From the NCBI RefSeq assembly GCF_008868125.1, contig NZ_WAAQ01000001.1:620001-684000 (forward strand): a stretch of 64,000 nucleotides of DNA, given 5' to 3'. Below, piece after piece: positions 1 through 64,000 of this stretch. Source of the DNA: Microbacterium maritypicum. Its GTDB lineage: Bacteria; Actinomycetota; Actinomycetes; Actinomycetales; Microbacteriaceae. Under the pieces are notes generated by a model, which had not been told where the DNA came from, ran no database searches, and saw nothing but the letters and a program-made list of their open reading frames with translations. A program made the translations under genes and the position numbers. Within the stretch, counting starts at the first letter, position 1, and each line of letters begins with the position of its first letter.

Positions 1-305
1 ACATCGTGATCCTGCTGATCGTCGGTGTCCTCGGGTACTTCATGCGCAGGTACGGATACCCGGTGGCACCGCTGGTGGTCGGGATGATCCTGGGGCCGAT
101 GGCCGAGGAGCAGCTGCGCAAGGCGCTGCAGCTGAGCCAGGGGGACCTGAGCACGCTGGTCATGCAGCCGTTCGCCGCGATCGCCTACGGCGTGCTCGCG
201 CTGCTGATCGTCGGCGGACTGTGGCTGCGGCGTCGCCAGCGTCGGTACGAGCAGGCGCTGACCGCGTCGATCGCGCTGCCGATGAAGGCGGACTCCGAGG
301 TCTGA
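1..305 (+). CDS. Tripartite tricarboxylate transporter permease, TctA-like (3' fragment)
   Basis: This is the C-terminal end of a membrane protein whose start lies left of the window; the frame is already open at base 3. About 100 residues are visible. The stretch YGYPVAPLVVGMILGP followed by a hydrophobic helix and a basic tail (WLRRRQRRYEQ) is the usual end of TctA, the large membrane subunit of tripartite tricarboxylate transporters, which work with a periplasmic binding protein and TctB. The family call rests only on this conserved tail, and the substrate cannot be inferred. Confidence 0.7.
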   Translation, partial: IVILLIVGVLGYFMRRYGYPVAPLVVGMILGPMAEEQLRKALQLSQGDLSTLVMQPFAAIAYGVLALLIVGGLWLRRRQRRYEQALTASIALPMKADSEV

Positions 306-356
306 GTTCGAGACGGCGGGTACGGGAGGGGAGGCGGCCGCGAGTAGGCTGATCCG

Positions 357-1154
357 GTGAATGACGTACAGGCCCCCGCACGTGGGCCTCGTGCCTACGC
401 GGCGTTCATCGGTATCGGCCTTCTCGCCGGCCTCCTCTCCGGACTCTTCGGCGTGGGCGGTGGCACGGTCATCGTCCCGCTGCTGGTGCTCCTGCTGCAC
501 TTCGATCAGCGCCTCGCGGCCGGGACCTCGCTCGCGGCGATCGTGCCCACGGCGAGCGTCGGCGTCATCTCCTACGCCACGACCGGTTCGGTGGCCTGGG
601 TGCCCGCGATCATCCTCGCGGCGGGTGCCGTGGTGGGCGCGCAGATCGGCACACGGCTTCTGCCGCGCATCTCGCAGACGGCGTTGCGGTGGGGTTTCGT
701 CGGCTTCCTGGTCGTCGTGATCGTCAGCCTCTTCCTGGTGATCCCCTCGCGCGACGCCGCGTTCGAACTCTCCTGGCTGACCGGCATCGCCCTCGTCGGC
801 GTGGGAATCGGCACCGGAATCCTCGCGGGGCTGATCGGCGTCGGCGGTGGAGTGATCGTCGTACCCGTGCTGATGCTGGCCTTCGGTACGAGCGACCTGG
901 TCGCCAAGGGCACCTCGCTGCTGATGATGATCCCCACCGCGATCTCCGGCACGGTGGGCAACCTCCGCAACCGCAACGTCGACCTGCTCGCGGCGCTGAT
1001 CATCGGCGTCTCGGCCTGTACGACGACCGCGCTCGGCGCGTGGCTGGCCACGATCGTCGACCCGACGCTGGGCAACATGCTGTTCGCGGCATACCTGGTC
1101 GTGATCGCGGTGCAGATGGCGATCAAGGCGATCAGGGGCCGCAAGCGCGGCTGA
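357..1154 (+). CDS. TauE/SafE family sulfite exporter-like membrane protein
   Basis: This 265-residue polytopic membrane protein has the two-fold repeat typical of TauE/SafE: a glycine-rich motif GLFGVGGGTVIVPLL near residue 30 and a second copy GLIGVGGGVIVVPVL near residue 160, each opening a block of about four hydrophobic helices. The family moves small anions such as sulfite, sulfoacetate or other organosulfur compounds across the membrane, but the substrate cannot be read from sequence. The start is GTG, 51 bases after the preceding gene. No associated sulfur gene is adjacent, so it is named only at family level. Confidence 0.85.
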   Translation: MNDVQAPARGPRAYAAFIGIGLLAGLLSGLFGVGGGTVIVPLLVLLLHFDQRLAAGTSLAAIVPTASVGVISYATTGSVAWVPAIILAAGAVVGAQIGTRLLPRISQTALRWGFVGFLVVVIVSLFLVIPSRDAAFELSWLTGIALVGVGIGTGILAGLIGVGGGVIVVPVLMLAFGTSDLVAKGTSLLMMIPTAISGTVGNLRNRNVDLLAALIIGVSACTTTALGAWLATIVDPTLGNMLFAAYLVVIAVQMAIKAIRGRKRG

Positions 1155-1182
1155 GCTCCGCCTGCCTCGGTAGGATCGAGGG

Positions 1183-1653
1183 GTGGCAGTGAACCAAGAA
1201 CTGGTCGGCCGGGAGTTCCCGCCGACGGCCCCGTACCTCGTCGGCCGCGAGAAGGTGCGCGAGTTCGCTCGTGCCGTCTTCGCCGACGCTCCTCAGCACA
1301 CCGACGTCAAGGCGGCCCGCGCGGCCGGCTTCTCCGACGTCGTGGCGCCCCCGACCTTCGCGATGGTCATCCAGGACCTCACGCTCCAGCAGCTGCTGGG
1401 GCAGGAGGACTCCGGCATCGTGCTGGCGCGCACCATCCACGCCGAGCAGCGCTTCGCCTACACGCGCCCCATCGTCGCGGGCGACGAGCTCACCGCGCAG
1501 CTGCGCGTCACCGGCATCCGCATGATGGGCGGCAACGCGATGATCACCAGCGAGGCCGAGATCACCGATCCCGCGGGTGCCCATGTCGTCACCGCCACCA
1601 GCGTGCTGCTGGTCGGTGCCGAGCCGAGTGCGGATGAAGGAGAGGCGGCCTGA
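1183..1653 (+). CDS. FAS1-like MaoC N-terminal dehydratase (HadA-like)
   Basis: This 156-residue hot-dog-fold protein is of the MaoC dehydratase N-terminal type. It starts VNQELVGREFPPT and carries the VVAPPTFAMV segment typical of HadA subunits. These are usually the non-catalytic partner in a heterodimeric (3R)-hydroxyacyl-ACP dehydratase, with the catalytic half supplied by the next gene. The stop overlaps the start of the following MaoC gene by one base (TGATG), which implies translational coupling. The GTG start at 1183 is chosen because a second GTG two codons later lacks better support. The acyl substrate is not determinable. Confidence 0.8.
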   Translation: MAVNQELVGREFPPTAPYLVGREKVREFARAVFADAPQHTDVKAARAAGFSDVVAPPTFAMVIQDLTLQQLLGQEDSGIVLARTIHAEQRFAYTRPIVAGDELTAQLRVTGIRMMGGNAMITSEAEITDPAGAHVVTATSVLLVGAEPSADEGEAA

Positions 1654-2051
1654 TGGGCTACACCGTCGGAGACGTGCTCGCTGAGCGCACCGTGCACCTC
1701 ACCCGCGAATCGCTCGTGCGTTACGCGGGGGCATCCGGAGACTTCAACCCGATCCACTACCGCGATGACGTGGCAGCGTCCGTGGGACTGCCCGGCGTGC
1801 TCGCGCACGGCATGCTCACGATGGGCATCGCCTCGTCGGTCGTCGTCGCGGCGCTCGACCCGGCCACCCGCATCCTCGACTACGGCGTGCGCTTCACCAA
1901 GCCCGTCGTCGTCGACCCCGTCGAGGGCGCTGACATCACCGTCGTCGCCACCGTCGGTGCTGTCGACGACGAGGCCGCGCGCATCGACCTCAAGGTCACG
2001 TTCGGCGAGACCACCGTGCTCGTCAAGGCGCAGCTGCGCGTCGCCGTCTGA
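1653..2051 (+). CDS. MaoC family (R)-specific enoyl hydratase (HadB-like)
   Basis: This 132-residue single hot-dog domain carries the hydratase-2 motif YAGASGDFNPIHY, with the expected catalytic Asp30 and His35, followed by GVLAHGMLTMG. It should hydrate or dehydrate the 2,3-bond of an acyl thioester. It is translationally coupled to the non-catalytic MaoC gene upstream, and the pair precedes murB at 14 bases. Pairing a HadA-like and a HadB-like subunit is the normal actinobacterial arrangement. Whether it acts in fatty-acid synthesis or another acyl pathway is inference. Confidence 0.85.
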   Translation: MGYTVGDVLAERTVHLTRESLVRYAGASGDFNPIHYRDDVAASVGLPGVLAHGMLTMGIASSVVVAALDPATRILDYGVRFTKPVVVDPVEGADITVVATVGAVDDEAARIDLKVTFGETTVLVKAQLRVAV

Positions 2052-2064
2052 TGAGGGCGCTGTG

Positions 2065-3198
2065 ATGCGGGAGATCGAGCCGGTCCGACTCGCGGAGCTG
2101 ACCACGCTGCGCACGGGTGCGGCGCCGGAGCAGATGTTCGAGGCGACGACGACCGCCGGCCTGGTCGAAGCCCTGCGCGAGACGTGGGCGCGCGGTGACG
2201 AGTGGTTCGTGCTCGGCGGCGGCTCCAACCTCTTCGTGGGCGACGAGCCTTTCGAGGGCACCGTCATCCGCGTCCGCACCGAAGGCATCGAAGAGCTGCC
2301 GTCACCGCATCAGGGACGCATCCGTCTGCGCGCGCAGGCCGGACACGGCTGGGACGACCTGGTCGCCTATGCCGTCGCCCACGGCTACGCGGGCCTCGAG
2401 GCGATGAGCGGGATCCCCGGCACGGTAGGCGCCGCCCCCGTGCAGAACATCGGCGCCTACGGGCAGGAGATCCAGGAGACGCTGGTCGAGGTCGAGCTGA
2501 TCGACGAGTCGACCGGAGAGATCTCGACGGTTCCCGCCGCCGAGCTCGGACTCGGCTTCCGCACCTCGGTGCTCAAGCACCACCACGGGAGTGTGCCGCT
2601 GCGCCGTGCCGTGATCCTCTCCGTGACCGTCGACCTGCTCATCGCGGGTGAGCGCGTGGTGCGCGGCGAGCAGCTGCGTCGGGCGCTGGGCCTGACCGAT
2701 GAGACGCCCGTTCCGCTGGGGTGGGTGCGCGAGCGCATCCTCGCGACCCGGGCGTCGAAGGGGATGCTGCTCGACGCGGACGACCCCGACACGCATGGCG
2801 TCGGCTCCTTCTTCCAGAACGCGATCGTGACGGCGGCGGTGGCCAGGGCGCTGCCCACGGAGTGCCCGCGCTGGCCGGTCGCCCCCGACCTCGATGCGGT
2901 GACCGTGATCCCGCTCGCCTCGTACGACGGAATGGTTCCGACGTCGAAGCCCGCGACCGTCTCCGACGTCAAGGTGAGCGCGGCCTGGCTCATCGAGCAG
3001 GCGGGTATCCGCAAGGGGTTCAAGCTTCCGCGCTCACGAGCATCGGTGTCGACCAAGCACGCGCTCGCGCTGACCAACCGCGGCGGCGCGACCGCCGGCG
3101 AGGTCGCCGAGCTGGCACGGTTCATCCAGAGCAGGGTGCACGCCGAATTCGGCCTCGTGCTGCAGCCGGAACCGGTGCTCGTCGGCGTCGACCTGTAG
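2065..3198 (+). CDS. murB: UDP-N-acetylenolpyruvoylglucosamine reductase MurB
   Basis: MurB is a cytoplasmic FAD enzyme that reduces UDP-GlcNAc-enolpyruvate to UDP-MurNAc with NADPH in peptidoglycan precursor synthesis. The 377-residue product has the FAD-binding segment LGGGSNLFVGD (about 50-60), GIPGTVGAAPVQNIGAYGQE (about 117-136) and the active-site HGVGSFFQN with the expected proton-donating Ser248. ATG 2065 is chosen over the in-frame GTG three bases earlier. The frame is open far upstream, but that part overlaps the MaoC gene and is not real coding sequence. The length fits the longer actinobacterial form. Confidence 0.95.
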   Translation: MREIEPVRLAELTTLRTGAAPEQMFEATTTAGLVEALRETWARGDEWFVLGGGSNLFVGDEPFEGTVIRVRTEGIEELPSPHQGRIRLRAQAGHGWDDLVAYAVAHGYAGLEAMSGIPGTVGAAPVQNIGAYGQEIQETLVEVELIDESTGEISTVPAAELGLGFRTSVLKHHHGSVPLRRAVILSVTVDLLIAGERVVRGEQLRRALGLTDETPVPLGWVRERILATRASKGMLLDADDPDTHGVGSFFQNAIVTAAVARALPTECPRWPVAPDLDAVTVIPLASYDGMVPTSKPATVSDVKVSAAWLIEQAGIRKGFKLPRSRASVSTKHALALTNRGGATAGEVAELARFIQSRVHAEFGLVLQPEPVLVGVDL

Positions 3199-3244
3199 AG
3201 CGTTGCTCGGCAGCCGCGGCGGACGGCGGGGCTACACTCGCGGC

Positions 3245-3646
3245 ATGAGCGGACTGATCCCGTACCTGCTGTTCCCCGGCAACGCCGCAGAAGCGCTGCG
3301 TCACTACCAGTCGGTGTTCGGCGGCGACCTGCAGCTGCTCGACTACGCCACCGCGGGCCGGCACGACGGGCCGGGCGATGCGATCGCGCACGGGCAGCTG
3401 AGCGGACTGGTCGAGCTCGCCGGTGCGGATGCCGGTGCCGACGACGACGCTGTGCAGATGGGCGGTATGTTCCTCTCGCTCCTCGGCACGGCCGACGCGC
3501 TGACTCTGACCGGCTGGTACGACACGCTCGCGGCCGACGGACGCGTGATCGATGCGCTGCAGAAGCGTACGTGGGGTGACTACGACGGCACGCTCATCGA
3601 CCGCTACGGCATCCGCTGGTTGATCGGCTTCCAGCCCGAGGACTGA
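3245..3646 (+). CDS. VOC family (glyoxalase/PhnB-like) protein
   Basis: This 133-residue protein begins MSGLIPYLLFPGNAAEALRH, the standard opening of PhnB/3-demethylubiquinone-9 methyltransferase-like VOC proteins, and keeps the FY-VFGG pattern as YQSVFGGDLQLLDY. The end WGDYDGTLIDRYGIRWL is also typical. Such proteins form small beta-alpha-beta dimers, many of unknown substrate. The ATG at 3245 matches the conserved family N-terminus. Its last 43 bases overlap the convergent membrane-protein gene on the other strand. Confidence 0.85.
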   Translation: MSGLIPYLLFPGNAAEALRHYQSVFGGDLQLLDYATAGRHDGPGDAIAHGQLSGLVELAGADAGADDDAVQMGGMFLSLLGTADALTLTGWYDTLAADGRVIDALQKRTWGDYDGTLIDRYGIRWLIGFQPED

Positions 3647-4002
3647 ACCTGCTTCCCGTCGAAGTAGGCACGAGACGAGGGCAGGAAGATCAACACGACC
3701 GCCGCGCTGGTGAGTGCGAGGGTCGCGAGGCCGGCCCAGAACTCCCAGATCGGGGCCGCTGCCGCCGGAACGTAGAGCGCGAGCGGGAGCGGAAACAGCA
3801 GGGTCGTGTATCTGGCCCAGGATTTCCGTCTCATCACGAGCACCGTGATGGTCGCGTAGACGACCACCGGTACGAAGGGGAGCACGCTCAGCCACCCTCC
3901 TCCCCAGTACCACATGAAGGGAGCGACGACGAGGGAGAGGAAGAAGACCAGCACGGTCACCGTGCTCAGGATGGTGAAGGCCACCCGCAGAGTCACTGGC
4001 AT
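3604..4002 (-). CDS. Small integral membrane protein of unknown function
   Basis: This 132-residue protein has about four hydrophobic segments (residues 5-30, 35-52, 65-85 and 90-112) and a short polar tail. No family is recognised. ATG 4002 is preceded at good distance by GGAGGAAG, which makes it better than an in-frame ATG at 4062 lying inside a palindromic repeat. The gene converges on and overlaps the 3' end of the VOC gene by 43 bases. It sits downstream of the aspartate aminotransferase gene but is separated from it by the nested inverted repeat at 4034-4111. Confidence 0.65.
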   Translation of the reverse strand: MPVTLRVAFTILSTVTVLVFFLSLVVAPFMWYWGGGWLSVLPFVPVVVYATITVLVMRRKSWARYTTLLFPLPLALYVPAAAAPIWEFWAGLATLALTSAAVVLIFLPSSRAYFDGKQVQSSGWKPINQRMP

Positions 4003-4033
4003 CCACTCTTCCTCCTGCTTCTCCCAGGCGCGT

Positions 4034-4111
4034 CGAGACCCATCGTCGACGCCGAGACCCACTCTCGTCGGTGACCGGGGGAGTGGGTCTCGGTGCGCAC
4101 GATGGGTCTCG
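4034..4111. repeat. Nested GAGACCCA palindrome, locus A
   Basis: Two perfect inverted repeats lie one inside the other. The outer arms are CGAGACCCATCG (4034-4045) and its complement at 4100-4111. The inner arms are CCGAGACCCACTC (4052-4064) and its complement at 4081-4093. The structure sits between the aminotransferase gene and the small membrane-protein gene, both on the minus strand, and could end transcription of the former. It belongs to the dispersed family also found at 9355, 47614 and 48874. Confidence 0.85.
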
Positions 4112-4127
4112 GCAGAGGTGCAGCCGG

Positions 4128-5327
4128 TCAGGCGAACAGACGCTGCAGGCGCTGGACGCCCTCGAGCAGCTGCTCGTCGCCGAGCGCGTACGACATGCGG
4201 ATGTAGCCGGACGGGCCGAAGGCCTCACCGGGGACGACAGCGACCTCGGCCTGGTCGAGGATGAGGTCGGCGAGCTCGAGCGAGGTGGTCGGCGTCACGC
4301 CGCCCCAGGTGCGGCCGAGCAGGCCCTGCACGTCGGGGTACACGTAGAACGCGCCGAGCGGGTTCGGGACCACGAGGCCGTCGATCTTCGACAGCTCCGA
4401 GACGATGAGCTGGCGGCGGCGGTCGAACGCCTGGCGCATCTTCTCGGCCTCGTCCTGCGGACCGGTGAGGGCGGCGATCGCCGCCTTCTGGGCGACGTTG
4501 TTCACATTGCTGGTGAGGTGCGACTGCAGGTTGCCGGCGATCTTGATGGCGTCGGCGGGGCCGACCATCCAGCCCACGCGCCAGCCGGTCATGGCGTAGG
4601 TCTTCGCGACGCCGTTGACCAGGATGGTCTGACCGGCGACCTCGGGGACGGCCTCGACGATCGAGGTGGCCTTGACGCCCTCGTACGTGAGGTTCTGGTA
4701 GATCTCGTCGCTGATGATCCAGATGCCGTGCTCCAGCGCCCACTCGCCGATGGCCTTGGTCTCCTCGGCGGTGTAGACGGAGCCGGTGGGGTTCGACGGC
4801 GAGACGAACACGAGGGCGGTGGTGCGGGCGGTGCGGGCGGCCTCGAGCTGCTCGACCGTGACCTTGTACTCCTGGTCGGCGCCCGCGAAGACCTCGACCG
4901 GGGTGCCGTCGGCGAGGCGGATGGCCTCGGGATAGGTGGTCCAGTACGGCGCGGGCAGCAGCACCTCGTCGCCGGGGTTCACCACCGCCTGGAAGGCCTG
5001 GTAGACGGACTGCTTACCGCCGTTGGTGACGATGACCTGGCTGGGGGAGACCTCGAGGCCGGAGTCGCGCAGCGTCTTCGCGGCGATAGCCTCGCGCAGC
5101 GCCGGAAGACCCGGGGCCGGCGTGTACCGGTAGCTGGCGGGATCGGCCAGAGCCTCGGCCGCCGCATCCACGATGAACTGCGGCGTCGCGAAGTCGGGCT
5201 CGCCGGCGGCGTACGAGATGACGTCCTTGCCTTCGGCCTTGAGGGCCTTGGCCTTGGCGTCGACCTTGAGGGTCGCGGACTCGGCGATGGCGGACAGCTT
5301 GCGGGAGAGAGGAGCGCGTTCGGTCAC
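4128..5327 (-). CDS. Pyridoxal-phosphate aspartate aminotransferase (class I/II)
   Basis: This 399-residue fold-type I aminotransferase is of the Ib aspartate/prephenate group and interconverts aspartate and oxaloacetate with 2-oxoglutarate. Visible marks are [11 protein letters not shown] (39-49), [34 protein letters not shown] (176-182), DEIYQNLTY (207-215) and the PLP lysine in [14 protein letters not shown], Lys242 by count. The C-terminal substrate-binding arginine region GYIRMSYAL is present. It stands as a separate minus-strand unit, with alanine dehydrogenase transcribed the same way 81 bases upstream. Confidence 0.92.
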
Positions 5328-5408
5328 GATTACGAGCGTACTCGGGTCGATGCGGCAGGTGAGGTGTGGGATGCCGCCAAGATCCGAGGTTCTTTCGGGT
5401 TCGGAAGG

Positions 5409-6503
5409 TCAGCCGGCGTCGAGACCGTGAGCCTGCGCGACGGCCGCGAGCGTGATGCGCCCGCCCTGCACGTTCAGACCCGCAGCCAGTGCCGCGTCTT
5501 CGGACGCCGCGAGCTCCCAGCCCTTCCCGGCGATCGCCGAGACATAGGGGAGGGTCGCGTTGGTCAGGGCACGGGTCGCCGTCTCGGGAACCGCGCCCGG
5601 CATGTTCGCGACGCAGTAGTAGATGGAGTCGTGCACCGCGAACGTGGGGTCGTCGTGGGTCGTGGGGCGCGAGCCCTCGAAGCATCCGCCCTGGTCGATG
5701 GCGATGTCGACGAGCACGGAGCCCGGCTTCATAGCGGCGACCATGTCGTCGGTCACGAGCTTGGGGGCCGCAGCTCCCGGGATCAGCACGGAGCCGATCA
5801 CGAGGTCGGCGGTCTTGAGCTCCTCGGCGATGTCGTAGCGGCTCGACGCGCGCGTCTCGAGGGCGCCGCCGTAGCGGTGCTCGAGCTCGCGCAGGCGCGG
5901 CAGGGCGACGTCGATCACCGTCACCTTCGAGCCGAGCCCGAGCGCGTTCGCCGCGGCGTGCTCTCCCGCGACACCGCCGCCGATCACGACGGTCTTGGCG
6001 CGCGGCGTGCCGGCGATGCCGCCGAGCAGCATGCCGCGACCGCCCTGCGAGCGCAGCAGCGAGTACGAGCCCATGGTGACCGAGAGGCGCCCGGCGATCT
6101 CGCTCATCGGCACGAGCAGCGGCAGACTGCGGTCGGGCAGCTGCACCGTCTCGTAGGCGACGGCGGTGGTTCCCGCCTCGACGAGCGCGGTGGTGAGCGC
6201 ACGGTCGGCGGCGAGGTGCAGGTAGGTGAAGAGGGTGAGGTCGTCGCGCAGGAAGCCGTACTCCTGGGCGATCGGCTCCTTGACCTTGATGACCAGGTCG
6301 GCCTCACCCCACGCTTCGGCGGCGGTCGCCACGATCTCGGCGCCGGCCGCGCGGTAGTCGTCGTCTGTGATGCGCGAGCCGAGCCCGGCGCCGGACTGCA
6401 CGAGCACTCGGTGGCCCTCGCGCACCAGGCGGTCGGCGCCGGCGGGGGTGAGGGAGACGCGGTTCTCGTTGTTCTTGACCTCGGTGGGGACGCCGATCTT
6501 CAT
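5409..6503 (-). CDS. ald: Alanine dehydrogenase
   Basis: This NAD-dependent enzyme interconverts L-alanine and pyruvate plus ammonia. The 364-residue protein begins [20 protein letters not shown] and contains Arg15, Lys75 (VIKVKEP) and His96 (FTYLHLA) at the positions used for pyruvate binding and catalysis in this family, followed by the Rossmann motif [15 protein letters not shown] 6503 is preceded by GGAGGATC. The frame is open further upstream but runs antisense through the regulator gene, so that extension is rejected. It is divergent from an Lrp/AsnC gene, the usual activator position. Confidence 0.95.
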
Positions 6504-6541
6504 TGATCCTCCAGGTGTGATGCGGTGCGGCACCCAGGATC

Positions 6542-6568
6542 GCAGAAACATCGACAGAACAACAGAAT
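6542..6568. promoter_or_regulatory. Direct CAGAA repeats between ald and the Lrp gene
   Basis: The 103-base divergent region holds three spaced copies of a short word: GCAGAAA (6542), ACAGAAC (6554) and ACAGAAT (6562). Lrp-type regulators often bind several phased degenerate sites between themselves and a divergent target, so these are candidate contact sites. Function is inferred from position only. Confidence 0.3.
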
Positions 6569-6606
6569 CGGTGAAGATGATTCGCATGACGCGGAAATCC
6601 TGAATA

Positions 6607-7125
6607 ATGCTTCGTATGGAGACGACCTCACAGGCCCCGGAGCCGAACACCGTTCGGGCACCGGCCCTGGATGCGATCGATGCCAGGATCGTGCAGCTGC
6701 TCACGGCCGACGGGCGTATGACGAATGCCGAGCTCGCCGCACGTCTCGGCGTCGCGCCCTCGACGGCGCACACCCGGCTGCGCGCCCTCGTGGACCGCGG
6801 CGTGATCACGGGTTTCCACGCGAGTGTGGACGAGCGGATGCTGGGCGCAGGGCTCCAGGCGATCATCGGCGTCACGCTGCGTCCGAGCGGACGGCGGGAG
6901 AGCATCGTCGAGTTCGCGGATCGCGTGCGCGTGCTGCCTCCGGTGATCCAGCTGTTCTTCCTCGGCGGCGACGACGACTTCCTGCTGCACATCGCGGTCG
7001 CCGACTCATCCGAGATGCGCGAATTCGTGCTCGAGCACCTCTCGGCACAGAGCAGTGTCGCCTCGACCCGCACGAGCATCGTGTTCGACTACCACCGCAA
7101 CTCGGTGGCCGCTTCGTTCCGCTGA
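6607..7125 (+). CDS. Lrp/AsnC family transcriptional regulator (AldR-like)
   Basis: This 172-residue regulator has an N-terminal AsnC winged helix (LDAIDARIVQLLTADGRMTN to GVITGFHASVD, about residues 20-75) and a C-terminal RAM/AsnC effector domain (about 80-160). It is divergent from ald, so it most likely senses an amino acid and controls alanine dehydrogenase, as AldR does in mycobacteria. The regulatory assignment is inference from position. ATG 6607 or the ATG three codons later (6616) could be used. The long N-terminal lead before the HTH is common in this group. Confidence 0.88.
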   Translation: MLRMETTSQAPEPNTVRAPALDAIDARIVQLLTADGRMTNAELAARLGVAPSTAHTRLRALVDRGVITGFHASVDERMLGAGLQAIIGVTLRPSGRRESIVEFADRVRVLPPVIQLFFLGGDDDFLLHIAVADSSEMREFVLEHLSAQSSVASTRTSIVFDYHRNSVAASFR

Positions 7126-7144
7126 GGCGGGGAGTCGCCGCGGG

Positions 7145-7576
7145 TCAGGCGCCGTAGGAGGAGGGCAGCGCGCAGTAGTCGGCGAACCGACGTGCCGGAT
7201 GCGCGGGGTCGGTCACATCGACGATCGAACCCGCGACGGTGTGCGGCGGCTCATCGCCCGACAACTGCCACACCGCGTAGTTCCACATGCCTCTGGCGCG
7301 CTCGCCGAGCAGAGCGGACGGCCCCGAGACGAGCAGGATGTCGTCGCTCTTCGGACCCTCGCGGAACGCGGTGACCGCGGCGCGGAGTTCGGCCTCGTCG
7401 CCGTCCGGCGAGTGCTCGCGGACGACCTGCTGCCCCGATGCCGTCAGCGCGGACAGGAGATCGTCGGCCGAATGCCGCGAGCGCTCGGCATTCGCCCCGG
7501 CCACCGCGAGCAGGCGCCGGCCGCGCGGGTAGAAGTGCAGGAACTCGGAGGAGATATCCGCCCAGACGTCGGTCAT
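7145..7576 (-). CDS. Uridine kinase-like protein with degenerate P-loop
   Basis: This 143-residue protein opens like the nucleoside-kinase N-terminus (FLHFYPRGRRLLAVAGANAE), but the expected GxxGSGKT phosphate loop is replaced by AGANAERSRHSAD. A later strand, DDILLVSGPSALLGE, resembles the kinase Walker B/lid region, and WNYAVWQL follows. It therefore looks like a catalytically inactive kinase-fold relative. Similarity is judged by eye, so the family call is tentative. It converges with the Lrp gene at 19 bases and lies downstream of the aceB terminator. Confidence 0.45.
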   Translation of the reverse strand: MTDVWADISSEFLHFYPRGRRLLAVAGANAERSRHSADDLLSALTASGQQVVREHSPDGDEAELRAAVTAFREGPKSDDILLVSGPSALLGERARGMWNYAVWQLSGDEPPHTVAGSIVDVTDPAHPARRFADYCALPSSYGA

Positions 7577-7622
7577 GCCCCCAGGCTACGCCCGTGCGGT
7601 GGCACCGGCTCCGCACACGAAA

Positions 7623-7661
7623 GAGCCCTCGGTCACGGCGTCGGCCGCGGCCCGAGGGCTC
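7623..7661 (-). terminator. Terminator after aceB
   Basis: A perfect 10-bp stem GAGCCCTCGG/CCGAGGGCTC flanks a GC-rich loop. Read on the minus strand it is followed by TTTCG, directly after the aceB stop, so it should end the glyoxylate transcript. Confidence 0.75.
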
Positions 7662-7671
7662 CTTCGCGCGC

Positions 7672-9318
<1,647 letters not shown>

Positions 9319-9354
9319 GATCGTGAGTCCTTTGCGTGGTGGTCCCCTTCGGCT

Positions 9355-9445
9355 CCGTCGAGACCCACGGTGGTCGTCGAGACCCATCGCTGCAGGCGAT
9401 CGCGGCGGTGGGTCTCGACGGCGCCGATGGGTGTCGGCGAGACGG
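9355..9445. repeat. Interleaved GAGACCCA palindrome, locus B
   Basis: Between aceA and aceB lie two inverted-repeat pairs in the order AC, AT, AC', AT'. CCGTCGAGACCCAC (9355-9368) pairs perfectly with 9408-9421. CGTCGAGACCCATCG (9375-9389) pairs with two mismatches to 9425-9439. The pairs interleave rather than nest, unlike locus A. A small inner hairpin, ATCGC-TGCAG-GCGAT, is also present. Confidence 0.8.
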
Positions 9446-9462
9446 GGACGAGAAAGTGGGGA

Positions 9463-10788
9463 TCAGTGGAACTGCGCGGCTTCGGTGGAGCCGGCGAGGG
9501 CGAGCGTCGCGCTGTCGGGGTTGAGCGCGGTGGAGATGACGTCGAAGTAGCCGGTGCCCGCCTCGCGCTGGTGCTTGGTGGCGGTGTACCCGTCTGCTTC
9601 CGCGGCGAACTCGGCTTCCTGCAGCTCGACATAGGCGCTCATGGCGCGATCGGCGTAGCCGCGGGCGAGGTCGAACATCGAGTAGTTCAGGGCGTGGAAG
9701 CCGGCCAGGGTGATGAACTGGAACTTGTAGCCCAGGTCGGCCAGCTCCTGCTGGAACGTCGCGATCTCGGCGTCCGACAGGTGCTTCTTCCAGTTGAAGC
9801 TCGGCGAGCAGTTGTAGGCCAGGAGCTTGCCGGGGAACTCGGCGTGGATCGCCGCGGCGAAGTTGCGAGCGAGCTCGATGTCCGGCTCTCCCGTCTCGAC
9901 CCACAGCAGGTCCGCGTAGGGGGCGAAGGCGAGTCCGCGGCTGATGACCGACTCGATGCCCGGGCGGATCCGGTAGAACCCTTCCGTGGTGCGCTCGCCG
10001 GTGGTGAACTGCTGGTCCCGCTCGTCGACGTCGCTGGTGAGCAGGTCGGCGGCGAGGGCATCCGTGCGGGCGATGATGACGGTCGGCACTCCCGCCACGT
10101 CGGCCGCGAGGCGAGCGGCGTTCAGGGTGCGGATGTGCTGCTGCGTGGGCACGAGCACCTTGCCGCCGAGGTGGCCGCACTTCTTCTCGCTGGCCAGCTG
10201 GTCTTCCCAGTGGATGCCCGCGGCACCGGACTGGATGAGCGACTGCGCGAGCTCGTAGGCGTTCAGCGGTCCGCCGAAACCGGCCTCCGCGTCGGCGACG
10301 ATCGGGGCGAGCCAGTCCTGTGTGGTCTCGCCTTCGGCGTGCTCCAGCTGGTCCTGGCGGATGAGGGCGTTGTTGATGCGACGCACGACGGCCGGCACGG
10401 AGTTGGCGGGGTACAGCGACTGGTCAGGGTACGTCTGACCGGCGAGGTTGCCGTCGGCGGCGACCTGCCATCCGGAGAGATAGATGGCCTTCAGTCCCGC
10501 CCGCACCTGCTGCACGGCCTGGCCCCCGGTGTACGCGCCGAGCGCCCGGACGTAGTCCTCGGTGTGCAGGAGGTTCCAGAGGTTGTCGGCGCCGCGGTGG
10601 GCGAGCGTGGCCTCTTCGCGGACCGAGCCGCGGATGCGGATGACGTCTTCTGCCGAGTAGGTGCGCTCGACGCCGTCCCAGCGCGGGTCGGTGTCCCAGA
10701 TCTCCTGGAGCTCGGCGGCCGTCTGAACCTGGTCGCCGGCTCGCAGACCGGCGGGGCGGGGCGTCGGGGTGTGGGCGGTGTTCGTCAT
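9463..10788 (-). CDS. aceA: Isocitrate lyase
   Basis: This enzyme splits isocitrate into glyoxylate and succinate, the first step of the glyoxylate shunt. The 441-residue protein holds the family signature [15 protein letters not shown] with the catalytic cysteine in KKCGH (202-206), plus DAEAGFGG and [16 protein letters not shown] 10788 is used because the residues after it ([10 protein letters not shown]) run directly into the family N-terminus, and upstream in-frame sequence falls in the regulatory region shared with ramB. It is followed by aceB and divergent from the RamB-type regulator that probably controls it. Confidence 0.96.
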
Positions 10789-10893
10789 GGTGTCTCCTCG
10801 GTGGATCCGGCGGCTGTGCCGGTGTGGCGTGGTTCCACTGTGCGTGAAGTTCGGAAGCCCCAATGACCGATCTAGGAGAGAAGATCAGACGAA

Positions 10894-10914
10894 ATTCTGT
10901 TTCTGTGACAGAAT
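10894..10914. promoter_or_regulatory. Palindromic operator candidate between aceA and ramB
   Basis: A perfect inverted repeat ATTCTGT-N7-ACAGAAT sits in the 133-base divergent region, ending eight bases before the regulator start codon. It is the clearest symmetric element there, and its position suits autoregulation of ramB and control of aceA. It does not match the RamB box described in Corynebacterium as I know it, so the binder is inferred only. Confidence 0.5.
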
Positions 10915-10921
10915 CGGCCGC

Positions 10922-12373
10922 ATGAGCACCATCGACGCTGCAGAAGAGACCGACGCCCTCACGATCGGCCGGCGCATCCGCCAGCTCCGTACGGCGAAGG
11001 GGATGACCCTCGACGACCTGGCCTCCGCCGTCGATCGGGCGCCCAGTCAGATGTCGATGATCGAGACCGGCAAGCGCGAGCCCAAGCTCACGCAGCTGCA
11101 GGCGATCGCCCGCGTGCTCGGGGTCACGATCGATGCGCTGCTGGAAGGTGAGCCGCTCGATGAGCGCAGCGCGGTCGAGATCGCCCTCGAGCGGGCGATG
11201 AAGGGCCAGACGTTCCAGGCGCTGGGCATCGAGCCGTTCCGTATCGCGAAGAGCCTGCCGACGGACGCTCTGAAGGCCCTGCTCGCCCTGCACGGCGAGA
11301 TCGATCGGCTCAAGGATGAGCGGGCCGCGACGCCGGAGGAGGCGAGGCGGGCCAACGTCGAGCTGCGGCACCTCATGCGGCGACAGGACAACCACTTCGC
11401 CGATCTCGAGGCGAAGGCCGCCGAGATCCTGGCCGCGGTCGGCCATCCGGGCGGTCCTCTGACGCAGCGCACGGCGTCCGAGATCGCGGCGCATCTGGGC
11501 TTCACCCTGCACTACGCCCCCGACCTGCCGCAGACCACGCGCAGTGTCGCGGACCTCGCGAACGGCCGGCTCTACCTGTCGAGCAGCGTGCCAGCGAAGG
11601 GCGATGCCCGCACCGCGGTGCTGCAGGCGCTCTCGAGCCGCATCCTCGGACACTCCGAACCACGCAGCTATGCCGAGTTCCTGCGCCAGCGCGTGGAGAC
11701 CAACTACCTCACCGGTGCCCTCCTCATCCCGGAGGCGCATGTCGTCCCCGCCCTGATGGACGCCAAGCAGCGCAAGGCGATCTCGATCGAGGACCTGCGC
11801 GATGCGTACTCGGTGTCGTACGAGACGGCGGCGCACCGCTTCACGAACCTCGCCACACGACACCTCGACATCCCCGTGCACTTCCTCAAGGTGCACGAGT
11901 CGGGCACGATCACCAAGGCGTACGAGAACGACGACGTGAACTTCCCGACCGACCGCCTCGGGGCCATCGAAGGCCAGATGTGCTGTCGCCGGTGGACCTC
12001 GCGCGTGGTGTTCGATGAGGATGACCGCTTCAACCCGTACTACCAGTACACCGACACCGGCAACGGCACGTACTGGTGCACGGCGCGGGTCGAGTCCTCG
12101 AGCGAGGGGCTGCACTCGGTTAGCGTCGGGGTGCGCTTCGACGACACGAAGTGGTTCGTAGGGCGAGACACCTCGCACCGCGGCGTCTCGAAGCACTCGG
12201 TCGAGGTGTGCTGCCGGCGGGCACCCGCCGACCTGGAGGACCGCTGGCGCGAGAACTCCTGGCCTAACGTGAAGACGCCGCGCACGCTGCTGGCGACACT
12301 GCCGACCGGGGCCTTCCCCGGCGTCGACACGACCGACGTGTACGAGTTCCTGGAGGCGCACGCCCCTCGCTGA
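10922..12373 (+). CDS. ramB: XRE-family acetate/glyoxylate regulator, RamB-like
   Basis: This 483-residue regulator has an N-terminal Cro/CI helix-turn-helix (IGRRIRQLRTAKGMTLDDL to GVTIDALL, about 15-75), a central IrrE/ImmA-like segment (SYAEFLRQRVETNYLTGALL, AYSVSYETAAHRFTNLATRH) and a cysteine-bearing C-terminal domain (MCCRRW, YWCTAR, VCCRRA). This architecture is that of the short-chain fatty-acyl regulators represented by RamB, which governs acetate and glyoxylate genes in corynebacteria. Its divergent place next to aceA supports that job. ATG 10922 begins just before the HTH, and the upstream open frame is antisense to the promoter region. Confidence 0.85.
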   Translation: MSTIDAAEETDALTIGRRIRQLRTAKGMTLDDLASAVDRAPSQMSMIETGKREPKLTQLQAIARVLGVTIDALLEGEPLDERSAVEIALERAMKGQTFQALGIEPFRIAKSLPTDALKALLALHGEIDRLKDERAATPEEARRANVELRHLMRRQDNHFADLEAKAAEILAAVGHPGGPLTQRTASEIAAHLGFTLHYAPDLPQTTRSVADLANGRLYLSSSVPAKGDARTAVLQALSSRILGHSEPRSYAEFLRQRVETNYLTGALLIPEAHVVPALMDAKQRKAISIEDLRDAYSVSYETAAHRFTNLATRHLDIPVHFLKVHESGTITKAYENDDVNFPTDRLGAIEGQMCCRRWTSRVVFDEDDRFNPYYQYTDTGNGTYWCTARVESSSEGLHSVSVGVRFDDTKWFVGRDTSHRGVSKHSVEVCCRRAPADLEDRWRENSWPNVKTPRTLLATLPTGAFPGVDTTDVYEFLEAHAPR

Positions 12374-12399
12374 GTGCGGGAGCCCGCTCCCGCCGTTCG

Positions 12400-12442
12400 T
12401 CAAAAGTTAGTTTGATCTTGCTTAGTCAATCTTGACTATGTT
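12400..12442 (+). promoter_or_regulatory. Promoter and PadR-type operator upstream of the ABC importer
   Basis: An AT-rich island contains TTAGTCAA-TC-TTGACTAT (12422-12439), which differs in one outer base from the operator in front of rcaB at 18275-18292. A -35-like TTGATC (12412) and a -10-like TATGTT (12437), 19 bases apart, bracket it, so a bound repressor would block polymerase. A second weaker symmetry, TCAAA-N6-TTTGA (12400-12415), lies just upstream. Confidence 0.65.
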
Positions 12443-12487
12443 ACTTTCATCGAGCCATCAATGACGAACGGCCGAGAAGGGACCCTC

Positions 12488-13591
12488 ATGGCTACTTCCT
12501 CTGCGGAAACCCGATTCCGCATCACTGCCACCCTGACGTGCGTTCTCGCCGCCACGCTGACGCTCGGAGCATGCTCCGCGCAGACGCCAGGCGGCGATAC
12601 CGCCCCCACGAGTGCGAGCGACACCGACGCCTGCAAGCGGAATCAGGATGCCGGCACCATCACCTACATCTCCGGCTACGGCTACTCCGCCAGCGCCGGT
12701 CAGCTCGACGTGTTCCTCGCCGAGGAGCTGGGCTACTTCGACGATCTCTGCCTGGATGTGGAGATCAACGCCTCCGGTGCGAACGGGCAGCAGCTCGTCG
12801 CCTCCGGTCAGGCGCAGTTCACCGCCCTCGGCTCCGCATCCGACGTGATGCTGGCCGCGGCGAACAGCAAGAACCTCACGGCGGTCGCCACCTACGGCAC
12901 CACCCCGCCGTTCTCGATCTTCGGCAACGAGAGGCTCGAGAGCCTCAAGGACCTCGAGGGCGGATCGCTCGGCTACTTCATCAACCTGACCCCGATCGCC
13001 TCGGCCATGCTCGATGAGGCCGGTGTCGACGTCTCGAAGGTCGAGATGGTCAAGATGACCAACTACGACCCGACGGTCGTGGTGCGCGAGCAGGTCGATG
13101 CGATCGTCGGCTACGCCTCCAACCAGCCGCAGTCGCTCAAGGCGCAGGGACTGCCGTTCAGCGAGTTCCTCCCCTCCGACCTCGGCGTCGAGGGCACCTA
13201 CAACGTGATGGAGGTCAACTCCCGCTTCCTCGACGAGCACCGTGAGGTCGCCGCCGACTTCATGCGCGCGAGCCTCAAGGCGCTGCAGTACTGCCTGGAC
13301 GAGTCGGATGCCTGCATCGACAAGCTCGCGAAGCTGGCCGAGGACAACAACCAGGGCGCCGCTTTCCCGCGCGACCAGCTGGCCCGCACGTGGGAGGTCG
13401 AGTCCGCGTGGGTGCGTGAGAGCGCCGGCGGCAACCCCGGCGTGCAGAACGAATCCATGTGGGAGCCGGAGTACGCCCTCGTGAAGAAGTACGGCGACGT
13501 CAAGAACCTGCCGGCGATCGCCGACATGATGGACGCCGACCTGGTCGCCGATCTCTACGACGGCGACACCCTCACATGGCCGGCGAAGTGA
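12488..13591 (+). CDS. ABC importer substrate-binding lipoprotein (SsuA/THI5-like; probable riboflavin binder)
   Basis: This 367-residue lipoprotein has signal lipobox LGAC with Cys29. The mature part is an NMT1/THI5 (SsuA, ThiY) binding domain: YISGYGYSASAGQLDVFLAE, GQAQFTALGSASDVML and VREQVDAIVGYASNQP. Relatives bind sulfonates, pyrimidines, or, as RibY, riboflavin. Adjacency to the riboflavin-degrading rca genes and a shared operator suggest riboflavin or a related flavin as ligand, which is inference. The stop overlaps the next gene by one base (TGATG). ATG 12488 is preceded by GAGAAGGGA. Confidence 0.82.
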   Translation: MATSSAETRFRITATLTCVLAATLTLGACSAQTPGGDTAPTSASDTDACKRNQDAGTITYISGYGYSASAGQLDVFLAEELGYFDDLCLDVEINASGANGQQLVASGQAQFTALGSASDVMLAAANSKNLTAVATYGTTPPFSIFGNERLESLKDLEGGSLGYFINLTPIASAMLDEAGVDVSKVEMVKMTNYDPTVVVREQVDAIVGYASNQPQSLKAQGLPFSEFLPSDLGVEGTYNVMEVNSRFLDEHREVAADFMRASLKALQYCLDESDACIDKLAKLAEDNNQGAAFPRDQLARTWEVESAWVRESAGGNPGVQNESMWEPEYALVKKYGDVKNLPAIADMMDADLVADLYDGDTLTWPAK

Positions 13592-14388
13592 TGTCGGTCG
13601 CACAGGGAGCAGGCGTCGAGGTCAGGAACGTCTCGAAGTCCTTCGGGGCGGACGGCGCCAAGGTCACAGTGCTCGACGATGTGAGCCTCACGATCGGCAT
13701 GGGCGAGTTCGTGTCGGTGATCGGCCCCAGCGGCTGCGGCAAGTCCACGCTGCTCAAGGTCGTCGCCGGTCTCCTCGACGCCGACTCCGGCACCGTCACG
13801 ATCGACGGCGAGAGCGTCACCGCGGCCTCGCGCGACAAGAAGATCGGCCTCGTGCCGCAGTCGCCCGCGCTGCTGCCGTGGAAGACCGTGCGCGAGAACG
13901 TCGAGCTGCCGGTGCGCATCAACGCCAAGGCGAACTCCGGACGCGCACTGCGCGATCCCGCCGAGCTCTTGGCGACCTTCGGACTCGGACAGGCGATGAA
14001 GAAGTACCCCGGCCAGCTCTCCGGCGGCATGCAGCAGCGTGCCGCGATCGCCAGGGCGTTCGTGTTCGACCCGGCCATCATGCTGATGGACGAGCCGTTC
14101 TCGGCCCTCGACGAGATGAACCGCGACCTGCAGCGCATCGCCCTGCTGGAGTTCTGGCAGTCCAACCGCAAGGCCGTCATGTTCGTCACGCACTCGGTGC
14201 CGGAGGCGATCATGCTCTCCGACCGCATCGTGGTGATGGCAGCCCACCCGGGGCGCATCGCTCAGGTGATCGACGTGAACCTGCCGCGGCCGCGCGACGA
14301 GCAGTCGTATGCCACGGAGGAGTTCCGCGAGATGGAAGCAGTCGTGCGCGATGCGCTGCGCGCGCAGACGGAGAAGGCCCATGTCTGA
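13591..14388 (+). CDS. ABC importer ATP-binding protein (SsuB/TauB-like)
   Basis: This 265-residue nucleotide-binding subunit has Walker A GPSGCGKST (45-53), Q-loop VPQSPALLPW, signature LSGGMQQR, Walker B IMLMDEPF and switch THSVPEA. It energises uptake through the permease that follows, whose start it overlaps by eight bases. The ATG at 13591 is translationally coupled to the binding-protein gene; a second in-frame ATG at 13576 lies inside that gene. The TauB/SsuB/ThiZ class matches the THI5-like binding protein. Confidence 0.92.
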   Translation: MSVAQGAGVEVRNVSKSFGADGAKVTVLDDVSLTIGMGEFVSVIGPSGCGKSTLLKVVAGLLDADSGTVTIDGESVTAASRDKKIGLVPQSPALLPWKTVRENVELPVRINAKANSGRALRDPAELLATFGLGQAMKKYPGQLSGGMQQRAAIARAFVFDPAIMLMDEPFSALDEMNRDLQRIALLEFWQSNRKAVMFVTHSVPEAIMLSDRIVVMAAHPGRIAQVIDVNLPRPRDEQSYATEEFREMEAVVRDALRAQTEKAHV

Positions 14389-15229
14389 GCTGACGATGAG
14401 AGACACGACCGCGACCCTCGCGACCGCCCGCCTGAAGGCCCAGCCGCGCCGTGGCATCCCGCCGTGGCTGCGCTGGGGATCCTGGGGACCCACCCTCATC
14501 ACCTTCGTGATCGCCGCGCTGCTGTGGCAGGTCGTGGCCTGGACCAACCCGTACGTGCTCCCGACGCTGGAAGCGATCGGCACGAGCCTCGTCGACGATG
14601 CCGGCATGTACTGGTCGAACTTCCTCGTCACCCTGCTCGAGGTCGTGGTCGGCGCCTCCGCCGGCATCCTGGCCGGCTTCCTGCTGGCCGTGATCATGGC
14701 CGAGTTCCAGATCATCGAGCGGGCCGTGATGCCGCTCGTGATCATCGTGATGGTGACCCCGATCGTGGCGATCGCCCCGGCGCTGGTGGTCGCCTTCGGC
14801 TTCGGCATGGTGCCGAAGTTCATCGTGACCGGGCTCGTGGTCTTCTTCCCGATGCTCGTGAACTCGCTGGCGGGTCTGCGCGATGTCGACCAGAAGGCGC
14901 TCGACGTCTTCAAGACGCTGCACGCCTCGCGGTGGGAGATCTTCCGCGAGCTGCGCTTCCCCGGCAGCATGCCCTACGTGTTCGCAGGGCTCCGCATCGC
15001 CCTGCCGCTCGCGGTGGTCGGCGCGGCGGTCGCCGAGTTCGTCGCGGCGGGACAGCAGGCCGGTCTCGGCTCGCTCGTCACCACCTCTGCGGCGCAGGCG
15101 AACCTCGCCGTCACCTGGGCCAGCATCGCCCTGCTGTGCCTGCTCGGCGTGCTCCTGATCATCGTCCTCGCCCTGGTGCGCAAGCGCGTGCTCTGGTGGA
15201 GCGACGGCGAGGTCACGGCCAAGGGCTGA
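14381..15229 (+). CDS. ABC importer permease (SsuC/TauC-like)
   Basis: This 282-residue permease has about six membrane helices and the binding-protein-dependent transport signature region LRDVDQKALDVFKTLHASRW, in which the coupling helix follows a basic cytoplasmic N-terminus (residues 1-25). It starts inside the ATPase gene by eight bases, so three subunits are made from one message. RibX and ThiX transporters share this type. The substrate is deduced only from the neighbouring rca genes. Confidence 0.9.
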   Translation: MSELTMRDTTATLATARLKAQPRRGIPPWLRWGSWGPTLITFVIAALLWQVVAWTNPYVLPTLEAIGTSLVDDAGMYWSNFLVTLLEVVVGASAGILAGFLLAVIMAEFQIIERAVMPLVIIVMVTPIVAIAPALVVAFGFGMVPKFIVTGLVVFFPMLVNSLAGLRDVDQKALDVFKTLHASRWEIFRELRFPGSMPYVFAGLRIALPLAVVGAAVAEFVAAGQQAGLGSLVTTSAAQANLAVTWASIALLCLLGVLLIIVLALVRKRVLWWSDGEVTAKG

Positions 15230-15243
15230 CGCGGCACCCTCAT

Positions 15244-15273
15244 CCCGGGACGGGCGCCCCCACCCGTCCCGGG
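15244..15273 (+). terminator. Intergenic hairpin between permease and rcaE
   Basis: A perfect 11-bp stem CCCGGGACGGG/CCCGTCCCGGG with an 8-base loop is followed by GTTCCTCC. It lies 67 bases before the rcaE start and could partly terminate the importer transcript or protect its 3' end, allowing different levels of transporter and catabolic enzyme. Confidence 0.55.
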
Positions 15274-15339
15274 GTTCCTCCGGCGTGCCCGGAACCACCC
15301 CAGAACACCCAGAACCACCCACAAGGAAGGCACCCGCAC

Positions 15340-16719
15340 ATGACCGATCAGAACTCCGTCAAGCCGCTGCGTCTCGGCCTCTTCGAGAACGCGCAGGCGA
15401 ACGACTCCGGCACCGCGACCTGGCGGCACCCCGACAACGGGCGCTACCTGTTCGACAAGCTCGAGTACTGGCGCGACACCGCGCGCATGGTCGAGGACGC
15501 CGGGTTCGACTTCCTTTTCCTCGCGGATGCCTGGGGCTGGGCCGACGTCGCGGGCGAACGTCCCGACATCTGCTCGGTCGAGGGTCTCGACCTGCCGCGG
15601 CTCGACCCCGCGATCATCCTCGCAGCCCTCATCCCCGAGACCACGCGGCTGGGACTCGTCGCCACCGGATCGACGCTGCTCGAGCCGCCCTACTCCTTCG
15701 CCCGTCGGATGGCGACGCTGGACATCCTCTCCGGCGGTCGCATCGGCTGGAACGTGGTCACCACCGGAACCGCCGACACCGCCGTGCAGGGCTTCGGCGT
15801 GCCCATGGTCGGACACGACGAGCGCTACCTCATGGCCGACGACTTCATGCAGGTCGTCTACAAGCTCTGGGAGCAGGCGTGGGAGGAAGGCGCCCTGGAG
15901 CGGGACAAGTCCGGCCGCTTCGCCGACCCCTCCAAAGTGCACCGCATCGCACACGACGGCCCGTACTTCCGCTCGCACGGCTACGGGAACACCTCGCGCT
16001 CGCCGCAGGGCACGCCGGTGCTGTTCCAGGCAGGCGCGTCGCCCGCAGGCCGTGAGTTCGGCGGCAAGCACGGCGAGGCGATCTTCGTCGGCAGCGGCTC
16101 GGTCGAGCAGCTGTGCGCGCACTCCTCCGCGATCCGCGAGGAGGCCGTCAAGAACGGCCGCGCGGCCGACGAGGTGAAGATCATGTCGGCCTTCGCCGCG
16201 ATCGTCGGCAGCACGGAGGAGGAGGCGCGGCGCAAGTACGCCGAGGTGGCCGACGCGCAGAACCCCGACGTCACGGTGGCCTCCTACGCCTGGTTCACCG
16301 GGCTCGACCTCTCGGCCTACGCGCCCCACACCCCGATGTCGGAGCTCAGCACCGAGCTCTCGCAGACGCAGGTCGCCCGCTTCGCCGACAAGACCGTCGG
16401 CGACGTGCTCGGCGACTGGCATGCGCACGGCGTCGGCGCCCGCCCGATCGTGGGGACCCCGGAGCAGGTGGCGGACCGGATGATCGAGCTCGCCGACGGC
16501 GCCGACCTCGACGGATTCCTGTTCGCCCCCGTCATCCCGCCGGCATCGACCGTCGACTTCATCGAGCACGTGCTGCCGATCCTCAAGGAGCGCGGGGCGA
16601 TCGTGGAGCCCTCATCGGAGCCGCAGTCGCTGCGCGAGCGCCTGATCGGCACGCCGACGCCGGCGCTCGCCGACTCGCACACGGGCTCGCAGTACCGGCG
16701 GACGATGTCGCGTGTCTGA
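15340..16719 (+). CDS. rcaE: Riboflavin-degrading flavin-dependent monooxygenase (RcaE-like; DszA/NtaA family)
   Basis: This 459-residue class-C two-component flavin monooxygenase is of the NtaA/SnaA/DszA type: FLADAWGWADVAGERPD, LVATGSTLLEPPYSFARR, LSGGRIGWNVVTT and PVLFQAGASPAGREFGGKHG are the usual FMNH2-site segments. In Microbacterium the enzyme that cleaves riboflavin to lumichrome and ribose, RcaE, belongs to this family and is encoded with a ribokinase, flavin reductase and riboflavin kinase, exactly the genes that follow here. That company, rather than a unique motif, is why I name it RcaE. Other members desulfurise or oxidise chelators, so biochemical specificity is inferred. Its 3' end overlaps the ribokinase start by eight bases. 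Confidence 0.75.
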   Translation: MTDQNSVKPLRLGLFENAQANDSGTATWRHPDNGRYLFDKLEYWRDTARMVEDAGFDFLFLADAWGWADVAGERPDICSVEGLDLPRLDPAIILAALIPETTRLGLVATGSTLLEPPYSFARRMATLDILSGGRIGWNVVTTGTADTAVQGFGVPMVGHDERYLMADDFMQVVYKLWEQAWEEGALERDKSGRFADPSKVHRIAHDGPYFRSHGYGNTSRSPQGTPVLFQAGASPAGREFGGKHGEAIFVGSGSVEQLCAHSSAIREEAVKNGRAADEVKIMSAFAAIVGSTEEEARRKYAEVADAQNPDVTVASYAWFTGLDLSAYAPHTPMSELSTELSQTQVARFADKTVGDVLGDWHAHGVGARPIVGTPEQVADRMIELADGADLDGFLFAPVIPPASTVDFIEHVLPILKERGAIVEPSSEPQSLRERLIGTPTPALADSHTGSQYRRTMSRV

Positions 16720-17596
16720 CACCCTCACCGGTGTCGCCGTGGTGGGGAGCGCGAACCTCGATCTCGTGGTCGAGGTCTCGCGCCCCCCGCTCGTCGGCGA
16801 GACCCTGTTGGGCCGGGCCGGTGGTCGCTTCTCCGGAGGCAAGGGCCTGAATCAGGCCGTCGCCTGCGCACGCAGTGGGGCACCGACCCGGTTCTGCGCC
16901 GTCGTCGGAGCGGATGAGGCGGCCGATGTGCTGCAGCAGACCTTGGTCGATGCCGGAGTGGCGGCGGCCGTGCGCCGTAGCGCCGTCGCTCCGACCGGCG
17001 TCGCCCACGTGCTGGCGTTCGACGACGGCGACAACAGCATCATCGTCGCGGCCGGCGCGAACGCAGAGCTCGACGCAGACGACGCCGTCGCCGGGATTCG
17101 GGGAGCCGCGGTCGTGCTCGCCCAGCTGGAGGTGCCCGTCGCGAGCGTGGCCGCCGCACTGCGCGCCGGGCGAGCGGCGGGCGCGCTGACGATCCTCAAC
17201 GCGGCTCCCGCACACGTCGCGACGATCGAGATGCTCGGCGACGTCGATGTGCTGGTCGTGAACGAGACGGAGTGCGCCGAGCTCGGCGGCATCGACCGGT
17301 TGCATGCAGCCGGAGCGCGGATCATCGTGCTCACGCAGGGTGCCGGGGGAGTGACCCTGCACCGCACGGGCGAACAGCCCTTGCACATCGATGCGTTCCG
17401 GATCGATCCGGTGGACACGACAGGTGCCGGCGATGCCTTCTGCGGTGCGCTGGCCGCAGCGCTCTCCCAGGAGGAGAGGATCGAGCGGTCTCTGGTCCGA
17501 GCCTGCGCCGCCGGAGCCGTCGTGGCTCAGCATCGCGGAGCGACGACGTCGGAGCTTTCGCCCGCGTCGATCGCAGCGCTCGTCCTGTCGCGCTGA
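16712..17596 (+). CDS. rcaD: Ribokinase, PfkB family (RcaD-like)
   Basis: This 294-residue PfkB-fold sugar kinase has VVGSANLDLVVEV at the N-terminus, the substrate-site GGKGLNQAVACAR, the pre-catalytic NETECAELGGID and the catalytic anion-hole DTTGAGDAFCGALA. It should phosphorylate ribose at O5. In a riboflavin-degrading pathway it would salvage the ribose released by RcaE into the pentose phosphate pathway. Translation starts at GTG inside the end of rcaE, giving tight coupling. It converges with the PadR gene, leaving only two bases between the stops. Confidence 0.82.
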   Translation: MSDTLTGVAVVGSANLDLVVEVSRPPLVGETLLGRAGGRFSGGKGLNQAVACARSGAPTRFCAVVGADEAADVLQQTLVDAGVAAAVRRSAVAPTGVAHVLAFDDGDNSIIVAAGANAELDADDAVAGIRGAAVVLAQLEVPVASVAAALRAGRAAGALTILNAAPAHVATIEMLGDVDVLVVNETECAELGGIDRLHAAGARIIVLTQGAGGVTLHRTGEQPLHIDAFRIDPVDTTGAGDAFCGALAAALSQEERIERSLVRACAAGAVVAQHRGATTSELSPASIAALVLSR

Positions 17597-17598
17597 GG

Positions 17599-18204
17599 TC
17601 AGTTCGAGGGTGCGGCGTCGGCAGGCGCTGCGCCCTCGACCGTCTCACCGGCGAAGGTGTACTCACCGCCGCGCAGGCGCTCCAGCAGATCGAGCAGCCA
17701 CTGCTTCTCGGCCGTGAGGCGCGCTGTGGAGAGGTCGAAGATCTCCCGCACGTACTTCGGCGTCGTCTCAGAGCGCAGGGTGTCCTGCACGTCGAAGCCG
17801 TTCTGCGTGATGATCGCGTCGCTCTTGATGAGACGATGCTCGAGGCCGGCGATCACCTCCTGCCGGCTCAGGACGAACATGAACGAGGCCACCGTCATGA
17901 TGGCCTGGGTGTCGAAGGCCGCCACGTTCCAGAGGTTCTCGCGCAGCATCCTCTGTAGTTCCACCTCGCCGGCTGGCGTGATGCGGTAGGTCGTGCGAGC
18001 GGGGCGCTTCCCCTCGGCCTCGGTGCCGCTCTCGGCGATGTAGCCGTCGACCTCCAGGGCGCGCAGCGCGTTGTAGATCGATCCGGGCTGGATGTGCGCC
18101 CATTCGTCGACGTGCCAGGTCATGAGCTCTCGGCGGAGGAAGTACCCGTGCACGGGCTGGAACTGCTTCACGGCGCCGAGGACGACGAGGCGGGTGGTCG
18201 ACAT
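17599..18204 (-). CDS. PadR family transcriptional regulator of the rca genes
   Basis: This 201-residue PadR regulator has a winged helix at about residues 1-85 (VLGAVKQFQPVHGYFLRREL, IQPGSIYNALRALEVDGYI, RTTYRITPAGEVEL) and a C-terminal helical domain for dimerisation (VirR/PadR-C type). ATG 18204 is preferred because GAGGGG lies six bases upstream; in-frame ATGs further upstream lack a site. It is divergent from rcaB across an AT-rich region with a perfect palindrome, and a near-identical palindrome fronts the importer operon. It probably represses both until a flavin ligand binds; the ligand is inferred. Confidence 0.85.
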   Translation of the reverse strand: MSTTRLVVLGAVKQFQPVHGYFLRRELMTWHVDEWAHIQPGSIYNALRALEVDGYIAESGTEAEGKRPARTTYRITPAGEVELQRMLRENLWNVAAFDTQAIMTVASFMFVLSRQEVIAGLEHRLIKSDAIITQNGFDVQDTLRSETTPKYVREIFDLSTARLTAEKQWLLDLLERLRGGEYTFAGETVEGAAPADAAPSN

Positions 18205-18240
18205 GCCCCTCATGCTAACGGCTGGCATCACAGATTCCTG

Positions 18241-18269
18241 TTGTTTGCATGATCAAAATTGCCTATTAT
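18241..18269 (+). promoter_or_regulatory. Sigma-A-type promoter of rcaB
   Basis: TTGTTT at 18241-18246 and TATTAT at 18264-18269 are separated by 17 bases, an unusually good match for this GC-rich genome. The transcription start would fall at about 18276, inside the adjacent operator. Two copies of ATCAAAATT (18252 and 18268) flank the -10 box. Confidence 0.65.
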
Positions 18270-18274
18270 CAAAA

Positions 18275-18292
18275 TTAGTCAAAGTTGACTAA
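18275..18292. promoter_or_regulatory. PadR operator, perfect 8-bp palindrome
   Basis: TTAGTCAA-AG-TTGACTAA is a perfect inverted repeat placed over the expected transcription start of rcaB and between rcaB and the divergent PadR gene. It matches the element at 12422-12439 at 15 of the 16 arm positions. The size and symmetry suit a PadR dimer site. Confidence 0.7.
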
Positions 18293-18307
18293 CGAAAGGA
18301 AGCCGAA

Positions 18308-18817
18308 ATGACGACTGCCGTGACCGACGCCCTGCCGCGCGACCTCGCCCTCCGCCGGGCCTTCTCGGTGTACCCGACCGGCGTCGTGGCTCTTGCCGCG
18401 CACGTCGATGACCGCGCCGTCGGGATGGCGGTCAACTCCTTCACCTCGATCTCGCTCGAACCCGCGCTCGTCGCGATCAGCGCGGCGCGCACGTCGAAGA
18501 CCTGGCCGGTGCTGCGCACGGTTCCGGAACTCGGCATGAGCGTGCTCGCCGCGCACCATGAGCCGCTCAGCCGCTCGCTCTCAGCGCGAGAGGGCGACCG
18601 TTTCGGTGGTCACGAGTGGAAGCGCACCGACGGTGGTGCGGTGCTGATCTCCGACGCGGCACTCTGGCTCACCTGCCGCCTGCACAGCACCTTCGACGGC
18701 GGCGATCACGAGATCGCGCTGTACGAGATCGCCGACATCACCCTGTTCGACGACGTCGAGCCGCTGGTCTTCCATCAGAGCCGCTATCGCGCCATCGCCG
18801 CCCCCGAGAGCGCGTGA
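18308..18817 (+). CDS. rcaB: Flavin reductase (RcaB-like)
   Basis: This 169-residue flavin reductase-like FMN-binding split-barrel protein (FRAF...PTGVVALAA, VGMAVNSFTSISLEP) reduces FMN or riboflavin with NAD(P)H. It would supply reduced flavin to the RcaE monooxygenase, which has no reductase domain of its own. AAAGGAAG precedes ATG 18308. The stop overlaps the GTG of the riboflavin kinase gene (GTGA), so the two are co-translated. It is the first gene behind the strong promoter and operator described above. Confidence 0.85.
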   Translation: MTTAVTDALPRDLALRRAFSVYPTGVVALAAHVDDRAVGMAVNSFTSISLEPALVAISAARTSKTWPVLRTVPELGMSVLAAHHEPLSRSLSAREGDRFGGHEWKRTDGGAVLISDAALWLTCRLHSTFDGGDHEIALYEIADITLFDDVEPLVFHQSRYRAIAAPESA

Positions 18818-19218
18818 GCACTGCGCCGCTCGGGACGATCGCCGGAGTGGTCGTCCCGGGCGACGGTCGCGGCCGAGGCCTCGGTTTCCCCACGGCGAAC
18901 CTGGCGCTCGACGGCGCGGAGGCGCCCGGCGACGGCATCTACGCGGCCTGGACGCGGATCGACGATGATCCGCAGCCGTGGGCGGCGAGTGTCAGCGTCG
19001 GGACGAACCCGACGTTCGCCGGCGACCGCGAGCGACGGGTCGAGGTGCACCTGCATGATGCCGATCTCGATCTGTACGGCCGCCGCCTGTTCGTGACCCT
19101 CGTCGCGCGACTCCGCCCGACGCTGCAGTTCGACGGCGTCGATGCGTTGATCGCGCAGACCGCGGACGACGTCGCCCGTTGCCGCGCCTTCCTCGCCTTC
19201 TCGCCGGGCTCACCCTGA
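18814..19218 (+). CDS. rcaA: Stand-alone riboflavin kinase (RcaA-like)
   Basis: This 134-residue protein is a riboflavin kinase domain without the FMN adenylyltransferase half normally fused to it in bacterial RibF. It shows the ATP/Mg motif GRGRGLGFPTANLAL, the strand SVSVGTNPTF and the catalytic-side VEVHLHDADLDLYG. It should convert riboflavin to FMN with ATP, and so would provide FMN for RcaB/RcaE and trap imported riboflavin in the cell. The GTG start sits inside the end of rcaB. It converges on the PucR gene, with 58 bases between stops. Confidence 0.85.
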   Translation: MSTAPLGTIAGVVVPGDGRGRGLGFPTANLALDGAEAPGDGIYAAWTRIDDDPQPWAASVSVGTNPTFAGDRERRVEVHLHDADLDLYGRRLFVTLVARLRPTLQFDGVDALIAQTADDVARCRAFLAFSPGSP

Positions 19219-19276
19219 CCTCGCGCCGCCTCCGACGACCGGAACGGCTCATCCGGGCGCTGCCGACTGACCCGCC

Positions 19277-20785
19277 TCAGTCGCGGGCGGTCTGCAGGAT
19301 CGTCCAGAGCTCGGCGCGGGCGGGGAAGGTCGACAGGTCGATGTCGAGCAGCGCGCCGGCGTGGGCGATGCGCGAGCGCAGCGTGTGTCGGTGCACCCCG
19401 AGCGCGACCGCGGCGGACTCCGCCTTCGCATCGTGCTCCAGCCAGGTGCGCAATGACCTCTCGAGATCGGCTCCCGTGCGGGCATCGTGCTCGCGCACCG
19501 GAGCGAGGCGGGACTCGGCGACCAGCCGGGCCTCGTCGGTCGCGAGTGCGGTGAGGATGCTCGAGCCCACCGTGTCGGCGTAGCGGGCGACTCCGTGCGT
19601 GCCCTGCTGGCGAAGCGCCGTGAGCGCCTGCGCGTGGGCGCGGGCGAAGGAGTCGTAGGCCTCGGAATCGGAGACGCCGATGCGGATGCCGAAGCGTGCG
19701 GCGACCTCGTCGAGCAGACCCTCATCGCCGGCCGACACGCACATCGTGACGCCGTCTTCGGACTCGGCGAGGAAGATCGAGGTGCCGTGCTCGGCGCGGT
19801 GGCGCTCCCACCAGTCCGCGAGCGGGCCCGCCGGTGCGTCGGCGGCGACGGCCACCAGCACGGGAGCCGGAGGGAGACTGCCCAGAACCCTCCTGGCGAG
19901 GGCGGGATCGTCGGCGAGGAGCGATCCGAGCAGCTGGGCGTGCAGGCGTCGGCGGCTGCGGGCGAGCTGCTCGCTCTGCTCCAGCGCGAGCCCGGCCATG
20001 GCGATCACCGAGGTCACGACCGACCGTGCTTCGGAGTCGAGGCTGTCGGTCGCCAGGGCGATCACACCGCGCAGATGCCCGCCGCGACCGACCGTGAACA
20101 GCATGAACGAGTGCTCCTCGATGCTGAGCGACTGCCCCGCCTCGAGTCCGCGGGTCAGGATCTCCACCACGCGGTCTCCGACCTCGTCGAGCACACGGGC
20201 ATCGATGCCCTCACGTGGGTGCGAGAAGGTCGGGGCGCCTGCGGCGTCGAACATCCCGGCCCACACGCCCAGCCGGCGTCCGAGCTCGGCGATGGTCGCA
20301 TCGAGGCCGTGCGGACGAAGGGCCGCGAGGGCGAGGGCGCGCTGGGTGTCCAGAGCCCAGGATCGTCGGGCGTAGGCCTGGGCCGCGATGGCTTCGGAGT
20401 GCGCGCGTGCGACAGCGATGAATGGCGTGCGGTAGGGGACCGCGAACAGCGGCATGCCGTGGGTGGCGCACGCGTCGACCAGCTCTTCGGGGATGCCGGA
20501 GCGATGCACCTCGGTGCCGAATCCGAGGCCGATCACCCCGCGGTCGGCGAGCCGTCCGACATAGGTGTCGATGCTCACGGCGTCGTCGAACTGGGTTCCG
20601 GTGGTCAGCAGCGCCAGATCCTCGGAGAGGAACGGGGTCGGATCGGCGAGGTCCGAGCTGTGCACCCAGCGTAGGGGCCGGTCGAGCGCGCCTTCGGGGA
20701 CGTCGGCTTCACGGGGGATCAGGGAGAGGCCGAGATCGCGGCGCTGCAGCAGCGCGCGCAGCGTCGGTTGGGCGATGACGGGCAC
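19277..20785 (-). CDS. PucR family transcriptional regulator
   Basis: This 502-residue regulator has an N-terminal PucR domain (RALLQRRDLGLSLIP to the RTPFIAVARAHSEAI region, about 1-140), a central GAF-like/CdaR segment and a C-terminal PucR HTH-30 domain (LERSLRTWLEHDAKAESAAV, GVHRHTLRSRIAHAGALLDI). GTG 20785 is chosen because GAGGG lies just before it and the product begins directly with the PucR domain; the frame stays open upstream into gabT. It is divergent from the putrescine/GABA operon, which it probably activates. This is the usual place for such regulators near amine catabolism. Confidence 0.82.
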   Translation of the reverse strand: MPVIAQPTLRALLQRRDLGLSLIPREADVPEGALDRPLRWVHSSDLADPTPFLSEDLALLTTGTQFDDAVSIDTYVGRLADRGVIGLGFGTEVHRSGIPEELVDACATHGMPLFAVPYRTPFIAVARAHSEAIAAQAYARRSWALDTQRALALAALRPHGLDATIAELGRRLGVWAGMFDAAGAPTFSHPREGIDARVLDEVGDRVVEILTRGLEAGQSLSIEEHSFMLFTVGRGGHLRGVIALATDSLDSEARSVVTSVIAMAGLALEQSEQLARSRRRLHAQLLGSLLADDPALARRVLGSLPPAPVLVAVAADAPAGPLADWWERHRAEHGTSIFLAESEDGVTMCVSAGDEGLLDEVAARFGIRIGVSDSEAYDSFARAHAQALTALRQQGTHGVARYADTVGSSILTALATDEARLVAESRLAPVREHDARTGADLERSLRTWLEHDAKAESAAVALGVHRHTLRSRIAHAGALLDIDLSTFPARAELWTILQTARD

Positions 20786-20799
20786 GGCACCCTCGTCTC

Positions 20800-20836
20800 T
20801 TGTACACCTCGGCGAATACCTATTCCAGATTGTACA
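20800..20836. promoter_or_regulatory. Paired TTGTACA boxes between pucR and gabT
   Basis: TTGTACA occurs at 20800-20806 and again at 20830-20836, a 30-base phase that puts both copies on the same DNA face. Each contains the self-complementary TGTACA. Their position in the 97-base divergent region makes them likely contacts for the PucR regulator. Confidence 0.5.
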
Positions 20837-20882
20837 GAGCGGTGAGTGCAGCCGCCTCTCTCGCAGCCGTACGCTCGCGAGC

Positions 20883-22247
20883 ATGGCACTCCTCGACACC
20901 GCAGCTGTTGCAGTTCCCCTCGGCGGACCCGAGCTCCCTCAGGAGCGTCGTCTGGTCACCGAACTCCCCGGGCCCCGCTCGGCCGAGATCCTGGCACGCA
21001 AGGCGGATGCCGTCGCCGCCGGTGTCGGCCACACCGTGCCCGTCGCGACCGTCGCCGCCGGTGGCGGAGTCGTCGTCGACGCGGACGGGAACTCGCTCAT
21101 CGACCTCGGATCGGGCATCGCCGTGACTACGGTGGGCAACGCGCACCCGAAGGTCGCCGCCGCCGTCGCCGCACAGGCCGCGCAGTTCACGCACACCTGC
21201 TTCATGATCTCGCCGTACGAGTCGTACATCGAGGTGGCCGAGGCGCTCAACCGGGTCACCCCCGGTGACTTCGCCAAGAAGAGCGCACTGTTCAACTCGG
21301 GCGCCGAAGCGGTCGAGAACGCGATCAAGATCGCGCGCAAGCACACCGGTCGCCAGGCGGTCGTCGCCTTCGACCACGGCTACCACGGCCGCACGAACCT
21401 GACCATGGCGCTGACCGCCAAGTCGATGCCCTACAAGAGCGGCTTCGGTCCTTTCGCTCCCGAGGTGTACCGCGCCCCGATGTCGTACCCGTTCCGCGAC
21501 GGCCTCGACGGACGCGAGGCAGCCGCCCGTGTCATCCTGCAGCTCGAGAAGCAGATCGGCGCCGAGAACCTGGCCGCGGTCATCATCGAGCCCATCCAGG
21601 GCGAGGGCGGCTTCATCGTCCCGGCCGACGGCTTCCTGCCCGCGATCGTCGACTGGTGCCGCGCGAACGGCGTCGTCTTCATCGCCGACGAGGTGCAGAC
21701 TGGCTTCGCCCGCACCGGACACATGTTCGCGAGCGAGATCTTCGGCATCGAGCCCGACCTGATCACCACCGCCAAGGGCATCGCCGGCGGTCTCCCGCTG
21801 GCCGCGGTGACCGGCCGCTCCGAGATCATGGACGCCTCGCACTCCGGGGGCCTCGGCGGCACGTACGGCGGCAACCCGATCGCCTGCGCGGCAGCTCTCG
21901 CCGCGATCGACGTGTTCGAGAACGACGGTGTGATCGAGCGGGCCCGCGAGATCGGTACGATCCTCACCGACCGTCTCACCGCGATGCAGAAGAACGATCC
22001 CCGCGTCGGGGATGTCCGCGGGCACGGTGCGATGATCGCGGCCGAGTTCGTCGACCCCGAGACCAAGGCGCCGAATGCCGCTCTCACCGCTGCCGTCGCG
22101 AAGGCGTGCATCGCACAGGGCGTCATCGTCCTCACCTGCGGAACGTACGGCAACGTCATCCGCTTCCTTCCTCCGCTCTCGATCGGCGACGACCTGCTGA
22201 ACGAGGGACTCGACATCGTGGCCGCCGCCCTGGCCGCCGCCGAATAG
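20883..22247 (+). CDS. gabT: 4-aminobutyrate aminotransferase
   Basis: This 454-residue class III PLP transaminase transfers the amino group of GABA to 2-oxoglutarate, giving succinate semialdehyde. It shows DLGSGIAVTTVGNAHPKV, LFNSGAEAVENAIKIAR, FDHGYHGRTNLTMALT, IIEPIQGEGGF, FIADEVQTGFARTG and the PLP-lysine segment TTAKGIAGGLPLAAV. These match actinobacterial GabT. It opens an operon with putrescine oxidase, an amine permease and two semialdehyde dehydrogenases, so it is the middle step of putrescine conversion to succinate. Confidence 0.93.
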   Translation: MALLDTAAVAVPLGGPELPQERRLVTELPGPRSAEILARKADAVAAGVGHTVPVATVAAGGGVVVDADGNSLIDLGSGIAVTTVGNAHPKVAAAVAAQAAQFTHTCFMISPYESYIEVAEALNRVTPGDFAKKSALFNSGAEAVENAIKIARKHTGRQAVVAFDHGYHGRTNLTMALTAKSMPYKSGFGPFAPEVYRAPMSYPFRDGLDGREAAARVILQLEKQIGAENLAAVIIEPIQGEGGFIVPADGFLPAIVDWCRANGVVFIADEVQTGFARTGHMFASEIFGIEPDLITTAKGIAGGLPLAAVTGRSEIMDASHSGGLGGTYGGNPIACAAALAAIDVFENDGVIERAREIGTILTDRLTAMQKNDPRVGDVRGHGAMIAAEFVDPETKAPNAALTAAVAKACIAQGVIVLTCGTYGNVIRFLPPLSIGDDLLNEGLDIVAAALAAAE

Positions 22248-22251
22248 CATG

Positions 22252-22275
22252 CAGGCCGCGCTCCCGCGCGGCCTG
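22252..22275 (+). terminator. Hairpin after gabT
   Basis: A perfect 10-bp stem CAGGCCGCGC/GCGCGGCCTG with a four-base loop begins five bases after the gabT stop. There is no long T tract, so it may be a partial terminator or an mRNA-stabilising element inside the operon. Confidence 0.55.
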
Positions 22276-22284
22276 ACCCCCTGT

Positions 22285-22325
22285 CCGGTCGCGACCCCAA
22301 TCGGGGGATTTCGGGTCGCGACCGG
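22285..22325. repeat. Perfect 13-bp inverted repeat between gabT and putrescine oxidase
   Basis: CCGGTCGCGACCC (22285-22297) is repeated inverted at 22313-22325 around a 15-base loop. Each arm also contains the self-complementary GGTCGCGACC. It ends 16 bases before the Shine-Dalgarno site of the next gene. It may be a second mRNA hairpin or a protein-binding palindrome controlling the downstream genes. Confidence 0.6.
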
Positions 22326-22354
22326 CACTACTTCACCCAACGAAGGAGTTGCAG

Positions 22355-23737
22355 ATGTCTGAGATCACCCGCGACGTACTCATCATCGGTGCCGGAGCCG
22401 CAGGGCTCACGGCGGCGAACGACCTGCGCAAGGCCGGCCTGTCGGTCGCCGTGCTGGAGGCCCGCGACCGCGTCGGCGGGCGCCTGTGGACCGACGTCAT
22501 CGACGGCGCCATGCTCGAGATCGGCGGCCAGTGGGTCTCGCCCGATCAGGATGCTCTCAAGGAGACGATCGAAGAGCTCGGGCTCGAGACCTACAGCCGC
22601 TACCGCGAGGGCGACAGCGTCTACGTCGGCCCCGACGGGAAGACGCACCGCTTCACCGGCGAGATGTTCCCCGTCTCCGCCGAGACCGAGGCCGTGATCG
22701 CACGGATCACCGGGATCCTCGACGCGCTGGTCGCCGAGATCGACCCCGACCGGCCGTGGGAGCACCCGAACGCCGCGGAGTGGGACTCCATCACCTGGGA
22801 CGCCTGGCTGCGCTCGCAGACCGACGACGACGAGGCCGTGCGGAACCTGGCCTTCGCCACGGGCTCCGCGATGCTCACCAAGCCCACGCACTCGTTCTCG
22901 CTGCTGCAGTCGCTGCTGATGGCCGCATCCGCCGGCTCCTACTCGAACCTCGTCGACGCCGACTTCATCCTCGACAAGCGCGTGGTCGGGGGTCTGCAGC
23001 AGGTTCCGCTGCGCCTGGCCGAGCGCCTGGGCCAGGACGTGCTGCTGAACCAGCCCGTGCGCAGCCTCGAGTGGTCGGACGCCGGCGTCGTGGCCACCAC
23101 CGACGAGCTCACCGTGCGCGCTCGCCACGCGATCCTCGCGCACGCTCCCGTGCTGTACAGCCGTATCTCGTTCGACCCGCCGCTGCCGCGTCGCCAGCAT
23201 CAGCTGCACCAGCACCTCTCGATGGGCTTCGTCATCAAGGTGCACGCCGTCTACGACCGTCCGTTCTGGCGCGAGCAGGGCCTCAGCGGCACCGCGTTCA
23301 GCCCCTACGAGCTCTCGCACGAGGCCTACGACAACACCAACCACGGCGACGAGCGCGGCACCCTGGTGGGCTTCGTGTCCGACGCCAACGCCGACGGCGT
23401 GTTTGAGCTGTCGGCCGAGGAGCGCAAGGAGCGCATCCTCGAGTCGCTGTCGCACTACTACGGCCCCGAGGCCAAGAACCCCGTCGTCTACTACGAGAGC
23501 GACTGGGGCAGCGAAGAGTGGACGCGCGGCGCCTACGCCGCGAGCTTCGACATGGGTGGCCTGCACCGCTACGGCGCCGATCTTCGCACGGCCGTCGGTC
23601 CGATCCACTTCGCCTGCAGCGACATGGCCGGTGCCGGATACCAGCACGTCGACGGCGCGATCCGCATGGGACACCTCGTCGCCTCCAACATCGTCGACGC
23701 CAGTCGCGACGCCGGCGCTGTCGAGAGCGGCAGCTGA
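22355..23737 (+). CDS. puo: Putrescine oxidase / flavin monoamine oxidase
   Basis: This 460-residue FAD amine oxidase has the dinucleotide fold VLIIGAGAAGLTAANDL, the GG motif ARDRVGGRLWTD, the substrate-cage region EIGGQWVSPDQDALKETI and the C-terminal FAD segment FACSDMAGAGYQHVDGAIR. The acidic and aromatic residues resemble actinobacterial putrescine oxidases, which make 4-aminobutanal, ammonia and H2O2. The pathway neighbours (gabT, dehydrogenases, amine permease) support putrescine over aromatic amines. GAAGGAG precedes ATG 22355, and the stop overlaps the next start (TGATG). Confidence 0.85.
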   Translation: MSEITRDVLIIGAGAAGLTAANDLRKAGLSVAVLEARDRVGGRLWTDVIDGAMLEIGGQWVSPDQDALKETIEELGLETYSRYREGDSVYVGPDGKTHRFTGEMFPVSAETEAVIARITGILDALVAEIDPDRPWEHPNAAEWDSITWDAWLRSQTDDDEAVRNLAFATGSAMLTKPTHSFSLLQSLLMAASAGSYSNLVDADFILDKRVVGGLQQVPLRLAERLGQDVLLNQPVRSLEWSDAGVVATTDELTVRARHAILAHAPVLYSRISFDPPLPRRQHQLHQHLSMGFVIKVHAVYDRPFWREQGLSGTAFSPYELSHEAYDNTNHGDERGTLVGFVSDANADGVFELSAEERKERILESLSHYYGPEAKNPVVYYESDWGSEEWTRGAYAASFDMGGLHRYGADLRTAVGPIHFACSDMAGAGYQHVDGAIRMGHLVASNIVDASRDAGAVESGS

Positions 23738-24621
23738 TGACCGGCTCGGTCGTCGTGGGCTACACGGCGACGGATGCGGGAGCGGATGCCGCAGCGCTGG
23801 GCGCGCGTATCGCCCGAAGCCTCGGGGCCACCGTGCACCTGGTGATCGTGCTGCCGAACGAGGGCACGCGCAACGCCGCGGTCCCGCCGGAGCGCGCCTA
23901 CGAGGAGCACATCAGGTCGCAGGCGAAGAAGTGGCTCGCCGACGCCGTCGTCCGGCTGCCGCAGGAGCTGACCCGCAGCGGTCACGTCCGCTTCTCCGAA
24001 TCGTTCGCCGAGGGGCTCATCGCCGCCGGTGAGGAGTTCGGAGCCCGCGTGATCGTGATCGGCGCCGCGGGCGGCGGCATCTTCGGGCGGCACCGACTCG
24101 GAAGCGTCGCGTCGGAGCTGCTGCACTCGTCCACCATCCCGGTGGCGCTGGCTCCGGCCGGCACCGCCCTGCAGGACGATCACGTCCTCCCGCGCGTCAC
24201 GGTCGCCGTCGGCTCCCGGCCGGGTGCCGACGCGCTGCTCGACGAGGCGGTCGCCCTCGCCGGTGACAGCGGAGTCGATCTCCGACTCGTCTCGCTCGTG
24301 CCGTTCGATGTGCCGCCCGGGCTCGACACCGGCGCGATCCGCACGGTCGGTGACACCCACGGGCAGGAAGTCCTCGCGATGGCGACCGAGAAGCTTCCGG
24401 ACGGACGCACCGCCGCCGTCGAGAAGGCTCCGGGGGACAGCGTCGAAGACGCGGTCGCGAACCTCTCGTGGCTTCCCGGTGAGGTCGTCCTGGTCGGCTC
24501 CAGCCGGCTGGCACAGCCTCGTCGCCTGTTCCTGGGCTCCACGGCGGCGAAGATGCTGCACGAGCTGCCCGTCCCCATGATCGTCGTCCCGCGCACCCGC
24601 AACGAAGCAGGAGAACGCTGA
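23737..24621 (+). CDS. Tandem universal stress protein
   Basis: This 294-residue protein has two UspA domains, about 1-145 and 150-290. The first ends with the nucleotide-loop pattern IGAAGGGIFGRHRLGSVASEL and the second with VGSSRLAQPRRLFLGSTAAK; both resemble the G-2x-G-9x-G(S/T) ATP loop. It is coupled by overlapping stop and start codons to both neighbours in the putrescine operon. UspA genes next to APC permeases are common in actinobacteria and may tune transport, which is an inference from association. Confidence 0.85.
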   Translation: MTGSVVVGYTATDAGADAAALGARIARSLGATVHLVIVLPNEGTRNAAVPPERAYEEHIRSQAKKWLADAVVRLPQELTRSGHVRFSESFAEGLIAAGEEFGARVIVIGAAGGGIFGRHRLGSVASELLHSSTIPVALAPAGTALQDDHVLPRVTVAVGSRPGADALLDEAVALAGDSGVDLRLVSLVPFDVPPGLDTGAIRTVGDTHGQEVLAMATEKLPDGRTAAVEKAPGDSVEDAVANLSWLPGEVVLVGSSRLAQPRRLFLGSTAAKMLHELPVPMIVVPRTRNEAGER

Positions 24622-26168
24622 TGAGCAGCACCAACCGGGCGACGGAGCCCGAATCCGGTGTCACGACCGGGATCTCCACCAAGGGCCTGAGCGCCGGAAC
24701 GGTCGGCCTCATCGGCGCGGTCGTGATCGGCATCTCGTGCATCGCGCCCGCCTACACGTTCACCGCCGCTGTGGGGCCTGTGGCCTCCACGGTCGGGTCG
24801 CAGATTCCCGCGATCATCCTGGTGGGCTTCATCCCCATGCTCCTGGTCGCCTTCGGGTACCGAGAGCTCAACAACCGGATGCCCGACTCCGGCACCTCGT
24901 TCACCTGGGCCGCACGCGCCTTCGGTCCGTGGGTCGGCTGGATGGCCGGCTGGGGCCTGGTGGTCGCCACGATCCTGGTCCTGTCCAACCTCGCCGGCAT
25001 CGCGGTCGACTTCCTGTTCCTGCTGATCTCCCAGATCACCGGCAACCCGGACATCGCCGGCCTCGCGAGCGTCACCTGGATCAACATCGGGGTGTGCCTG
25101 CTGTTCATGCTCGGCGCGACGTGGATCTCCTATCGCGACATGCAGACGACCCAGAAGCTGCAGTACTGGCTCGTCAGCTTCCAGATCCTCGTGCTGCTCT
25201 TCTTCGCAGGCGCGGCGATCGTGCAGGCCGTGAGCGGTAACGGCTTCGACTACCAGCCGTTCGATCTGAACTGGTTCAACCCGTTCGCGATCTCGTCCTT
25301 CAGCGCGGTCGCTGCAGGACTGTCGCTGTCGATCTTCATCTTCTGGGGCTGGGACGTCACCCTCACCATGAACGAGGAGACCAAGGATCCGGAGAAGACC
25401 CCGGGTCGCGCGGCCACCGTCACGGTGCTAATGATCGTCTCGCTCTACCTGCTGCTCGCCGTCGCGATGATCATGTTCGCCGGCGTCGGCACCGGCGCTC
25501 TGGGACTCGGCAACGAGGACATCCAGGAGAACGTGTTCTTCCACCTCTCCGGCCCGATCCTCGGCCCGCTCGCGTTCCTCGTGTCGCTCGCGGTGCTCAC
25601 CAGCTCGGCATCGTCGCTGCAGTCCACCTTCGTGGGACCGGCGCGCACCCTGCTGGCGATGGGGCACTACGGCGCACTGCCCAAGTCGTTCGCGAAGGTC
25701 AGCCCCCGCTTCTTCACCCCGGGGTACGCGACCATCGTCTCGGCCGTGGTGGCCTCGGCGTTCTACGCCGTGATGCGCATCGTGAGCGAGGACACGCTGT
25801 GGGACACCATCCTCACGCTCGGCATGATGATCTGCTTCTACTACGGGATCACCGCCTTCGCGTGCGTCTGGTACTTCCGCAAGCAGTGGTTCGACTCGGC
25901 GCGGAACGTCTTCTTCACGTTCCTGTTCCCGCTCATCGGCGGCTCGATCCTCGCGGTGCTGTTCTTCACCACGCTGATCGACTCGATGGACCCGGCCTAC
26001 GGCTCGGGCTCGCAGATCGGCGGGGTCGGCATCGTCTTCATCCTCGGCATGCTGATCATCGTCGTCGGCATCGTCGTCATGATCTGGAACGCGGTCCGAC
26101 GGCCCGCATTCTTCCGCGGACAGACACTGGGCATCGACGCACCGCCCAGCCGACGCAAGCGCTCCTAG
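24621..26168 (+). CDS. APC superfamily amine/amino-acid permease (putrescine or GABA importer)
   Basis: This 515-residue polytopic membrane protein has about 12 helices. The first holds the APC substrate motif IGISCIAPAYTFT, and EETKDPEKTPGRA forms the conserved loop after helix 6. Its place between putrescine oxidase and semialdehyde dehydrogenases makes putrescine, 4-aminobutanoate or a related amine the probable substrate. The exact ligand cannot be read from sequence. The ATG overlaps the stop of the Usp gene. Confidence 0.85.
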   Translation: MSSTNRATEPESGVTTGISTKGLSAGTVGLIGAVVIGISCIAPAYTFTAAVGPVASTVGSQIPAIILVGFIPMLLVAFGYRELNNRMPDSGTSFTWAARAFGPWVGWMAGWGLVVATILVLSNLAGIAVDFLFLLISQITGNPDIAGLASVTWINIGVCLLFMLGATWISYRDMQTTQKLQYWLVSFQILVLLFFAGAAIVQAVSGNGFDYQPFDLNWFNPFAISSFSAVAAGLSLSIFIFWGWDVTLTMNEETKDPEKTPGRAATVTVLMIVSLYLLLAVAMIMFAGVGTGALGLGNEDIQENVFFHLSGPILGPLAFLVSLAVLTSSASSLQSTFVGPARTLLAMGHYGALPKSFAKVSPRFFTPGYATIVSAVVASAFYAVMRIVSEDTLWDTILTLGMMICFYYGITAFACVWYFRKQWFDSARNVFFTFLFPLIGGSILAVLFFTTLIDSMDPAYGSGSQIGGVGIVFILGMLIIVVGIVVMIWNAVRRPAFFRGQTLGIDAPPSRRKRS

Positions 26169-26190
26169 CCCTCCCCACAGAAAGAGAATC

Positions 26191-27657
26191 ATGAGCACTC
26201 AGACCGAACAGGCGCTCCTGGACAGCATCCCCACCGGCCTCTTCATCGGCGGTCAGTGGATCGACGGCGAGACCGGCGGCACCTTCGACGTCCAGGATCC
26301 CGCGACCGGTGCCGTCATCCGCACCATCGCCGATGCGACGCCCGCCGACGGCATCCGTGCGCTCGACGCCGCGGTCGCCGCTCAGGACGGCTGGGCGGCC
26401 ACAGCTCCGCGCGTGCGCAGCGAGATCCTCCGTCGTGCGTTCGACCTCGTGCAGGAGCACAAGGAAGACCTGGCACTGCTCATGACGCTCGAGATGGGCA
26501 AGCCGCTCGCCGAGGCGCGTGGCGAGGTCGGCTACGGCGGCGAGTTCCTGCGCTGGTTCAGCGAGGAGGCCGTGCGCATCAGCGGTCGCTACGGGATCAA
26601 CCCCGAAGGCACCGGCCACATGGTCGTCTCGCAGCGCCCGGTGGGACCGTCGTTCTTCGTGACGCCGTGGAACTTCCCGTTCGCTATGGCGACGCGCAAG
26701 ATCGCCCCCGCCCTCGCGGCCGGATGCACCGTCGTGATCAAGCCCCCGGCACTCACGCCGTTGACCACGATGTACTTCACGAAGCTGCTCGAAGAGGCCG
26801 GCCTCCCCGCCGGCGTCGTCAACGTCGTGCAGACCTCGAAGTCGAGCGCGCTGTCGGCGCCGATCATCGCCGACCCGCGTCTGCGCAAGCTCTCCTTCAC
26901 GGGCTCGACCGAGGTCGGCCGCAAGCTCATCGCCCAGGCGGCGCAGGGCGTGCTGCGCGTGTCGATGGAGCTCGGCGGCAACGCCCCGTTCGTGGTGTTC
27001 GACGACGCCGACCTCGACAAGGCCGTGGAGGGCGCGCTCGCCGCGAAGTTCCGCAACATCGGCCAGGCCTGCACGGCGGCCAACCGCTTCATCGTGCACA
27101 AGGACGTCGCGGGCGAGTTCGCCAAGCGCGTGACCGAGCGCGTCAACGGCATGAAGATCGGCCGTGGCACCGAGGACGGCGTGGCGATCGGACCGCTCAT
27201 CGATGCGGACGCCGTCGCCAAGGCCGGCGAGCTGGTCGACGATGCGGTCGGTCGCGGTGCGACGCTGCTCGCCGGTGGCAAGGCCCTCGAGGGCACGGGC
27301 ACGTTCTACGAGCCCACCGTGCTCACCGACGTCGTCGCCGGAAGCGCGATCCTCCGCGAGGAGATCTTCGGACCGGTGCTCGCGATCGCGACCTTCGAGA
27401 CCGAGGAAGAGGCCGTGCGGCTCGCGAACGACACCGAGTACGGACTGGTGTCCTACGTCTTCACCGAGAACCTGCAGCGCGGTCAGCGGATGATCGACGG
27501 GCTCGAGACGGGCATGATGGGTCTGAACGTGGGCGTGGTCTCCAATGCGGCGGCACCCTTCGGTGGCGTCAAGCAGTCCGGCGTCGGCCGCGAGGGCGGC
27601 TTCGAGGGCATCCACGAGTACCTGTCCACCAAGTACACGCTGATCCCGGTCTCCTGA
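26191..27657 (+). CDS. gabD: NAD(P)-dependent succinate-semialdehyde dehydrogenase, GabD type
   Basis: This 488-residue aldehyde dehydrogenase has the cofactor segment FFVTPWNFPFAMATRKIAPA, Rossmann loop SFTGSTEVGRKL, general base Glu in MELGGNAPFVVFDD and catalytic Cys in GQACTAANRFI. Length and the GQWIDGETGGTFDVQDPATG opening match E. coli-type GabD, which oxidises succinate semialdehyde to succinate. In this operon it could also oxidise 4-aminobutanal to GABA. It begins 22 bases after the permease gene. Confidence 0.9.
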   Translation: MSTQTEQALLDSIPTGLFIGGQWIDGETGGTFDVQDPATGAVIRTIADATPADGIRALDAAVAAQDGWAATAPRVRSEILRRAFDLVQEHKEDLALLMTLEMGKPLAEARGEVGYGGEFLRWFSEEAVRISGRYGINPEGTGHMVVSQRPVGPSFFVTPWNFPFAMATRKIAPALAAGCTVVIKPPALTPLTTMYFTKLLEEAGLPAGVVNVVQTSKSSALSAPIIADPRLRKLSFTGSTEVGRKLIAQAAQGVLRVSMELGGNAPFVVFDDADLDKAVEGALAAKFRNIGQACTAANRFIVHKDVAGEFAKRVTERVNGMKIGRGTEDGVAIGPLIDADAVAKAGELVDDAVGRGATLLAGGKALEGTGTFYEPTVLTDVVAGSAILREEIFGPVLAIATFETEEEAVRLANDTEYGLVSYVFTENLQRGQRMIDGLETGMMGLNVGVVSNAAAPFGGVKQSGVGREGGFEGIHEYLSTKYTLIPVS

Positions 27658-27664
27658 ATTCCGA

Positions 27665-27692
27665 TGCGGGGCCCGCGTCGTCGGGCCCCGCA
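27665..27692 (+). terminator. Hairpin between the two dehydrogenase genes
   Basis: A perfect 10-bp stem TGCGGGGCCC/GGGCCCCGCA with an 8-base loop starts eight bases after the gabD stop and leaves 22 bases before the next start. No T tract follows, so partial termination or RNA processing within the operon is more likely than a full stop. Confidence 0.5.
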
Positions 27693-27713
27693 CCACCAAA
27701 GAGAGGACAAGTC

Positions 27714-29078
27714 ATGACCGACTACGCCGTCATCAACCCCGCCACCGGAGAGAGGCTGGCGTCCTTCGACACCTTCACGGACGCCCAGATCGACGAGGCG
27801 CTCGCCGCGGCCGACGAGGCCCACCGCAAGTGGTCGCGCTCGTCGACGGTCGCCGAACGCGCGGCTCTCGTCCGTCGTGCCGCAGAACTGCACCGCGAGC
27901 GCCGTGAAGAGCTCGCCGACATCTTCGTGCGCGAGATGGGCAAGCCCCGCGAGGCCGCCCTCGGCGAGGTCGACTTCGCGGCCGACATCGCCGAGTACTA
28001 CGCCGACCAGGCGGAGTCGATCATGGCCGACCAGCCGATCGCGATCCTGGGGGAGGGCTCGGCCATCATCCGCCGTTCCTCGCTCGGCCCGCTCGTGGGC
28101 ATCATGCCCTGGAACTTCCCCGCGTATCAGATCGTGCGCTTCGCGGCTCCCAACCTGATCGTGGGCAACACGATCCTGCTCAAGCCCGCACCGCAGTGCC
28201 CGGAGTCGTCGAGCGCGATCGAGAAGATCTATCAGGACGCCGGCTTCCCGAAGGGCGCGTACCAGAACGTGCTCGCCACGAACGAGCAGATCGCGACGAT
28301 GATCGCCGACCCGCGCGTGCAGGGCGTCTCGCTGACCGGTTCGGAGCGCGCCGGCGCGGCGGTCGCCGAGATCGCCGGCCGCAACCTCAAGAAGGTCGCG
28401 CTGGAGCTGGGCGGCTCCGACCCGTTCATCGTGCTCTCCACCGACGACCTCGACGCGACCGTGCAGGCCGGCGTCGACGCCCGTCTCGACAACAATGGGC
28501 AGGCGTGCAACGGGGCCAAGCGCTTCATCGTCGTCGACGAGCTCTACGACGCCTTCGTCGAGAAGTTCACGGCCGCGATGGCGGCGGTCACGGCGACCGA
28601 CCCCATGCTCGATGACACGGTCCTCGGGCCGGTCGCGTCCGAGACGGCCGCGGTCAACCTGCAGAAGCAGATCGATCAGGCTGTCGAGCAGGGCGCCACG
28701 CTGCTCACCGGTGGCACCCGCGACGGCGCGTTCTTCGCTCCGACCGTGCTGGCCGATGTAACGCCCGAGATGAACGTGTACAGCGAGGAGCTCTTCGGTC
28801 CCGCGGCTGTCGTCTACCGCGTGGCGGATGAGGATGCGGCGGTCGAACTCGCGAACGACACCACCTTCGGTCTCGGCTCCTACATCTTCACCACGGATGC
28901 CGAGCAGGCCGCGCGCGTCGCCGACAAGATCGAGGCGGGCATGGTCTACGTCAACCTCGTGCTGGCCGACAGCCCGGAGCTGCCGTTCGGTGGTGTGAAG
29001 CGCAGTGGAACCGCCCGTGAGCTGGGTCACCTGGCCGCCGACGAGTTCGTGAACAAGAAGCTCATCCGCATCGGCTGA
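27714..29078 (+). CDS. Aldehyde dehydrogenase, Sad/YneI-type succinate-semialdehyde dehydrogenase
   Basis: This second aldehyde dehydrogenase, 454 residues, has MPWNFPAYQIVRFAAPNLIV, LTGSERAGAAVAEIAG, the base LELGGSDPFIVLSTDDLD and Cys in NNGQACNGAKRFI. The shorter N-terminus (ATGERLASFDTFTDAQIDEA) and the DNNGQ-C form resemble E. coli Sad (YneI) rather than GabD. With two such enzymes in the operon, one may oxidise 4-aminobutanal and the other succinate semialdehyde; the division is not readable. A strong terminator follows. Confidence 0.87.
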   Translation: MTDYAVINPATGERLASFDTFTDAQIDEALAAADEAHRKWSRSSTVAERAALVRRAAELHRERREELADIFVREMGKPREAALGEVDFAADIAEYYADQAESIMADQPIAILGEGSAIIRRSSLGPLVGIMPWNFPAYQIVRFAAPNLIVGNTILLKPAPQCPESSSAIEKIYQDAGFPKGAYQNVLATNEQIATMIADPRVQGVSLTGSERAGAAVAEIAGRNLKKVALELGGSDPFIVLSTDDLDATVQAGVDARLDNNGQACNGAKRFIVVDELYDAFVEKFTAAMAAVTATDPMLDDTVLGPVASETAAVNLQKQIDQAVEQGATLLTGGTRDGAFFAPTVLADVTPEMNVYSEELFGPAAVVYRVADEDAAVELANDTTFGLGSYIFTTDAEQAARVADKIEAGMVYVNLVLADSPELPFGGVKRSGTARELGHLAADEFVNKKLIRIG

Positions 29079-29086
29079 GCGTACGA

Positions 29087-29121
29087 CGAAAGGCCTCTCG
29101 CACAGCGCGAGGGGCCTTTCG
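29087..29121 (+). terminator. Terminator of the putrescine/GABA operon
   Basis: CGAAAGGCCTCTCGC pairs with GCGAGGGGCCTTTCG around a five-base loop (one mismatch at the centre of the arms). It begins eight bases after the last gene of the operon, and no gene bridges it. Confidence 0.8.
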
Positions 29122-29189
29122 CGTGCCCGCCTCGTATCGCGTGACGGATGCCCTGTCGGTGAGGACACCGAGTGGGAGACAATGGCGAC

Positions 29190-29627
29190 ATGAGCGCGCA
29201 CACCGACCCCATCGAGATGCTGACCTCCGACCGTAGCTGGGAGCTGCTCGGCACGCAGGAACTGGGAAGACTCGTCACCCATGTGGGCGAGACGATCGAC
29301 ATCTTCCCCGTGAACTACGTGGTCGACGGCGAAGGCATCCTGTTCCGCACAGCGCCTGGCAGCAAGCTGTTCGAGCTGACCGTCAACACCGATGTGCTGT
29401 TCGAGGTCGACGACCACACCGACACCGATGCCTGGAGCGTGATCATCCGCGGGTATGCCACGGCGCTGGAGTCGGATGCCGACGTGCAGCGGGCGGAGAC
29501 CGCGGGGCTTCGTCCGTGGATCCCCACCGTCAAGCGGGTGTACGTGCGCATCGCCCCGACGTCGGTCTCTGGACGGGCGTTCCGTCGCAGTGCCGAGCCG
29601 GAGCTCGACGGTCCCCAGGAGTACTGA
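29190..29627 (+). CDS. Pyridoxamine 5'-phosphate oxidase-like flavin/heme split-barrel protein
   Basis: This 145-residue split-barrel protein is of the NimA/Rv-type PNPOx-like group: LLGTQELGRLVTHVGETIDI, FPVNYVVDGEGILFRTAPGSK and VLFEVDDHTDTDAWSVIIRGY follow the standard strand order. Members bind flavin, F420 or heme, and the cofactor cannot be judged here. ATG 29190 follows GGGAGAC and gives the family-like N-terminus; a GTG six codons upstream is possible. It stands alone before the pyruvate oxidase gene. Confidence 0.8.
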   Translation: MSAHTDPIEMLTSDRSWELLGTQELGRLVTHVGETIDIFPVNYVVDGEGILFRTAPGSKLFELTVNTDVLFEVDDHTDTDAWSVIIRGYATALESDADVQRAETAGLRPWIPTVKRVYVRIAPTSVSGRAFRRSAEPELDGPQEY

Positions 29628-29688
29628 CCGACCCTCCGCGGCGGGTCCGGACGAGCCTCGCCCCCGGACCCGGGCGTAGGGTCGAAGC

Positions 29689-31413
29689 ATGGCAAACGTC
29701 GCTGAGAACATCGTCAAGACTCTGCACGCCAACGGGATCGACCGGGTCTACGGCATCCCGGGCGACTCGCTGAACGGCTTCACGGACGCGCTGCGCAAGG
29801 ACGGCACGATCCGATGGGTGCACGTGCGGCATGAGGAGTCCGCGGCCTTCGCCGCCGCAGCCGATGCCGCCACGACAGGGGAGCTCGCCGTCGTCGCCGG
29901 ATCCTGCGGGCCCGGCAACCTGCACCTGATCAACGGCCTGTACGACGCCAACCGCTCGCGCGTTCCCGTGCTCGCGATCGCCGCGCACATCCCCACCACC
30001 GAGATCGGCACCGGGTACTTCCAGGAGACGCATCCGCAGGAGCTCTTCCGCGAGTGCAGCGTCTACGTCGAGTACGTCGCCGACCCGAAGCAGATGCCGC
30101 GGCTGATGGAGATCGCGATGCGCGCCGCGATCGAGGAGCGCGGCGTCGCCGTGCTGGTGATCCCCGGCGATGTCGCCCTGGCCGACATCGCCGACGACCG
30201 GGCCGTCGTGATCGAGCGCGCTCGCCCGGTGGTCGTGCCGAGCGCGCCCGAGCTCGAGAAGGCGGCGACGCTGCTGAACGCGGCGAAGAACGTCACGATC
30301 CTCGCCGGGGCGGGCGTCGAAGGCGCGCATGACGAGGTGATCGCGCTCGCCGACAAGCTGGGCGCGCCGATCGTGCACGCGCTGCGCGGCAAGGAGTTCA
30401 TCGAGTACGACAACCCCTTCGACGTCGGGATGACGGGGCTCCTCGGTTTCGCCTCGGGCTTCCGGGCGATGGAAGCGGCCGATGCGCTCCTGGTGCTGGG
30501 CAGCGACTTCCCGTACGAGCAGTTCTACCCGGACAACGCCACGACCATCCAGGTCGACATCCGCGGCGCTCAGCTCGGCAAGCGGCATCCGCTCGATCTG
30601 GGGCTGGTCGGTGACGTGCGCGCCACGTCCGAGGCGCTGCTGCCGCGGGTGGCGCGGAAGGAAGACCGCACGCACCTCGACGACGCCACGGCGCACTACC
30701 GCAAGACCCGCAAAAAGCTCGACGAGCTGGCGGTGCCGACCAAGGGCGATCGCCCCATCCACCCGCAGTACCTCGCGCGTCTGCTGGACGAGCACGCGGC
30801 CGATGACGCGATCTTCACCGCCGACGTGGGCTCGCCCACCGTGTGGGCCGCCCGCTACCTGTCGATGACCGAGAACCGTCGCCTGATCGGCTCCTTCACC
30901 CACGGCTCCATGGCCAACGCGCTCATGCACGGCATCGGGGCGCAGGCCGCGCATCCTGACCGTCAGGTGGTCGCACTGGCCGGAGACGGAGGTCTCTCGA
31001 TGATGCTCGGTGAACTGCTCACCCTGACGCAGAACCGGCTGCCCGTGAAGACGATCGTGGTCAACAACTCGTCGCTGAACTTCGTCGAACTCGAGATGAA
31101 GGCGGCCGGATTCGTCACCTACGGGACGGGGCTGGAGAACCCCAGCTTCGCCGCGATCGCCGAGGCGATGGGGATCTTCGCGCGCCGCGTCGAGCGCAGC
31201 GAGGACCTCCCCGACGCCGTGCGCGAGGTGCTCGCCCACGACGGCCCCGCGCTGCTGGATGTGGTGACCGAGCGCCAGGAGCTCTCCATGCCGCCCGCGA
31301 TCGAGGCCGCCCAGGTCAAGGGCTTCGCGCTCTACGCGATCCGCACGGTCATGTCCGGGCGCGGCGACGAGCTCCTCGACCTCGCGAAGGCGAACTGGCG
31401 TCAGCTGTTCTGA
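29689..31413 (+). CDS. poxB: Pyruvate dehydrogenase (quinone) / pyruvate oxidase
   Basis: This 574-residue ThDP enzyme has three domains: a Pyr domain with GIPGDSLNGFTDAL and the cofactor-activating Glu in VRHEES (about 49-50), a central FAD/dinucleotide domain (ILAGAGVEGAHDE, GLLGFASGFRAMEAADALLV) and a PP domain with the Mg/ThDP motif GDGGLSMMLGELLTL ending in VNN. The layout is that of PoxB, which decarboxylates pyruvate to acetate and CO2 while passing electrons to quinone at the membrane. Acetate formed this way would feed the glyoxylate bypass elsewhere in the window. It converges on the TPR-like gene with six bases between. Confidence 0.9.
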   Translation: MANVAENIVKTLHANGIDRVYGIPGDSLNGFTDALRKDGTIRWVHVRHEESAAFAAAADAATTGELAVVAGSCGPGNLHLINGLYDANRSRVPVLAIAAHIPTTEIGTGYFQETHPQELFRECSVYVEYVADPKQMPRLMEIAMRAAIEERGVAVLVIPGDVALADIADDRAVVIERARPVVVPSAPELEKAATLLNAAKNVTILAGAGVEGAHDEVIALADKLGAPIVHALRGKEFIEYDNPFDVGMTGLLGFASGFRAMEAADALLVLGSDFPYEQFYPDNATTIQVDIRGAQLGKRHPLDLGLVGDVRATSEALLPRVARKEDRTHLDDATAHYRKTRKKLDELAVPTKGDRPIHPQYLARLLDEHAADDAIFTADVGSPTVWAARYLSMTENRRLIGSFTHGSMANALMHGIGAQAAHPDRQVVALAGDGGLSMMLGELLTLTQNRLPVKTIVVNNSSLNFVELEMKAAGFVTYGTGLENPSFAAIAEAMGIFARRVERSEDLPDAVREVLAHDGPALLDVVTERQELSMPPAIEAAQVKGFALYAIRTVMSGRGDELLDLAKANWRQLF

Positions 31414-31419
31414 GTCGGC

Positions 31420-34218
31420 TCAGCTCTCCAGCTGCGCGCGGATCTCGGCGGCCTCGCCGAGCCGACCGAGCGCCTCGAACACGTTGCCGAGCTCGAGGGC
31501 GGCCACCTGCATCAGCGGCGGGTGGCCGGCCGCGTGCTCGATGGCGCTGCGGTAGACCGGCACGGCGTCGGCTGCGCGGTCGTTGCCGACGAGCACACGA
31601 GCCGCGAACAGCTCTGACCCTCCGGCGGATCCGACGTCGCCGAGTGCCGCGAAGCCGTCGGCCGCGGTGAGGGCGGCCGAGACCGCCTCGTCGACACGGC
31701 CGAGCTCGGCCAGGGCACGCGCCCGCGAGTCGGTCACATCGGCGAGCAGCCACCCGGCCTCGTGCTGCTGTGCGAGAGCGGCGACCTCGTCGAAGAGGCC
31801 GAACGCCCGCTCGTCGCCGCGCCCTCCGTAGGCCTGACCGAGGCTGTGCAGGACCTCGGTGAGGGCACCGACGGCATCGGGCGCGCGCCGCACGATCTCG
31901 GTCGCGGACTCGAGCAGGGCGATCGCGTCGTCGTGCTCGTCGAAGCGCGCGAGGATCTTGGCCTGCTCCGTCATCGACATCGCCTGATCCGCGTGCTCCT
32001 CGGCCTGTCCGAACAGCTCGGAGGCGTAGCCGTGCGCGCCGACGGACTGGCCGAATTCACCGGCCGCGCTCAGAGCCCGTGCGAGCATCGATGCGGTCAT
32101 GGCGCGGGAGCCGGCGGGCACCTCTGCCTCTTCCTCGCGCTGCAGCACGTCGCCGAAGAGCTCAGCGGCCTCCTCCGCATCGCCGACACGCAGCATGGCG
32201 CGCGCCAGACGGAAGTCGAGGCCGGTCGTGTCGCCTCCCGATTCGCCTCCGAGGCGGGCGGCGAGGCGGTAGCGCGAGACGGCCTTCTCCGGCTCGTCCG
32301 CGTCCTCCCAGAGGGCGCCGGCGAGCAGGTGCGCGTCGCCGAGAGCGCGGGTCGCCCCCAGCTCGGCGAGCAGCCGACAGGCCTCATCGGCGTCGACCGC
32401 GCCCTCGACGTAGGCGCTGCCGCCGCCGCGCACACGTGCGCGGGTCTGCAGCGCCTGCGCCCGGTGGCCGGTGCTGAGGTCGTCCTGCGCGAGGAGACGG
32501 TCGAGCAGTGCGCTTCCCGCTTCGAGGTCGCCCTTGCTCAGCACGGCGGAGATCGCGAGCAGCGTCGTGGTGTTCGTCAGCCGGGTGTCTTCGGCCTCGG
32601 CGAAGGACCGTGCGGCCACCTCGGCGTGATCCAGCGCGGCGTCGGGTTCGCCGGACTGCAGGTGCAGGGCGGCACGGCTGATGGCGAGGTCGCCGCGTGT
32701 CCAGGCGGGGAGGTCGTCCGATGCGCCGATCTCCTCCTCCAGCGCGGCGGTCGTCTCCGGAGTGTTCAGGCCGAAGGTGGCAAGGCCGATGCGCTCCTCC
32801 AGATCGGCCTGCGCGTCACGGCCGGCCGCCCGCAGCGCGGCGACACGCTCCGGCAGCAACTGCAGGGCCTCTTCTGCGCGATCGAGTGCGATCAGGATCC
32901 CCAGGCGCATCGAGAGCAGCTGCGCGCGCTTGGCGGGGTCTTCGATCGCGAGGGCGTGGGGCAGGGCCTCGAGGGTCTCGTGCTCCGCACCGAACTGCGC
33001 GAGCTGCATCGCCCGCTCGAACCAGCCATCCGTGTCCACCGGGGTGGTGGTGGGGGCGGGGGCGACGAAGGCATCCGAACGGATCGGCACGTCGTACTGC
33101 TCGTCCTCGAGCGCGCGCATCCGCTCGAGGCTGCGCGCGTGGCCGTCCGTCCCGTCCCGTCCGTCGAAGCCCGCTCCGATCCGCTCGGCGGCGGCCCACG
33201 CTGCGGCCGCGAGGTCGGCGGCGCTCCAGGCGCCATCGTGTTCGCCGAAGAAGGGGACGAGGGCGGCCGACTCCGCACCGCGCACCGGGGTGTCGCCGTG
33301 CCCGACGGCGGTGACCCGGTCGAGCGCCACGGCGAGGGCGGCGAGGGCCGCGAAGTGCGCGTCGACGTTCAGCCCGTCGTGCGCGAGCCAGGCGATGTGC
33401 TTCTCGACCAGCGCCAGAGCGCGGGCCTCGTTGCCGGTGACGGCTGCGAAAACGATGTTGTTGGCGACGATGCGCAGGTTGTCGGGGTTGTCCTTGGCCA
33501 GCCGGTAGCTGCGCAGGTGCGCGGTCTTCGCCTCATCCAGGCGTCCGGCGCGCAGGTAGGGCAGCAGCACGCGCGAGAGGGCGTGCTCCGGCTCCTCGCC
33601 GCAGGAGAAGCCGCCCTCGATCATCTCCTCGACGAGGACGATCGCCTCCGCGTCGCGATCGGTGTCGGCGAAGAAACCGGCGATCTGGCTGCGCCCGCAC
33701 GCGTCGCAGTGGCTGTGGTCGTCGCGCGGCGTGGCCTCCAGCTGCACCCGCAGTGCCTCGGCCTCATCCATGCGGCCCGCATCCCAGGCATCTTCGAAGC
33801 GGGCGGTGAGCACGCCGCTGACGCCGAGGCCCGCCGCACGGTAGTGGGATTCCATGTCGTCGAGCACGGCGGCGATCTGCTCCTGCGAGAACGCGGGGGA
33901 GGACCGCAGCGACGACGCCATCCACTTGAACTGCCACATCAGGTCGGCGCCGCCGTTGTCGAGGTCGGCGGGGAAGCGCTGCGGGTCGGCGTCGTGGTGG
34001 GCGAGGCACCATGCGAACGAATTGAGCATGACGTCGGTCGCGCCGTTCATGTTCGCCGACGCCGTCTGACGCATCCGTGCCTCGTACTCGAGACGCTCGT
34101 CGCCGATCTCCACCGCGAGGGCGACGGCTTCGGCGACCAGGGCCTGCTCAGCGGGCCCCCAGGGGGTGCGATCGATCTCCTCGATCAGCTGCTGGAAGCG
34201 CTTCTTCGGACGTGCCAT
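31420..34218 (-). CDS. Large TPR-like repeat protein paired with HSP90-like ATPase
   Basis: This 932-residue, very Ala/Glu/Asp-rich helical protein contains many tetratricopeptide-like helix pairs (for example HLQSGEPDAALDHAEVAARS, LGRVDEAVSAALTAADGFAA, LGNVFEALGRLGEAAEIRAQ). Residues 165-210 hold a cysteine cluster (HCDACGR, then FSCGEE) that could bind metal. No enzymatic domain is recognised. It starts 23 bases after the HSP90-like gene on the same strand, so they form an operon. TPR proteins are common HSP90 partners in eukaryotes, which makes a physical interaction plausible but unproven. ATG 34218 is preceded by AAAGG. Confidence 0.75.
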   Translation of the reverse strand: MARPKKRFQQLIEEIDRTPWGPAEQALVAEAVALAVEIGDERLEYEARMRQTASANMNGATDVMLNSFAWCLAHHDADPQRFPADLDNGGADLMWQFKWMASSLRSSPAFSQEQIAAVLDDMESHYRAAGLGVSGVLTARFEDAWDAGRMDEAEALRVQLEATPRDDHSHCDACGRSQIAGFFADTDRDAEAIVLVEEMIEGGFSCGEEPEHALSRVLLPYLRAGRLDEAKTAHLRSYRLAKDNPDNLRIVANNIVFAAVTGNEARALALVEKHIAWLAHDGLNVDAHFAALAALAVALDRVTAVGHGDTPVRGAESAALVPFFGEHDGAWSAADLAAAAWAAAERIGAGFDGRDGTDGHARSLERMRALEDEQYDVPIRSDAFVAPAPTTTPVDTDGWFERAMQLAQFGAEHETLEALPHALAIEDPAKRAQLLSMRLGILIALDRAEEALQLLPERVAALRAAGRDAQADLEERIGLATFGLNTPETTAALEEEIGASDDLPAWTRGDLAISRAALHLQSGEPDAALDHAEVAARSFAEAEDTRLTNTTTLLAISAVLSKGDLEAGSALLDRLLAQDDLSTGHRAQALQTRARVRGGGSAYVEGAVDADEACRLLAELGATRALGDAHLLAGALWEDADEPEKAVSRYRLAARLGGESGGDTTGLDFRLARAMLRVGDAEEAAELFGDVLQREEEAEVPAGSRAMTASMLARALSAAGEFGQSVGAHGYASELFGQAEEHADQAMSMTEQAKILARFDEHDDAIALLESATEIVRRAPDAVGALTEVLHSLGQAYGGRGDERAFGLFDEVAALAQQHEAGWLLADVTDSRARALAELGRVDEAVSAALTAADGFAALGDVGSAGGSELFAARVLVGNDRAADAVPVYRSAIEHAAGHPPLMQVAALELGNVFEALGRLGEAAEIRAQLES

Positions 34219-34241
34219 GGACGGAACCTTTCGGGGAGGAT

Positions 34242-36065
34242 TCAGCGAGCGTCGCCGAAGGGGATGGTGTCCCCCTCCAGACCGGCCGAGAGTGAGACGA
34301 GGTCGGCGAGGGCGCTGGTCATCAGCGCCCTGTCGGCATCGGCGAGCGGGTGGTGTCCGGCGAGCAGTGCCTGGATGTAGAGCAGCTGCACCGTACGTGC
34401 GAACACCGCGTCGTCCTGCACGCGCACCAGGGCGCGCACGACGCGGTTCGACCAGTTCAGGCACAGCCGAGCCCGCAGATCGTCCTCGCGCGCGGAGGAC
34501 AGGGTCTGGTCGATGCGATCCAGCACGCCGCCCCACAGGGCGCCGGTGATGCCCTTGGTGCGCCCGCGATCGATCGCCCGCAGCACCTCGGGGTCGGCCA
34601 CGTAGAGCCCGGCCAGGTCGGGGCGGTCGATGGAGCGCACGACGACGGAGCAGTCGGATGCGGCGAGCACGGCACCGGCGCGCGCCTCGAGGGCGACGGC
34701 GGCGCCGCGGTCATCGAGGGGAGGCGGGTCGAGCCGGTCGAGTTCTCCCGTGACGTCGACCTGCTCGACCGTGACCTGCGGGTAGAGGTCGGGCAGCATC
34801 CGGATCAGGTCGGCGTCGTAGAGGTAGCCGCCGTTGACGAGCACCTCGTCGGAGGGGGAGATGCCGGCCACCTGGCGGAACTCGTCCACCGTCTGCGCGT
34901 ACCGGATGTGCGGGTACCGCGCGACGAGGTCGCCGATGCGCAGGGTGCCGTGTGTGGTCTCGACGGTCAGCCAGCGGGAGATGAAGCGGGCGAGCTCCTC
35001 GTCGTGGCGCACCAACGACTTGAGCCCCACCTCGTGCACGGCGACGAACTGCGCGAGGCGGTGCGGTTCGCGCAGCCCCAGCTCGAGCACCCAGCGGCGG
35101 ATGCCGGCACCCAGCTGCTCCCGCACGCGTTCGAGCGCGGCGTCCTCGACGAGCGATTCCCGGCTCGCGGTCGGGGCGAGGCCGGTGGAGTCGATCACGG
35201 CGCGCACGAAGAACGCCCAGTCGGGGAGCACATCGTCCACGCGCTCGGAGAGCAGCATCCGCCCCAGGTACATGCGCGTGGCCTGGCGCGCGCCGGGAGG
35301 CGGAGCGAAGGGCAGTACGTACGCCAGGCCGCGGGTGCCCGTGGCGGGCTCGCTCAGCTCGATAACGTCGAGCGGACTCGCACCGAGGAGGTCCCGCCCG
35401 TAGCCCACGGCCGCCTCGGGATCCTCTGCCGCGTCGAGGAACGGCGCATCCCTGGTGATGTCGATGTCTCCGGCTGCGGTGTCGATCGTCACGCGCACCG
35501 GGAGGAACTCACCGAACGTCGTCGCCAGCTCGTGCACCGCCGCGGGGCGCAGCAGCTCGTCGGCGTCGAAACGCGGGACGAGGTGCACGCTGGTGCCGAT
35601 CGGCAGCTCCTCGTCGATCTCGGCCACCTGGAACGTGCCGTCCGCGCTGCCCGTCCACTCGACCGAGGCGCCGCCGCGGGCGCTGCGGGAGCGGATGACG
35701 ATCGTGTCGGCGACCATGAAGCAGCTCAGCAGGCCGATGCCGAACTGGCCGAGGTAGTCGCTGCGCGGGAGGTCGAAGATATCGCGCTTGGAGCTGCGGC
35801 CGACGGTCGCCAGCAGATCGGCGACCTCCGTGAGGGTCAACCCCACGCCGTCGTCGCGCAGCACGAACTCGCCGCTCTCTGCGGTCAACGGGGTGATGCG
35901 GATGCGTCCCCCGCCGCCGTCGACCTCGCGGCGGGCTGTGATCGCATCGCGGGCGTTCTGCAGCAGCTCCCGCAGGTACACCCGAGGGCTGGAGTAGATG
36001 TGCCGGCTGAGCAGATCGACGACTCCGCGCAGATCCACCTGGAACTGCTGCACTTCAGCGCTCAC
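34242..36065 (-). CDS. HSP90-family (HtpG-like) ATPase
   Basis: This 607-residue GHKL ATPase has the HSP90 N-terminal Bergerat fold: ELLQNARDAI (33-42, with catalytic Glu33 and Mg-binding Asn37), DDGVGL (71-76), lid GQFGIGLLSCFMVAD (106-120) and GTSVHLVP near 157. A middle domain follows (RMYLGRMLLSERVDDVLPDW, the usual client/arginine region), then a divergent C-terminal part lacking an obvious MEEVD-like tail. GTG 36065 is preferred since AGGAGGAGGG lies seven bases before it; ATG 36086 has no such site. It is more divergent than housekeeping HtpG and is coupled to a TPR-like gene. Confidence 0.85.
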   Translation of the reverse strand: MSAEVQQFQVDLRGVVDLLSRHIYSSPRVYLRELLQNARDAITARREVDGGGGRIRITPLTAESGEFVLRDDGVGLTLTEVADLLATVGRSSKRDIFDLPRSDYLGQFGIGLLSCFMVADTIVIRSRSARGGASVEWTGSADGTFQVAEIDEELPIGTSVHLVPRFDADELLRPAAVHELATTFGEFLPVRVTIDTAAGDIDITRDAPFLDAAEDPEAAVGYGRDLLGASPLDVIELSEPATGTRGLAYVLPFAPPPGARQATRMYLGRMLLSERVDDVLPDWAFFVRAVIDSTGLAPTASRESLVEDAALERVREQLGAGIRRWVLELGLREPHRLAQFVAVHEVGLKSLVRHDEELARFISRWLTVETTHGTLRIGDLVARYPHIRYAQTVDEFRQVAGISPSDEVLVNGGYLYDADLIRMLPDLYPQVTVEQVDVTGELDRLDPPPLDDRGAAVALEARAGAVLAASDCSVVVRSIDRPDLAGLYVADPEVLRAIDRGRTKGITGALWGGVLDRIDQTLSSAREDDLRARLCLNWSNRVVRALVRVQDDAVFARTVQLLYIQALLAGHHPLADADRALMTSALADLVSLSAGLEGDTIPFGDAR

Positions 36066-36243
36066 CGGCGCTCCCTCCTCCTGCATACGCTCGCTGAGCC
36101 TAACAAGAACACGCCAACGCGATCCCGGTTCGGCACCACCGGATCGATGCCGTATGCTTGAGGGGCAGTTGTTGTCTGCATTCTTTCGCCATGCCTGGGG
36201 TCTTCCGATCACAGTCACGGTGGCAGAGTGGAGAGAACACCCC

Positions 36244-36259
36244 GAGACCTCCCGGTCTC
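36244..36259. repeat. Short GAGACC/GGTCTC palindrome before tRNA-Trp
   Basis: GAGACC-TCCC-GGTCTC ends one base before the tRNA. It shares the GAGACC core of the dispersed palindromes but lacks their longer arms, so membership of the family is uncertain. Upstream, 36066-36243 shows no gene. Confidence 0.4.
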
Positions 36260-36260
36260 T

Positions 36261-36333
<73 letters not shown>

Positions 36334-36373
36334 CGCGTCAGCGCAACGCTGACACACGAAAGGTACATTCAGG

Positions 36374-36646
36374 ATGGATCAGGACGAACCGCGCGGCGAG
36401 GTCGTCGCGGCCGGCGCCACCCGCGAGAAGACGGGCAACCCCTTCTCCCGGTTCTTCGGGAGCATCGCCCTGTTCATCCGCCAGGTCATCGCCGAGCTCC
36501 GCAAGGTCGTCACCCCGACTCGCAAGGAGCTGTTCAAGTTCACCGGGGTGGTGCTCGTCTTCGTTCTGATCGTCATGGGCATCGTCTACGGCTTGGACAC
36601 GCTGTTCGCGTTCGTGACGCACTGGGTGTTCGGAATCCCTGGCTGA
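36374..36646 (+). CDS. secE: Preprotein translocase subunit SecE
   Basis: This 90-residue single-span protein has a polar N-terminus, the amphipathic cytoplasmic helix FIRQVIAELRKVVTPTRKEL that clamps SecY, and one C-terminal transmembrane helix (VVLVFVLIVMGIVYGLD). It is an essential part of SecYEG. ATG 36374 follows GAAAGG. Together with nusG and rplKA it forms the conserved secE-nusG-L11-L1 block. Confidence 0.96.
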   Translation: MDQDEPRGEVVAAGATREKTGNPFSRFFGSIALFIRQVIAELRKVVTPTRKELFKFTGVVLVFVLIVMGIVYGLDTLFAFVTHWVFGIPG

Positions 36647-36688
36647 TGACCCCCGCGGCTCACCCCGCAGCTATGGAGAAGAAACAAC

Positions 36689-37732
36689 GTGTCTGAACGA
36701 TATTCCGACGACGCCGACTGGGCGACCGCCGCAGAGCAGTCCAGCGAGGAAGACGAAGCCCAGGAGGGCAACGTGCTCGCTGAGGAAGAGCTCTCGGTCA
36801 CCCCGGCTGAGCACGTCGCGGTCCACGTCGAAGGCGAGGACGGCGAAGAGGATGACACGGTTGACACCGACATCGACATCGACGACCCGGAGGCGGACGC
36901 GATCGTGAACGACGCTCTCAACCTGGACGAAGCGGCTGAGTCTGAGGCTGCCGCTGAGGTCCTCAACGAATCTGTGGCCGAAGAAGTCGCCGAGCTGGAT
37001 GCTGCGGCGGCCGAAGAGGTCACCCCGTACGACGGCCCCGAGCTCGGCGCCGATGACGTGCAGGGCGACGAGGACTCCTCGACGGACGAAGACGACGAGG
37101 ATGCCGAGGAAGACCCCTACGAGGCCTTCCGCATGGACCTCCGCATGCTCCCGGGCAAGTGGTACGTCATCCACTCCTACGCCGGTTTCGAGCGCAAGGT
37201 GAAGGCCAATATCGAGCAGCGCAAGTCGACGCTCGAGGTCGAGGACGAGATCTACCAGATCGAGGTCCCGATGGAAGACGTGGTCGAGATCAAGAACGGC
37301 CAGCGCAAGATGGTCACCCGCGTGCGCATCCCCGGCTACGTGCTGGTGCGCATGGAGCTCACGGAAGACACCTGGTCGGTCGTCCGCCACACCCCGGGCG
37401 TCACCGGCTTCGTGGGCAACGCCCACAACCCGACGCCGCTCCGCTTCGAAGAGGCCTTCAACATGCTGAAGTCGCTCGTCGAGGTCAAGGACGTCCCCAC
37501 GGCCAAGAACATCGCGTCGAAGGGCGGCCTCGCCGTCGCTCGTCCGCTCCCGGCCGAGGTCGACTTCGAGGTCGGCGAGACCATCACGATCAAGGAGGGC
37601 TCGTTCGCGGGTCTTCCCGGTTCGATCAGCGAGATCAAGCCCGAGAGCGGCAAGCTCACGGTGCTCGTCTCCCTCTTCGAGCGCGAGACCCCGGTCGAGC
37701 TGTCGTTCGACCAGGTCACCAAGATGATCTGA
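36689..37732 (+). CDS. nusG: Transcription termination/antitermination factor NusG with long acidic N-terminus
   Basis: This 347-residue NusG is twice the E. coli length. Residues 1-155 are a low-complexity acidic extension rich in Glu, Asp and Ala. The NGN domain follows ([20 protein letters not shown] from about 156, then [20 protein letters not shown]), and the KOW domain closes the protein ([16 protein letters not shown]). NusG binds RNA polymerase clamp helices and couples to ribosome or Rho. Such acidic extensions occur in actinobacteria, but this one is long. Start codon is GTG. Confidence 0.95.
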
Positions 37733-37744
37733 CATCCCTTCTCA

Positions 37745-37780
37745 CGAGAACGGCCGTCCCTTTCGGGGCGGCCGTTCTCG
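37745..37780 (+). terminator. Terminator after nusG
   Basis: A perfect 12-bp stem CGAGAACGGCCG/CGGCCGTTCTCG has a further TCCC/GGGG pairing at the loop. It separates secE-nusG from the ribosomal protein pair. A -10-like TAGACT at 37844-37849, about 110 bases before rplK, probably belongs to a separate rplK promoter whose -35 box is not evident. Confidence 0.8.
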
Positions 37781-37960
37781 CGTCACCGCCGGCATCGCCC
37801 GCACACTCGGTGGCCTTCGGCGGCGAGTGGTCTCCCGATCGGGTAGACTTATGTGGTTTGTGCGGCGCTTCGGCGTGCGCACAGACGACCACGGTCCGGA
37901 AACGCCGGATCTGTGGGAGAAGCGGGTGCTCCGGCATCCGATTCGATGAAAGGAAAGAGA

Positions 37961-38392
37961 ATGGCACCGAAGAAGAAGGTGACCGGCCTGATCAAGCTTC
38001 AGATCAACGCCGGTGCAGCCAACCCGGCGCCGCCGATCGGCCCCGCGCTCGGTCAGCATGGCGTCAACATCATGGAGTTCTGCAAGGCGTACAACGCCGC
38101 GACCGAGTCGCAGCGCGGCAACGTCATCCCCGTGGAGATCACCGTCTACGAGGACCGCAGCTTCACGTTCGTCCTGAAGACCCCGCCTGCCGCGGAGCTC
38201 ATCAAGAAGGCCGCCGGCGTCCCCAAGGGCTCCGCGACTCCGCACACCGTCAAGGTCGCGAAGATCACCAAGGACCAGGTCCGCCAGATCGCCGAGACCA
38301 AGCAGGCTGACCTGAACGCCAACGACATCGAGGCCGCGATCTCGATCATCGCCGGCACCGCCCGTTCCATGGGCATCACGGTCGAGGGCTGA
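37961..38392 (+). CDS. rplK: 50S ribosomal protein L11
   Basis: This 143-residue protein has the universal segments [20 protein letters not shown] and [14 protein letters not shown]. It forms the GTPase-associated centre with L10 and L7/L12 and is the thiostrepton-site protein. ATG 37961 after AAGGAAAGAG gives the exact family length. L1 follows 11 bases later. The 180-base region from the nusG terminator to this start probably holds its promoter and leader. Confidence 0.98.
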
Positions 38393-38403
38393 GGAGAATA
38401 ATC

Positions 38404-39093
38404 ATGGCTACCAAGTCCAAGGCTTACAAGGCTGCCGCCGAGAAGATCGAGGCAGACCGTTTCTACACTCCGACCGAGGCCGTCGCGCTCGCGAAGGAGA
38501 CCGGATCGTCGAAGTTCGACTCGACCGTCGAGGTCGCGCTGAAGCTCGCCGTTGACCCTCGCAAGGCAGACCAGATGGTGCGCGGCACCGTCATCCTGCC
38601 CCACGGCACCGGTAAGACCGCCCGCGTCATCGTCTTCGCCACCGGCCCCGCGGCCGAGGCAGCGATCGCCGCAGGTGCAGATGAGGTCGGCGGCGCCGAG
38701 CTCATCCAGAAGGTCGCCGATGGCTGGACCAACTTCGACGCCGCCGTCTCCACCCCGGAGCTCATGGGCCAGGTCGGTCGTCTCGGAAAGGTGCTCGGAC
38801 CGCGTGGTCTGATGCCGAACCCGAAGACCGGCACCGTGACCCCGAACCCGGCCAAGGCCGTCGAGGAGATCAAGGGCGGAAAGATCGAGTTCCGCGTCGA
38901 CAAGCACGCCAACGTGCACTTCGTCGTCGGCAAGGCCTCCTTCACCGCCGAGCAGCTGAACGAGAACATCGGCGCAGCGCTCGAGGAGATCGTCCGCCTC
39001 AAGCCGTCGAGCTCGAAGGGCCGTTACATCCAGAAGGGTGCGGTGTCGACCACGTTCGGCCCCGGCATCCCGCTGGACGTCAACTCCATCTGA
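38404..39093 (+). CDS. rplA: 50S ribosomal protein L1
   Basis: This 229-residue L1 protein carries the diagnostic [19 protein letters not shown] and the [15 protein letters not shown] region. It binds 23S rRNA at the exit-site stalk and in many bacteria represses translation of its own L11-L1 message. It is co-transcribed with rplK and closed by a strong terminator 13 bases downstream. Confidence 0.98.
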
Positions 39094-39106
39094 GTCTGAC
39101 TCGCAC

Positions 39107-39136
39107 AAACGCCCCCGGGTTCTCCCGGGGGCGTTT
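39107..39136 (+). terminator. Terminator of rplK-rplA
   Basis: A perfect 13-bp stem AAACGCCCCCGGG/CCCGGGGGCGTTT with a TTCT loop and T-rich exit makes a canonical intrinsic terminator. Confidence 0.9.
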
Positions 39137-39266
39137 CTGCGTCTTCCGAGCTCCTGCGAAACGAAACGTCATCGGATGCGGCGAACCGCCCCGTGCCACG
39201 TACTGTGGGGGAGTTCCCGCGACGGTCGCGTAAACTCGCACCGCGCTTCACACCCCAGGAGGGTTC

Positions 39267-40088
39267 ATGTCCCGTCGTCTCATCGCCGTCACCGCACTCG
39301 TCGTCGCCGCCGCGGCTCTGACCGCCTGCAGCGGGTCGAGCACATCTGAGAGCACTGCGGGCAGCGGCGAGAGCTCCGCGAGCTCGGAGTTCGGGCTCGC
39401 GAAGGACGGCACGCTCACGGTCGGGACCGAGGGTGCCTACCGTCCCTTCAGCTTCCACGGCGACAACGGCGCCGGCGAGCTGACCGGATACGACGTGGAG
39501 ATCATCGAAGCCATCGCCGACAAGCTCGGCCTCGAGGTGAAGTTCGAAGAGACCCAGTGGGACGCGATCTTCGCGGGCCTCGACGCGGGTCGGTTCGACG
39601 TGATCGCCAATCAGGTCACGATCAACGACGAGCGCGAGGCGAAGTACCTCTTCAGCACGCCGTACACCGTCTCTCCCGGCGTGATCGTCGTGGCCGAGGA
39701 CGATGACACGATCTCGTCGTTCGCCGACCTCGACGGCAAGACCACCGCGCAGTCGCTCACGAGCAACTGGAACGACCTCGCCGCCGAGTCGGGCGCCACG
39801 GTCGAGGGTGTCGAGGGCTGGGCGCAGGCCGTCGAGCTCCTGCGCCAGGGACGGGTCGACGCCACCATCAACGACAAGCTCACGTTCCTCGACTACGAGA
39901 CGACCAACAGCCCGACCGGTCTGAAGATCGCGGCGGAGACCGATGAGGCGGGCGAGCAGGCATTCGCCTTCGCGAAGGACAAGGAAGCCCTCGTCACGGC
40001 GGTCGACGCCGCGCTCGACGAGTTGCGCGCGGATGGCACGCTGGCCGAGATCAGCAAGAAGTACTTCGGCGAAGACGTCTCCCAGTAG
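39267..40088 (+). CDS. Polar amino-acid ABC importer, substrate-binding lipoprotein
   Basis: This 273-residue lipoprotein has lipobox LTAC with Cys21, a Ser/Glu-rich linker, then a family 3 solute-binding domain: LTVGTEGAYRPFSFHGDNG, LTGYDVEIIEAIADKLGL, ETQWDAIFAGLDAGRFDVI and the C-terminal LRADGTLAEISKKYFGEDVS. The TQWDAIFAGLDAGRFDVIANQ form resembles cystine binders, but the ligand is not certain. ATG 39267 follows AGGAGG. The permease gene begins four bases after its stop. Confidence 0.9.
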   Translation: MSRRLIAVTALVVAAAALTACSGSSTSESTAGSGESSASSEFGLAKDGTLTVGTEGAYRPFSFHGDNGAGELTGYDVEIIEAIADKLGLEVKFEETQWDAIFAGLDAGRFDVIANQVTINDEREAKYLFSTPYTVSPGVIVVAEDDDTISSFADLDGKTTAQSLTSNWNDLAAESGATVEGVEGWAQAVELLRQGRVDATINDKLTFLDYETTNSPTGLKIAAETDEAGEQAFAFAKDKEALVTAVDAALDELRADGTLAEISKKYFGEDVSQ

Positions 40089-40091
40089 CCG

Positions 40092-40757
40092 ATGGAGAGT
40101 TCCTGGCAGCTGTTCCTGGACGCGCTCGGGCCGATCGCCTGGGCGGGTCTGACGGCGACGGTGCCGCTCGCGCTGGCGTCGTTCGCCCTGGGGCTGCTCA
40201 TCGCCGTCGGCATCGCTCTGATGCGGATCTCGGTGAACCCGATCCTCTCGGGCGTCGCTCGGTTCTACATCTCCGTGATCCGCGGGACGCCGCTGCTGGT
40301 GCAGCTGTTCGTGATCTTCTACGGCATGCCGTCGATCGGGATCACGATCGACCCGTGGCCGAGTGCGATCATCGCGCTGTCGCTCAACGTCGGCGGTTAC
40401 GGTGCCGAGGTCGTCCGCGCCGCCATCCTCTCGGTCCCGCAGGGGCAGTGGGAGGCCGCGTACACGGTGGGCATGAACCGCACCCGCACGCTCACCCGCA
40501 TCATCCTGCCGCAGGCGGCGCGCGTGTCGGTTCCCCCGCTGTCGAACACGTTCATCTCGCTGGTGAAGGACACCTCTCTCACGTCGCTGATCCTCGTGAC
40601 CGAACTGTTCAAGGTGGCGCAGCAGATCGCCTCGACCACCTACGAGTTCATGGTGCTCTACCTCGCCGCCGCGCTGGTCTACTGGGTGTTCTGCCTGGTG
40701 CTGTCGTTCGGCCAGAGCGCTCTCGAGAGGAGGCTCGACAGCCGTGTCGCGCACTGA
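40092..40757 (+). CDS. Polar amino-acid ABC importer, permease
   Basis: This 221-residue His/Glu/Gln-type permease has about five helices. The [16 protein letters not shown] motif ([20 protein letters not shown]) and [22 protein letters not shown], the EAA coupling loop, identify the family. It should homodimerise with two copies of the ATPase encoded next, whose GTG start lies 14 bases inside this gene. Confidence 0.93.
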
Positions 40758-41547
40758 CAACACTTCAGAGGCTCTGCTCACCGCCCGTGGCCTGCGCAAG
40801 AGCTTCGGCGACAACGAGGTGCTCCGCGGCATCGACCTGACGCTGCACCGCGGCGAGGTCGTCGTGCTCATCGGCCCCAGCGGTTCGGGAAAGACCACCG
40901 TGCTGCGTGCTCTCAACGGCCTCGAGACGCCGGATGTCGGCACCATCGTCGTCGACGGCGGCCCCGAGATCGACTTCGCCCCGGAGGCGAAGCCCTCGCC
41001 CCGCGTGCAGAAGCAGAAGCGGCTCGCGCTGCGCGACCGCTCGGCGATGGTGTTCCAGCACCACAACCTCTTCCCGCACCTCACCGTCCTCGAGAACGTC
41101 ATCGAAGGGCCGTGGCGGGTTCAGGGTCGACCGAAGGCCGAGGTCGTGGCCGAGGCACTCGCGCTGCTCGATCGCGTAGGTCTGGCCGACAAGGCCGATG
41201 CGCGTCCGCATCAGCTCTCGGGCGGGCAGCAGCAGCGTGTCGGCATCGTGCGCGCGCTCGCTCTCAAGCCCGATCTGCTGCTGTTCGACGAGCCGACCAG
41301 TGCGCTCGATCCCGAGCTGGTGGGGGAGGTGCTGCTCGTCATCAAAGAGCTCGCCGACGAGAACTGGACCATGGCGGTCGTCACCCACGAGCTGAGCTTC
41401 GCGCGCGAAGCCGCGGATCATGTGCTGTTCATGGACGGCGGCGTGGTGGTCGAGCAGGGGCCGCCGGCCGCGCTCTTCAGCGCCCCGCAGCATGAGCGCA
41501 CGCAGCGATTCCTCACCCGCATCATGCGTCCGCTCGACGGCGCCTGA
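40744..41547 (+). CDS. Polar amino-acid ABC importer, ATP-binding protein
   Basis: This 267-residue ATPase has Walker [10 protein letters not shown] (44-52), Q-loop [17 protein letters not shown], signature [15 protein letters not shown], Walker [20 protein letters not shown] and switch [14 protein letters not shown], as in GlnQ/TcyC-type subunits. It overlaps the permease gene by 14 bases. An insertion of about 20 residues, rich in Pro and Lys ([19 protein letters not shown]), sits before the Q-loop; similar insertions occur in TcyN/YecC-like proteins, which agrees with a cystine importer. Confidence 0.93.
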
Positions 41548-41595
41548 ATCCCGCGGACCCTCGCCCCGCGCGCGGATCGGTGGCAGGATGCCCTC

Positions 41596-41952
41596 GTGGG
41601 AACCATCGACGACTACCTCGCAGACCTCGCCGCCGCTGATCGTGACGTGATCGATCGTGTCTATGCCGTCGCGCGCCGAGAGGCGCCGGATGCGGAGCAG
41701 GGCAAGGGGTATGGCATGCCCGCGCTCGTGCACGGCGGCAAGCCGTTGCTCTCGGTGATGCGCGCCAAGAAGCACATCGGGATCTACCCGTTCAGCCCGG
41801 ATGCCGTCGCCGCTGTCGCAGACGTTCTCGACGGGTATCCCGGGGTCAGCGTCGACAAGGGGACCATCCGGTTCCAGCCCGAGCACCCGATTCCGAGCGA
41901 GGTCCTCGAACGCCTCGTCCGTGCCCGGCTCGCCCAGATCGACGGCGCCTGA
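41596..41952 (+). CDS. DUF1801/YdhG-like protein
   Basis: This 118-residue protein of the DUF1801 (YdhG/iron-chaperone-like fold) group has GTIDDYLADLAAADRDVIDR, a central GKGYGMPALVHGGKPLLSV and GIYPFSPDAVAAV, and ends with the family's IRFQPEHPIP and LVRARLAQID. A role like that of frataxin has been suggested for relatives, but the function here is unknown. GTG start 41596. It converges with the LysE exporter with six bases between stops. Confidence 0.8.
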   Translation: MGTIDDYLADLAAADRDVIDRVYAVARREAPDAEQGKGYGMPALVHGGKPLLSVMRAKKHIGIYPFSPDAVAAVADVLDGYPGVSVDKGTIRFQPEHPIPSEVLERLVRARLAQIDGA

Positions 41953-41958
41953 AGCCGA

Positions 41959-42621
41959 TCAGCCCCCCAGGACGGGTAGCACGAGGCTGATCGCGATCGT
42001 GATCATGACCACCGCGATCACGGCGTCGAGGATGCGCCACGACCGCGGCGTGCGCAGCCAGCGTCCGAGGTAGCGCGCCCCGAACCCCAGCGCGGTGAAC
42101 CACAGGAGGCTGGCGGCCATCGCTCCGGCCGCGAACAGCCAGCGCTCGTCGCCGTGCGTGGCCGCGATGGACCCGAGCATCAGCACGGTGTCGAGGTACA
42201 CGTGCGGGTTGAGCCAGGTGAGGGCGAGGGTGGTCAGGATCACGGGGGCCAGCCGGCTGCGGGTGAGAGTCGCGCTCGCGCCACCGGTCGCGCGGGAACC
42301 GGGGGACGCGGCATCCGTCGCGTCGACCTCGAGCTCCTCGCCCCCTCGCCAGGCGCGACGGGCGGCCAGCGCTCCGTAGGTCAGCAGGAACAGGGCCCCC
42401 GCCCAACGCGCGACCACGACCAGCCAGGGCGCGGCGGAGAGGACGAAGCCGAGTCCGGCGACTCCTGCGGCGATCAGGGCTGCATCGGAGAGGGCGCAGA
42501 TGATCACCACGGCGAGGACATGCTCGCGCCGGATCCCCTGACGAAGCACGAAGACGTTCTGCGCGCCGATCGCGACGATGAGGGAGAGGCCGAGTCCGAG
42601 GCCGGCGAGAGCGGTGAGCAT
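41959..42621 (-). CDS. LysE/ArgO family basic amino-acid exporter
   Basis: This 220-residue membrane protein has about six helices. The opening GLGLGLSLIVAIGAQNVFVL and the conserved TWLNPHVYLDTVLMLGSI are those of LysE/ArgO, which export lysine and arginine by proton antiport to prevent toxic build-up. The divergent LysR-type gene 70 bases away is the usual ArgP/LysG partner, so export is probably induced by intracellular basic amino acids. Confidence 0.92.
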   Translation of the reverse strand: MLTALAGLGLGLSLIVAIGAQNVFVLRQGIRREHVLAVVIICALSDAALIAAGVAGLGFVLSAAPWLVVVARWAGALFLLTYGALAARRAWRGGEELEVDATDAASPGSRATGGASATLTRSRLAPVILTTLALTWLNPHVYLDTVLMLGSIAATHGDERWLFAAGAMAASLLWFTALGFGARYLGRWLRTPRSWRILDAVIAVVMITIAISLVLPVLGG

Positions 42622-42691
42622 GGGTTCAGCCTAGGAATCGAGACGCATGAAGTGAAGCGAAGATTCCTATCGCACCATTAGCATCTCTAAT

Positions 42692-43582
42692 GTGCGCATC
42701 GATCCGGAACTCGCGACCACCCTCGCCGCGATCGTCGACGAGGGGACGCTGGATGCCGCGTCGAAGCGGCTGCAGATCACCCCTTCGGCAGTGAGTCAGC
42801 GGTTGAAGACTCTCGAGCAGCAGCTCGGTCGCATCCTGGTGGTGCGCACCAAGCCTGCACGGCTCACCGAGGCGGGGGAGGCCATCGTGCGTCTCGCCCG
42901 ACAGGTCGCGCTCCTGGAGCACGACGCGCTCGTCGGCGTCGGCATCGATGAAGCAGAGGGCAATCGGCGGATCACGATACCTCTCGCGGTGAACGCCGAC
43001 TCGATGGCTACGTGGTTCCTCGCCCCGCTGGCACGACTCTCCGCGCGACACGACATCGACTTCGGCCTGCATCGCGACGATCAGAACTTCACCGCCCGCC
43101 TGCTGGAATCGGGCACCGTGATGGCGGCTGTCACGAGTGAGGAGAGCGCCGTCTCCGGGTGCTCGGTGTCGCCTCTCGGCGTGCTCGAGTACCGGGCGAT
43201 GGCCGAGCCGGCATTCGCCGCGCGCTGGTTCCCGGAGGGAGCGACCGAGAGCGCCATGTCTGCGGCGCCGTTCGTCGACTTCGATCGCAGGGACACCCTG
43301 CAACACGAATGGCTCAGGGAGATGTCGGTGGCGCAGGAGGGAGTGCCCCGGCACTACGTCCCCGCATCCCACGACTATGCCCTCGCCGTCACGCTCGGCC
43401 TCGGCTGGGGGATGGTCCCGCTGCTCCAGGAATCGAGCGGGCTCGTTCCTCTGGGCGGACCGACCCTTCGCGTGCAGCTGTTCTGGCAGCAGTGGAACCT
43501 GCGCTCGGAGCTGCTCGACACCATCGCCGCGGAGATCGCTGCCGAGGCGCGACGGGTTCTCGGCGGCGCCCCGGCCCGCTGA
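42692..43582 (+). CDS. LysR family regulator of the LysE exporter (LysG/ArgP)
   Basis: This 296-residue LysR-type regulator has an HTH at 5-60 (LATTLAAIVDEGTLDAASKR, ITPSAVSQRLKTLEQQLGR) and a C-terminal effector domain with typical ArgP segments (AVNADSMATWFLAPL, DFGLHRDDQNFTARLLESG, LGLGWGMVPLLQ). It is divergent from the LysE gene and should activate it on lysine or arginine binding. The start is GTG 42692 with no clear Shine-Dalgarno sequence; the message may be nearly leaderless. Confidence 0.9.
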   Translation: MRIDPELATTLAAIVDEGTLDAASKRLQITPSAVSQRLKTLEQQLGRILVVRTKPARLTEAGEAIVRLARQVALLEHDALVGVGIDEAEGNRRITIPLAVNADSMATWFLAPLARLSARHDIDFGLHRDDQNFTARLLESGTVMAAVTSEESAVSGCSVSPLGVLEYRAMAEPAFAARWFPEGATESAMSAAPFVDFDRRDTLQHEWLREMSVAQEGVPRHYVPASHDYALAVTLGLGWGMVPLLQESSGLVPLGGPTLRVQLFWQQWNLRSELLDTIAAEIAAEARRVLGGAPAR

Positions 43583-43726
43583 TCGCGATAGGGCCCGGCG
43601 GACAGTGAGTCGATTCTGCGCGGGATGATCGAATCTCGTGCGCGAAATCGCCTTGTTCTGCGGGTGAGGCGATGAGAGGATGGCGCAAACGCGCAGATGC
43701 GAGGTCGTTGAGGGGCGACCGGAACA

Positions 43727-43755
43727 CAGGCATTCGCGTGGCTCACGAATTCCTG
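43727..43755 (+). promoter_or_regulatory. Hairpin in the leader of the surface-protein cassette
   Basis: CAGGCATTCG (43727-43736) pairs with CGAATTCCTG (43746-43755), one mismatch, and ends two bases before the GGGGGAAG ribosome site of the first cassette gene. It could restrain translation. The rest of 43583-43726 shows no gene or clear promoter. Confidence 0.35.
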
Positions 43756-43768
43756 AGGGGGAAGCGAC

Positions 43769-44389
43769 ATGGCAACCAAGGCAACCCAGCGCAAGGTGCT
43801 GGCGGTACTGGCGGGCGGGCTCGTTCTCGGCGTCGGCACCGCCGTGACGCTCGCGGCCTGGAACGACTCCGAGTTCGCGAACGGCACGTTCACCGCCGGC
43901 GCGTTCAATCTGCAGGGCTCTACCGACGGCACCGCGTATGCCGATCACAACTCGGCCGGCAGCGCGGCGACTCTCGCGTTCACCCTGCCGGCCGGACTCG
44001 TGGGCAACATGTCGCCGAACAGCTCGGTCTATGCCGGGTTCTGGGTGCGTCTCGCAGCCGGCACCACCAGCGGCGCCGATCTCGTCGCCGATGGCACCAC
44101 GGCCGATGCCGCGGCCACGTCGAACTCCGACCACCTGTCGTACTCGATCTATCAGTTGGCGCCGGGAGCGACCTGTGATGCGGCATCCGCGACAGGAACA
44201 CCGGTGGCGACCGGGACGACACTCGACCTCCAGACCGGCGTCACCACCGTGCCGCTCACCGCGGGGGCGACCTCCACGGATCCGGGGACGGCCGTGCAGC
44301 TGTGCTTCAAAGTGACGGCGGACGCCGCGCTCGAACCGAGCCTGGTGACCAACGCCACCTGGAAGTTCACGGCCACGTCGACGAACTGA
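43769..44389 (+). CDS. Secreted protein with SipW-dependent-type signal peptide (1)
   Basis: This 206-residue exported protein begins with a basic segment and a hydrophobic core (KVLAVLAGGLVLGVGTAVTL) followed by AAWNDSEFANGTFTAG, the hallmark of the alternate signal peptides cleaved by SipW-type peptidases. The mature part is Thr/Ala/Gly-rich and mostly beta, with two late cysteines (CDAASA, LCFKV). TasA and camelysin matrix proteins share this N-terminal pattern. A signal peptidase of the matching class lies two genes downstream. Its function in a surface fibre or matrix is inferred. Confidence 0.75.
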   Translation: MATKATQRKVLAVLAGGLVLGVGTAVTLAAWNDSEFANGTFTAGAFNLQGSTDGTAYADHNSAGSAATLAFTLPAGLVGNMSPNSSVYAGFWVRLAAGTTSGADLVADGTTADAAATSNSDHLSYSIYQLAPGATCDAASATGTPVATGTTLDLQTGVTTVPLTAGATSTDPGTAVQLCFKVTADAALEPSLVTNATWKFTATSTN

Positions 44390-44396
44390 GCATGTG

Positions 44397-45014
44397 ATGA
44401 TCACCCGCAGAGAAGTGCGGGAGAGGCGGCGGCTGCGCTCTCGTCGACTGCGAGCGGTCCTCGCGGGAGGGGTCGTGCTCGGCATCGGCGTCGCCGCCAC
44501 GCTTGCCGCCTGGAACGACTCCGAATACGGATCCGCCAGCTTCACGGCCGGGAAGTTCGACATCGTGGGTGCGGTCGACGGAGCCACGTTCTCGAACCAC
44601 GCGACCGCGGGCACAGCCGCGACGCTGAACTTCCAGCTCGTTCCGACCGCGATGGCACCGGGCAACTCCACCTATGCGCTGTTCAGCGTGAAGACTGCGA
44701 ATCCGTCGGTGGCGGGAACCGTGCAACTGATCGCGGGAACACCGACAGGCACCGGGCTCGCGGCGCATCTCACCTACGGCGTGCGCACGATCACCGGAAC
44801 CACCTGCAACTCGACCACGTATGCGGCCGGGACCGCGGTCGTGGCGGATGGTTCGGCCCTCACCGCAGGAGGCGCCACGACCCAGGCCGTGACCGCGAAC
44901 GGGGCCACCCCGGTCAACTACTGCTTCGCGGTGACGCTTCCGCTCGCCGCTCCGAACGCGGCACAGGGGCTGACGATGACGCAGACCTGGCAGTTCCTCG
45001 GGACGTCGTCGTAG
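44397..45014 (+). CDS. Secreted protein with SipW-dependent-type signal peptide (2)
   Basis: This 205-residue protein has the same plan as its neighbour: a very basic start (REVRERRRLRSRRLRAVLAG), hydrophobic core, then AAWNDSEYGSASFTAGKFDI. The mature beta-rich part carries a cysteine pair (TTCNST, NYCFAV) and ends WQFLGTSS, echoing WKFTATSTN in the first protein, so the two are paralogues. GTG 44394 or ATG 44397 could start it; I use the ATG. It begins seven bases after the previous stop. Confidence 0.75.
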   Translation: MITRREVRERRRLRSRRLRAVLAGGVVLGIGVAATLAAWNDSEYGSASFTAGKFDIVGAVDGATFSNHATAGTAATLNFQLVPTAMAPGNSTYALFSVKTANPSVAGTVQLIAGTPTGTGLAAHLTYGVRTITGTTCNSTTYAAGTAVVADGSALTAGGATTQAVTANGATPVNYCFAVTLPLAAPNAAQGLTMTQTWQFLGTSS

Positions 45015-45059
45015 TCGCAGCAGCAGCAGCGAGAGAAGGCGCACGGAGAGGAGGACGAG

Positions 45060-45677
45060 ATGACGACCCCGACGACACGGCGGAGCCTGCGTGAGGCGGC
45101 CCCGTTCCCCGCCCCGGCGGATCCGCACCCGACCGCCGAACACGTGCGCACCCGGCTCCGCCCCGGGCGGCTGATCGGCGACGTGCTGCTCTGGATCGCC
45201 GCGGTGGCCGGTACGGTGTGCATCCTGCTCGTCGTGCTCGCATTCACCGCACAGATCACGCTCATCATGTTCCGCACCGGTTCGATGTCGCCGACCATCC
45301 CGGCAGGATCCGTGGCCGTGGTGCAGCGCATCCCCGCGGCCGAGATCGGGGTCGGGGACGTGGTGACGGTCGATCGTCCTGGCGAGCTGCCGGTGACGCA
45401 TCGCATCACCACGATCACGCCGGGACCGAGCGCTCAGGAGCGGGTGATCACGATGCGCGGCGACGCGAATGCCGCAGATGATCCGTTCCCCTACACGGTG
45501 TCGTCGGTGCGGAAGGTGCTGTTCTCCGTTCCCGGGATCGCGCTGATCGTCGCCGGGATGGGCGAACCGATCGTGTTGGGAGCGCTGACGGTCGCCGCGA
45601 CCTCCCTGGTGGTGTGGGCGTTCTGGCCGCGTGGACAGCGTCGGTCCGCTCACGATCCTGACGGGAGCGGACCATGA
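45060..45677 (+). CDS. Signal peptidase I, SipW/ER type
   Basis: This 205-residue membrane peptidase has one helix near 38-70 and then the catalytic block TGSMSPTIPAGSVAVVQR, with nucleophile Ser75, and VTHRITTI, in which His114 stands where ordinary bacterial enzymes have Lys. The Ser-His form defines the SipW/archaeal/ER class, which processes SipW-dependent signal peptides. A C-terminal second helix is present (VLGALTVAATSLVVWAF). It lies among three candidate substrates, and GGAGAGGAGG precedes the start. Its stop overlaps the next ATG (ATGA). Confidence 0.9.
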   Translation: MTTPTTRRSLREAAPFPAPADPHPTAEHVRTRLRPGRLIGDVLLWIAAVAGTVCILLVVLAFTAQITLIMFRTGSMSPTIPAGSVAVVQRIPAAEIGVGDVVTVDRPGELPVTHRITTITPGPSAQERVITMRGDANAADDPFPYTVSSVRKVLFSVPGIALIVAGMGEPIVLGALTVAATSLVVWAFWPRGQRRSAHDPDGSGP

Positions 45678-46312
45678 GGCGCGCGGTCGCTGTCGTGTTG
45701 CTCGCGGTCCTCGCGATCGCGATGCCGACCGCTGCATGGGCGGCGCCGACGACGCAGGTCATCCAGGGCTCGATCCTCCGTCTCGTCTCGGTCGCCGACT
45801 GGGCGGCGGCCGGCAGGCTGCTGCCAGGGCAGCCGGTGGAATGGGACATCGCGGTGAGCGCCGATGCCCCGGATCCGGGAGTCGTGCGGATCGCCGTCAG
45901 CGCGACGGGTGAGGCGCAGCTGCTCCTCGACGTCTCGACGTGCCCCGAGGCCTGGACCGAGACAGGATGCCCTGGTGGTGCGACCGCGCTGCGCGTGGGC
46001 TGGAGCATCCCGCGCGACGGGGTCGAGGTTCCGCTCACGCAGATGGCGGACACCGAGACGGCCCACCTCCGTCTCTCGATCGTCCTCGATCCCTCCGGGG
46101 GCTCGGGTGCCGGCAGCACCGATGTCCGCGTGCACGCGCAGGGGGCAGGCGAGACCGTGATCGCGGGGTCCGGTGGCGGGCTCGCGACGACTGGACTGCC
46201 ACCGGGAGCCGCGAGTGCCGTCGTGGTCGGAGCGGCGCTCGCGGTGTCGGGTGCGGTGCTCGCGGTCCGCCGTCGCAGAGGCGCGGTGCCCGAGGAGGGG
46301 AGGAGGACATGA
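45674..46312 (+). CDS. Cell-wall-anchored protein with LAxTG sorting signal
   Basis: This 212-residue exported protein has a signal peptide with likely cleavage after AWA (residues 21-23), a beta-rich middle with a Cys pair (STCPEAW, TGCPGG), and a C-terminal sorting signal: LATTG at 170-174, a hydrophobic helix (AVVVGAALAVSGAVLA) and RRRRG. LAxTG is the class E sortase motif of high-GC Gram-positives; no sortase gene is in the window. It overlaps the peptidase gene and the next gene by four bases each, so it is part of the cassette and may anchor the fibre. Confidence 0.75.
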   Translation: MRRAVAVVLLAVLAIAMPTAAWAAPTTQVIQGSILRLVSVADWAAAGRLLPGQPVEWDIAVSADAPDPGVVRIAVSATGEAQLLLDVSTCPEAWTETGCPGGATALRVGWSIPRDGVEVPLTQMADTETAHLRLSIVLDPSGGSGAGSTDVRVHAQGAGETVIAGSGGGLATTGLPPGAASAVVVGAALAVSGAVLAVRRRRGAVPEEGRRT

Positions 46313-46806
46313 GGCGCAACGCGCGTGCGCGCATCCTCGCCGGCGTCGTCGGGCTCGCCGTGCTGGTCGGGGTCGGGTCATCGCCCGCCGTGCAGATGAC
46401 CGACGCCGCCTTCACGGACAGCGAGTACGCCGCCGGGTCGTTCACGGCCGCGACGCTGGCGAAGCCCGTGGTGACCTCGTGCACGGTGACGAGCTTCTTG
46501 GGCACCTTCACGGGCTTCACGATCACGTGGACGTCGCCCTATCCGAAGGTGCAGCAGCGCTTCTCCATCAACAACGTCGTCGTGGACAACGCCAACGTCA
46601 CGCAAACCGGATCAGGGCCCTACACGTACTCGTCCACGATCAGCTCGGGCCTGCTGAACACGCTGCTGGGGAGTCTTCTCGGATCGACCAATGCGGTCAA
46701 GGTCGAGGCGACCTACTCCGGAACGTCGTGGGCCTCGGCTCCGGCGACGCGTTCGCTCTCGGTCGGCGGTCTCCTGGGGCTCGGCGGCAACAACACCTGC
46801 ACCTGA
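46309..46806 (+). CDS. Secreted protein with SipW-dependent-type signal region (3)
   Basis: This 165-residue exported protein begins MRRNARARILAGVVGLAVLV, followed after the core by TDAAFTDSEYAAGSFTAATL, the alternate signal-peptide pattern again. The mature part is short, beta-rich and Ser/Thr-rich, with two cysteines (SCTVTS, NNTCT at the very end) that could form a disulfide joining its termini. It ends the five-gene cassette, starts by ATGA overlap and has GAGGAGG just upstream. Confidence 0.7.
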   Translation: MRRNARARILAGVVGLAVLVGVGSSPAVQMTDAAFTDSEYAAGSFTAATLAKPVVTSCTVTSFLGTFTGFTITWTSPYPKVQQRFSINNVVVDNANVTQTGSGPYTYSSTISSGLLNTLLGSLLGSTNAVKVEATYSGTSWASAPATRSLSVGGLLGLGGNNTCT

Positions 46807-46835
46807 GCGGTGCGTCGCTCCGGTCGGATGCCTCG

Positions 46836-47516
46836 TCAGTCGGCGAGTGCCAGCGCGCGGAAGGCATCGCGTTCGCGGAGCTGTTCGCGGCGGCTGGCGG
46901 CGGCATCCGTCATCCGGCTCGGCACCTGCTGGCCGGTGGTGCGTCGGTAGAGCTCATCGATGAGGTCGGTGGCGAGGCCGACGAGCTTCGCGATCTCGCG
47001 GTCGTCGCGGTCGATCCAGACGCAGCGCGGCTCATCGTGGATCGGAGCGAAGTCGACGTGCTCCTCCCACACGAACAGGGTCCGTTCGGCTCCGAGCACG
47101 TGCTGCTGCCACCAGACCTGGCGCAGGTAGGTGCGGGGGATGCCGCGGAAAGCCTTGTTCGTGGTCTTGATCTCGGCGAGCTTCACGCGCCCGTCCGCGT
47201 CGACCGCGATGCCATCGGGGGTGGCGAGGTGGCGGTGCTCGACCTCGGCGCGGAACAGCGCCGAGGAGGGGAGAATGCCGTGGGTCGCCGCGACCCATGC
47301 GGCGATCTCCGGCTCGCGCCGACGACCGTGATCGGTGTAGGCGTTGCCGCCGAAGCGGGGCCCTCCGCCCAGTTTGGAGTCGGCCGCCCTGGCGATCGAC
47401 TTCTCCGAGGTCAGTCCTGCCACATCGGTGGCGGTGATGCCCCGCGAGCGCGCCCTCAGCCACGCCACGCGGTCGCGGGAGTCCGCGACGATGCGTGCAG
47501 AGAGTTCCGGTGTCAC
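46836..47516 (-). CDS. YqaJ-like PD-(D/E)XK nuclease
   Basis: This 226-residue protein with the YqaJ viral-recombinase/exonuclease fold has RSRGITATDVAGLTSEKS, the Glu of HGRRREPEIAAWV, the catalytic Asp in LATPDGIAVDADG and Glu/Lys in KLAEIKTTNKAF. YRYLRQVWWQQ-like QVWWQQHVLG follows, as in lambda-type exonucleases. Such genes are common in phages, but there are no phage neighbours and it may be a domesticated copy. The start is GTG with GAAGG directly upstream and poor spacing, so the start is uncertain. Confidence 0.75.
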   Translation of the reverse strand: MTPELSARIVADSRDRVAWLRARSRGITATDVAGLTSEKSIARAADSKLGGGPRFGGNAYTDHGRRREPEIAAWVAATHGILPSSALFRAEVEHRHLATPDGIAVDADGRVKLAEIKTTNKAFRGIPRTYLRQVWWQQHVLGAERTLFVWEEHVDFAPIHDEPRCVWIDRDDREIAKLVGLATDLIDELYRRTTGQQVPSRMTDAAASRREQLRERDAFRALALAD

Positions 47517-47613
47517 CCTTCGACCCTAACCCCGCCCGCCGACCCTCCCTCCCGTACACGCCGCCCTCACGCGTCCGCCCCTCCCGCATCCGCGTACCCC
47601 TCCCGCATCCCAA

Positions 47614-47697
47614 GGTGGTCGCCGAAACCCACGGTGGTCGCCGAAACCCACGCCCGCAGTCGCGTGGGGGCATGGGTCTCGGCGATAAGCATGGGTC
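47614..47697. repeat. GAGACCCA-family repeat, locus C
   Basis: In the 318-base gap before the AbiEi-like gene, a 19-base unit GGTGGTCGCCGAAACCCAC is tandemly doubled (47614-47651). Opposed copies follow, CATGGGTCTCGGCGA (47671-47685) and GCATGGGTC (47690). The first arms have AAACCCA instead of GAGACCCA, so pairing has one mismatch. Just upstream, CCCCTCCCGCATCC is also doubled. Nothing else is seen in the gap beyond presumptive promoter space. Confidence 0.75.
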
Positions 47698-47834
47698 CGG
47701 GTGCCGCCAGGCGGTCAGGAGCTCCTCTGCCTGTCGTTCTGCACGGCGGCGATGTGAAGCGACTTGTCCGCACCTCTCGGAAGTTCGAGTCTTCGGGATG
47801 CGGGTGGCGCGCGCGACGAGTGAGGATCGAGTTC

Positions 47835-48812
47835 ATGCGCAAGTCCGTCACCATCGAAGAAGCGCGCCGGCTCCTTCTCGCCAGAAGCGATGTGCTCGCT
47901 CGAGGGGTATCTGAGCGCGAACTCCGTGCCATGGTCGACAACGGCTCGATCGTGCGAGTGCGTCGCGGCTGGTATGTGGATTCAGCGGAGTGGGAGCAGC
48001 TCTGGACCGAAGGTCGCCATCTGATGAAGGTGCTCGCCGTGCATCGGGAATCCGCCGGCGGTGGTGCCGCATTCTGCTTCGCCTCGGCGGCCGTGATCCA
48101 CGGACTCCCGCTCTATCGGACTTCGACGACGTACGTTCACGCGGTTCTCGGCCCGACGAGTCGAAGCAGGGTGAAGTGGGGCGTCGCGAGGCACCACCTC
48201 ACACTTCGTGAGAGCGACCTCGTGGAAGTCGAGGGCATCAGATGCACCTCGCTCGAGAGGACCGTGCTCGATCTGGCGTCCCGGCTCACGCCTGAAGCGG
48301 CGATCGCCGTCGCCGACGCGGCGCTGCGGCGCATCGCCGTGCGCAGACACGAGCAGGACCATATCGCCGCCGCAGAGCGGAGGGACGAACTCGGGAGGCG
48401 GGCGCAAGCCCTCTCGAACCGGGGCATCCGTCAGGCCCGAGAGGTGATCGCGTTCTCGGATGGCCGCGCCCAGCTTCCTGGAGAGAGCGTGAGTCGTCTG
48501 CACCTTCACCGACTCGGGTTCACCGAGGTCGATCTGCAGTCGCGCGTCACCGGACCGCATGGCGAGGACTATCGGCTCGACTTCGCCTTTCGGGGAGCGC
48601 AGACGTTCGGCGAGTTCGACGGGCGAGGAAAGTACCTCGATCCGACGTTGCGTACAGGGATGTCGGCGGAGGCCGTGGTGCTCGCGGAGAAGCATCGGGA
48701 GGATGCGATTCGCGGTGTCACCGGGTGGTGGATCGTCCGCTGGGGATCCGAGCACCTCGTCACGTCAGATGCTCTCGGCGCGCGGCTCGGTGCGTTCGGC
48801 CTCCGCCCCTGA
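47835..48812 (+). CDS. AbiEi-like antitoxin-domain protein with DUF559-type C-terminus
   Basis: This 325-residue protein has an N-terminal winged-helix resembling AbiEi type IV antitoxin domains ([34 protein letters not shown]), a middle segment with [18 protein letters not shown], and a C-terminal Vsr/DUF559-like endonuclease-fold part ([48 protein letters not shown]). No AbiEii nucleotidyltransferase toxin is adjacent. This solitary form is frequent in Microbacteriaceae and its role is unknown. The start is ATG 47835; weak ribosome site. Confidence 0.7.
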
Positions 48813-48873
48813 TCCCGGGCTTCGAGACCTCTCGTGCGCTGGCCCGCGCCGCGCGCTCCTGTGCGCCACGTCC

Positions 48874-48972
48874 CCGAGACCCATGTGTGCCGCCGAGGCC
48901 CACGCTCGGATGCGTATCCAAGTGTGGGCCTCGGCGGGGAACGTGGGTCTCATCAGGGCGCGTGGGTCTCGT
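48874..48972. repeat. GAGACCCA-family repeat, locus D
   Basis: Four or more units lie between the AbiEi-like gene and rplJ: CCGAGACCCATG (48874), CGCCGAGGCCCAC (48891-48903), its perfect complement (48924-48936), then ACGTGGGTCTC and GCGTGGGTCTC (up to 48972). The inner pair has compensatory changes, GAGGCCCA with TGGGCCTC, so pairing is kept while the core drifts. This supports selection for the folded form. Confidence 0.8.
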
Positions 48973-49036
48973 CAGGGGAGGGGGGAGAGGGAGAGGGACG
49001 GGGGCGAGTGGATTTGGGGGAGAGGTGCGGGTGGGG

Positions 49037-49237
49037 TACAGTTATCCCGAACCGAAGACCGCTGGTCATCGTCGTGTGCGAAAGCGCGCAGCGATCGAAG
49101 CTCTGCACAGCAGGGGCCCGCGCAGGACACGAACTTTCCAAAGCTCCGTGCGCTTGCGCCGGAGCTTTTCTCTTTGCAGGTGGTCCAGGTCGGCGCCTCA
49201 CCACCGTGCGGCGCCTCGTACACACCAAGGAGTGACC
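49037..49237 (+). promoter_or_regulatory. rplJ-rplL promoter and L10-type leader with attenuator
   Basis: A -10-like TACAGT at 49037-49042 precedes a leader of about 190 bases. At 49140-49168, AAAGCTCCG-T-GCGC-TT-GCGC-CGGAGCTTT forms a near-perfect hairpin followed by TCTCTTT, an intrinsic-terminator shape. Bacterial rplJL messages carry a leader bound by L10-L7/L12 for feedback control; position and size fit that, with the hairpin as a transcription attenuator. With repeat locus D this accounts for the 425-base gap before rplJ. Confidence 0.6.
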
Positions 49238-49726
49238 ATGGCGCAGAAGGATGCATCGGTCGCCGAGCTCACGAAGTCATTCGAGAACTCGACTGCCGTT
49301 CTGCTGACCGAGTACCGCGGTCTGACGGTTGCCCAGCTCAAGGAGCTGCGCAACAGCATCCGTCAGGACGCTGAGTACGCCGTGGTGAAGAACACGCTGA
49401 CCAAGATCGCCGCCAACAAGGCTGGCATCTCCGCGCTGGACGACGACCTCAAGGGTCCGTCGGCTGTCGCGTTCGTGCACGGTGACTTCGTCGCCACCGC
49501 CAAGGCTCTGCGTGACTTCGCCAAGGCCAACCCGCTTCTCGTGATCAAGTCCGGCATCTTCGAGGGCAACGCCCTCACCGCGGACGAGGTCAACAAGTAC
49601 GCCGCGCTCGAGAGCCGTGAGGTTCTGCTGGCGAAGGCTGCGGGCATGATGAAGGCGACGATGGGCAAGGCTGCCGCCACCATCGATGCTCTTCGCGAAA
49701 AGCTGGAGACCGCAGAGGCCGCGTAA
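49238..49726 (+). CDS. rplJ: 50S ribosomal protein L10
   Basis: This 162-residue L10 protein has [38 protein letters not shown] and a C-terminal helix that carries L7/L12 dimers ([20 protein letters not shown]). It builds the ribosomal stalk base and represses its own operon. ATG 49238 follows AAGGAG. The frame is open far upstream across the leader and repeat, which is not coding. rplL follows 48 bases later. Confidence 0.98.
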
Positions 49727-49774
49727 GCGACCTGCGATCTCGTCTACAAACCCCATCTATCTAGGAGATACATC

Positions 49775-50158
49775 ATGGCGAAGCTTTCCACCGAGGAACT
49801 GCTCGAGCAGTTCGCCGGCCTGACCCTCATCGAGCTCAACGAGTTCGTGAAGGCGTTCGAGGAGAAGTTCGAGGTCACCGCTGCTGCTCCCGTCGCCGTC
49901 GCCGGTGCTGCGGGTGGCGCAGGCGCTGCTGAGGCTGAGGAAGAGAAGGACTCCTTCGACGTCATCCTCGAGGCTGCTGGCGACAAGAAGATCCAGGTCA
50001 TCAAGACCGTCCGCGAGCTCACCTCGCTGGGTCTCGGCGAGGCCAAGGCTGTCGTCGACGGTGCCCCGAAGGCTGTCCTTGAGGGCGCCAACAAGGAGAC
50101 CGCCGAGAAGGCCAAGGCTGCTCTCGAAGAGGCAGGCGCAACGGTTACCCTCAAGTAA
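49775..50158 (+). CDS. rplL: 50S ribosomal protein L7/L12
   Basis: This 127-residue stalk protein has N-terminal dimerisation helices ([20 protein letters not shown]), an Ala/Gly-rich hinge ([19 protein letters not shown]) and a C-terminal factor-binding domain ([32 protein letters not shown]). It recruits translation GTPases. The terminator 24 bases after the stop ends the rplJL unit. Confidence 0.98.
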
Positions 50159-50181
50159 TCGCGACGCTCACGCGTTTCTCA

Positions 50182-50214
50182 ACGAAGGCCCCGGGTTCGC
50201 CCCGGGGCCTTCGT
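50182..50214 (+). terminator. Terminator of rplJ-rplL
   Basis: A perfect 14-bp stem ACGAAGGCCCCGGG/CCCGGGGCCTTCGT with a five-base loop lies between rplL and the convergent LacI gene, so it may serve both. Confidence 0.88.
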
Positions 50215-50264
50215 GCGTTTCCCGCCGGTCTCGCGGCCGCCCCGCATGCCGGAGTGCCGCAAGG

Positions 50265-51269
50265 TCAGCGCGGGGGAGCCGTGGAGCTGCGCACCACGAG
50301 GGCGGAGGCCGCGTCGACGAGTTCGAGCGGAGCATCGGGGTGTTCCATTTGCCGCGTCAGCAGGCGCACCGCCTCGTGTCCCTGGTCGCGTGGCGACTGC
50401 CCGATCGTGGTCAGGGCGAACATGTCCGCGTGCTCGTGGTCGTCGATGCCGACGACGCTCAGCTCGGTCGGCACGGCGATTCCCAGTCGCCGGGCGGCGA
50501 TGATCGCGCCGATCGCGGCTTCGTCGCACACCCCGACGATGGCCGTCGGACGCCGTCGCCGGTCGCCGAGCAGCCCCGCCGCAGCCGTGTAGCCGCCCGG
50601 CATGGTCGGGGCGGCGCCGGCCACGCGTGCATGCGCCGCGAGTCCTGCGGCCTGCAGTGCGCCGCGGTACCCCTCGAGACGCTGGGCGTCGCCGAAGCTC
50701 AGCTCCGCGGTGTCCGTCGAGCCGCCGACGAAGGCGATGTCGGTGTGTCCGAGTTCGATGAGGTGCTCGGTGGCGATGCGCGCGGCCGCCGTGTCATCGA
50801 TCGACACGGCGCTCGAGCCGTCGCTGTACGGACCGACGCTGACGAGCGGTCGTCCTGTTCGCTTCAGCCGCTCGAGCTCGTGAGCGCTCGGCTGGATGCC
50901 GACGGCGATGATCCCGTCGAAGCGCCTCCCGGGAAGCACGCTCTCGAACAGCCGCTCCCTGGTCTTCGACCCCTCGGGGACGCCGTACAGCGAAAGGTCG
51001 TAGTCGAGGGCGAACAGCGACTCCTGCACCCCGGCGAGCAGCTCGGCGAAGAACCACCGGTCCACGGGTGGCATGACGATGCCCACGGTCTGGGTGCGTC
51101 CTGTCGCCAAGCTCGTGGCGGAGGAGTGCGCGACATAGGAGAGATCGCGAGCTGCGCTCTCGACGCGCTGCCGGGTCGCCTCGGACACGTATCCGCGGCC
51201 GCTCAGGGCGCGACTGGCGGTGGCCTTCGATACGCCTGCACGTGACGCGACATCCGCGATCGTGCTCAT
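50265..51269 (-). CDS. LacI family transcriptional regulator
   Basis: This 334-residue LacI-type repressor has the N-terminal HTH and hinge (IADVASRAGVSKATASRALS to the region near residue 60) and a periplasmic-binding-protein-like core (VGIVMPPVDRWFFAELLAGV, FDGIIAVGIQP, GHTDIAFVGGSTDTAELSFG, LSVVGIDDHEHADMFALTTI). It is divergent from a sugar ABC importer whose promoter region carries three symmetric operators, so it most likely represses that operon and is relieved by the transported sugar. It converges with rplL. Confidence 0.92.
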   Translation of the reverse strand: MSTIADVASRAGVSKATASRALSGRGYVSEATRQRVESAARDLSYVAHSSATSLATGRTQTVGIVMPPVDRWFFAELLAGVQESLFALDYDLSLYGVPEGSKTRERLFESVLPGRRFDGIIAVGIQPSAHELERLKRTGRPLVSVGPYSDGSSAVSIDDTAAARIATEHLIELGHTDIAFVGGSTDTAELSFGDAQRLEGYRGALQAAGLAAHARVAGAAPTMPGGYTAAAGLLGDRRRRPTAIVGVCDEAAIGAIIAARRLGIAVPTELSVVGIDDHEHADMFALTTIGQSPRDQGHEAVRLLTRQMEHPDAPLELVDAASALVVRSSTAPPR

Positions 51270-51357
51270 CGGTCCTCCTCGACCTGATCACGCGGCCTGC
51301 GTGGCCTCGACGCGGGGTGCGCGCCGCGTCACAGCGTAGTCGTCGTCGCCGAAAAAG

Positions 51358-51394
51358 GGAACCGGTTCCAGGCGCATGGTGAGGGAGCGCTCCC
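51358..51394. promoter_or_regulatory. Two LacI-type operators upstream of the sugar importer
   Basis: GGAACCGGTTCC (51358-51369) and GGGAGCGCTCCC (51383-51394) are perfect 12-bp palindromes with a central CG, centred 25 bases apart. Both have the form of LacI/GalR operators. The second matches the core of operators used by actinobacterial sugar repressors such as CebR. Confidence 0.7.
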
Positions 51395-51447
51395 ATATCG
51401 TCGGGAGCCGGTGCATCGAATGGTTGCGAGCTTGTGACCCTAGCGTG

Positions 51448-51494
51448 TTGTGCAGGGATGCGGATGGCCAGTAGGTTGGCCTGGAATCGGTTCC
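51448..51494 (+). promoter_or_regulatory. Sugar-importer promoter with downstream operator
   Basis: TTGTGC (51448-51453) and TAGGTT (51472-51477) are 18 bases apart and make a plausible promoter. GGAATCGGTTCC (51483-51494), an imperfect copy of the upstream palindrome, covers the start site, an arrangement suited to repression and looping with the upstream operators. Confidence 0.5.
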
Positions 51495-51556
51495 CTAACG
51501 ATGCCCCGGGGTGGCATCGCACAGCCGGGAACCTGTACTCGAAGAGGAGAATTCAC

Positions 51557-52873
51557 ATGGCTCTGTCACAGCGTTCCCGGCGTTACGCGCCGCTCGCCCT
51601 GCTGGGGGTCGCGGGCATCGCGCTCGCCGGATGTGGGGCTCCGGGTGGGGCACCCGGCACCGACGGGGGTGACGGGGGCGACGCCACCGTCACGATCTAC
51701 GGCACGATCGTCGATGATGAGGCGAAGCTCCTCCAGGAGTCCTGGAAGGACTGGGCCGACGAGAACGGCATCACGATCAAGTACGAGGGCAGCCAGGACT
51801 TCGAGACCCAGCTCGGCACGCGTGCGCAGGGCGGCAACCCGCCGGACATCGCGATATTCCCGCAGCCCGGTCTGCTCAAGGACTTCGCCGACCGCGAGTA
51901 CCTCAAGCCCGCGCCCGAAGAGGTCGAGAAGAACGCCAACGAGTACTGGACCAAGGACTGGGTCAACTACGGCACGGTCGACGGCACGTTCTACGGCGCA
52001 CCGCTGATGGCCAACGTCAAGGGCTGGATCTGGTATTCGCCGACGAAGTTCGCGGAGTGGGGCGTCGAGGTTCCCACCACTCTCGACGAGCTCAACACGC
52101 TCACCGCCACCATCCAGAGCACGAGCGGCACCGCGCCGTGGTGTGCAGGCTTCGAATCCGGCACCGCGACCGGCTGGCCGGGAACGGACTGGATCGAGGA
52201 CTACGTGCTGCGTCAGGCGGGCACCGAGGTCTACGATCAGTGGGTCGCCAACGAGGTGCCCTTCACGGACCCGCAGATCAAGACCGCCTTCGACTCTGTC
52301 GGCGAGATCCTGCTCAACCCGGACTACGTCAACGCCGGCTTCGGCGACGTGCGCTCGATCAACTCGACCGCATTCGGCGACGTGGCGCCGGCTCTGGCCA
52401 AGGGAGACTGCGCGCTGACGCACCAGGCCTCGTTCCTCTCGGGCTTCTACCCCGAGGGAACGAACATCGCCGAGGACGGCGACGTCTGGGCGTTCATGCT
52501 CCCGGGTGAGACCGCGGGCGAGACCACGGTCACGGGCGGTGGCGAGATCGTCGGCGCGTTCAGCGACTCCGAGGCCACCCAGAAGGTGCTCGCGTACCTG
52601 TCCAGCCCCGAGTGGGCGAACAGCCGCGTCAGCCTCGGCGGCGTCACCTCGGCGAACAACGGGCTCGACCCGGAGAACGCGAAGGACCCGATCCTGCAGG
52701 AGACCATCAAGATCCTGCAGGACCCGGAGACGACGTTCCGCTTCGACGCCTCCGACCTGATGCCGGGTGCTGTCGGCGCCGGTACCTTCTGGAAGGGCAT
52801 GGTGGCGTGGGTCAACGGCACCCCCACGGACGACGTCCTCACGCAGATCCAGACGGGCTGGCCCGCCAGCTGA
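51557..52873 (+). CDS. Sugar ABC importer, substrate-binding lipoprotein
   Basis: This 438-residue family 1 solute-binding lipoprotein has lipobox LAGC with Cys26, a Gly/Asp-rich linker, and an ABC sugar-binding domain (VTIYGTIVDDEAKLLQESWK, QAGNPPDIAI-like QGGNPPDIAIFPQPGLLKDF, KGWIWYSPTKFAEWGVEVP, GDCALTHQASFLSGFYPEGT). The form resembles AglE, the alpha-glucoside binder. ATG 51557 follows GAAGAGGAG. A hairpin separates it from the two permease genes. No ATPase gene follows, so a shared MsiK/UgpC-like ATPase elsewhere is expected. Confidence 0.9.
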   Translation: MALSQRSRRYAPLALLGVAGIALAGCGAPGGAPGTDGGDGGDATVTIYGTIVDDEAKLLQESWKDWADENGITIKYEGSQDFETQLGTRAQGGNPPDIAIFPQPGLLKDFADREYLKPAPEEVEKNANEYWTKDWVNYGTVDGTFYGAPLMANVKGWIWYSPTKFAEWGVEVPTTLDELNTLTATIQSTSGTAPWCAGFESGTATGWPGTDWIEDYVLRQAGTEVYDQWVANEVPFTDPQIKTAFDSVGEILLNPDYVNAGFGDVRSINSTAFGDVAPALAKGDCALTHQASFLSGFYPEGTNIAEDGDVWAFMLPGETAGETTVTGGGEIVGAFSDSEATQKVLAYLSSPEWANSRVSLGGVTSANNGLDPENAKDPILQETIKILQDPETTFRFDASDLMPGAVGAGTFWKGMVAWVNGTPTDDVLTQIQTGWPAS

Positions 52874-52917
52874 GAGAAGAGGAGGGCCGCCCTCTGGGGG
52901 GCGGCCCTTCTTCTCTC
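52872..52917 (+). terminator. Attenuator hairpin between binding-protein and permease genes
   Basis: GAGAGAAGA plus AGGGCCGCC (with a two-base bulge) pairs with GGCGGCCC TTCTTCTCTC, an 18-bp stem overlapping the stop codon of the binding-protein gene. Partial termination or 3'-end protection here would give more binding protein than permease, as in malE-malF. Confidence 0.75.
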
Positions 52918-52976
52918 ATGACGCCGCACGTCGATGTGCGGTCCGTCGATCCGCTCCGCGTGATGAAGGGGAATCC

Positions 52977-54116
52977 GTGAACGCGACAATTTTCTTCCAG
53001 TGGATCGGCTCGCTCCCGCCGATCCTGCAGGCGGTCGCCGTCGTCATCGCATTCGCGGTGGTCGTGGCGGTCATCCTGCTCCTCGTGGACATCGCTCCAC
53101 GCAGGGGGGCGCTGTACACCGGCATCCGGCTGGCGATGTGCTTGCTCATCCCGCTCGCCGTGATGTGGTTCTTCAACTCCTACTACTGGGCGATGGGTGT
53201 GGCCGTCGCCGTGGGTGCGCTGTTCTTCTGGCTGGACTATCGATCACGCGATGGCGCGGGATACCTGATCCAGCTCGTCGCCTTCATGGCACCGGCGATC
53301 CTGCTGCTGCTGGTCGGCTTGATCCTGCCGTCGATACAGACGATGTACTCGTCGTTTCTGAGCTCGTCGGGCAAGGACTTCGTCGGGTTCGCCAACTATC
53401 TGTGGATCTTCACGCAGTCCGACGGCATCACCGCGGTGGTCAACACGATCATCTGGGTGCTCGTGGTCCCCACCGTCTCGACGATCGTCGGTCTCGCCTA
53501 CGCGGTGTTCATCGATCGCACCCGCGGCGAGAAGATCTACAAGGTCCTCGTCTTCATGCCGATGGCCATCTCGTTCGTCGGCGCCGGCATCATCTGGCGC
53601 TTCATGTACGAGTACCGCGGGCCCCAGTTCGAGCAGATCGGACTCCTCAACCAGATCATGGTCTGGTTCGGGGGTGAGCCGCAGCAGTGGCTGCTGAACG
53701 AGCCGTGGAACACTCTGTTCCTCATCGTCGTGCTCATCTGGGTGCAGACCGGTTTCGCGATGGTGCTGCTGTCGGCGTCGATCAAGGGTGTGCCGCAGGA
53801 GCTTCTCGAGGCGGCGGAACTCGACGGTGCGAACGCCTGGGAGCGGTTCGTCTCGGTGACCGTCCCGTCCATCCGGCCCGCTCTGATCGTGGTGCTGACC
53901 ACGATCTCCATCGCCTCTCTCAAGGTGTTCGACATCGTGCGGACGATGACCGCCGGCAACTACGGAACCTCGGTGCTCGCGAACGAGATGTACACGCAGT
54001 TCTCGAAGTTCGAGGCCGGCCGCAGTGCCGCGCTCTCCGTCATCCTGTTCATCCTGGTGCTGCCGATCGTCATCTACAACGCACGCCAGATCAAGAAGCA
54101 GCGGGAGATCCGATGA
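52977..54116 (+). CDS. Sugar ABC importer, permease 1 (AglF-like)
   Basis: This 379-residue permease has eight or so helices, longer than the usual 300 because two extra N-terminal helices precede the MalF-type core (residues 1-95). The EAA coupling loop is seen as LLEAAELDGANAWERFVSVT. GTG 52977 follows GAAGGGG. It overlaps the second permease by four bases. AglF-type permeases with extra N-terminal spans are found with AglE binders. Confidence 0.9.
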   Translation: MNATIFFQWIGSLPPILQAVAVVIAFAVVVAVILLLVDIAPRRGALYTGIRLAMCLLIPLAVMWFFNSYYWAMGVAVAVGALFFWLDYRSRDGAGYLIQLVAFMAPAILLLLVGLILPSIQTMYSSFLSSSGKDFVGFANYLWIFTQSDGITAVVNTIIWVLVVPTVSTIVGLAYAVFIDRTRGEKIYKVLVFMPMAISFVGAGIIWRFMYEYRGPQFEQIGLLNQIMVWFGGEPQQWLLNEPWNTLFLIVVLIWVQTGFAMVLLSASIKGVPQELLEAAELDGANAWERFVSVTVPSIRPALIVVLTTISIASLKVFDIVRTMTAGNYGTSVLANEMYTQFSKFEAGRSAALSVILFILVLPIVIYNARQIKKQREIR

Positions 54117-55075
54117 CCGACACTGTGAAGTCCGAATCCGCTGTCAGCACACGAGCGATCACGACCGGGGGCGGCCTCGACGGCGCCGCAGGGCGCACTC
54201 GCAAGAAGCTGTCGCGCCCCTGGGCATCCGTCGCCTCCATCCTGATCGCGGTGCTGTGGACCCTTCCGACGCTGGGGCTGTTCATCTCCTCGTTCCGTCC
54301 TCGCGATCAGATCCAGTCGTCCGGATGGTGGACGTTCTTCTCCGACCCGCAGGTGACGTTCGAGAACTATGTCGACGTGCTGCAGTCCGGCACGACCCAG
54401 CTGACCATCCTCGAATCGTTCATCAACTCGATCGCGATCACCATCCCGGCGACGCTGGTGCCGTTGATGATCGCCTCGATGGCGGCGTACGCTTTCGCAT
54501 GGATCGACTTCAAGGGTCGCAACGCGCTGTTCATCTTCGTGTTCGCCCTGCAGATCGTGCCGATCCAGATGGCGCTGGTGCCGCTGCTGAGCTCGTTCTC
54601 CCGAGGCATCAGCCTCTTCGGGCTGCAGGTCACGACGCCGCTGGATGCGTCCTCCGGCTACGCGCAGGTGTGGATCGCGCACACCATGTTCGCGCTGCCG
54701 CTGGCGATCTACCTCCTGCACAACTTCATGTCGGAGATCCCGGGGGAGATCATCGAGGCGGCACGCGTCGACGGTGCCTCCCGCGGACAGATCTTCTTCC
54801 GTGTGGTGCTGCCCCTGACGATGCCGGCGATCGCGTCCGTCGCGATCTTCCAGTTCCTGTGGGTGTGGAACGACCTGCTCGTCGGACTGGTGTTCGCCGA
54901 CGGCGCCGCGGCGCCGATCACGAAGCTGCTCGCCGAGATCACGGGCACGAGAGGAAACGATTGGTACCTGCTCACGGCGGGCGCCTTCGTCTCGATCATG
55001 GTGCCGCTGATCGTGTTCTTCGCCCTGCAGCGCTACTTCGTCCGCGGCCTGCTGGCCGGATCGACGAAGGGCTGA
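54113..55075 (+). CDS. Sugar ABC importer, permease 2 (AglG/MalG-like)
   Basis: This 320-residue MalG-type permease has a basic cytoplasmic N-terminus of about 35 residues, six helices and the EAA loop as IIEAARVDGASRGQIFFRVV followed by FLWVWNDLLVGLVF. It pairs with permease 1, whose stop it overlaps (ATGA). The operon ends here without an ATPase gene. The long hairpin at 55109-55153 follows. Confidence 0.92.
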   Translation: MTDTVKSESAVSTRAITTGGGLDGAAGRTRKKLSRPWASVASILIAVLWTLPTLGLFISSFRPRDQIQSSGWWTFFSDPQVTFENYVDVLQSGTTQLTILESFINSIAITIPATLVPLMIASMAAYAFAWIDFKGRNALFIFVFALQIVPIQMALVPLLSSFSRGISLFGLQVTTPLDASSGYAQVWIAHTMFALPLAIYLLHNFMSEIPGEIIEAARVDGASRGQIFFRVVLPLTMPAIASVAIFQFLWVWNDLLVGLVFADGAAAPITKLLAEITGTRGNDWYLLTAGAFVSIMVPLIVFFALQRYFVRGLLAGSTKG

Positions 55076-55108
55076 GCTTCGAGAGACGGCGGGGGCCTTT
55101 CGAGAGGA

Positions 55109-55153
55109 CGGATGCCGCGGTCGGGTGCAACACAGCCCCGGTCGCGGCATCCG
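55109..55153 (+). terminator. Long-loop hairpin after the sugar importer
   Basis: An 11-bp perfect stem CGGATGCCGCG/CGCGGCATCCG encloses 23 bases that contain a further short GGTCGGG/CCCCGGTC-like pairing. It stands between the permease stop and cbs and probably ends the importer transcript. Confidence 0.5.
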
Positions 55154-55171
55154 CGCGTCTACCCTGAAGTC

Positions 55172-56548
55172 ATGAAGTACGCAGACTCCATCGTGGACCT
55201 CGTCGGCGACACGCCCCTCGTGAAGCTCCAGCACGTCACCGAGGGCGTCGCGTGCACGGTGCTCGTAAAGCTCGAGTACATGAACCCCGGCGGCTCCTCG
55301 AAAGACCGCATCGCCGCGCGCATCATCGACGCCGCCGAGGCATCGGGCGAGCTGAAGCCCGGGGGCACGATCGTCGAACCCACCAGCGGCAACACCGGCG
55401 TGGGCCTGGCGCTGGTCGCGCAGCAGCGTGGCTACAAGTGCGTGTTCGTGCTGCCGGACAAGGTCGGTGAGGACAAGATCGACGTGCTGCGGGCCTACGG
55501 CGCGGACGTCGTGGTCACTCCGACGTCGGTCTCTCCCGACAGCCCGGAGTCGTACTACAGCGTGAGCGACCGACTGGCCAGGGAGATCCCCGGGGCGTTC
55601 AAGCCGAACCAGCACGAGAACCCGAACGGTCCGCGCAGCCACTACGAGACCACGGGACCGGAGATCTGGCGTGACACCGACGGCGAGGTCACGCACTTCG
55701 TGGCGGGCGTCGGCACGGGCGGCACGATCACAGGGACGGGCCGGTACTTGCGTGAGATCTCGGAAGGACGGGTGCGGATCGTCGGCGTCGACCCGGAAGG
55801 CAGCGTCTACAGCGGCGGCACCGGGAGGCCGTACCTCGTGGAGGGCGTGGGCGAGGACATCTGGCCCGGCGCGTATGATCCGTCGGTGCCGCATGAGATC
55901 GTCGCGGTCGACGATGCCGAGTCTTTCGCGATGACGCGGCGCCTCGCGCGCGAGGAGGGAATCCTCGTCGGCGGGTCGAGCGGCATGGCCGTCGTCGGTG
56001 CGCTGCGCGTGGCGCGGGAGCTGCCGGCGGACGCTGTGATGGTGGTGCTGCTTCCCGACGGAGGGCGCGGCTACCTGGGGAAGATCTTCAACGACGGATG
56101 GATGCGCTCCTACGGATTCAGCGAGGTGGAGGACGGGGAGACCGTCGCCGACGTGCTCGCAGCTCGTCCGACCCGGCAGGGCGCCGCAATCCCCGACCTC
56201 GTGCACGCCCACCCGACCGACACCGTGCTCGAGGCGATCGGCATCATGACCGAGTACGACGTCTCGCAGCTGGTCGTGCTCAGCGCCGAACCGCCGGTCA
56301 TGATGGGCGAGGTGGTCGGCACGGTCGACGAGAAAGGGCTGCTCGATCTGCTGTTCCGTGGCGAGGCGAATGCGACCGATGCCGTCGGTGCGCACGTGGG
56401 GGAGCGGCTTCCGCTCGTCGGCATCCACACCTCGGTCGCGCAGGCCAAGGCCGCGCTCGCCGACGCCGACGCGCTTCTGGTGACCGAGGACGGCAAGCCT
56501 CACACGGTCCTGACGCGTCAGGACCTGCTGGCGTATCTGTCGCGCTGA
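55172..56548 (+). CDS. cbs: Cystathionine beta-synthase
   Basis: This 458-residue PLP enzyme (fold type II) condenses serine and homocysteine to cystathionine. It shows the PLP lysine in NPGGSSKDR (Lys44), phosphate loop EPTSGNTGVGLA-like (GTIVEPTSGNTGVGLAL) and GTGGTITGTGRYL. After about residue 340 a pair of CBS domains follows (HPTDTVLEAIGIMTEYDVSQ, VGIHTSVAQAKAAL), a regulatory module. There is no N-terminal heme domain. Together with metB 67 bases later it gives transsulfuration between homocysteine and cysteine. Confidence 0.93.
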   Translation: MKYADSIVDLVGDTPLVKLQHVTEGVACTVLVKLEYMNPGGSSKDRIAARIIDAAEASGELKPGGTIVEPTSGNTGVGLALVAQQRGYKCVFVLPDKVGEDKIDVLRAYGADVVVTPTSVSPDSPESYYSVSDRLAREIPGAFKPNQHENPNGPRSHYETTGPEIWRDTDGEVTHFVAGVGTGGTITGTGRYLREISEGRVRIVGVDPEGSVYSGGTGRPYLVEGVGEDIWPGAYDPSVPHEIVAVDDAESFAMTRRLAREEGILVGGSSGMAVVGALRVARELPADAVMVVLLPDGGRGYLGKIFNDGWMRSYGFSEVEDGETVADVLAARPTRQGAAIPDLVHAHPTDTVLEAIGIMTEYDVSQLVVLSAEPPVMMGEVVGTVDEKGLLDLLFRGEANATDAVGAHVGERLPLVGIHTSVAQAKAALADADALLVTEDGKPHTVLTRQDLLAYLSR

Positions 56549-56615
56549 GCCGATGCCCCGACCCGGAGCGTAACCGGGAGGCCGTCCCCGTGAGGGCGGA
56601 CGTAGGCTGAGGGGC

Positions 56616-57770
56616 ATGTCCGATCACGCCTTCGCCACCCGAGCCATCCACGCAGGACAAGCGCCAGACCCCGTCACGGGCGCGATCATCCCGCCGATCT
56701 ATCAGTCCTCGACGCACGTGCAGGACAGCGTCGGCGGTCTGCGCGGCGGATACGAGTACAACCGTGCGGGCAACCCGACGCGTTCCTCGCTCGAGACGCA
56801 GCTCGCGGCCCTGGAAGGGGGTGCGAGCGCGCTGTCGTTCGCATCCGGACTCGCCGCGGAGGATGCACTGCTGCGCGGGATCCTGAAGCCGGGCGACCAC
56901 ATCCTCCTGGGCAACGACGTGTACGGCGGCACGTACCGGCTGCTCACCCGCGTGCTCGCTCCCTGGGGCATCGAGACCACAACGGTCGAGCTCTCCGACG
57001 TCGATGCCCTCCGTGCGGCGATCCGTCCCGAGACGAAGGTCGTGTGGCTGGAGACGCCGAGCAATCCGCTCCTGAAGATCGTCGACATCGCCCTGATCGC
57101 CGAGATCGCGCACACGGCCGGTCTGATCGTCGTCGTGGACAACACCTTCGCCTCGCCGGCGCTGCAGCAGCCGCTCGCGCTCGGCGCCGATGTGGTCGTG
57201 CACTCCACGACCAAGTACCTGGGCGGGCACTCGGATGTGCTCGGCGGCACGGTCGTGTTCGCCGACGACCGCTTCTTCGACCAGGTCAAGTTCCAGCAGT
57301 TCGCGGTCGGCGCCGTCTCTGCGCCGTTGGATGCCTGGCTGACCACTCGCGGCATCAAGACCCTGGCGCTGCGGATGCGGCAGCACTCCGAGAACGCCCA
57401 GGCCATCGCCGAGTGGGCGCAGGAGCGTCCGGAGTTCGCGCAGGTGTACTTCCCCGGGTTGCCCTCGCACCCCGGCCACGAGATCGCCGCGAAGCAGATG
57501 AGCGGATTCGGCGGGATGCTGTCGTTCGGGCTCGCCGCGGGAGCCGGCACGGCGCGGGCGTTCGTCGAGAGCACCTCGCTGTTCCAGCTCGCCGAGTCGC
57601 TGGGCGGCGTCGAGTCGCTCATCGGGTACCCGCCGGACATGACGCATGCCTCGGTGCGCGGCACCGAGCTCGCGGTCCCGGAGAACATCGTGCGGCTCTC
57701 GGTCGGCATCGAAGACGTGAGCGATCTGATCGCCGACCTCGAGCAGGCGCTGGAGCGCGTCTCGCGCTGA
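56616..57770 (+). CDS. metB: Cystathionine gamma-synthase / gamma-lyase
   Basis: This 384-residue Cys/Met-metabolism PLP enzyme has YEYNRAGNPTRSSLE (PLP phosphate contacts of the partner subunit), ASGLAAEDALL, LETPSNPLLKIVDI and VDNTFASPALQQPLALGADV, with the PLP lysine Lys200 in HSTTKYLGGHSDVLGG. Gamma-synthase and gamma-lyase are hard to tell apart by sequence. Next to cbs a lyase role in reverse transsulfuration is equally possible. ATG 56616 follows GAGGGG. Hairpin 57788-57828 lies after it. Confidence 0.88.
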   Translation: MSDHAFATRAIHAGQAPDPVTGAIIPPIYQSSTHVQDSVGGLRGGYEYNRAGNPTRSSLETQLAALEGGASALSFASGLAAEDALLRGILKPGDHILLGNDVYGGTYRLLTRVLAPWGIETTTVELSDVDALRAAIRPETKVVWLETPSNPLLKIVDIALIAEIAHTAGLIVVVDNTFASPALQQPLALGADVVVHSTTKYLGGHSDVLGGTVVFADDRFFDQVKFQQFAVGAVSAPLDAWLTTRGIKTLALRMRQHSENAQAIAEWAQERPEFAQVYFPGLPSHPGHEIAAKQMSGFGGMLSFGLAAGAGTARAFVESTSLFQLAESLGGVESLIGYPPDMTHASVRGTELAVPENIVRLSVGIEDVSDLIADLEQALERVSR

Positions 57771-57787
57771 CCGCGCGAGACGCGGTT

Positions 57788-57828
57788 TCCGAGACGCATC
57801 CCGCGCAGGTGCCAGGGTGCGTCTCGGA
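57788..57828 (+). terminator. Terminator-like GAGACGCA palindrome after metB, locus E
   Basis: A perfect 11-bp stem TCCGAGACGCA/TGCGTCTCGGA continues after one wobble. It looks like a variant of the GAGACCCA family (GAGACGCA core) placed 17 bases after the metB stop, which supports a terminator role for at least some copies. Confidence 0.6.
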
Positions 57829-57928
57829 TCTGTGGCGGTCGGAGGAGGGCAGAGCGGCGGTAACATAGGGGCTTCCCCAGGTCGAATCGATTCGACCCAT
57901 GTATTCCCCCGAACTCTGGAAGGACGTC

Positions 57929-59329
57929 GTGTCCGACGCTCCCCGCACTGATTCCCTCCCCGTCGTGAAGGCGGACGATTCCGCTGCCGACGCGCAACAG
58001 GCCCCGCATCCGGAGCGCACCGCGACGGGGAGCATCCGCATCCCGAGCGCGACCGGCGCGATCCGCACACTCGGCGCGAACCCCGCGACCGCGCCGGTCA
58101 TGCTGCACCCCGGAGATGCCATCTCCCTCGGACGCCGGACGCTGTACATCATCCTGCTCGGCGCGCTCACGGCCCTCGGCCCGTTCACGATCGACCTGTA
58201 CCTCCCGGCATTCCCGGTGCTGGAAGAGGACTTCCAGACCACCGCCGCCGCGATCCAGCTGACCCTGACCGGGACGATGATCGGGTTCGCGCTCGGGCAG
58301 CTCGTGGTCGGACCGCTCAGCGACAAGGTCGGGCGTCGGGTGCCGCTCATCGCGGTCACCGCGCTGCACGTGCTCGCCAGCGTCGGGGCGGCCTTCGCGC
58401 CGGACCTCGGACTGCTCAGCGTCGCCCGCGTGCTCATGGGCGTGGGAGCGGCGGCCGGTGGCGTCGTGGCCATGGCGATCGTGCGCGACCTGTTCGGCGG
58501 GCGGCGACTGGTCGTCATGCTCTCGCGCCTCGCCCTGGTCTCGGGTGTGGCTCCGGTGATCGCGCCCCTGATCGGCTCGTGGCTGCTCACGCTCATGCCC
58601 TGGCGTGGGATCTTCGGCGTGCTCGCCGCCTACGGCGTGGTCATGCTGCTGTCGACGATCCTGTTCGTCCCGGAGACCCTGCCCGTCGCACGTCGCCAGG
58701 GCCGGGGAGGGGCGACCATGCTGCAGCGGTACCGCTCCGTGCTCTCGGACCGGGTGTTCCTCGGCGTGCTCGTGATCGGCGGGATGACCTTCTCCGGCCT
58801 GTTCTCCTACCTGTCGGCATCGCCGTTCCTGTTCCAGGTGACGCACGGGCTCGATGCGCAGCAGTACGGTCTGCTGTTCGCCGTGAACTCGCTCGGTGTC
58901 GTCTTCGGCGTGCAGACCGCGTCCCGACTCGCCGCGCGCTTCGGGCCGCAGTGGGTCATGGCCTACTCGACCGCGGTGCTGCTGCTCGCCGGAGTCGCGA
59001 TCATCGTCACGGATCAGCTCGGCCTCGGGTTGTGGGGCACGGTGATCCCGCTGTTCGTGTTCATGACCGCGTGCGGATTCACGTTCCCGAACGTGCAGGT
59101 GCTGGCGCTCGACCGTCACGGAAAAGCCGCAGGAACCGCGGCGTCCATCATCGGTGCGACGAACTTCGGCGTCGCCGGCCTCATCTCGCCCGTCGTCGGA
59201 TGGCTCTCGCACGACGCCGGGATCACCGCGACGACCATGGCCTCCGTCATGGTCGGATGTGCCGCGATCGGCATCCTGTCGCTCTGGTTCGTCGTGCGTC
59301 CGCGCACGGTCGGGATGCTCGCTCCCTGA
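57929..59329 (+). CDS. Bcr/CflA family multidrug efflux MFS transporter
   Basis: This 466-residue MFS protein has 12 helices. FTIDLYLPAFPVL in helix 1, GQLVVGPLSDKVGRR (MFS loop 2-3) and LMGVGAAAGGVVAMAIVRDL are the Bcr/CflA drug-efflux marks. The first 70 residues are polar and disordered (Ala, Pro, Thr-rich), longer than usual. GTG 57929 with GGAAGGA upstream is preferred to ATG 57899, which has no ribosome site. The substrates cannot be predicted. Confidence 0.87.
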   Translation: MSDAPRTDSLPVVKADDSAADAQQAPHPERTATGSIRIPSATGAIRTLGANPATAPVMLHPGDAISLGRRTLYIILLGALTALGPFTIDLYLPAFPVLEEDFQTTAAAIQLTLTGTMIGFALGQLVVGPLSDKVGRRVPLIAVTALHVLASVGAAFAPDLGLLSVARVLMGVGAAAGGVVAMAIVRDLFGGRRLVVMLSRLALVSGVAPVIAPLIGSWLLTLMPWRGIFGVLAAYGVVMLLSTILFVPETLPVARRQGRGGATMLQRYRSVLSDRVFLGVLVIGGMTFSGLFSYLSASPFLFQVTHGLDAQQYGLLFAVNSLGVVFGVQTASRLAARFGPQWVMAYSTAVLLLAGVAIIVTDQLGLGLWGTVIPLFVFMTACGFTFPNVQVLALDRHGKAAGTAASIIGATNFGVAGLISPVVGWLSHDAGITATTMASVMVGCAAIGILSLWFVVRPRTVGMLAP

Positions 59330-59360
59330 GTGTTCAGGCATCGTCCGACAGAATGGGACG

Positions 59361-59990
59361 ATGAACAGGCGGATGCTGCTGTGGTGGGGAGTGGGCCTCC
59401 TCGCGCTCGCGACGGTGCTGGGTGCCGTGGTCGTGTTCGCCTACCCGGCGACCCCCGGGTTCGATCGGTGGTGGAACGACACGATCGCCGGGGCCCGTGC
59501 GGACTGGATGGTCGACTTCGCCCTCGCGCTGAACTGGGTCGGTGGTGGCTGGGTCGCCATCCTCGGAATACCGCTGCTGACGATCCTGGTGCTCGTGATC
59601 GCACGGCGGTGGCGCGGTGCGCTGTTCGCCGCTCTCTGCTTCGCCGCGAGTGCCGCCGGTGTGCAGCTGCTCAAGCAGCTCTTCGGGCGTGCGCGGCCCG
59701 ACGACATGCTGGTGGTGAGCGACTACGGCTCGTTCCCTTCCGGTCACACCGCGAACGCCGCGACGATCGCGCTCGTGCTCTGGGTGCTCTTCCCGCGGGT
59801 CTGGGTCGCGATCGTCGGTGCGGCATGGGTGCTCGCGATGGCGCTCTCGCGCACCTTCCTCTCGGTGCACTGGGCGACCGACACCCTCGGCGGTGCGCTG
59901 GTCGGCGCCGGTGTCGTGCTGGTGCTCGCCGCCTGGCTGCTCCCGTGGGTGCAGCGCAACAGAGTCGCGGTCGAGGCGCCGATAGGCTGA
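59361..59990 (+). CDS. PAP2 family phosphatase
   Basis: This 209-residue membrane phosphatase has the three PAP2 motifs in order: KQLFGRARP near 110, FPSGHTANA near 130 and SRTFLSVHWATD near 175, with catalytic histidines in the second and third. It dephosphorylates lipid or polyprenyl phosphates on the outer face of the membrane; the exact substrate is unknown. ATG 59361 gives a hydrophobic first helix after basic residues. It is 31 bases downstream of the MFS gene. Confidence 0.9.
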   Translation: MNRRMLLWWGVGLLALATVLGAVVVFAYPATPGFDRWWNDTIAGARADWMVDFALALNWVGGGWVAILGIPLLTILVLVIARRWRGALFAALCFAASAAGVQLLKQLFGRARPDDMLVVSDYGSFPSGHTANAATIALVLWVLFPRVWVAIVGAAWVLAMALSRTFLSVHWATDTLGGALVGAGVVLVLAAWLLPWVQRNRVAVEAPIG

Positions 59991-60019
59991 CAGGACCCGT
60001 TCCCTCCCGAGGAGTCGCC

Positions 60020-60622
60020 GTGTCCCGCATTCGTCCGTACCGCCCCACCGATCGTGCCGCGCTGTACGAGATCTGCGTGAAGACGGCGGATGCCGGGGCG
60101 GATGCGACCGGTGTGCTGTCGGACGATTCGCTGTGGGGCGACCTGTTCGCGGTGCCCTACGCCGAGCGTCATCCCGATCTCGCGTGGGTGGTCGAGAGCG
60201 ACGACGAGCGCACGATCGGCTACATCGTGGCGACGGACGACACCGACGCCTTCTACACCTGGTTCCGTGAGGAGTGGTGGCCGACGCTCGAGGGACGCCA
60301 CCCCCGGCCGGTGGAGGTGGCCACGCGGGAGGATCGGATGATCGACTACGGATACAGCCGTGCCGCCGGCATCGAGCCGAACGTCGCGGATCACCCGGCC
60401 CACCTGCACATCGACCTGCTTCCCGAGACTCAGGGGCAGGGTCTCGGTCGCCAGCTCATCGAGACGCTGTTCGCCGAGCTGACCCGGCGTGGGGTGCGCG
60501 GGCTGCACCTGGGGATCGACCCGAACAATGCCGGTGCCGCCGCCTTCTACGAGCGGCTCGGGATGACGCGCCTGCCGGCGGAGCCGGGTGGTCAGATCTA
60601 CGGCGTGCGCTTCGACGGCTGA
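60020..60622 (+). CDS. GNAT family N-acetyltransferase
   Basis: This 200-residue GNAT protein has the acetyl-CoA motif A as LPETQGQGLGRQLIETLFAE and motif B as GIDPNNAGAAAFYERLGM, preceded by a long N-terminal part (RPYRPTDRAALYEICVKTAD). The acceptor is unknown. GTG 60020 follows GAGGAG. The gene ends at the long terminator shared with tRNA-Ser. Confidence 0.87.
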   Translation: MSRIRPYRPTDRAALYEICVKTADAGADATGVLSDDSLWGDLFAVPYAERHPDLAWVVESDDERTIGYIVATDDTDAFYTWFREEWWPTLEGRHPRPVEVATREDRMIDYGYSRAAGIEPNVADHPAHLHIDLLPETQGQGLGRQLIETLFAELTRRGVRGLHLGIDPNNAGAAAFYERLGMTRLPAEPGGQIYGVRFDG

Positions 60623-60689
60623 GCCCTCGCGATTCCGGCGGCGAGGGCGGGCCCCGGTGCCCGCCCCTTCGGGGTCCCCAATGCCCCAT

Positions 60690-60735
60690 AAACAAGAAGA
60701 GAGCCCCCGCACCAGCGGGGGCTCTCTTCTTGTTT
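60690..60735. terminator. Bidirectional terminator with perfect 21-bp stem
   Basis: AAACAAGAAGAGAGCCCCCG plus C pairs perfectly over 21 bp with 60715-60735 around an ACCA loop. T-rich exits occur on both sides. It lies between the GNAT gene and the oppositely transcribed tRNA-Ser, ending both. Its last base is also the first base of the encoded CCA complement of the tRNA. Confidence 0.9.
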
Positions 60736-60822
60736 GGCGGTGACGGCGGGATTCGAACCCGCGGTTGCTTGCACAACACACGCTTTCCAAGCGTGCTCCT
60801 TCGGCCGCTCGGACACGTCACC
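60735..60822 (-). tRNA. trnS: tRNA-Ser (GGA anticodon), CCA encoded
   Basis: Read on the minus strand, acceptor GGTGACG/CGTCACC, discriminator G and CCA (60735-60737) frame a class II cloverleaf. The anticodon arm is CACGC-TTGGAAA-GCGTG with GGA, a long variable arm (TGTTGTGCAAGCAACC) follows, and the T arm is GCGGG-TTCGAAT-CCCGC. Confidence 0.96.
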
Positions 60823-60913
60823 AAGGAACAACCTGTCCATCCTATCCGATGCCGGGCGTGCGACAGGACAGATCGCCGACACCCGGACCTTCGGCACCCC
60901 CGGATGTGAAATA

Positions 60914-60942
60914 TTGCAAGTCACCTGCCGTCTGTATAGCCT
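60914..60942 (+). promoter_or_regulatory. Promoter candidate of the RiPP-like cluster
   Basis: TTGCAA (60914-60919) and TAGCCT (60937-60942) are 17 bases apart, 53 bases before the first gene. A short inverted repeat CGTATC-N12-GATACG (60953-60976) lies just downstream, where a regulator could block transcription. Confidence 0.45.
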
Positions 60943-60995
60943 CATCTGAGGACGTATCGCCTTCTATCGTGATACGACGTTTCTCTGGGGGAAGC

Positions 60996-62066
60996 ATGCA
61001 GGCGAGTTCGACGGCGACACGAAGCGGCCACCGCACCGCGACGGCTTTCGAGCAGTATGTGAGCGCACGGCGCGGGTTCGTCGAGGGAGCGGTGTTCTTC
61101 CTGGAATCCGGCACGCACCTCGAGGCGGTGCTGAGCGGGAGCAGGGCGGGGGACGTCGTCTTCACCCCGGCAGGCACGGCCGTGCGGAGCGATCCGCGAG
61201 TCGTCGAATACGACGGGCGCTTCTGCAGGCCCGGAGACCAGCTGACCCTCGACGGCCGCCAGACGCTCGAACTGCAGGAGTACGTCGCCGTGCCCTTCGT
61301 GTCGATCGTCGGGCCCACCGTCATCCGGCAGTGCAGCGCGGAAGGCGTGGCCGCCTTCTTCAGCGACGCCGACACGGCGAGGGAATCCGGCGTCTTCGTC
61401 GAGCAGCTGCTGAGCAGCGCCGTTCTCATCGACTCCCTCGTCTCCTTCGTCGGGACCGACCACCAGCCGGACGCTCTCGTGCGGGTCCACGTGAGCGCAG
61501 ATGGCGAGTATCGGGACGGCCCCGACGGACTCGTTATCGGGGAGGTCGGAGATGAGCGTGCGGACGTCGAGGCCCGCGCCGTCGACGGCGCGGGCCGAGG
61601 GCGGGCCTTCGCGCGCATCGTCGACCGCGGCATGTTCGAGGCCGACCTCGACGACAGACGGTGGCTCGCGCGGTACGTGGCGGCGCTCGAGATACTGCGT
61701 CAGTGGGACGGGATCCCGGCGCGTCCGGCGATCTCGGGGTTCGGTGGGCACATCGTGCGCGCGCTCGACGAACTCCCCGCGCTCCTGGGCGTCGTATCCG
61801 CGGACGCGCCGTTCCTGCTGACCGGCGGCGATGACGAGTATCTGCTGGTGGATCCCGTGACTCGTCGTCGGTTCCGCCTCGGGGTCGACGCCGCGCGTGC
61901 GGCCGAATGTCTGATCGCGACGGGAGACGAGTCGGCGGCGGTGTCCCTGCTCGCTGCCGAGCTCGACAGACGCGCGAGCAGCGTCGCTCCCGTGGTGCGG
62001 GAGGTCCGCGGCGACCTGGCAGCGGCGGGTCTCGACGTGGCCGCGAGCCGGGACGAAGGCCTCTGA
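60996..62066 (+). CDS. Unknown protein, possible daptide-type RiPP recognition protein (paralogue 1)
   Basis: No family is certain for this 356-residue soluble protein. It shares segments with the next gene: FFLESGTHLEAVL versus FLLEGGADVSDLD, DVVFTPAGTA versus DVVLLPAES, ELQEYVAVPFVSIVGPT versus ELQDYVAAAFVQIIGPT, DADTARESGVF versus DAELARRTGVF, and ISGFGGHIV versus ISGFGWSLI. Daptide clusters of Microbacterium encode a recognition protein next to a class III aminotransferase, which fits the third gene here. I did not identify an RRE fold by eye, so this is a contextual proposal. It is the first gene of the unit; the TGATG overlap couples the next one. Confidence 0.5.
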   Translation: MQASSTATRSGHRTATAFEQYVSARRGFVEGAVFFLESGTHLEAVLSGSRAGDVVFTPAGTAVRSDPRVVEYDGRFCRPGDQLTLDGRQTLELQEYVAVPFVSIVGPTVIRQCSAEGVAAFFSDADTARESGVFVEQLLSSAVLIDSLVSFVGTDHQPDALVRVHVSADGEYRDGPDGLVIGEVGDERADVEARAVDGAGRGRAFARIVDRGMFEADLDDRRWLARYVAALEILRQWDGIPARPAISGFGGHIVRALDELPALLGVVSADAPFLLTGGDDEYLLVDPVTRRRFRLGVDAARAAECLIATGDESAAVSLLAAELDRRASSVAPVVREVRGDLAAAGLDVAASRDEGL

Positions 62067-63115
62067 TGCGAGACGACGACCACGCTGCTCAGCCGGAGCT
62101 CTTCGGCGCCAGGGCGCTGCGCGAATGGATCACCGGCGAGCATACGGAGCACTCCCGGATCTTCCTCCTCGAGGGCGGAGCAGACGTCAGCGACCTCGAC
62201 GACGTGGCCGGTCACGACGACGTGGTCCTGTTGCCGGCGGAGAGCGCGCCGTATGACGGGCCGGCCGGCACCGCCCGGTACAGCGGCGCGCTGCGCGAGG
62301 TCGGCGACGAGCTCTTCTTCGGCGAACGCGGCGTCGAGCTCCAGGACTACGTCGCGGCGGCGTTCGTGCAGATCATCGGTCCCACCGCCGTCCGCTTCTT
62401 CGATGAGACCAGCTGGCGAGCCTTCCTCGACGATGCGGAACTCGCGCGCCGCACCGGAGTCTTCCCCTCGGCGTTGACCGATCCGCGGGTGCTTCTCGCC
62501 GATCGCGCTGCGCTGGTGAGGCCGGATGGGCTGGAGGCCCCGAGCGCTCTCAGACTGAGCCCGGACGGCGCGGTCAGCCTGGGCCTGCAGGGCGAGATCC
62601 TCGGCAGCACCGCCGATCTCGAGGCGCTGCTCACGGTTCCGCTGCCCGGTGCTGCGGCACTGGGAGGCGTCGTGCCCCGTGATGTGCTCGCAGCCGACCT
62701 GGCGTGTCGCGAGTGGATCGCGCGATACCTCGGAGCAACGGACCTCATCAAGATGCTCCGGCTGGAGACTGCGACCGCCAAGATCTCCGGCTTCGGCTGG
62801 TCGCTCATCGATGACGGGCGCGCCGACGCCGAACCGCTGGCCACGGATCCGTTCCTGCTCGACACCGACGACGGCTTCCTGCTCGCGGACATCGGATCCC
62901 TGCGCCGCCAACTGCTCTCGGCGTCGACGGCCGTCGTCGTCGCCGCCACGCAGACCTCCCGTTCGACCGAGGTCGCGGCCGACCGCGTGGCTCGACGGCT
63001 CGGCATCGCGACATCCGACGCCCGCGCCCTGTGCCGCGAAGCCCGCACGGCGCTCAGCGTCCACGTCGGCACGCCCGACGATGCGCGCTGCCGAACCGCG
63101 GGGGTCGAAGGGTGA
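62066..63115 (+). CDS. Unknown protein, possible daptide-type RiPP recognition protein (paralogue 2)
   Basis: This 349-residue homologue of the preceding gene, similar along the whole length but divergent, is a tandem duplicate that has drifted far. It lacks signal peptide and membrane spans. Its C-terminal third is helical, with DPFLLDTDDGFLLADIGSL matching APFLLTGGDDEYLLVDPVTR of the first copy. It overlaps both neighbours by one to four bases, so the three genes form one operon. Two copies may serve different precursor peptides or form a heteromer. Confidence 0.5.
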   Translation: MRDDDHAAQPELFGARALREWITGEHTEHSRIFLLEGGADVSDLDDVAGHDDVVLLPAESAPYDGPAGTARYSGALREVGDELFFGERGVELQDYVAAAFVQIIGPTAVRFFDETSWRAFLDDAELARRTGVFPSALTDPRVLLADRAALVRPDGLEAPSALRLSPDGAVSLGLQGEILGSTADLEALLTVPLPGAAALGGVVPRDVLAADLACREWIARYLGATDLIKMLRLETATAKISGFGWSLIDDGRADAEPLATDPFLLDTDDGFLLADIGSLRRQLLSASTAVVVAATQTSRSTEVAADRVARRLGIATSDARALCREARTALSVHVGTPDDARCRTAGVEG

Positions 63116-64000
63116 GCCTGCCGCACGCGCTGTGGACGTCGATGCTCCCTGCGGACGAGATCTTCACGCACGACCGCGTGGCCGTCGGCGCGGCAGGGAA
63201 CCGCATCGAGTTCGCTGACGGATCCACACGTCTGTGCGCGACGAGCGGTCTGTGGAACGTTCCGCTCGGCTTCGGGAACCCGGCGGTCGCCGACGCGGTG
63301 GACAGGGCCACGCGTGACGCCTCGTACCTGTCGTTGTTCAGAGCGCCCCATCGGTACGCGCAAGACGCGGCGGAAGCCCTCATCGAATTGGCGGACCCGA
63401 GCCGCTACCGCCGCGTCATCTTCTCCACGTCGGGCGGGGCGGCGAATGACGCTGCGATGAAGCTCGCACGCCAGTACTGGTCGCAGAAGTCGGGCGGGTC
63501 CCGTTCGATCGTGGTCGGTCTCCGAGGCGGCTATCACGGCACGATGTACGGAAGTCATGCCCTGAGCGGAGACGACCTCCTCCAATCCGCCTACTTCGTC
63601 GACCGCAGAGCGGTGAGACACGTCTCTCACAGCGACGACGGCGAAGAGCTGGAGACGCTGCTCAAGCGAGAAGGATCCAGGGTGGCGTCGGTCGTCGTGG
63701 AACCCGTCCTCGGCAGCGGCGCGTACGCGCTGTCGGAAGCGTTCATCGATCGCCTCCTCGCCCTCAGGGAGGAGTACGGCTTCCTGATTGTCGCCGATGA
63801 GGTCGCCACGGGGTTCGGCCGCACCGGGACGATGCTCGCCACCGACACCTGGGCGGCGGCACCGGATGTCCTGATCCTCTCCAAGGCACTGACGAACGGC
63901 GCGATGGGCGCCGCGGCGCTTCTGGTGGGTGACCGGGTCGCTTCCGAATTCGTCCGCGGGGGCTGGACGTTCGTCCACGGCGAGACGCAGGCGGGGACCC
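63112..64000 (+). CDS. Class III aminotransferase, daptide MpaD-like (5' part, runs off window)
   Basis: The reading frame is open from GTG 63112 to the window end, 296 codons. It shows the class III PLP layout: FADGSTRLCATSGLWNVPLG, FSTSGGAANDAAMKLARQYW, LRGGYHGTMYGSHALSG, VVVEPVLGSGAYAL, IVADEVATGFGRTGTM and the PLP lysine in LILSKALTNGAMG. The missing part is the C-terminal third. Daptide enzymes of this class aminate a ketone at the peptide C-terminus, later dimethylated. The assignment depends on the two genes upstream. The precursor, dehydrogenase and methyltransferase genes, if present, would lie to the right. Confidence 0.75.
   Translation, partial: MSLPHALWTSMLPADEIFTHDRVAVGAAGNRIEFADGSTRLCATSGLWNVPLGFGNPAVADAVDRATRDASYLSLFRAPHRYAQDAAEALIELADPSRYRRVIFSTSGGAANDAAMKLARQYWSQKSGGSRSIVVGLRGGYHGTMYGSHALSGDDLLQSAYFVDRRAVRHVSHSDDGEELETLLKREGSRVASVVVEPVLGSGAYALSEAFIDRLLALREEYGFLIVADEVATGFGRTGTMLATDTWAAAPDVLILSKALTNGAMGAAALLVGDRVASEFVRGGWTFVHGETQAGT

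Follow-up and report, generated by a model that had tools for sequence, protein, structure and literature searches.

Daptides are a recently described class of short peptides with a rare, charge-inverted C-terminus, in which the tail end becomes a second amine with a positive charge. Their decarboxylase works with the help of DapB, a protein of which most has no resemblance to known proteins. The stretch of Microbacterium maritypicum DNA analysed here (64,000 nucleotides, hereafter the window; G000:C1:620001-684000 of a 3.67-Mb genome) ends in what an earlier note had taken for the possible left edge of a daptide cluster, in which two tandem homologues are coupled to a class III aminotransferase. 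The locus raises the question of where a second DapB comes from and what it may do.

The daptide cluster and its precursors

The two tandem genes, dapB1 and dapB2, proved to be homologous (34% identical over 273 aa, with an E-value of 5e-27), and the aminotransferase gene, dapD, starts at 63112, overlapping the end of dapB2. The N-terminus of this enzyme, which had been called unusual, is ordinary for its family, the daptide aminotransferase model fitting it from profile position 1. The cluster was also expected to run past the window, and the sequence to the right (L004, G000:C1:679000-698000; window position = L004 position + 58999) indeed carries the remaining genes that the note had proposed to look for: three short precursors ending in Thr, a PF00465 dehydrogenase as the decarboxylase, a methyltransferase, a membrane protease of the M50 type and three genes that probably encode an ABC exporter, of which Pfam names the ATPase only. 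The left end of the cluster therefore occupies window positions 60996-64000, and its right end lies outside, at window-equivalent 70753. The order is dapB1-B2-D-C-A1-A2-A3-M-P-T1-T2-T3, with all genes on a single strand and overlapping or tightly spaced; at the B1/B2 and B2/D junctions the stop and start codons overlap. The features are as follows (bit scores with model cut-offs in brackets).

60020..60622, + strand: GNAT acetyltransferase gene (PF00583; found by tblastn in the loci at this site), a conserved left neighbour outside the pathway
60735..60822 (L004 1736-1823), - strand: tRNA-Ser(GGA) (ARAGORN), left border of the site
60911..60951, + strand: upstream element with ATATTG box, TATA-like stretch and palindrome (sequence pattern), a probable promoter/operator
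60996..62066 (L004 1997-3067), + strand: dapB1, 356 aa, N-terminal domain and C-terminal RRE (NF041823, 209.9 bits, cut-off 150; AlphaFold pLDDT 87.5)
61791..62045, + strand: predicted RRE of DapB1 (about residues 266-350)
62066..63115 (L004 3067-4116), + strand: dapB2, 349 aa, of the lineage of mpa-type clusters (NF041823, 282.4 bits, cut-off 150; AlphaFold pLDDT 91.3)
62825..63058, + strand: predicted RRE of DapB2 (about residues 254-331)
63112..64000, cut by the window end and continuing to window-equivalent 64371 (L004 4113-5372), + strand: dapD, class III PLP aminotransferase, 419 aa when whole (NF041821, 563.1 bits, cut-off 450; PF00202; Lys in an SKA motif)
L004 5369-6559: dapC (NF041822, 333.8 bits, cut-off 300; PF00465, 73 bits)
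L004 6560-6694: A1 precursor (NF041805, 91.6 bits, cut-off 40)
L004 6735-6860: A2 precursor (NF041806, 96.3 bits, cut-off 40)
L004 6897-7016: A3 precursor, TTG start (NF041807, 87.7 bits, cut-off 40)
L004 7081-7908: dapM, SAM methyltransferase (NF041820, 259.4 bits, cut-off 175)
L004 7895-9511: dapP, intramembrane protease (NF041824, 390.8 bits, cut-off 300; PF02163; HEGAH at 193)
L004 9582-10298: T1, first gene of the probable T1-T3 exporter, which includes an ABC ATPase with Walker A
L004 10295-11023: T2
L004 11020-11754: T3
from L004 11818: right neighbour of the cluster, which we take to be trhO, a rhodanese-type tRNA hydroxylase gene

All nine proteins from B1 to P thus pass NCBIfam daptide models, whereas the Pfam search gave no match for B1 and B2 and none above cut-off for T2 and T3. 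That the pair and its aminotransferase belong to some other pathway deserves almost no credence: in its favour, Pfam has no family for B1 and B2, and DapD draws scores below cut-off from many models of class III aminotransferases, but the daptide-specific models lie above their cut-offs, precursors are present and the downstream genes already contradict it. Taken whole, the cluster is very probably a full set of daptide biosynthesis genes of the mpa type, and by itself it is a further member of an already known class. Aligned to a solved iron-type dehydrogenase, DapC carries a D to E and an H to R change at positions that presumably correspond to the metal ligands of that enzyme.

To place the cluster among its relatives, we sampled 69 loci (our own and 68 regions from 67 other genomes), which were annotated with the window's own proteins. 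NF041823 matched in 68 of 366 genomes of the genus, and relatives of DapB2 in named loci came from Microbacterium in 15 of 15 cases. DapB exceeded 100 bits in 64 of the 69 loci, the weak ones (L078, L089, L105, L106 and L107) being left out of the counts; 18 of the 64 carry the B1-B2 tandem, 5 a solo gene of the B1 lineage and 41 a solo gene of the B2 lineage. One locus, L077, has B2, dapC and dapP each in two pieces and was therefore treated as poor sequence. Outside the genus, two full-length DapB copies were found neither in a family sample (398 genomes, 9 matches) nor in a class sample (394 genomes, 19 matches); two genomes (G756 and G1034) each have two adjacent DapB pieces covering different parts of the model. 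One genome, G102, has two separate daptide-type loci, L089 and L090, the former strongly diverged and with longer precursors (56 aa).

The precursors of the window cluster consist of a leader motif and a core, and A1, A2 and A3 all end in the Thr that the class requires; the A2 leader has METL in place of MEAP. Computed from the cores with Thr converted to Dmp, the predicted products have m/z 2349.29, 2319.30 and 2339.28, the A2 value assuming the same place of cleavage despite the change of Pro to Leu. The same calculation for the cores of L082 gave 2363.30, 2232.27 and 2339.28, which equal the m/z 2363, 2232 and 2339 given for mpa daptides 1-3 in the main text of Ren et al. 2023 (PMC10036551). 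The A3 core of the window is identical to that of L082, and the A1 and A2 cores differ from it at 2 positions each. The A1 leader of L082, ELDPMEAP, also agrees with the residues mutated in the main text of that paper, where cleavage is reported after a conserved Pro. All three mpa-mass cores occur together in four loci (L082, L083, L084 and L088), with the A1 of L086 one residue off, and from these masses we infer that the mpa cluster is of the kind found in these four. In the A2 leader, position -1 is Leu and not Pro in all 18 tandem loci; among the B2-only loci at the same chromosomal site that have precursors (n=27), we counted 12 Leu, 13 Pro and 2 Gln. These residues were counted by reading, as a regular expression matched other peptides in three of the tandem cases.

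The chromosomal site and its upstream element

Using tblastn with GNAT and TrhO, we located 51 of the 64 loci between tRNA-Ser(GGA) and trhO, namely all 18 tandem loci, all 5 solo B1 loci and 28 of the 41 solo B2 loci. A single flanking gene was detected in 6 of the 51 (L050, L066, L068, L072, L092 and L100), and the tRNA lies near dapB in 50, the exception being L100, whose stretch starts too close to dapB. In two genomes outside the 68 matching ones, G071 and G173, GNAT, tRNA-Ser(GGA) and trhO all fall inside a stretch of about 3 kb, the tRNA of G173 being on the opposite strand; in G071 one 311-aa ORF, without a match in a Pfam search, lies between tRNA and trhO. The cluster-free G136 has trhO and neither GNAT nor the tRNA nearby.

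A comparison of a tandem locus (L045) with a solo B1 locus (L066) was informative as to how clusters may alternate here. The left flank into B1 aligns over 4.5 kb at 96.5% identity and over another 5.4 kb at 92.7%, and beyond B1 only dapD aligns, partly and at 67%, the L066 stretch stopping after dapC. Within B1 itself the first 200 bases are 95-99% identical and the later bins 51-80%, a drop of the pattern expected from an exchange with one end inside B1. Altogether, the site behaves as a locus of exchangeable cassettes would.

Several loci depart from the common layout. The tRNA-Ser to dapB gap measures about 1.1-1.8 kb in L043, L049, L053, L056, L058, L067, L068, L072, L073, L093, L095, L096 and L099, which leaves space for an extra gene like the G071 ORF. 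In L058 (G246), a full-length solo dapB2 (8567-10544, minus strand) stands directly before trhO, and no other daptide genes were detected in its 19.9 kb, so that the cassette is apparently reduced to the recognition protein. The 13 remaining daptide loci, all of the B2 lineage (L069, L070, L071, L074, L076, L079, L081, L090, L097 and L101-L104), have neither flanking gene nor the upstream element described below.

The cluster had been thought to start with its own promoter. A scan of 60620-61060 for sigma-70 consensus promoters returned 0 sites, but a conserved element lies at 60911-60951. It combines an ATATTG box with a palindrome, CCTCA-TC-TGAGG at 60940-60951 (CYTCA-NN-TGARG across loci), as a rule 23 bases past ATATTG. 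In a search that reached as far as 400 bases upstream, tolerated one unpaired position among the 5 palindrome arm pairs and accepted six offsets, we found the element in 46 of the 51 loci at the site, our own included (18/18 tandem, 3/5 solo B1, 25/28 solo B2), and in 0 of the 13 loci elsewhere. The offset from box to palindrome is 29 bases in 40 of the 46. At arm position 2 the pair is C-G in 32, T-A in 10 and G-C in 3 loci, with one unpaired C-C, and both arms therefore co-vary. A stricter pattern matched once in the 3.67-Mb genome, as opposed to 0 times in a backward-read control. The element is supported by the constant offset, the paired arm changes and this single match, and is the probable promoter, with operator, of the cluster. 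An inverted repeat (CGTATC...GATACG, 60953-60976), flagged as terminator-like by the scan, lies just past the palindrome, upstream of dapB1.

The origin and predicted role of the second DapB

Structure prediction, which the earlier note had proposed for the two paralogues, gives each of them an RRE fold at its C-terminal end, and the RREs of lasso-peptide B1 and TbiB1 bound to their leader peptides are among the best structural matches to the two models. For the N-terminal domain, outside the RRE, the fold searches gave no convincing match, which is not evidence for a new fold.

The 18 upstream tandem copies and the 5 solo copies of the B1 lineage form one clade (100/100, branch 1.59). The five solo B1 clusters (type II hereafter) are a cluster type of their own, with two different precursors and with dapD in a separate clade (support 100). 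A recent duplication of dapB in tandem was considered and rejected, because the B1 clade is separate, includes the genes of this other cluster type, and the aminotransferases of those five clusters likewise form a clade apart. B1 is an old, separate DapB lineage, being the sole DapB of this second, diverged cluster type; when the tree was rooted with other genera, its position was weak (support 42). AU tests, with an outgroup of 8 rows taken from the 58 intact ones of the B2 lineage, rejected neither the tandem B1 genes as one clade (p-AU 0.234) nor the solo B1 genes as one clade (0.308).

The B1 of the window is 65-66% identical to those of L066 and L100, within the range seen for six tandem B1s (59-72%), while dapD of these two loci is 51-52% and dapC 34-36% identical to the window's, and dapM and dapP of L100 30% and 35%. 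For L068, L072 and L073 the B1 identity is 52%, 59% and 56%, with dapD at 50-52% and dapC at 32-34%. B1 thus has a history different from the rest of the cluster, clearly so in comparison with L066 and L100 and less clearly with L068, L072 and L073.

In 4 of the 18 tandem loci B1 lacks the RRE, its length being about 259 aa in L050, against 240 aa in L051, L055 and L059. Since L051, L055 and L059 group as a single clade and L050 ends differently, we tentatively count two losses. The B1 stop codon overlaps the B2 start in all 18 loci, the RRE-less ones included. By a simple counting method, dN/dS of the RRE-less B1 is 0.26 over 232 codons (L051 vs L059, the only pair behind this value), compared with 0.25 for the N part of B2 in the same pair, which shows purifying selection in the single testable pair. 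Among full-length genes, the N part has a dN/dS of 0.24-0.31 and the C part one of 0.25-0.37 in six well-diverged pairs, and so relaxed selection on the B1 RRE was not seen in these pairs; in the close pair L044/L047, where changes are few, the C part reached 0.61, and L045/L048, too close for the method, was left out. From these values, B1 is no obvious pseudogene.

In the pathway as we picture it, the RRE of DapB would grip the leader of A1, A2 or A3 and present the C-terminal Thr to DapC, which would oxidatively remove CO2 to leave a ketone. DapD would then add an amino group (which in T. fusca comes from the lysine epsilon-amine, according to the main text of PMC12338566), DapM would dimethylate the new amine, the intramembrane protease DapP would cut off the leader and T1-T3 would export the peptide, an order inferred by homology to the characterised pathway.

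What, then, might B1 add? It is absent from the mpa-type clusters known to work, and so the chemistry itself does not require it. According to the main text of PMC10036551, removal of the RRE abolished the activity of MpaB, and an RRE-less B1 is therefore unlikely to act as a DapB alone, needing B2 or having some other job. For this reason we favour a partner model, with B1 predicted to be a partner of B2 and not a second leader binder. That the two form one unit with DapC, in which B2 binds the leader and the N-domain of B1 is structural or activating, is possible, if short of probable. B1 may have entered the mpa-type cassette, or been kept in it, by recombination at the left end, the likeliest route since the B1 lineage alone serves a second cluster type at the same site.

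Alternatively, the two proteins could divide the labour, each binding different precursors, for example B1 serving A2, whose conserved Pro before the cut has become Leu. The Leu is found in 18/18 tandem loci as opposed to 12/27 B2-only loci at the site, and type-II leaders differ. The loci are related, however, so that these counts are not independent, 12 B2-only clusters have the Leu-type A2 without any B1, and the four loci with an RRE-less B1 keep all three precursors and the same A2 type, which leaves this reading unlikely. B1 could also be a passive leftover, stranded when recombination within B1 or directly behind it put an mpa-type cassette in the place of a B1-type one, and now decaying slowly. 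Its position as the left-most gene adjoining the shared flank would fit, as would the 93-96% identity of L045 and L066 across 9.8 kb from the left flank up to B1 and into it, followed by nothing but part of dapD at 67%, the missing RRE in 4/18 genes and the dN/dS of 0.61 in the C part of L044/L047. A decaying gene, though, sits poorly with ratios of 0.24-0.37 over both parts in the six well-diverged pairs and of 0.26 in the RRE-less one, and with the stop/start overlap kept in 18/18 loci, and we regard a mere remnant as quite improbable.

The partner model completes a wider picture of swappable cassettes at one site under a shared promoter/operator, one outcome of which would be a two-part recognition factor: B2 as leader binder, and B1, from the other cassette type, as a partner that works independently of its RRE, and wholly so in the four loci where that domain is missing. 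As a whole, this picture is tentative and open to considerable doubt.

Comparison with known systems

In the main texts covered, we found no published description of a tandem DapB; the main text of PMC12338566 makes no mention of a DapB paralogue, duplication or heterodimer, and the tandem at the cassette site is a variant that we did not find described in these texts.

The closest known system is the mpa cluster of M. paraoxydans DSM 15019, for which the main text of PMC10036551 gives the same Mpa1/Mpa2/Mpa3 precursor families, DapB-C-D-M-P and ABC genes, but one MpaB in place of the window's two DapB. The mpa-mass loci L082, L083, L084 and L088 share the chromosomal site and the A3 core with the window cluster and have one DapB each; the A1 and A2 cores of mpa differ from the window's at 2 positions each, and the window's A2 lacks the Pro at -1.

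The T. fusca and S. azureus clusters (Dommaraju et al. 2025, PMC12338566) follow the same B-C-D-M-P logic. Their DapC has altered metal-site residues, as that of the window cluster presumably does (D to E, H to R), and in TfDapC, where these residues are similarly lost, activity is reported to be metal-independent. In contrast to the window, the main-text passages of that paper describe a YcaO gene in both clusters and lanthipeptide-type tailoring genes in T. fusca, and mention no second DapB.

The type-II Microbacterium clusters (L066, L068, L072, L073 and L100) have a B1-lineage DapB, the same site and, as far as the stretches reach, the same kinds of genes, but no B2 and two other precursors; their DapC is 32-36% identical to the window's in five loci, and DapM (30-35%) and DapP (35-38%) in four, the L066 stretch ending earlier. 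This single-site cassette pattern suggests how daptide clusters diversify, and natural clusters in which one of two DapB copies has lost its leader-binding domain but is apparently still under selection offer a direct route to the role of the other part of DapB.
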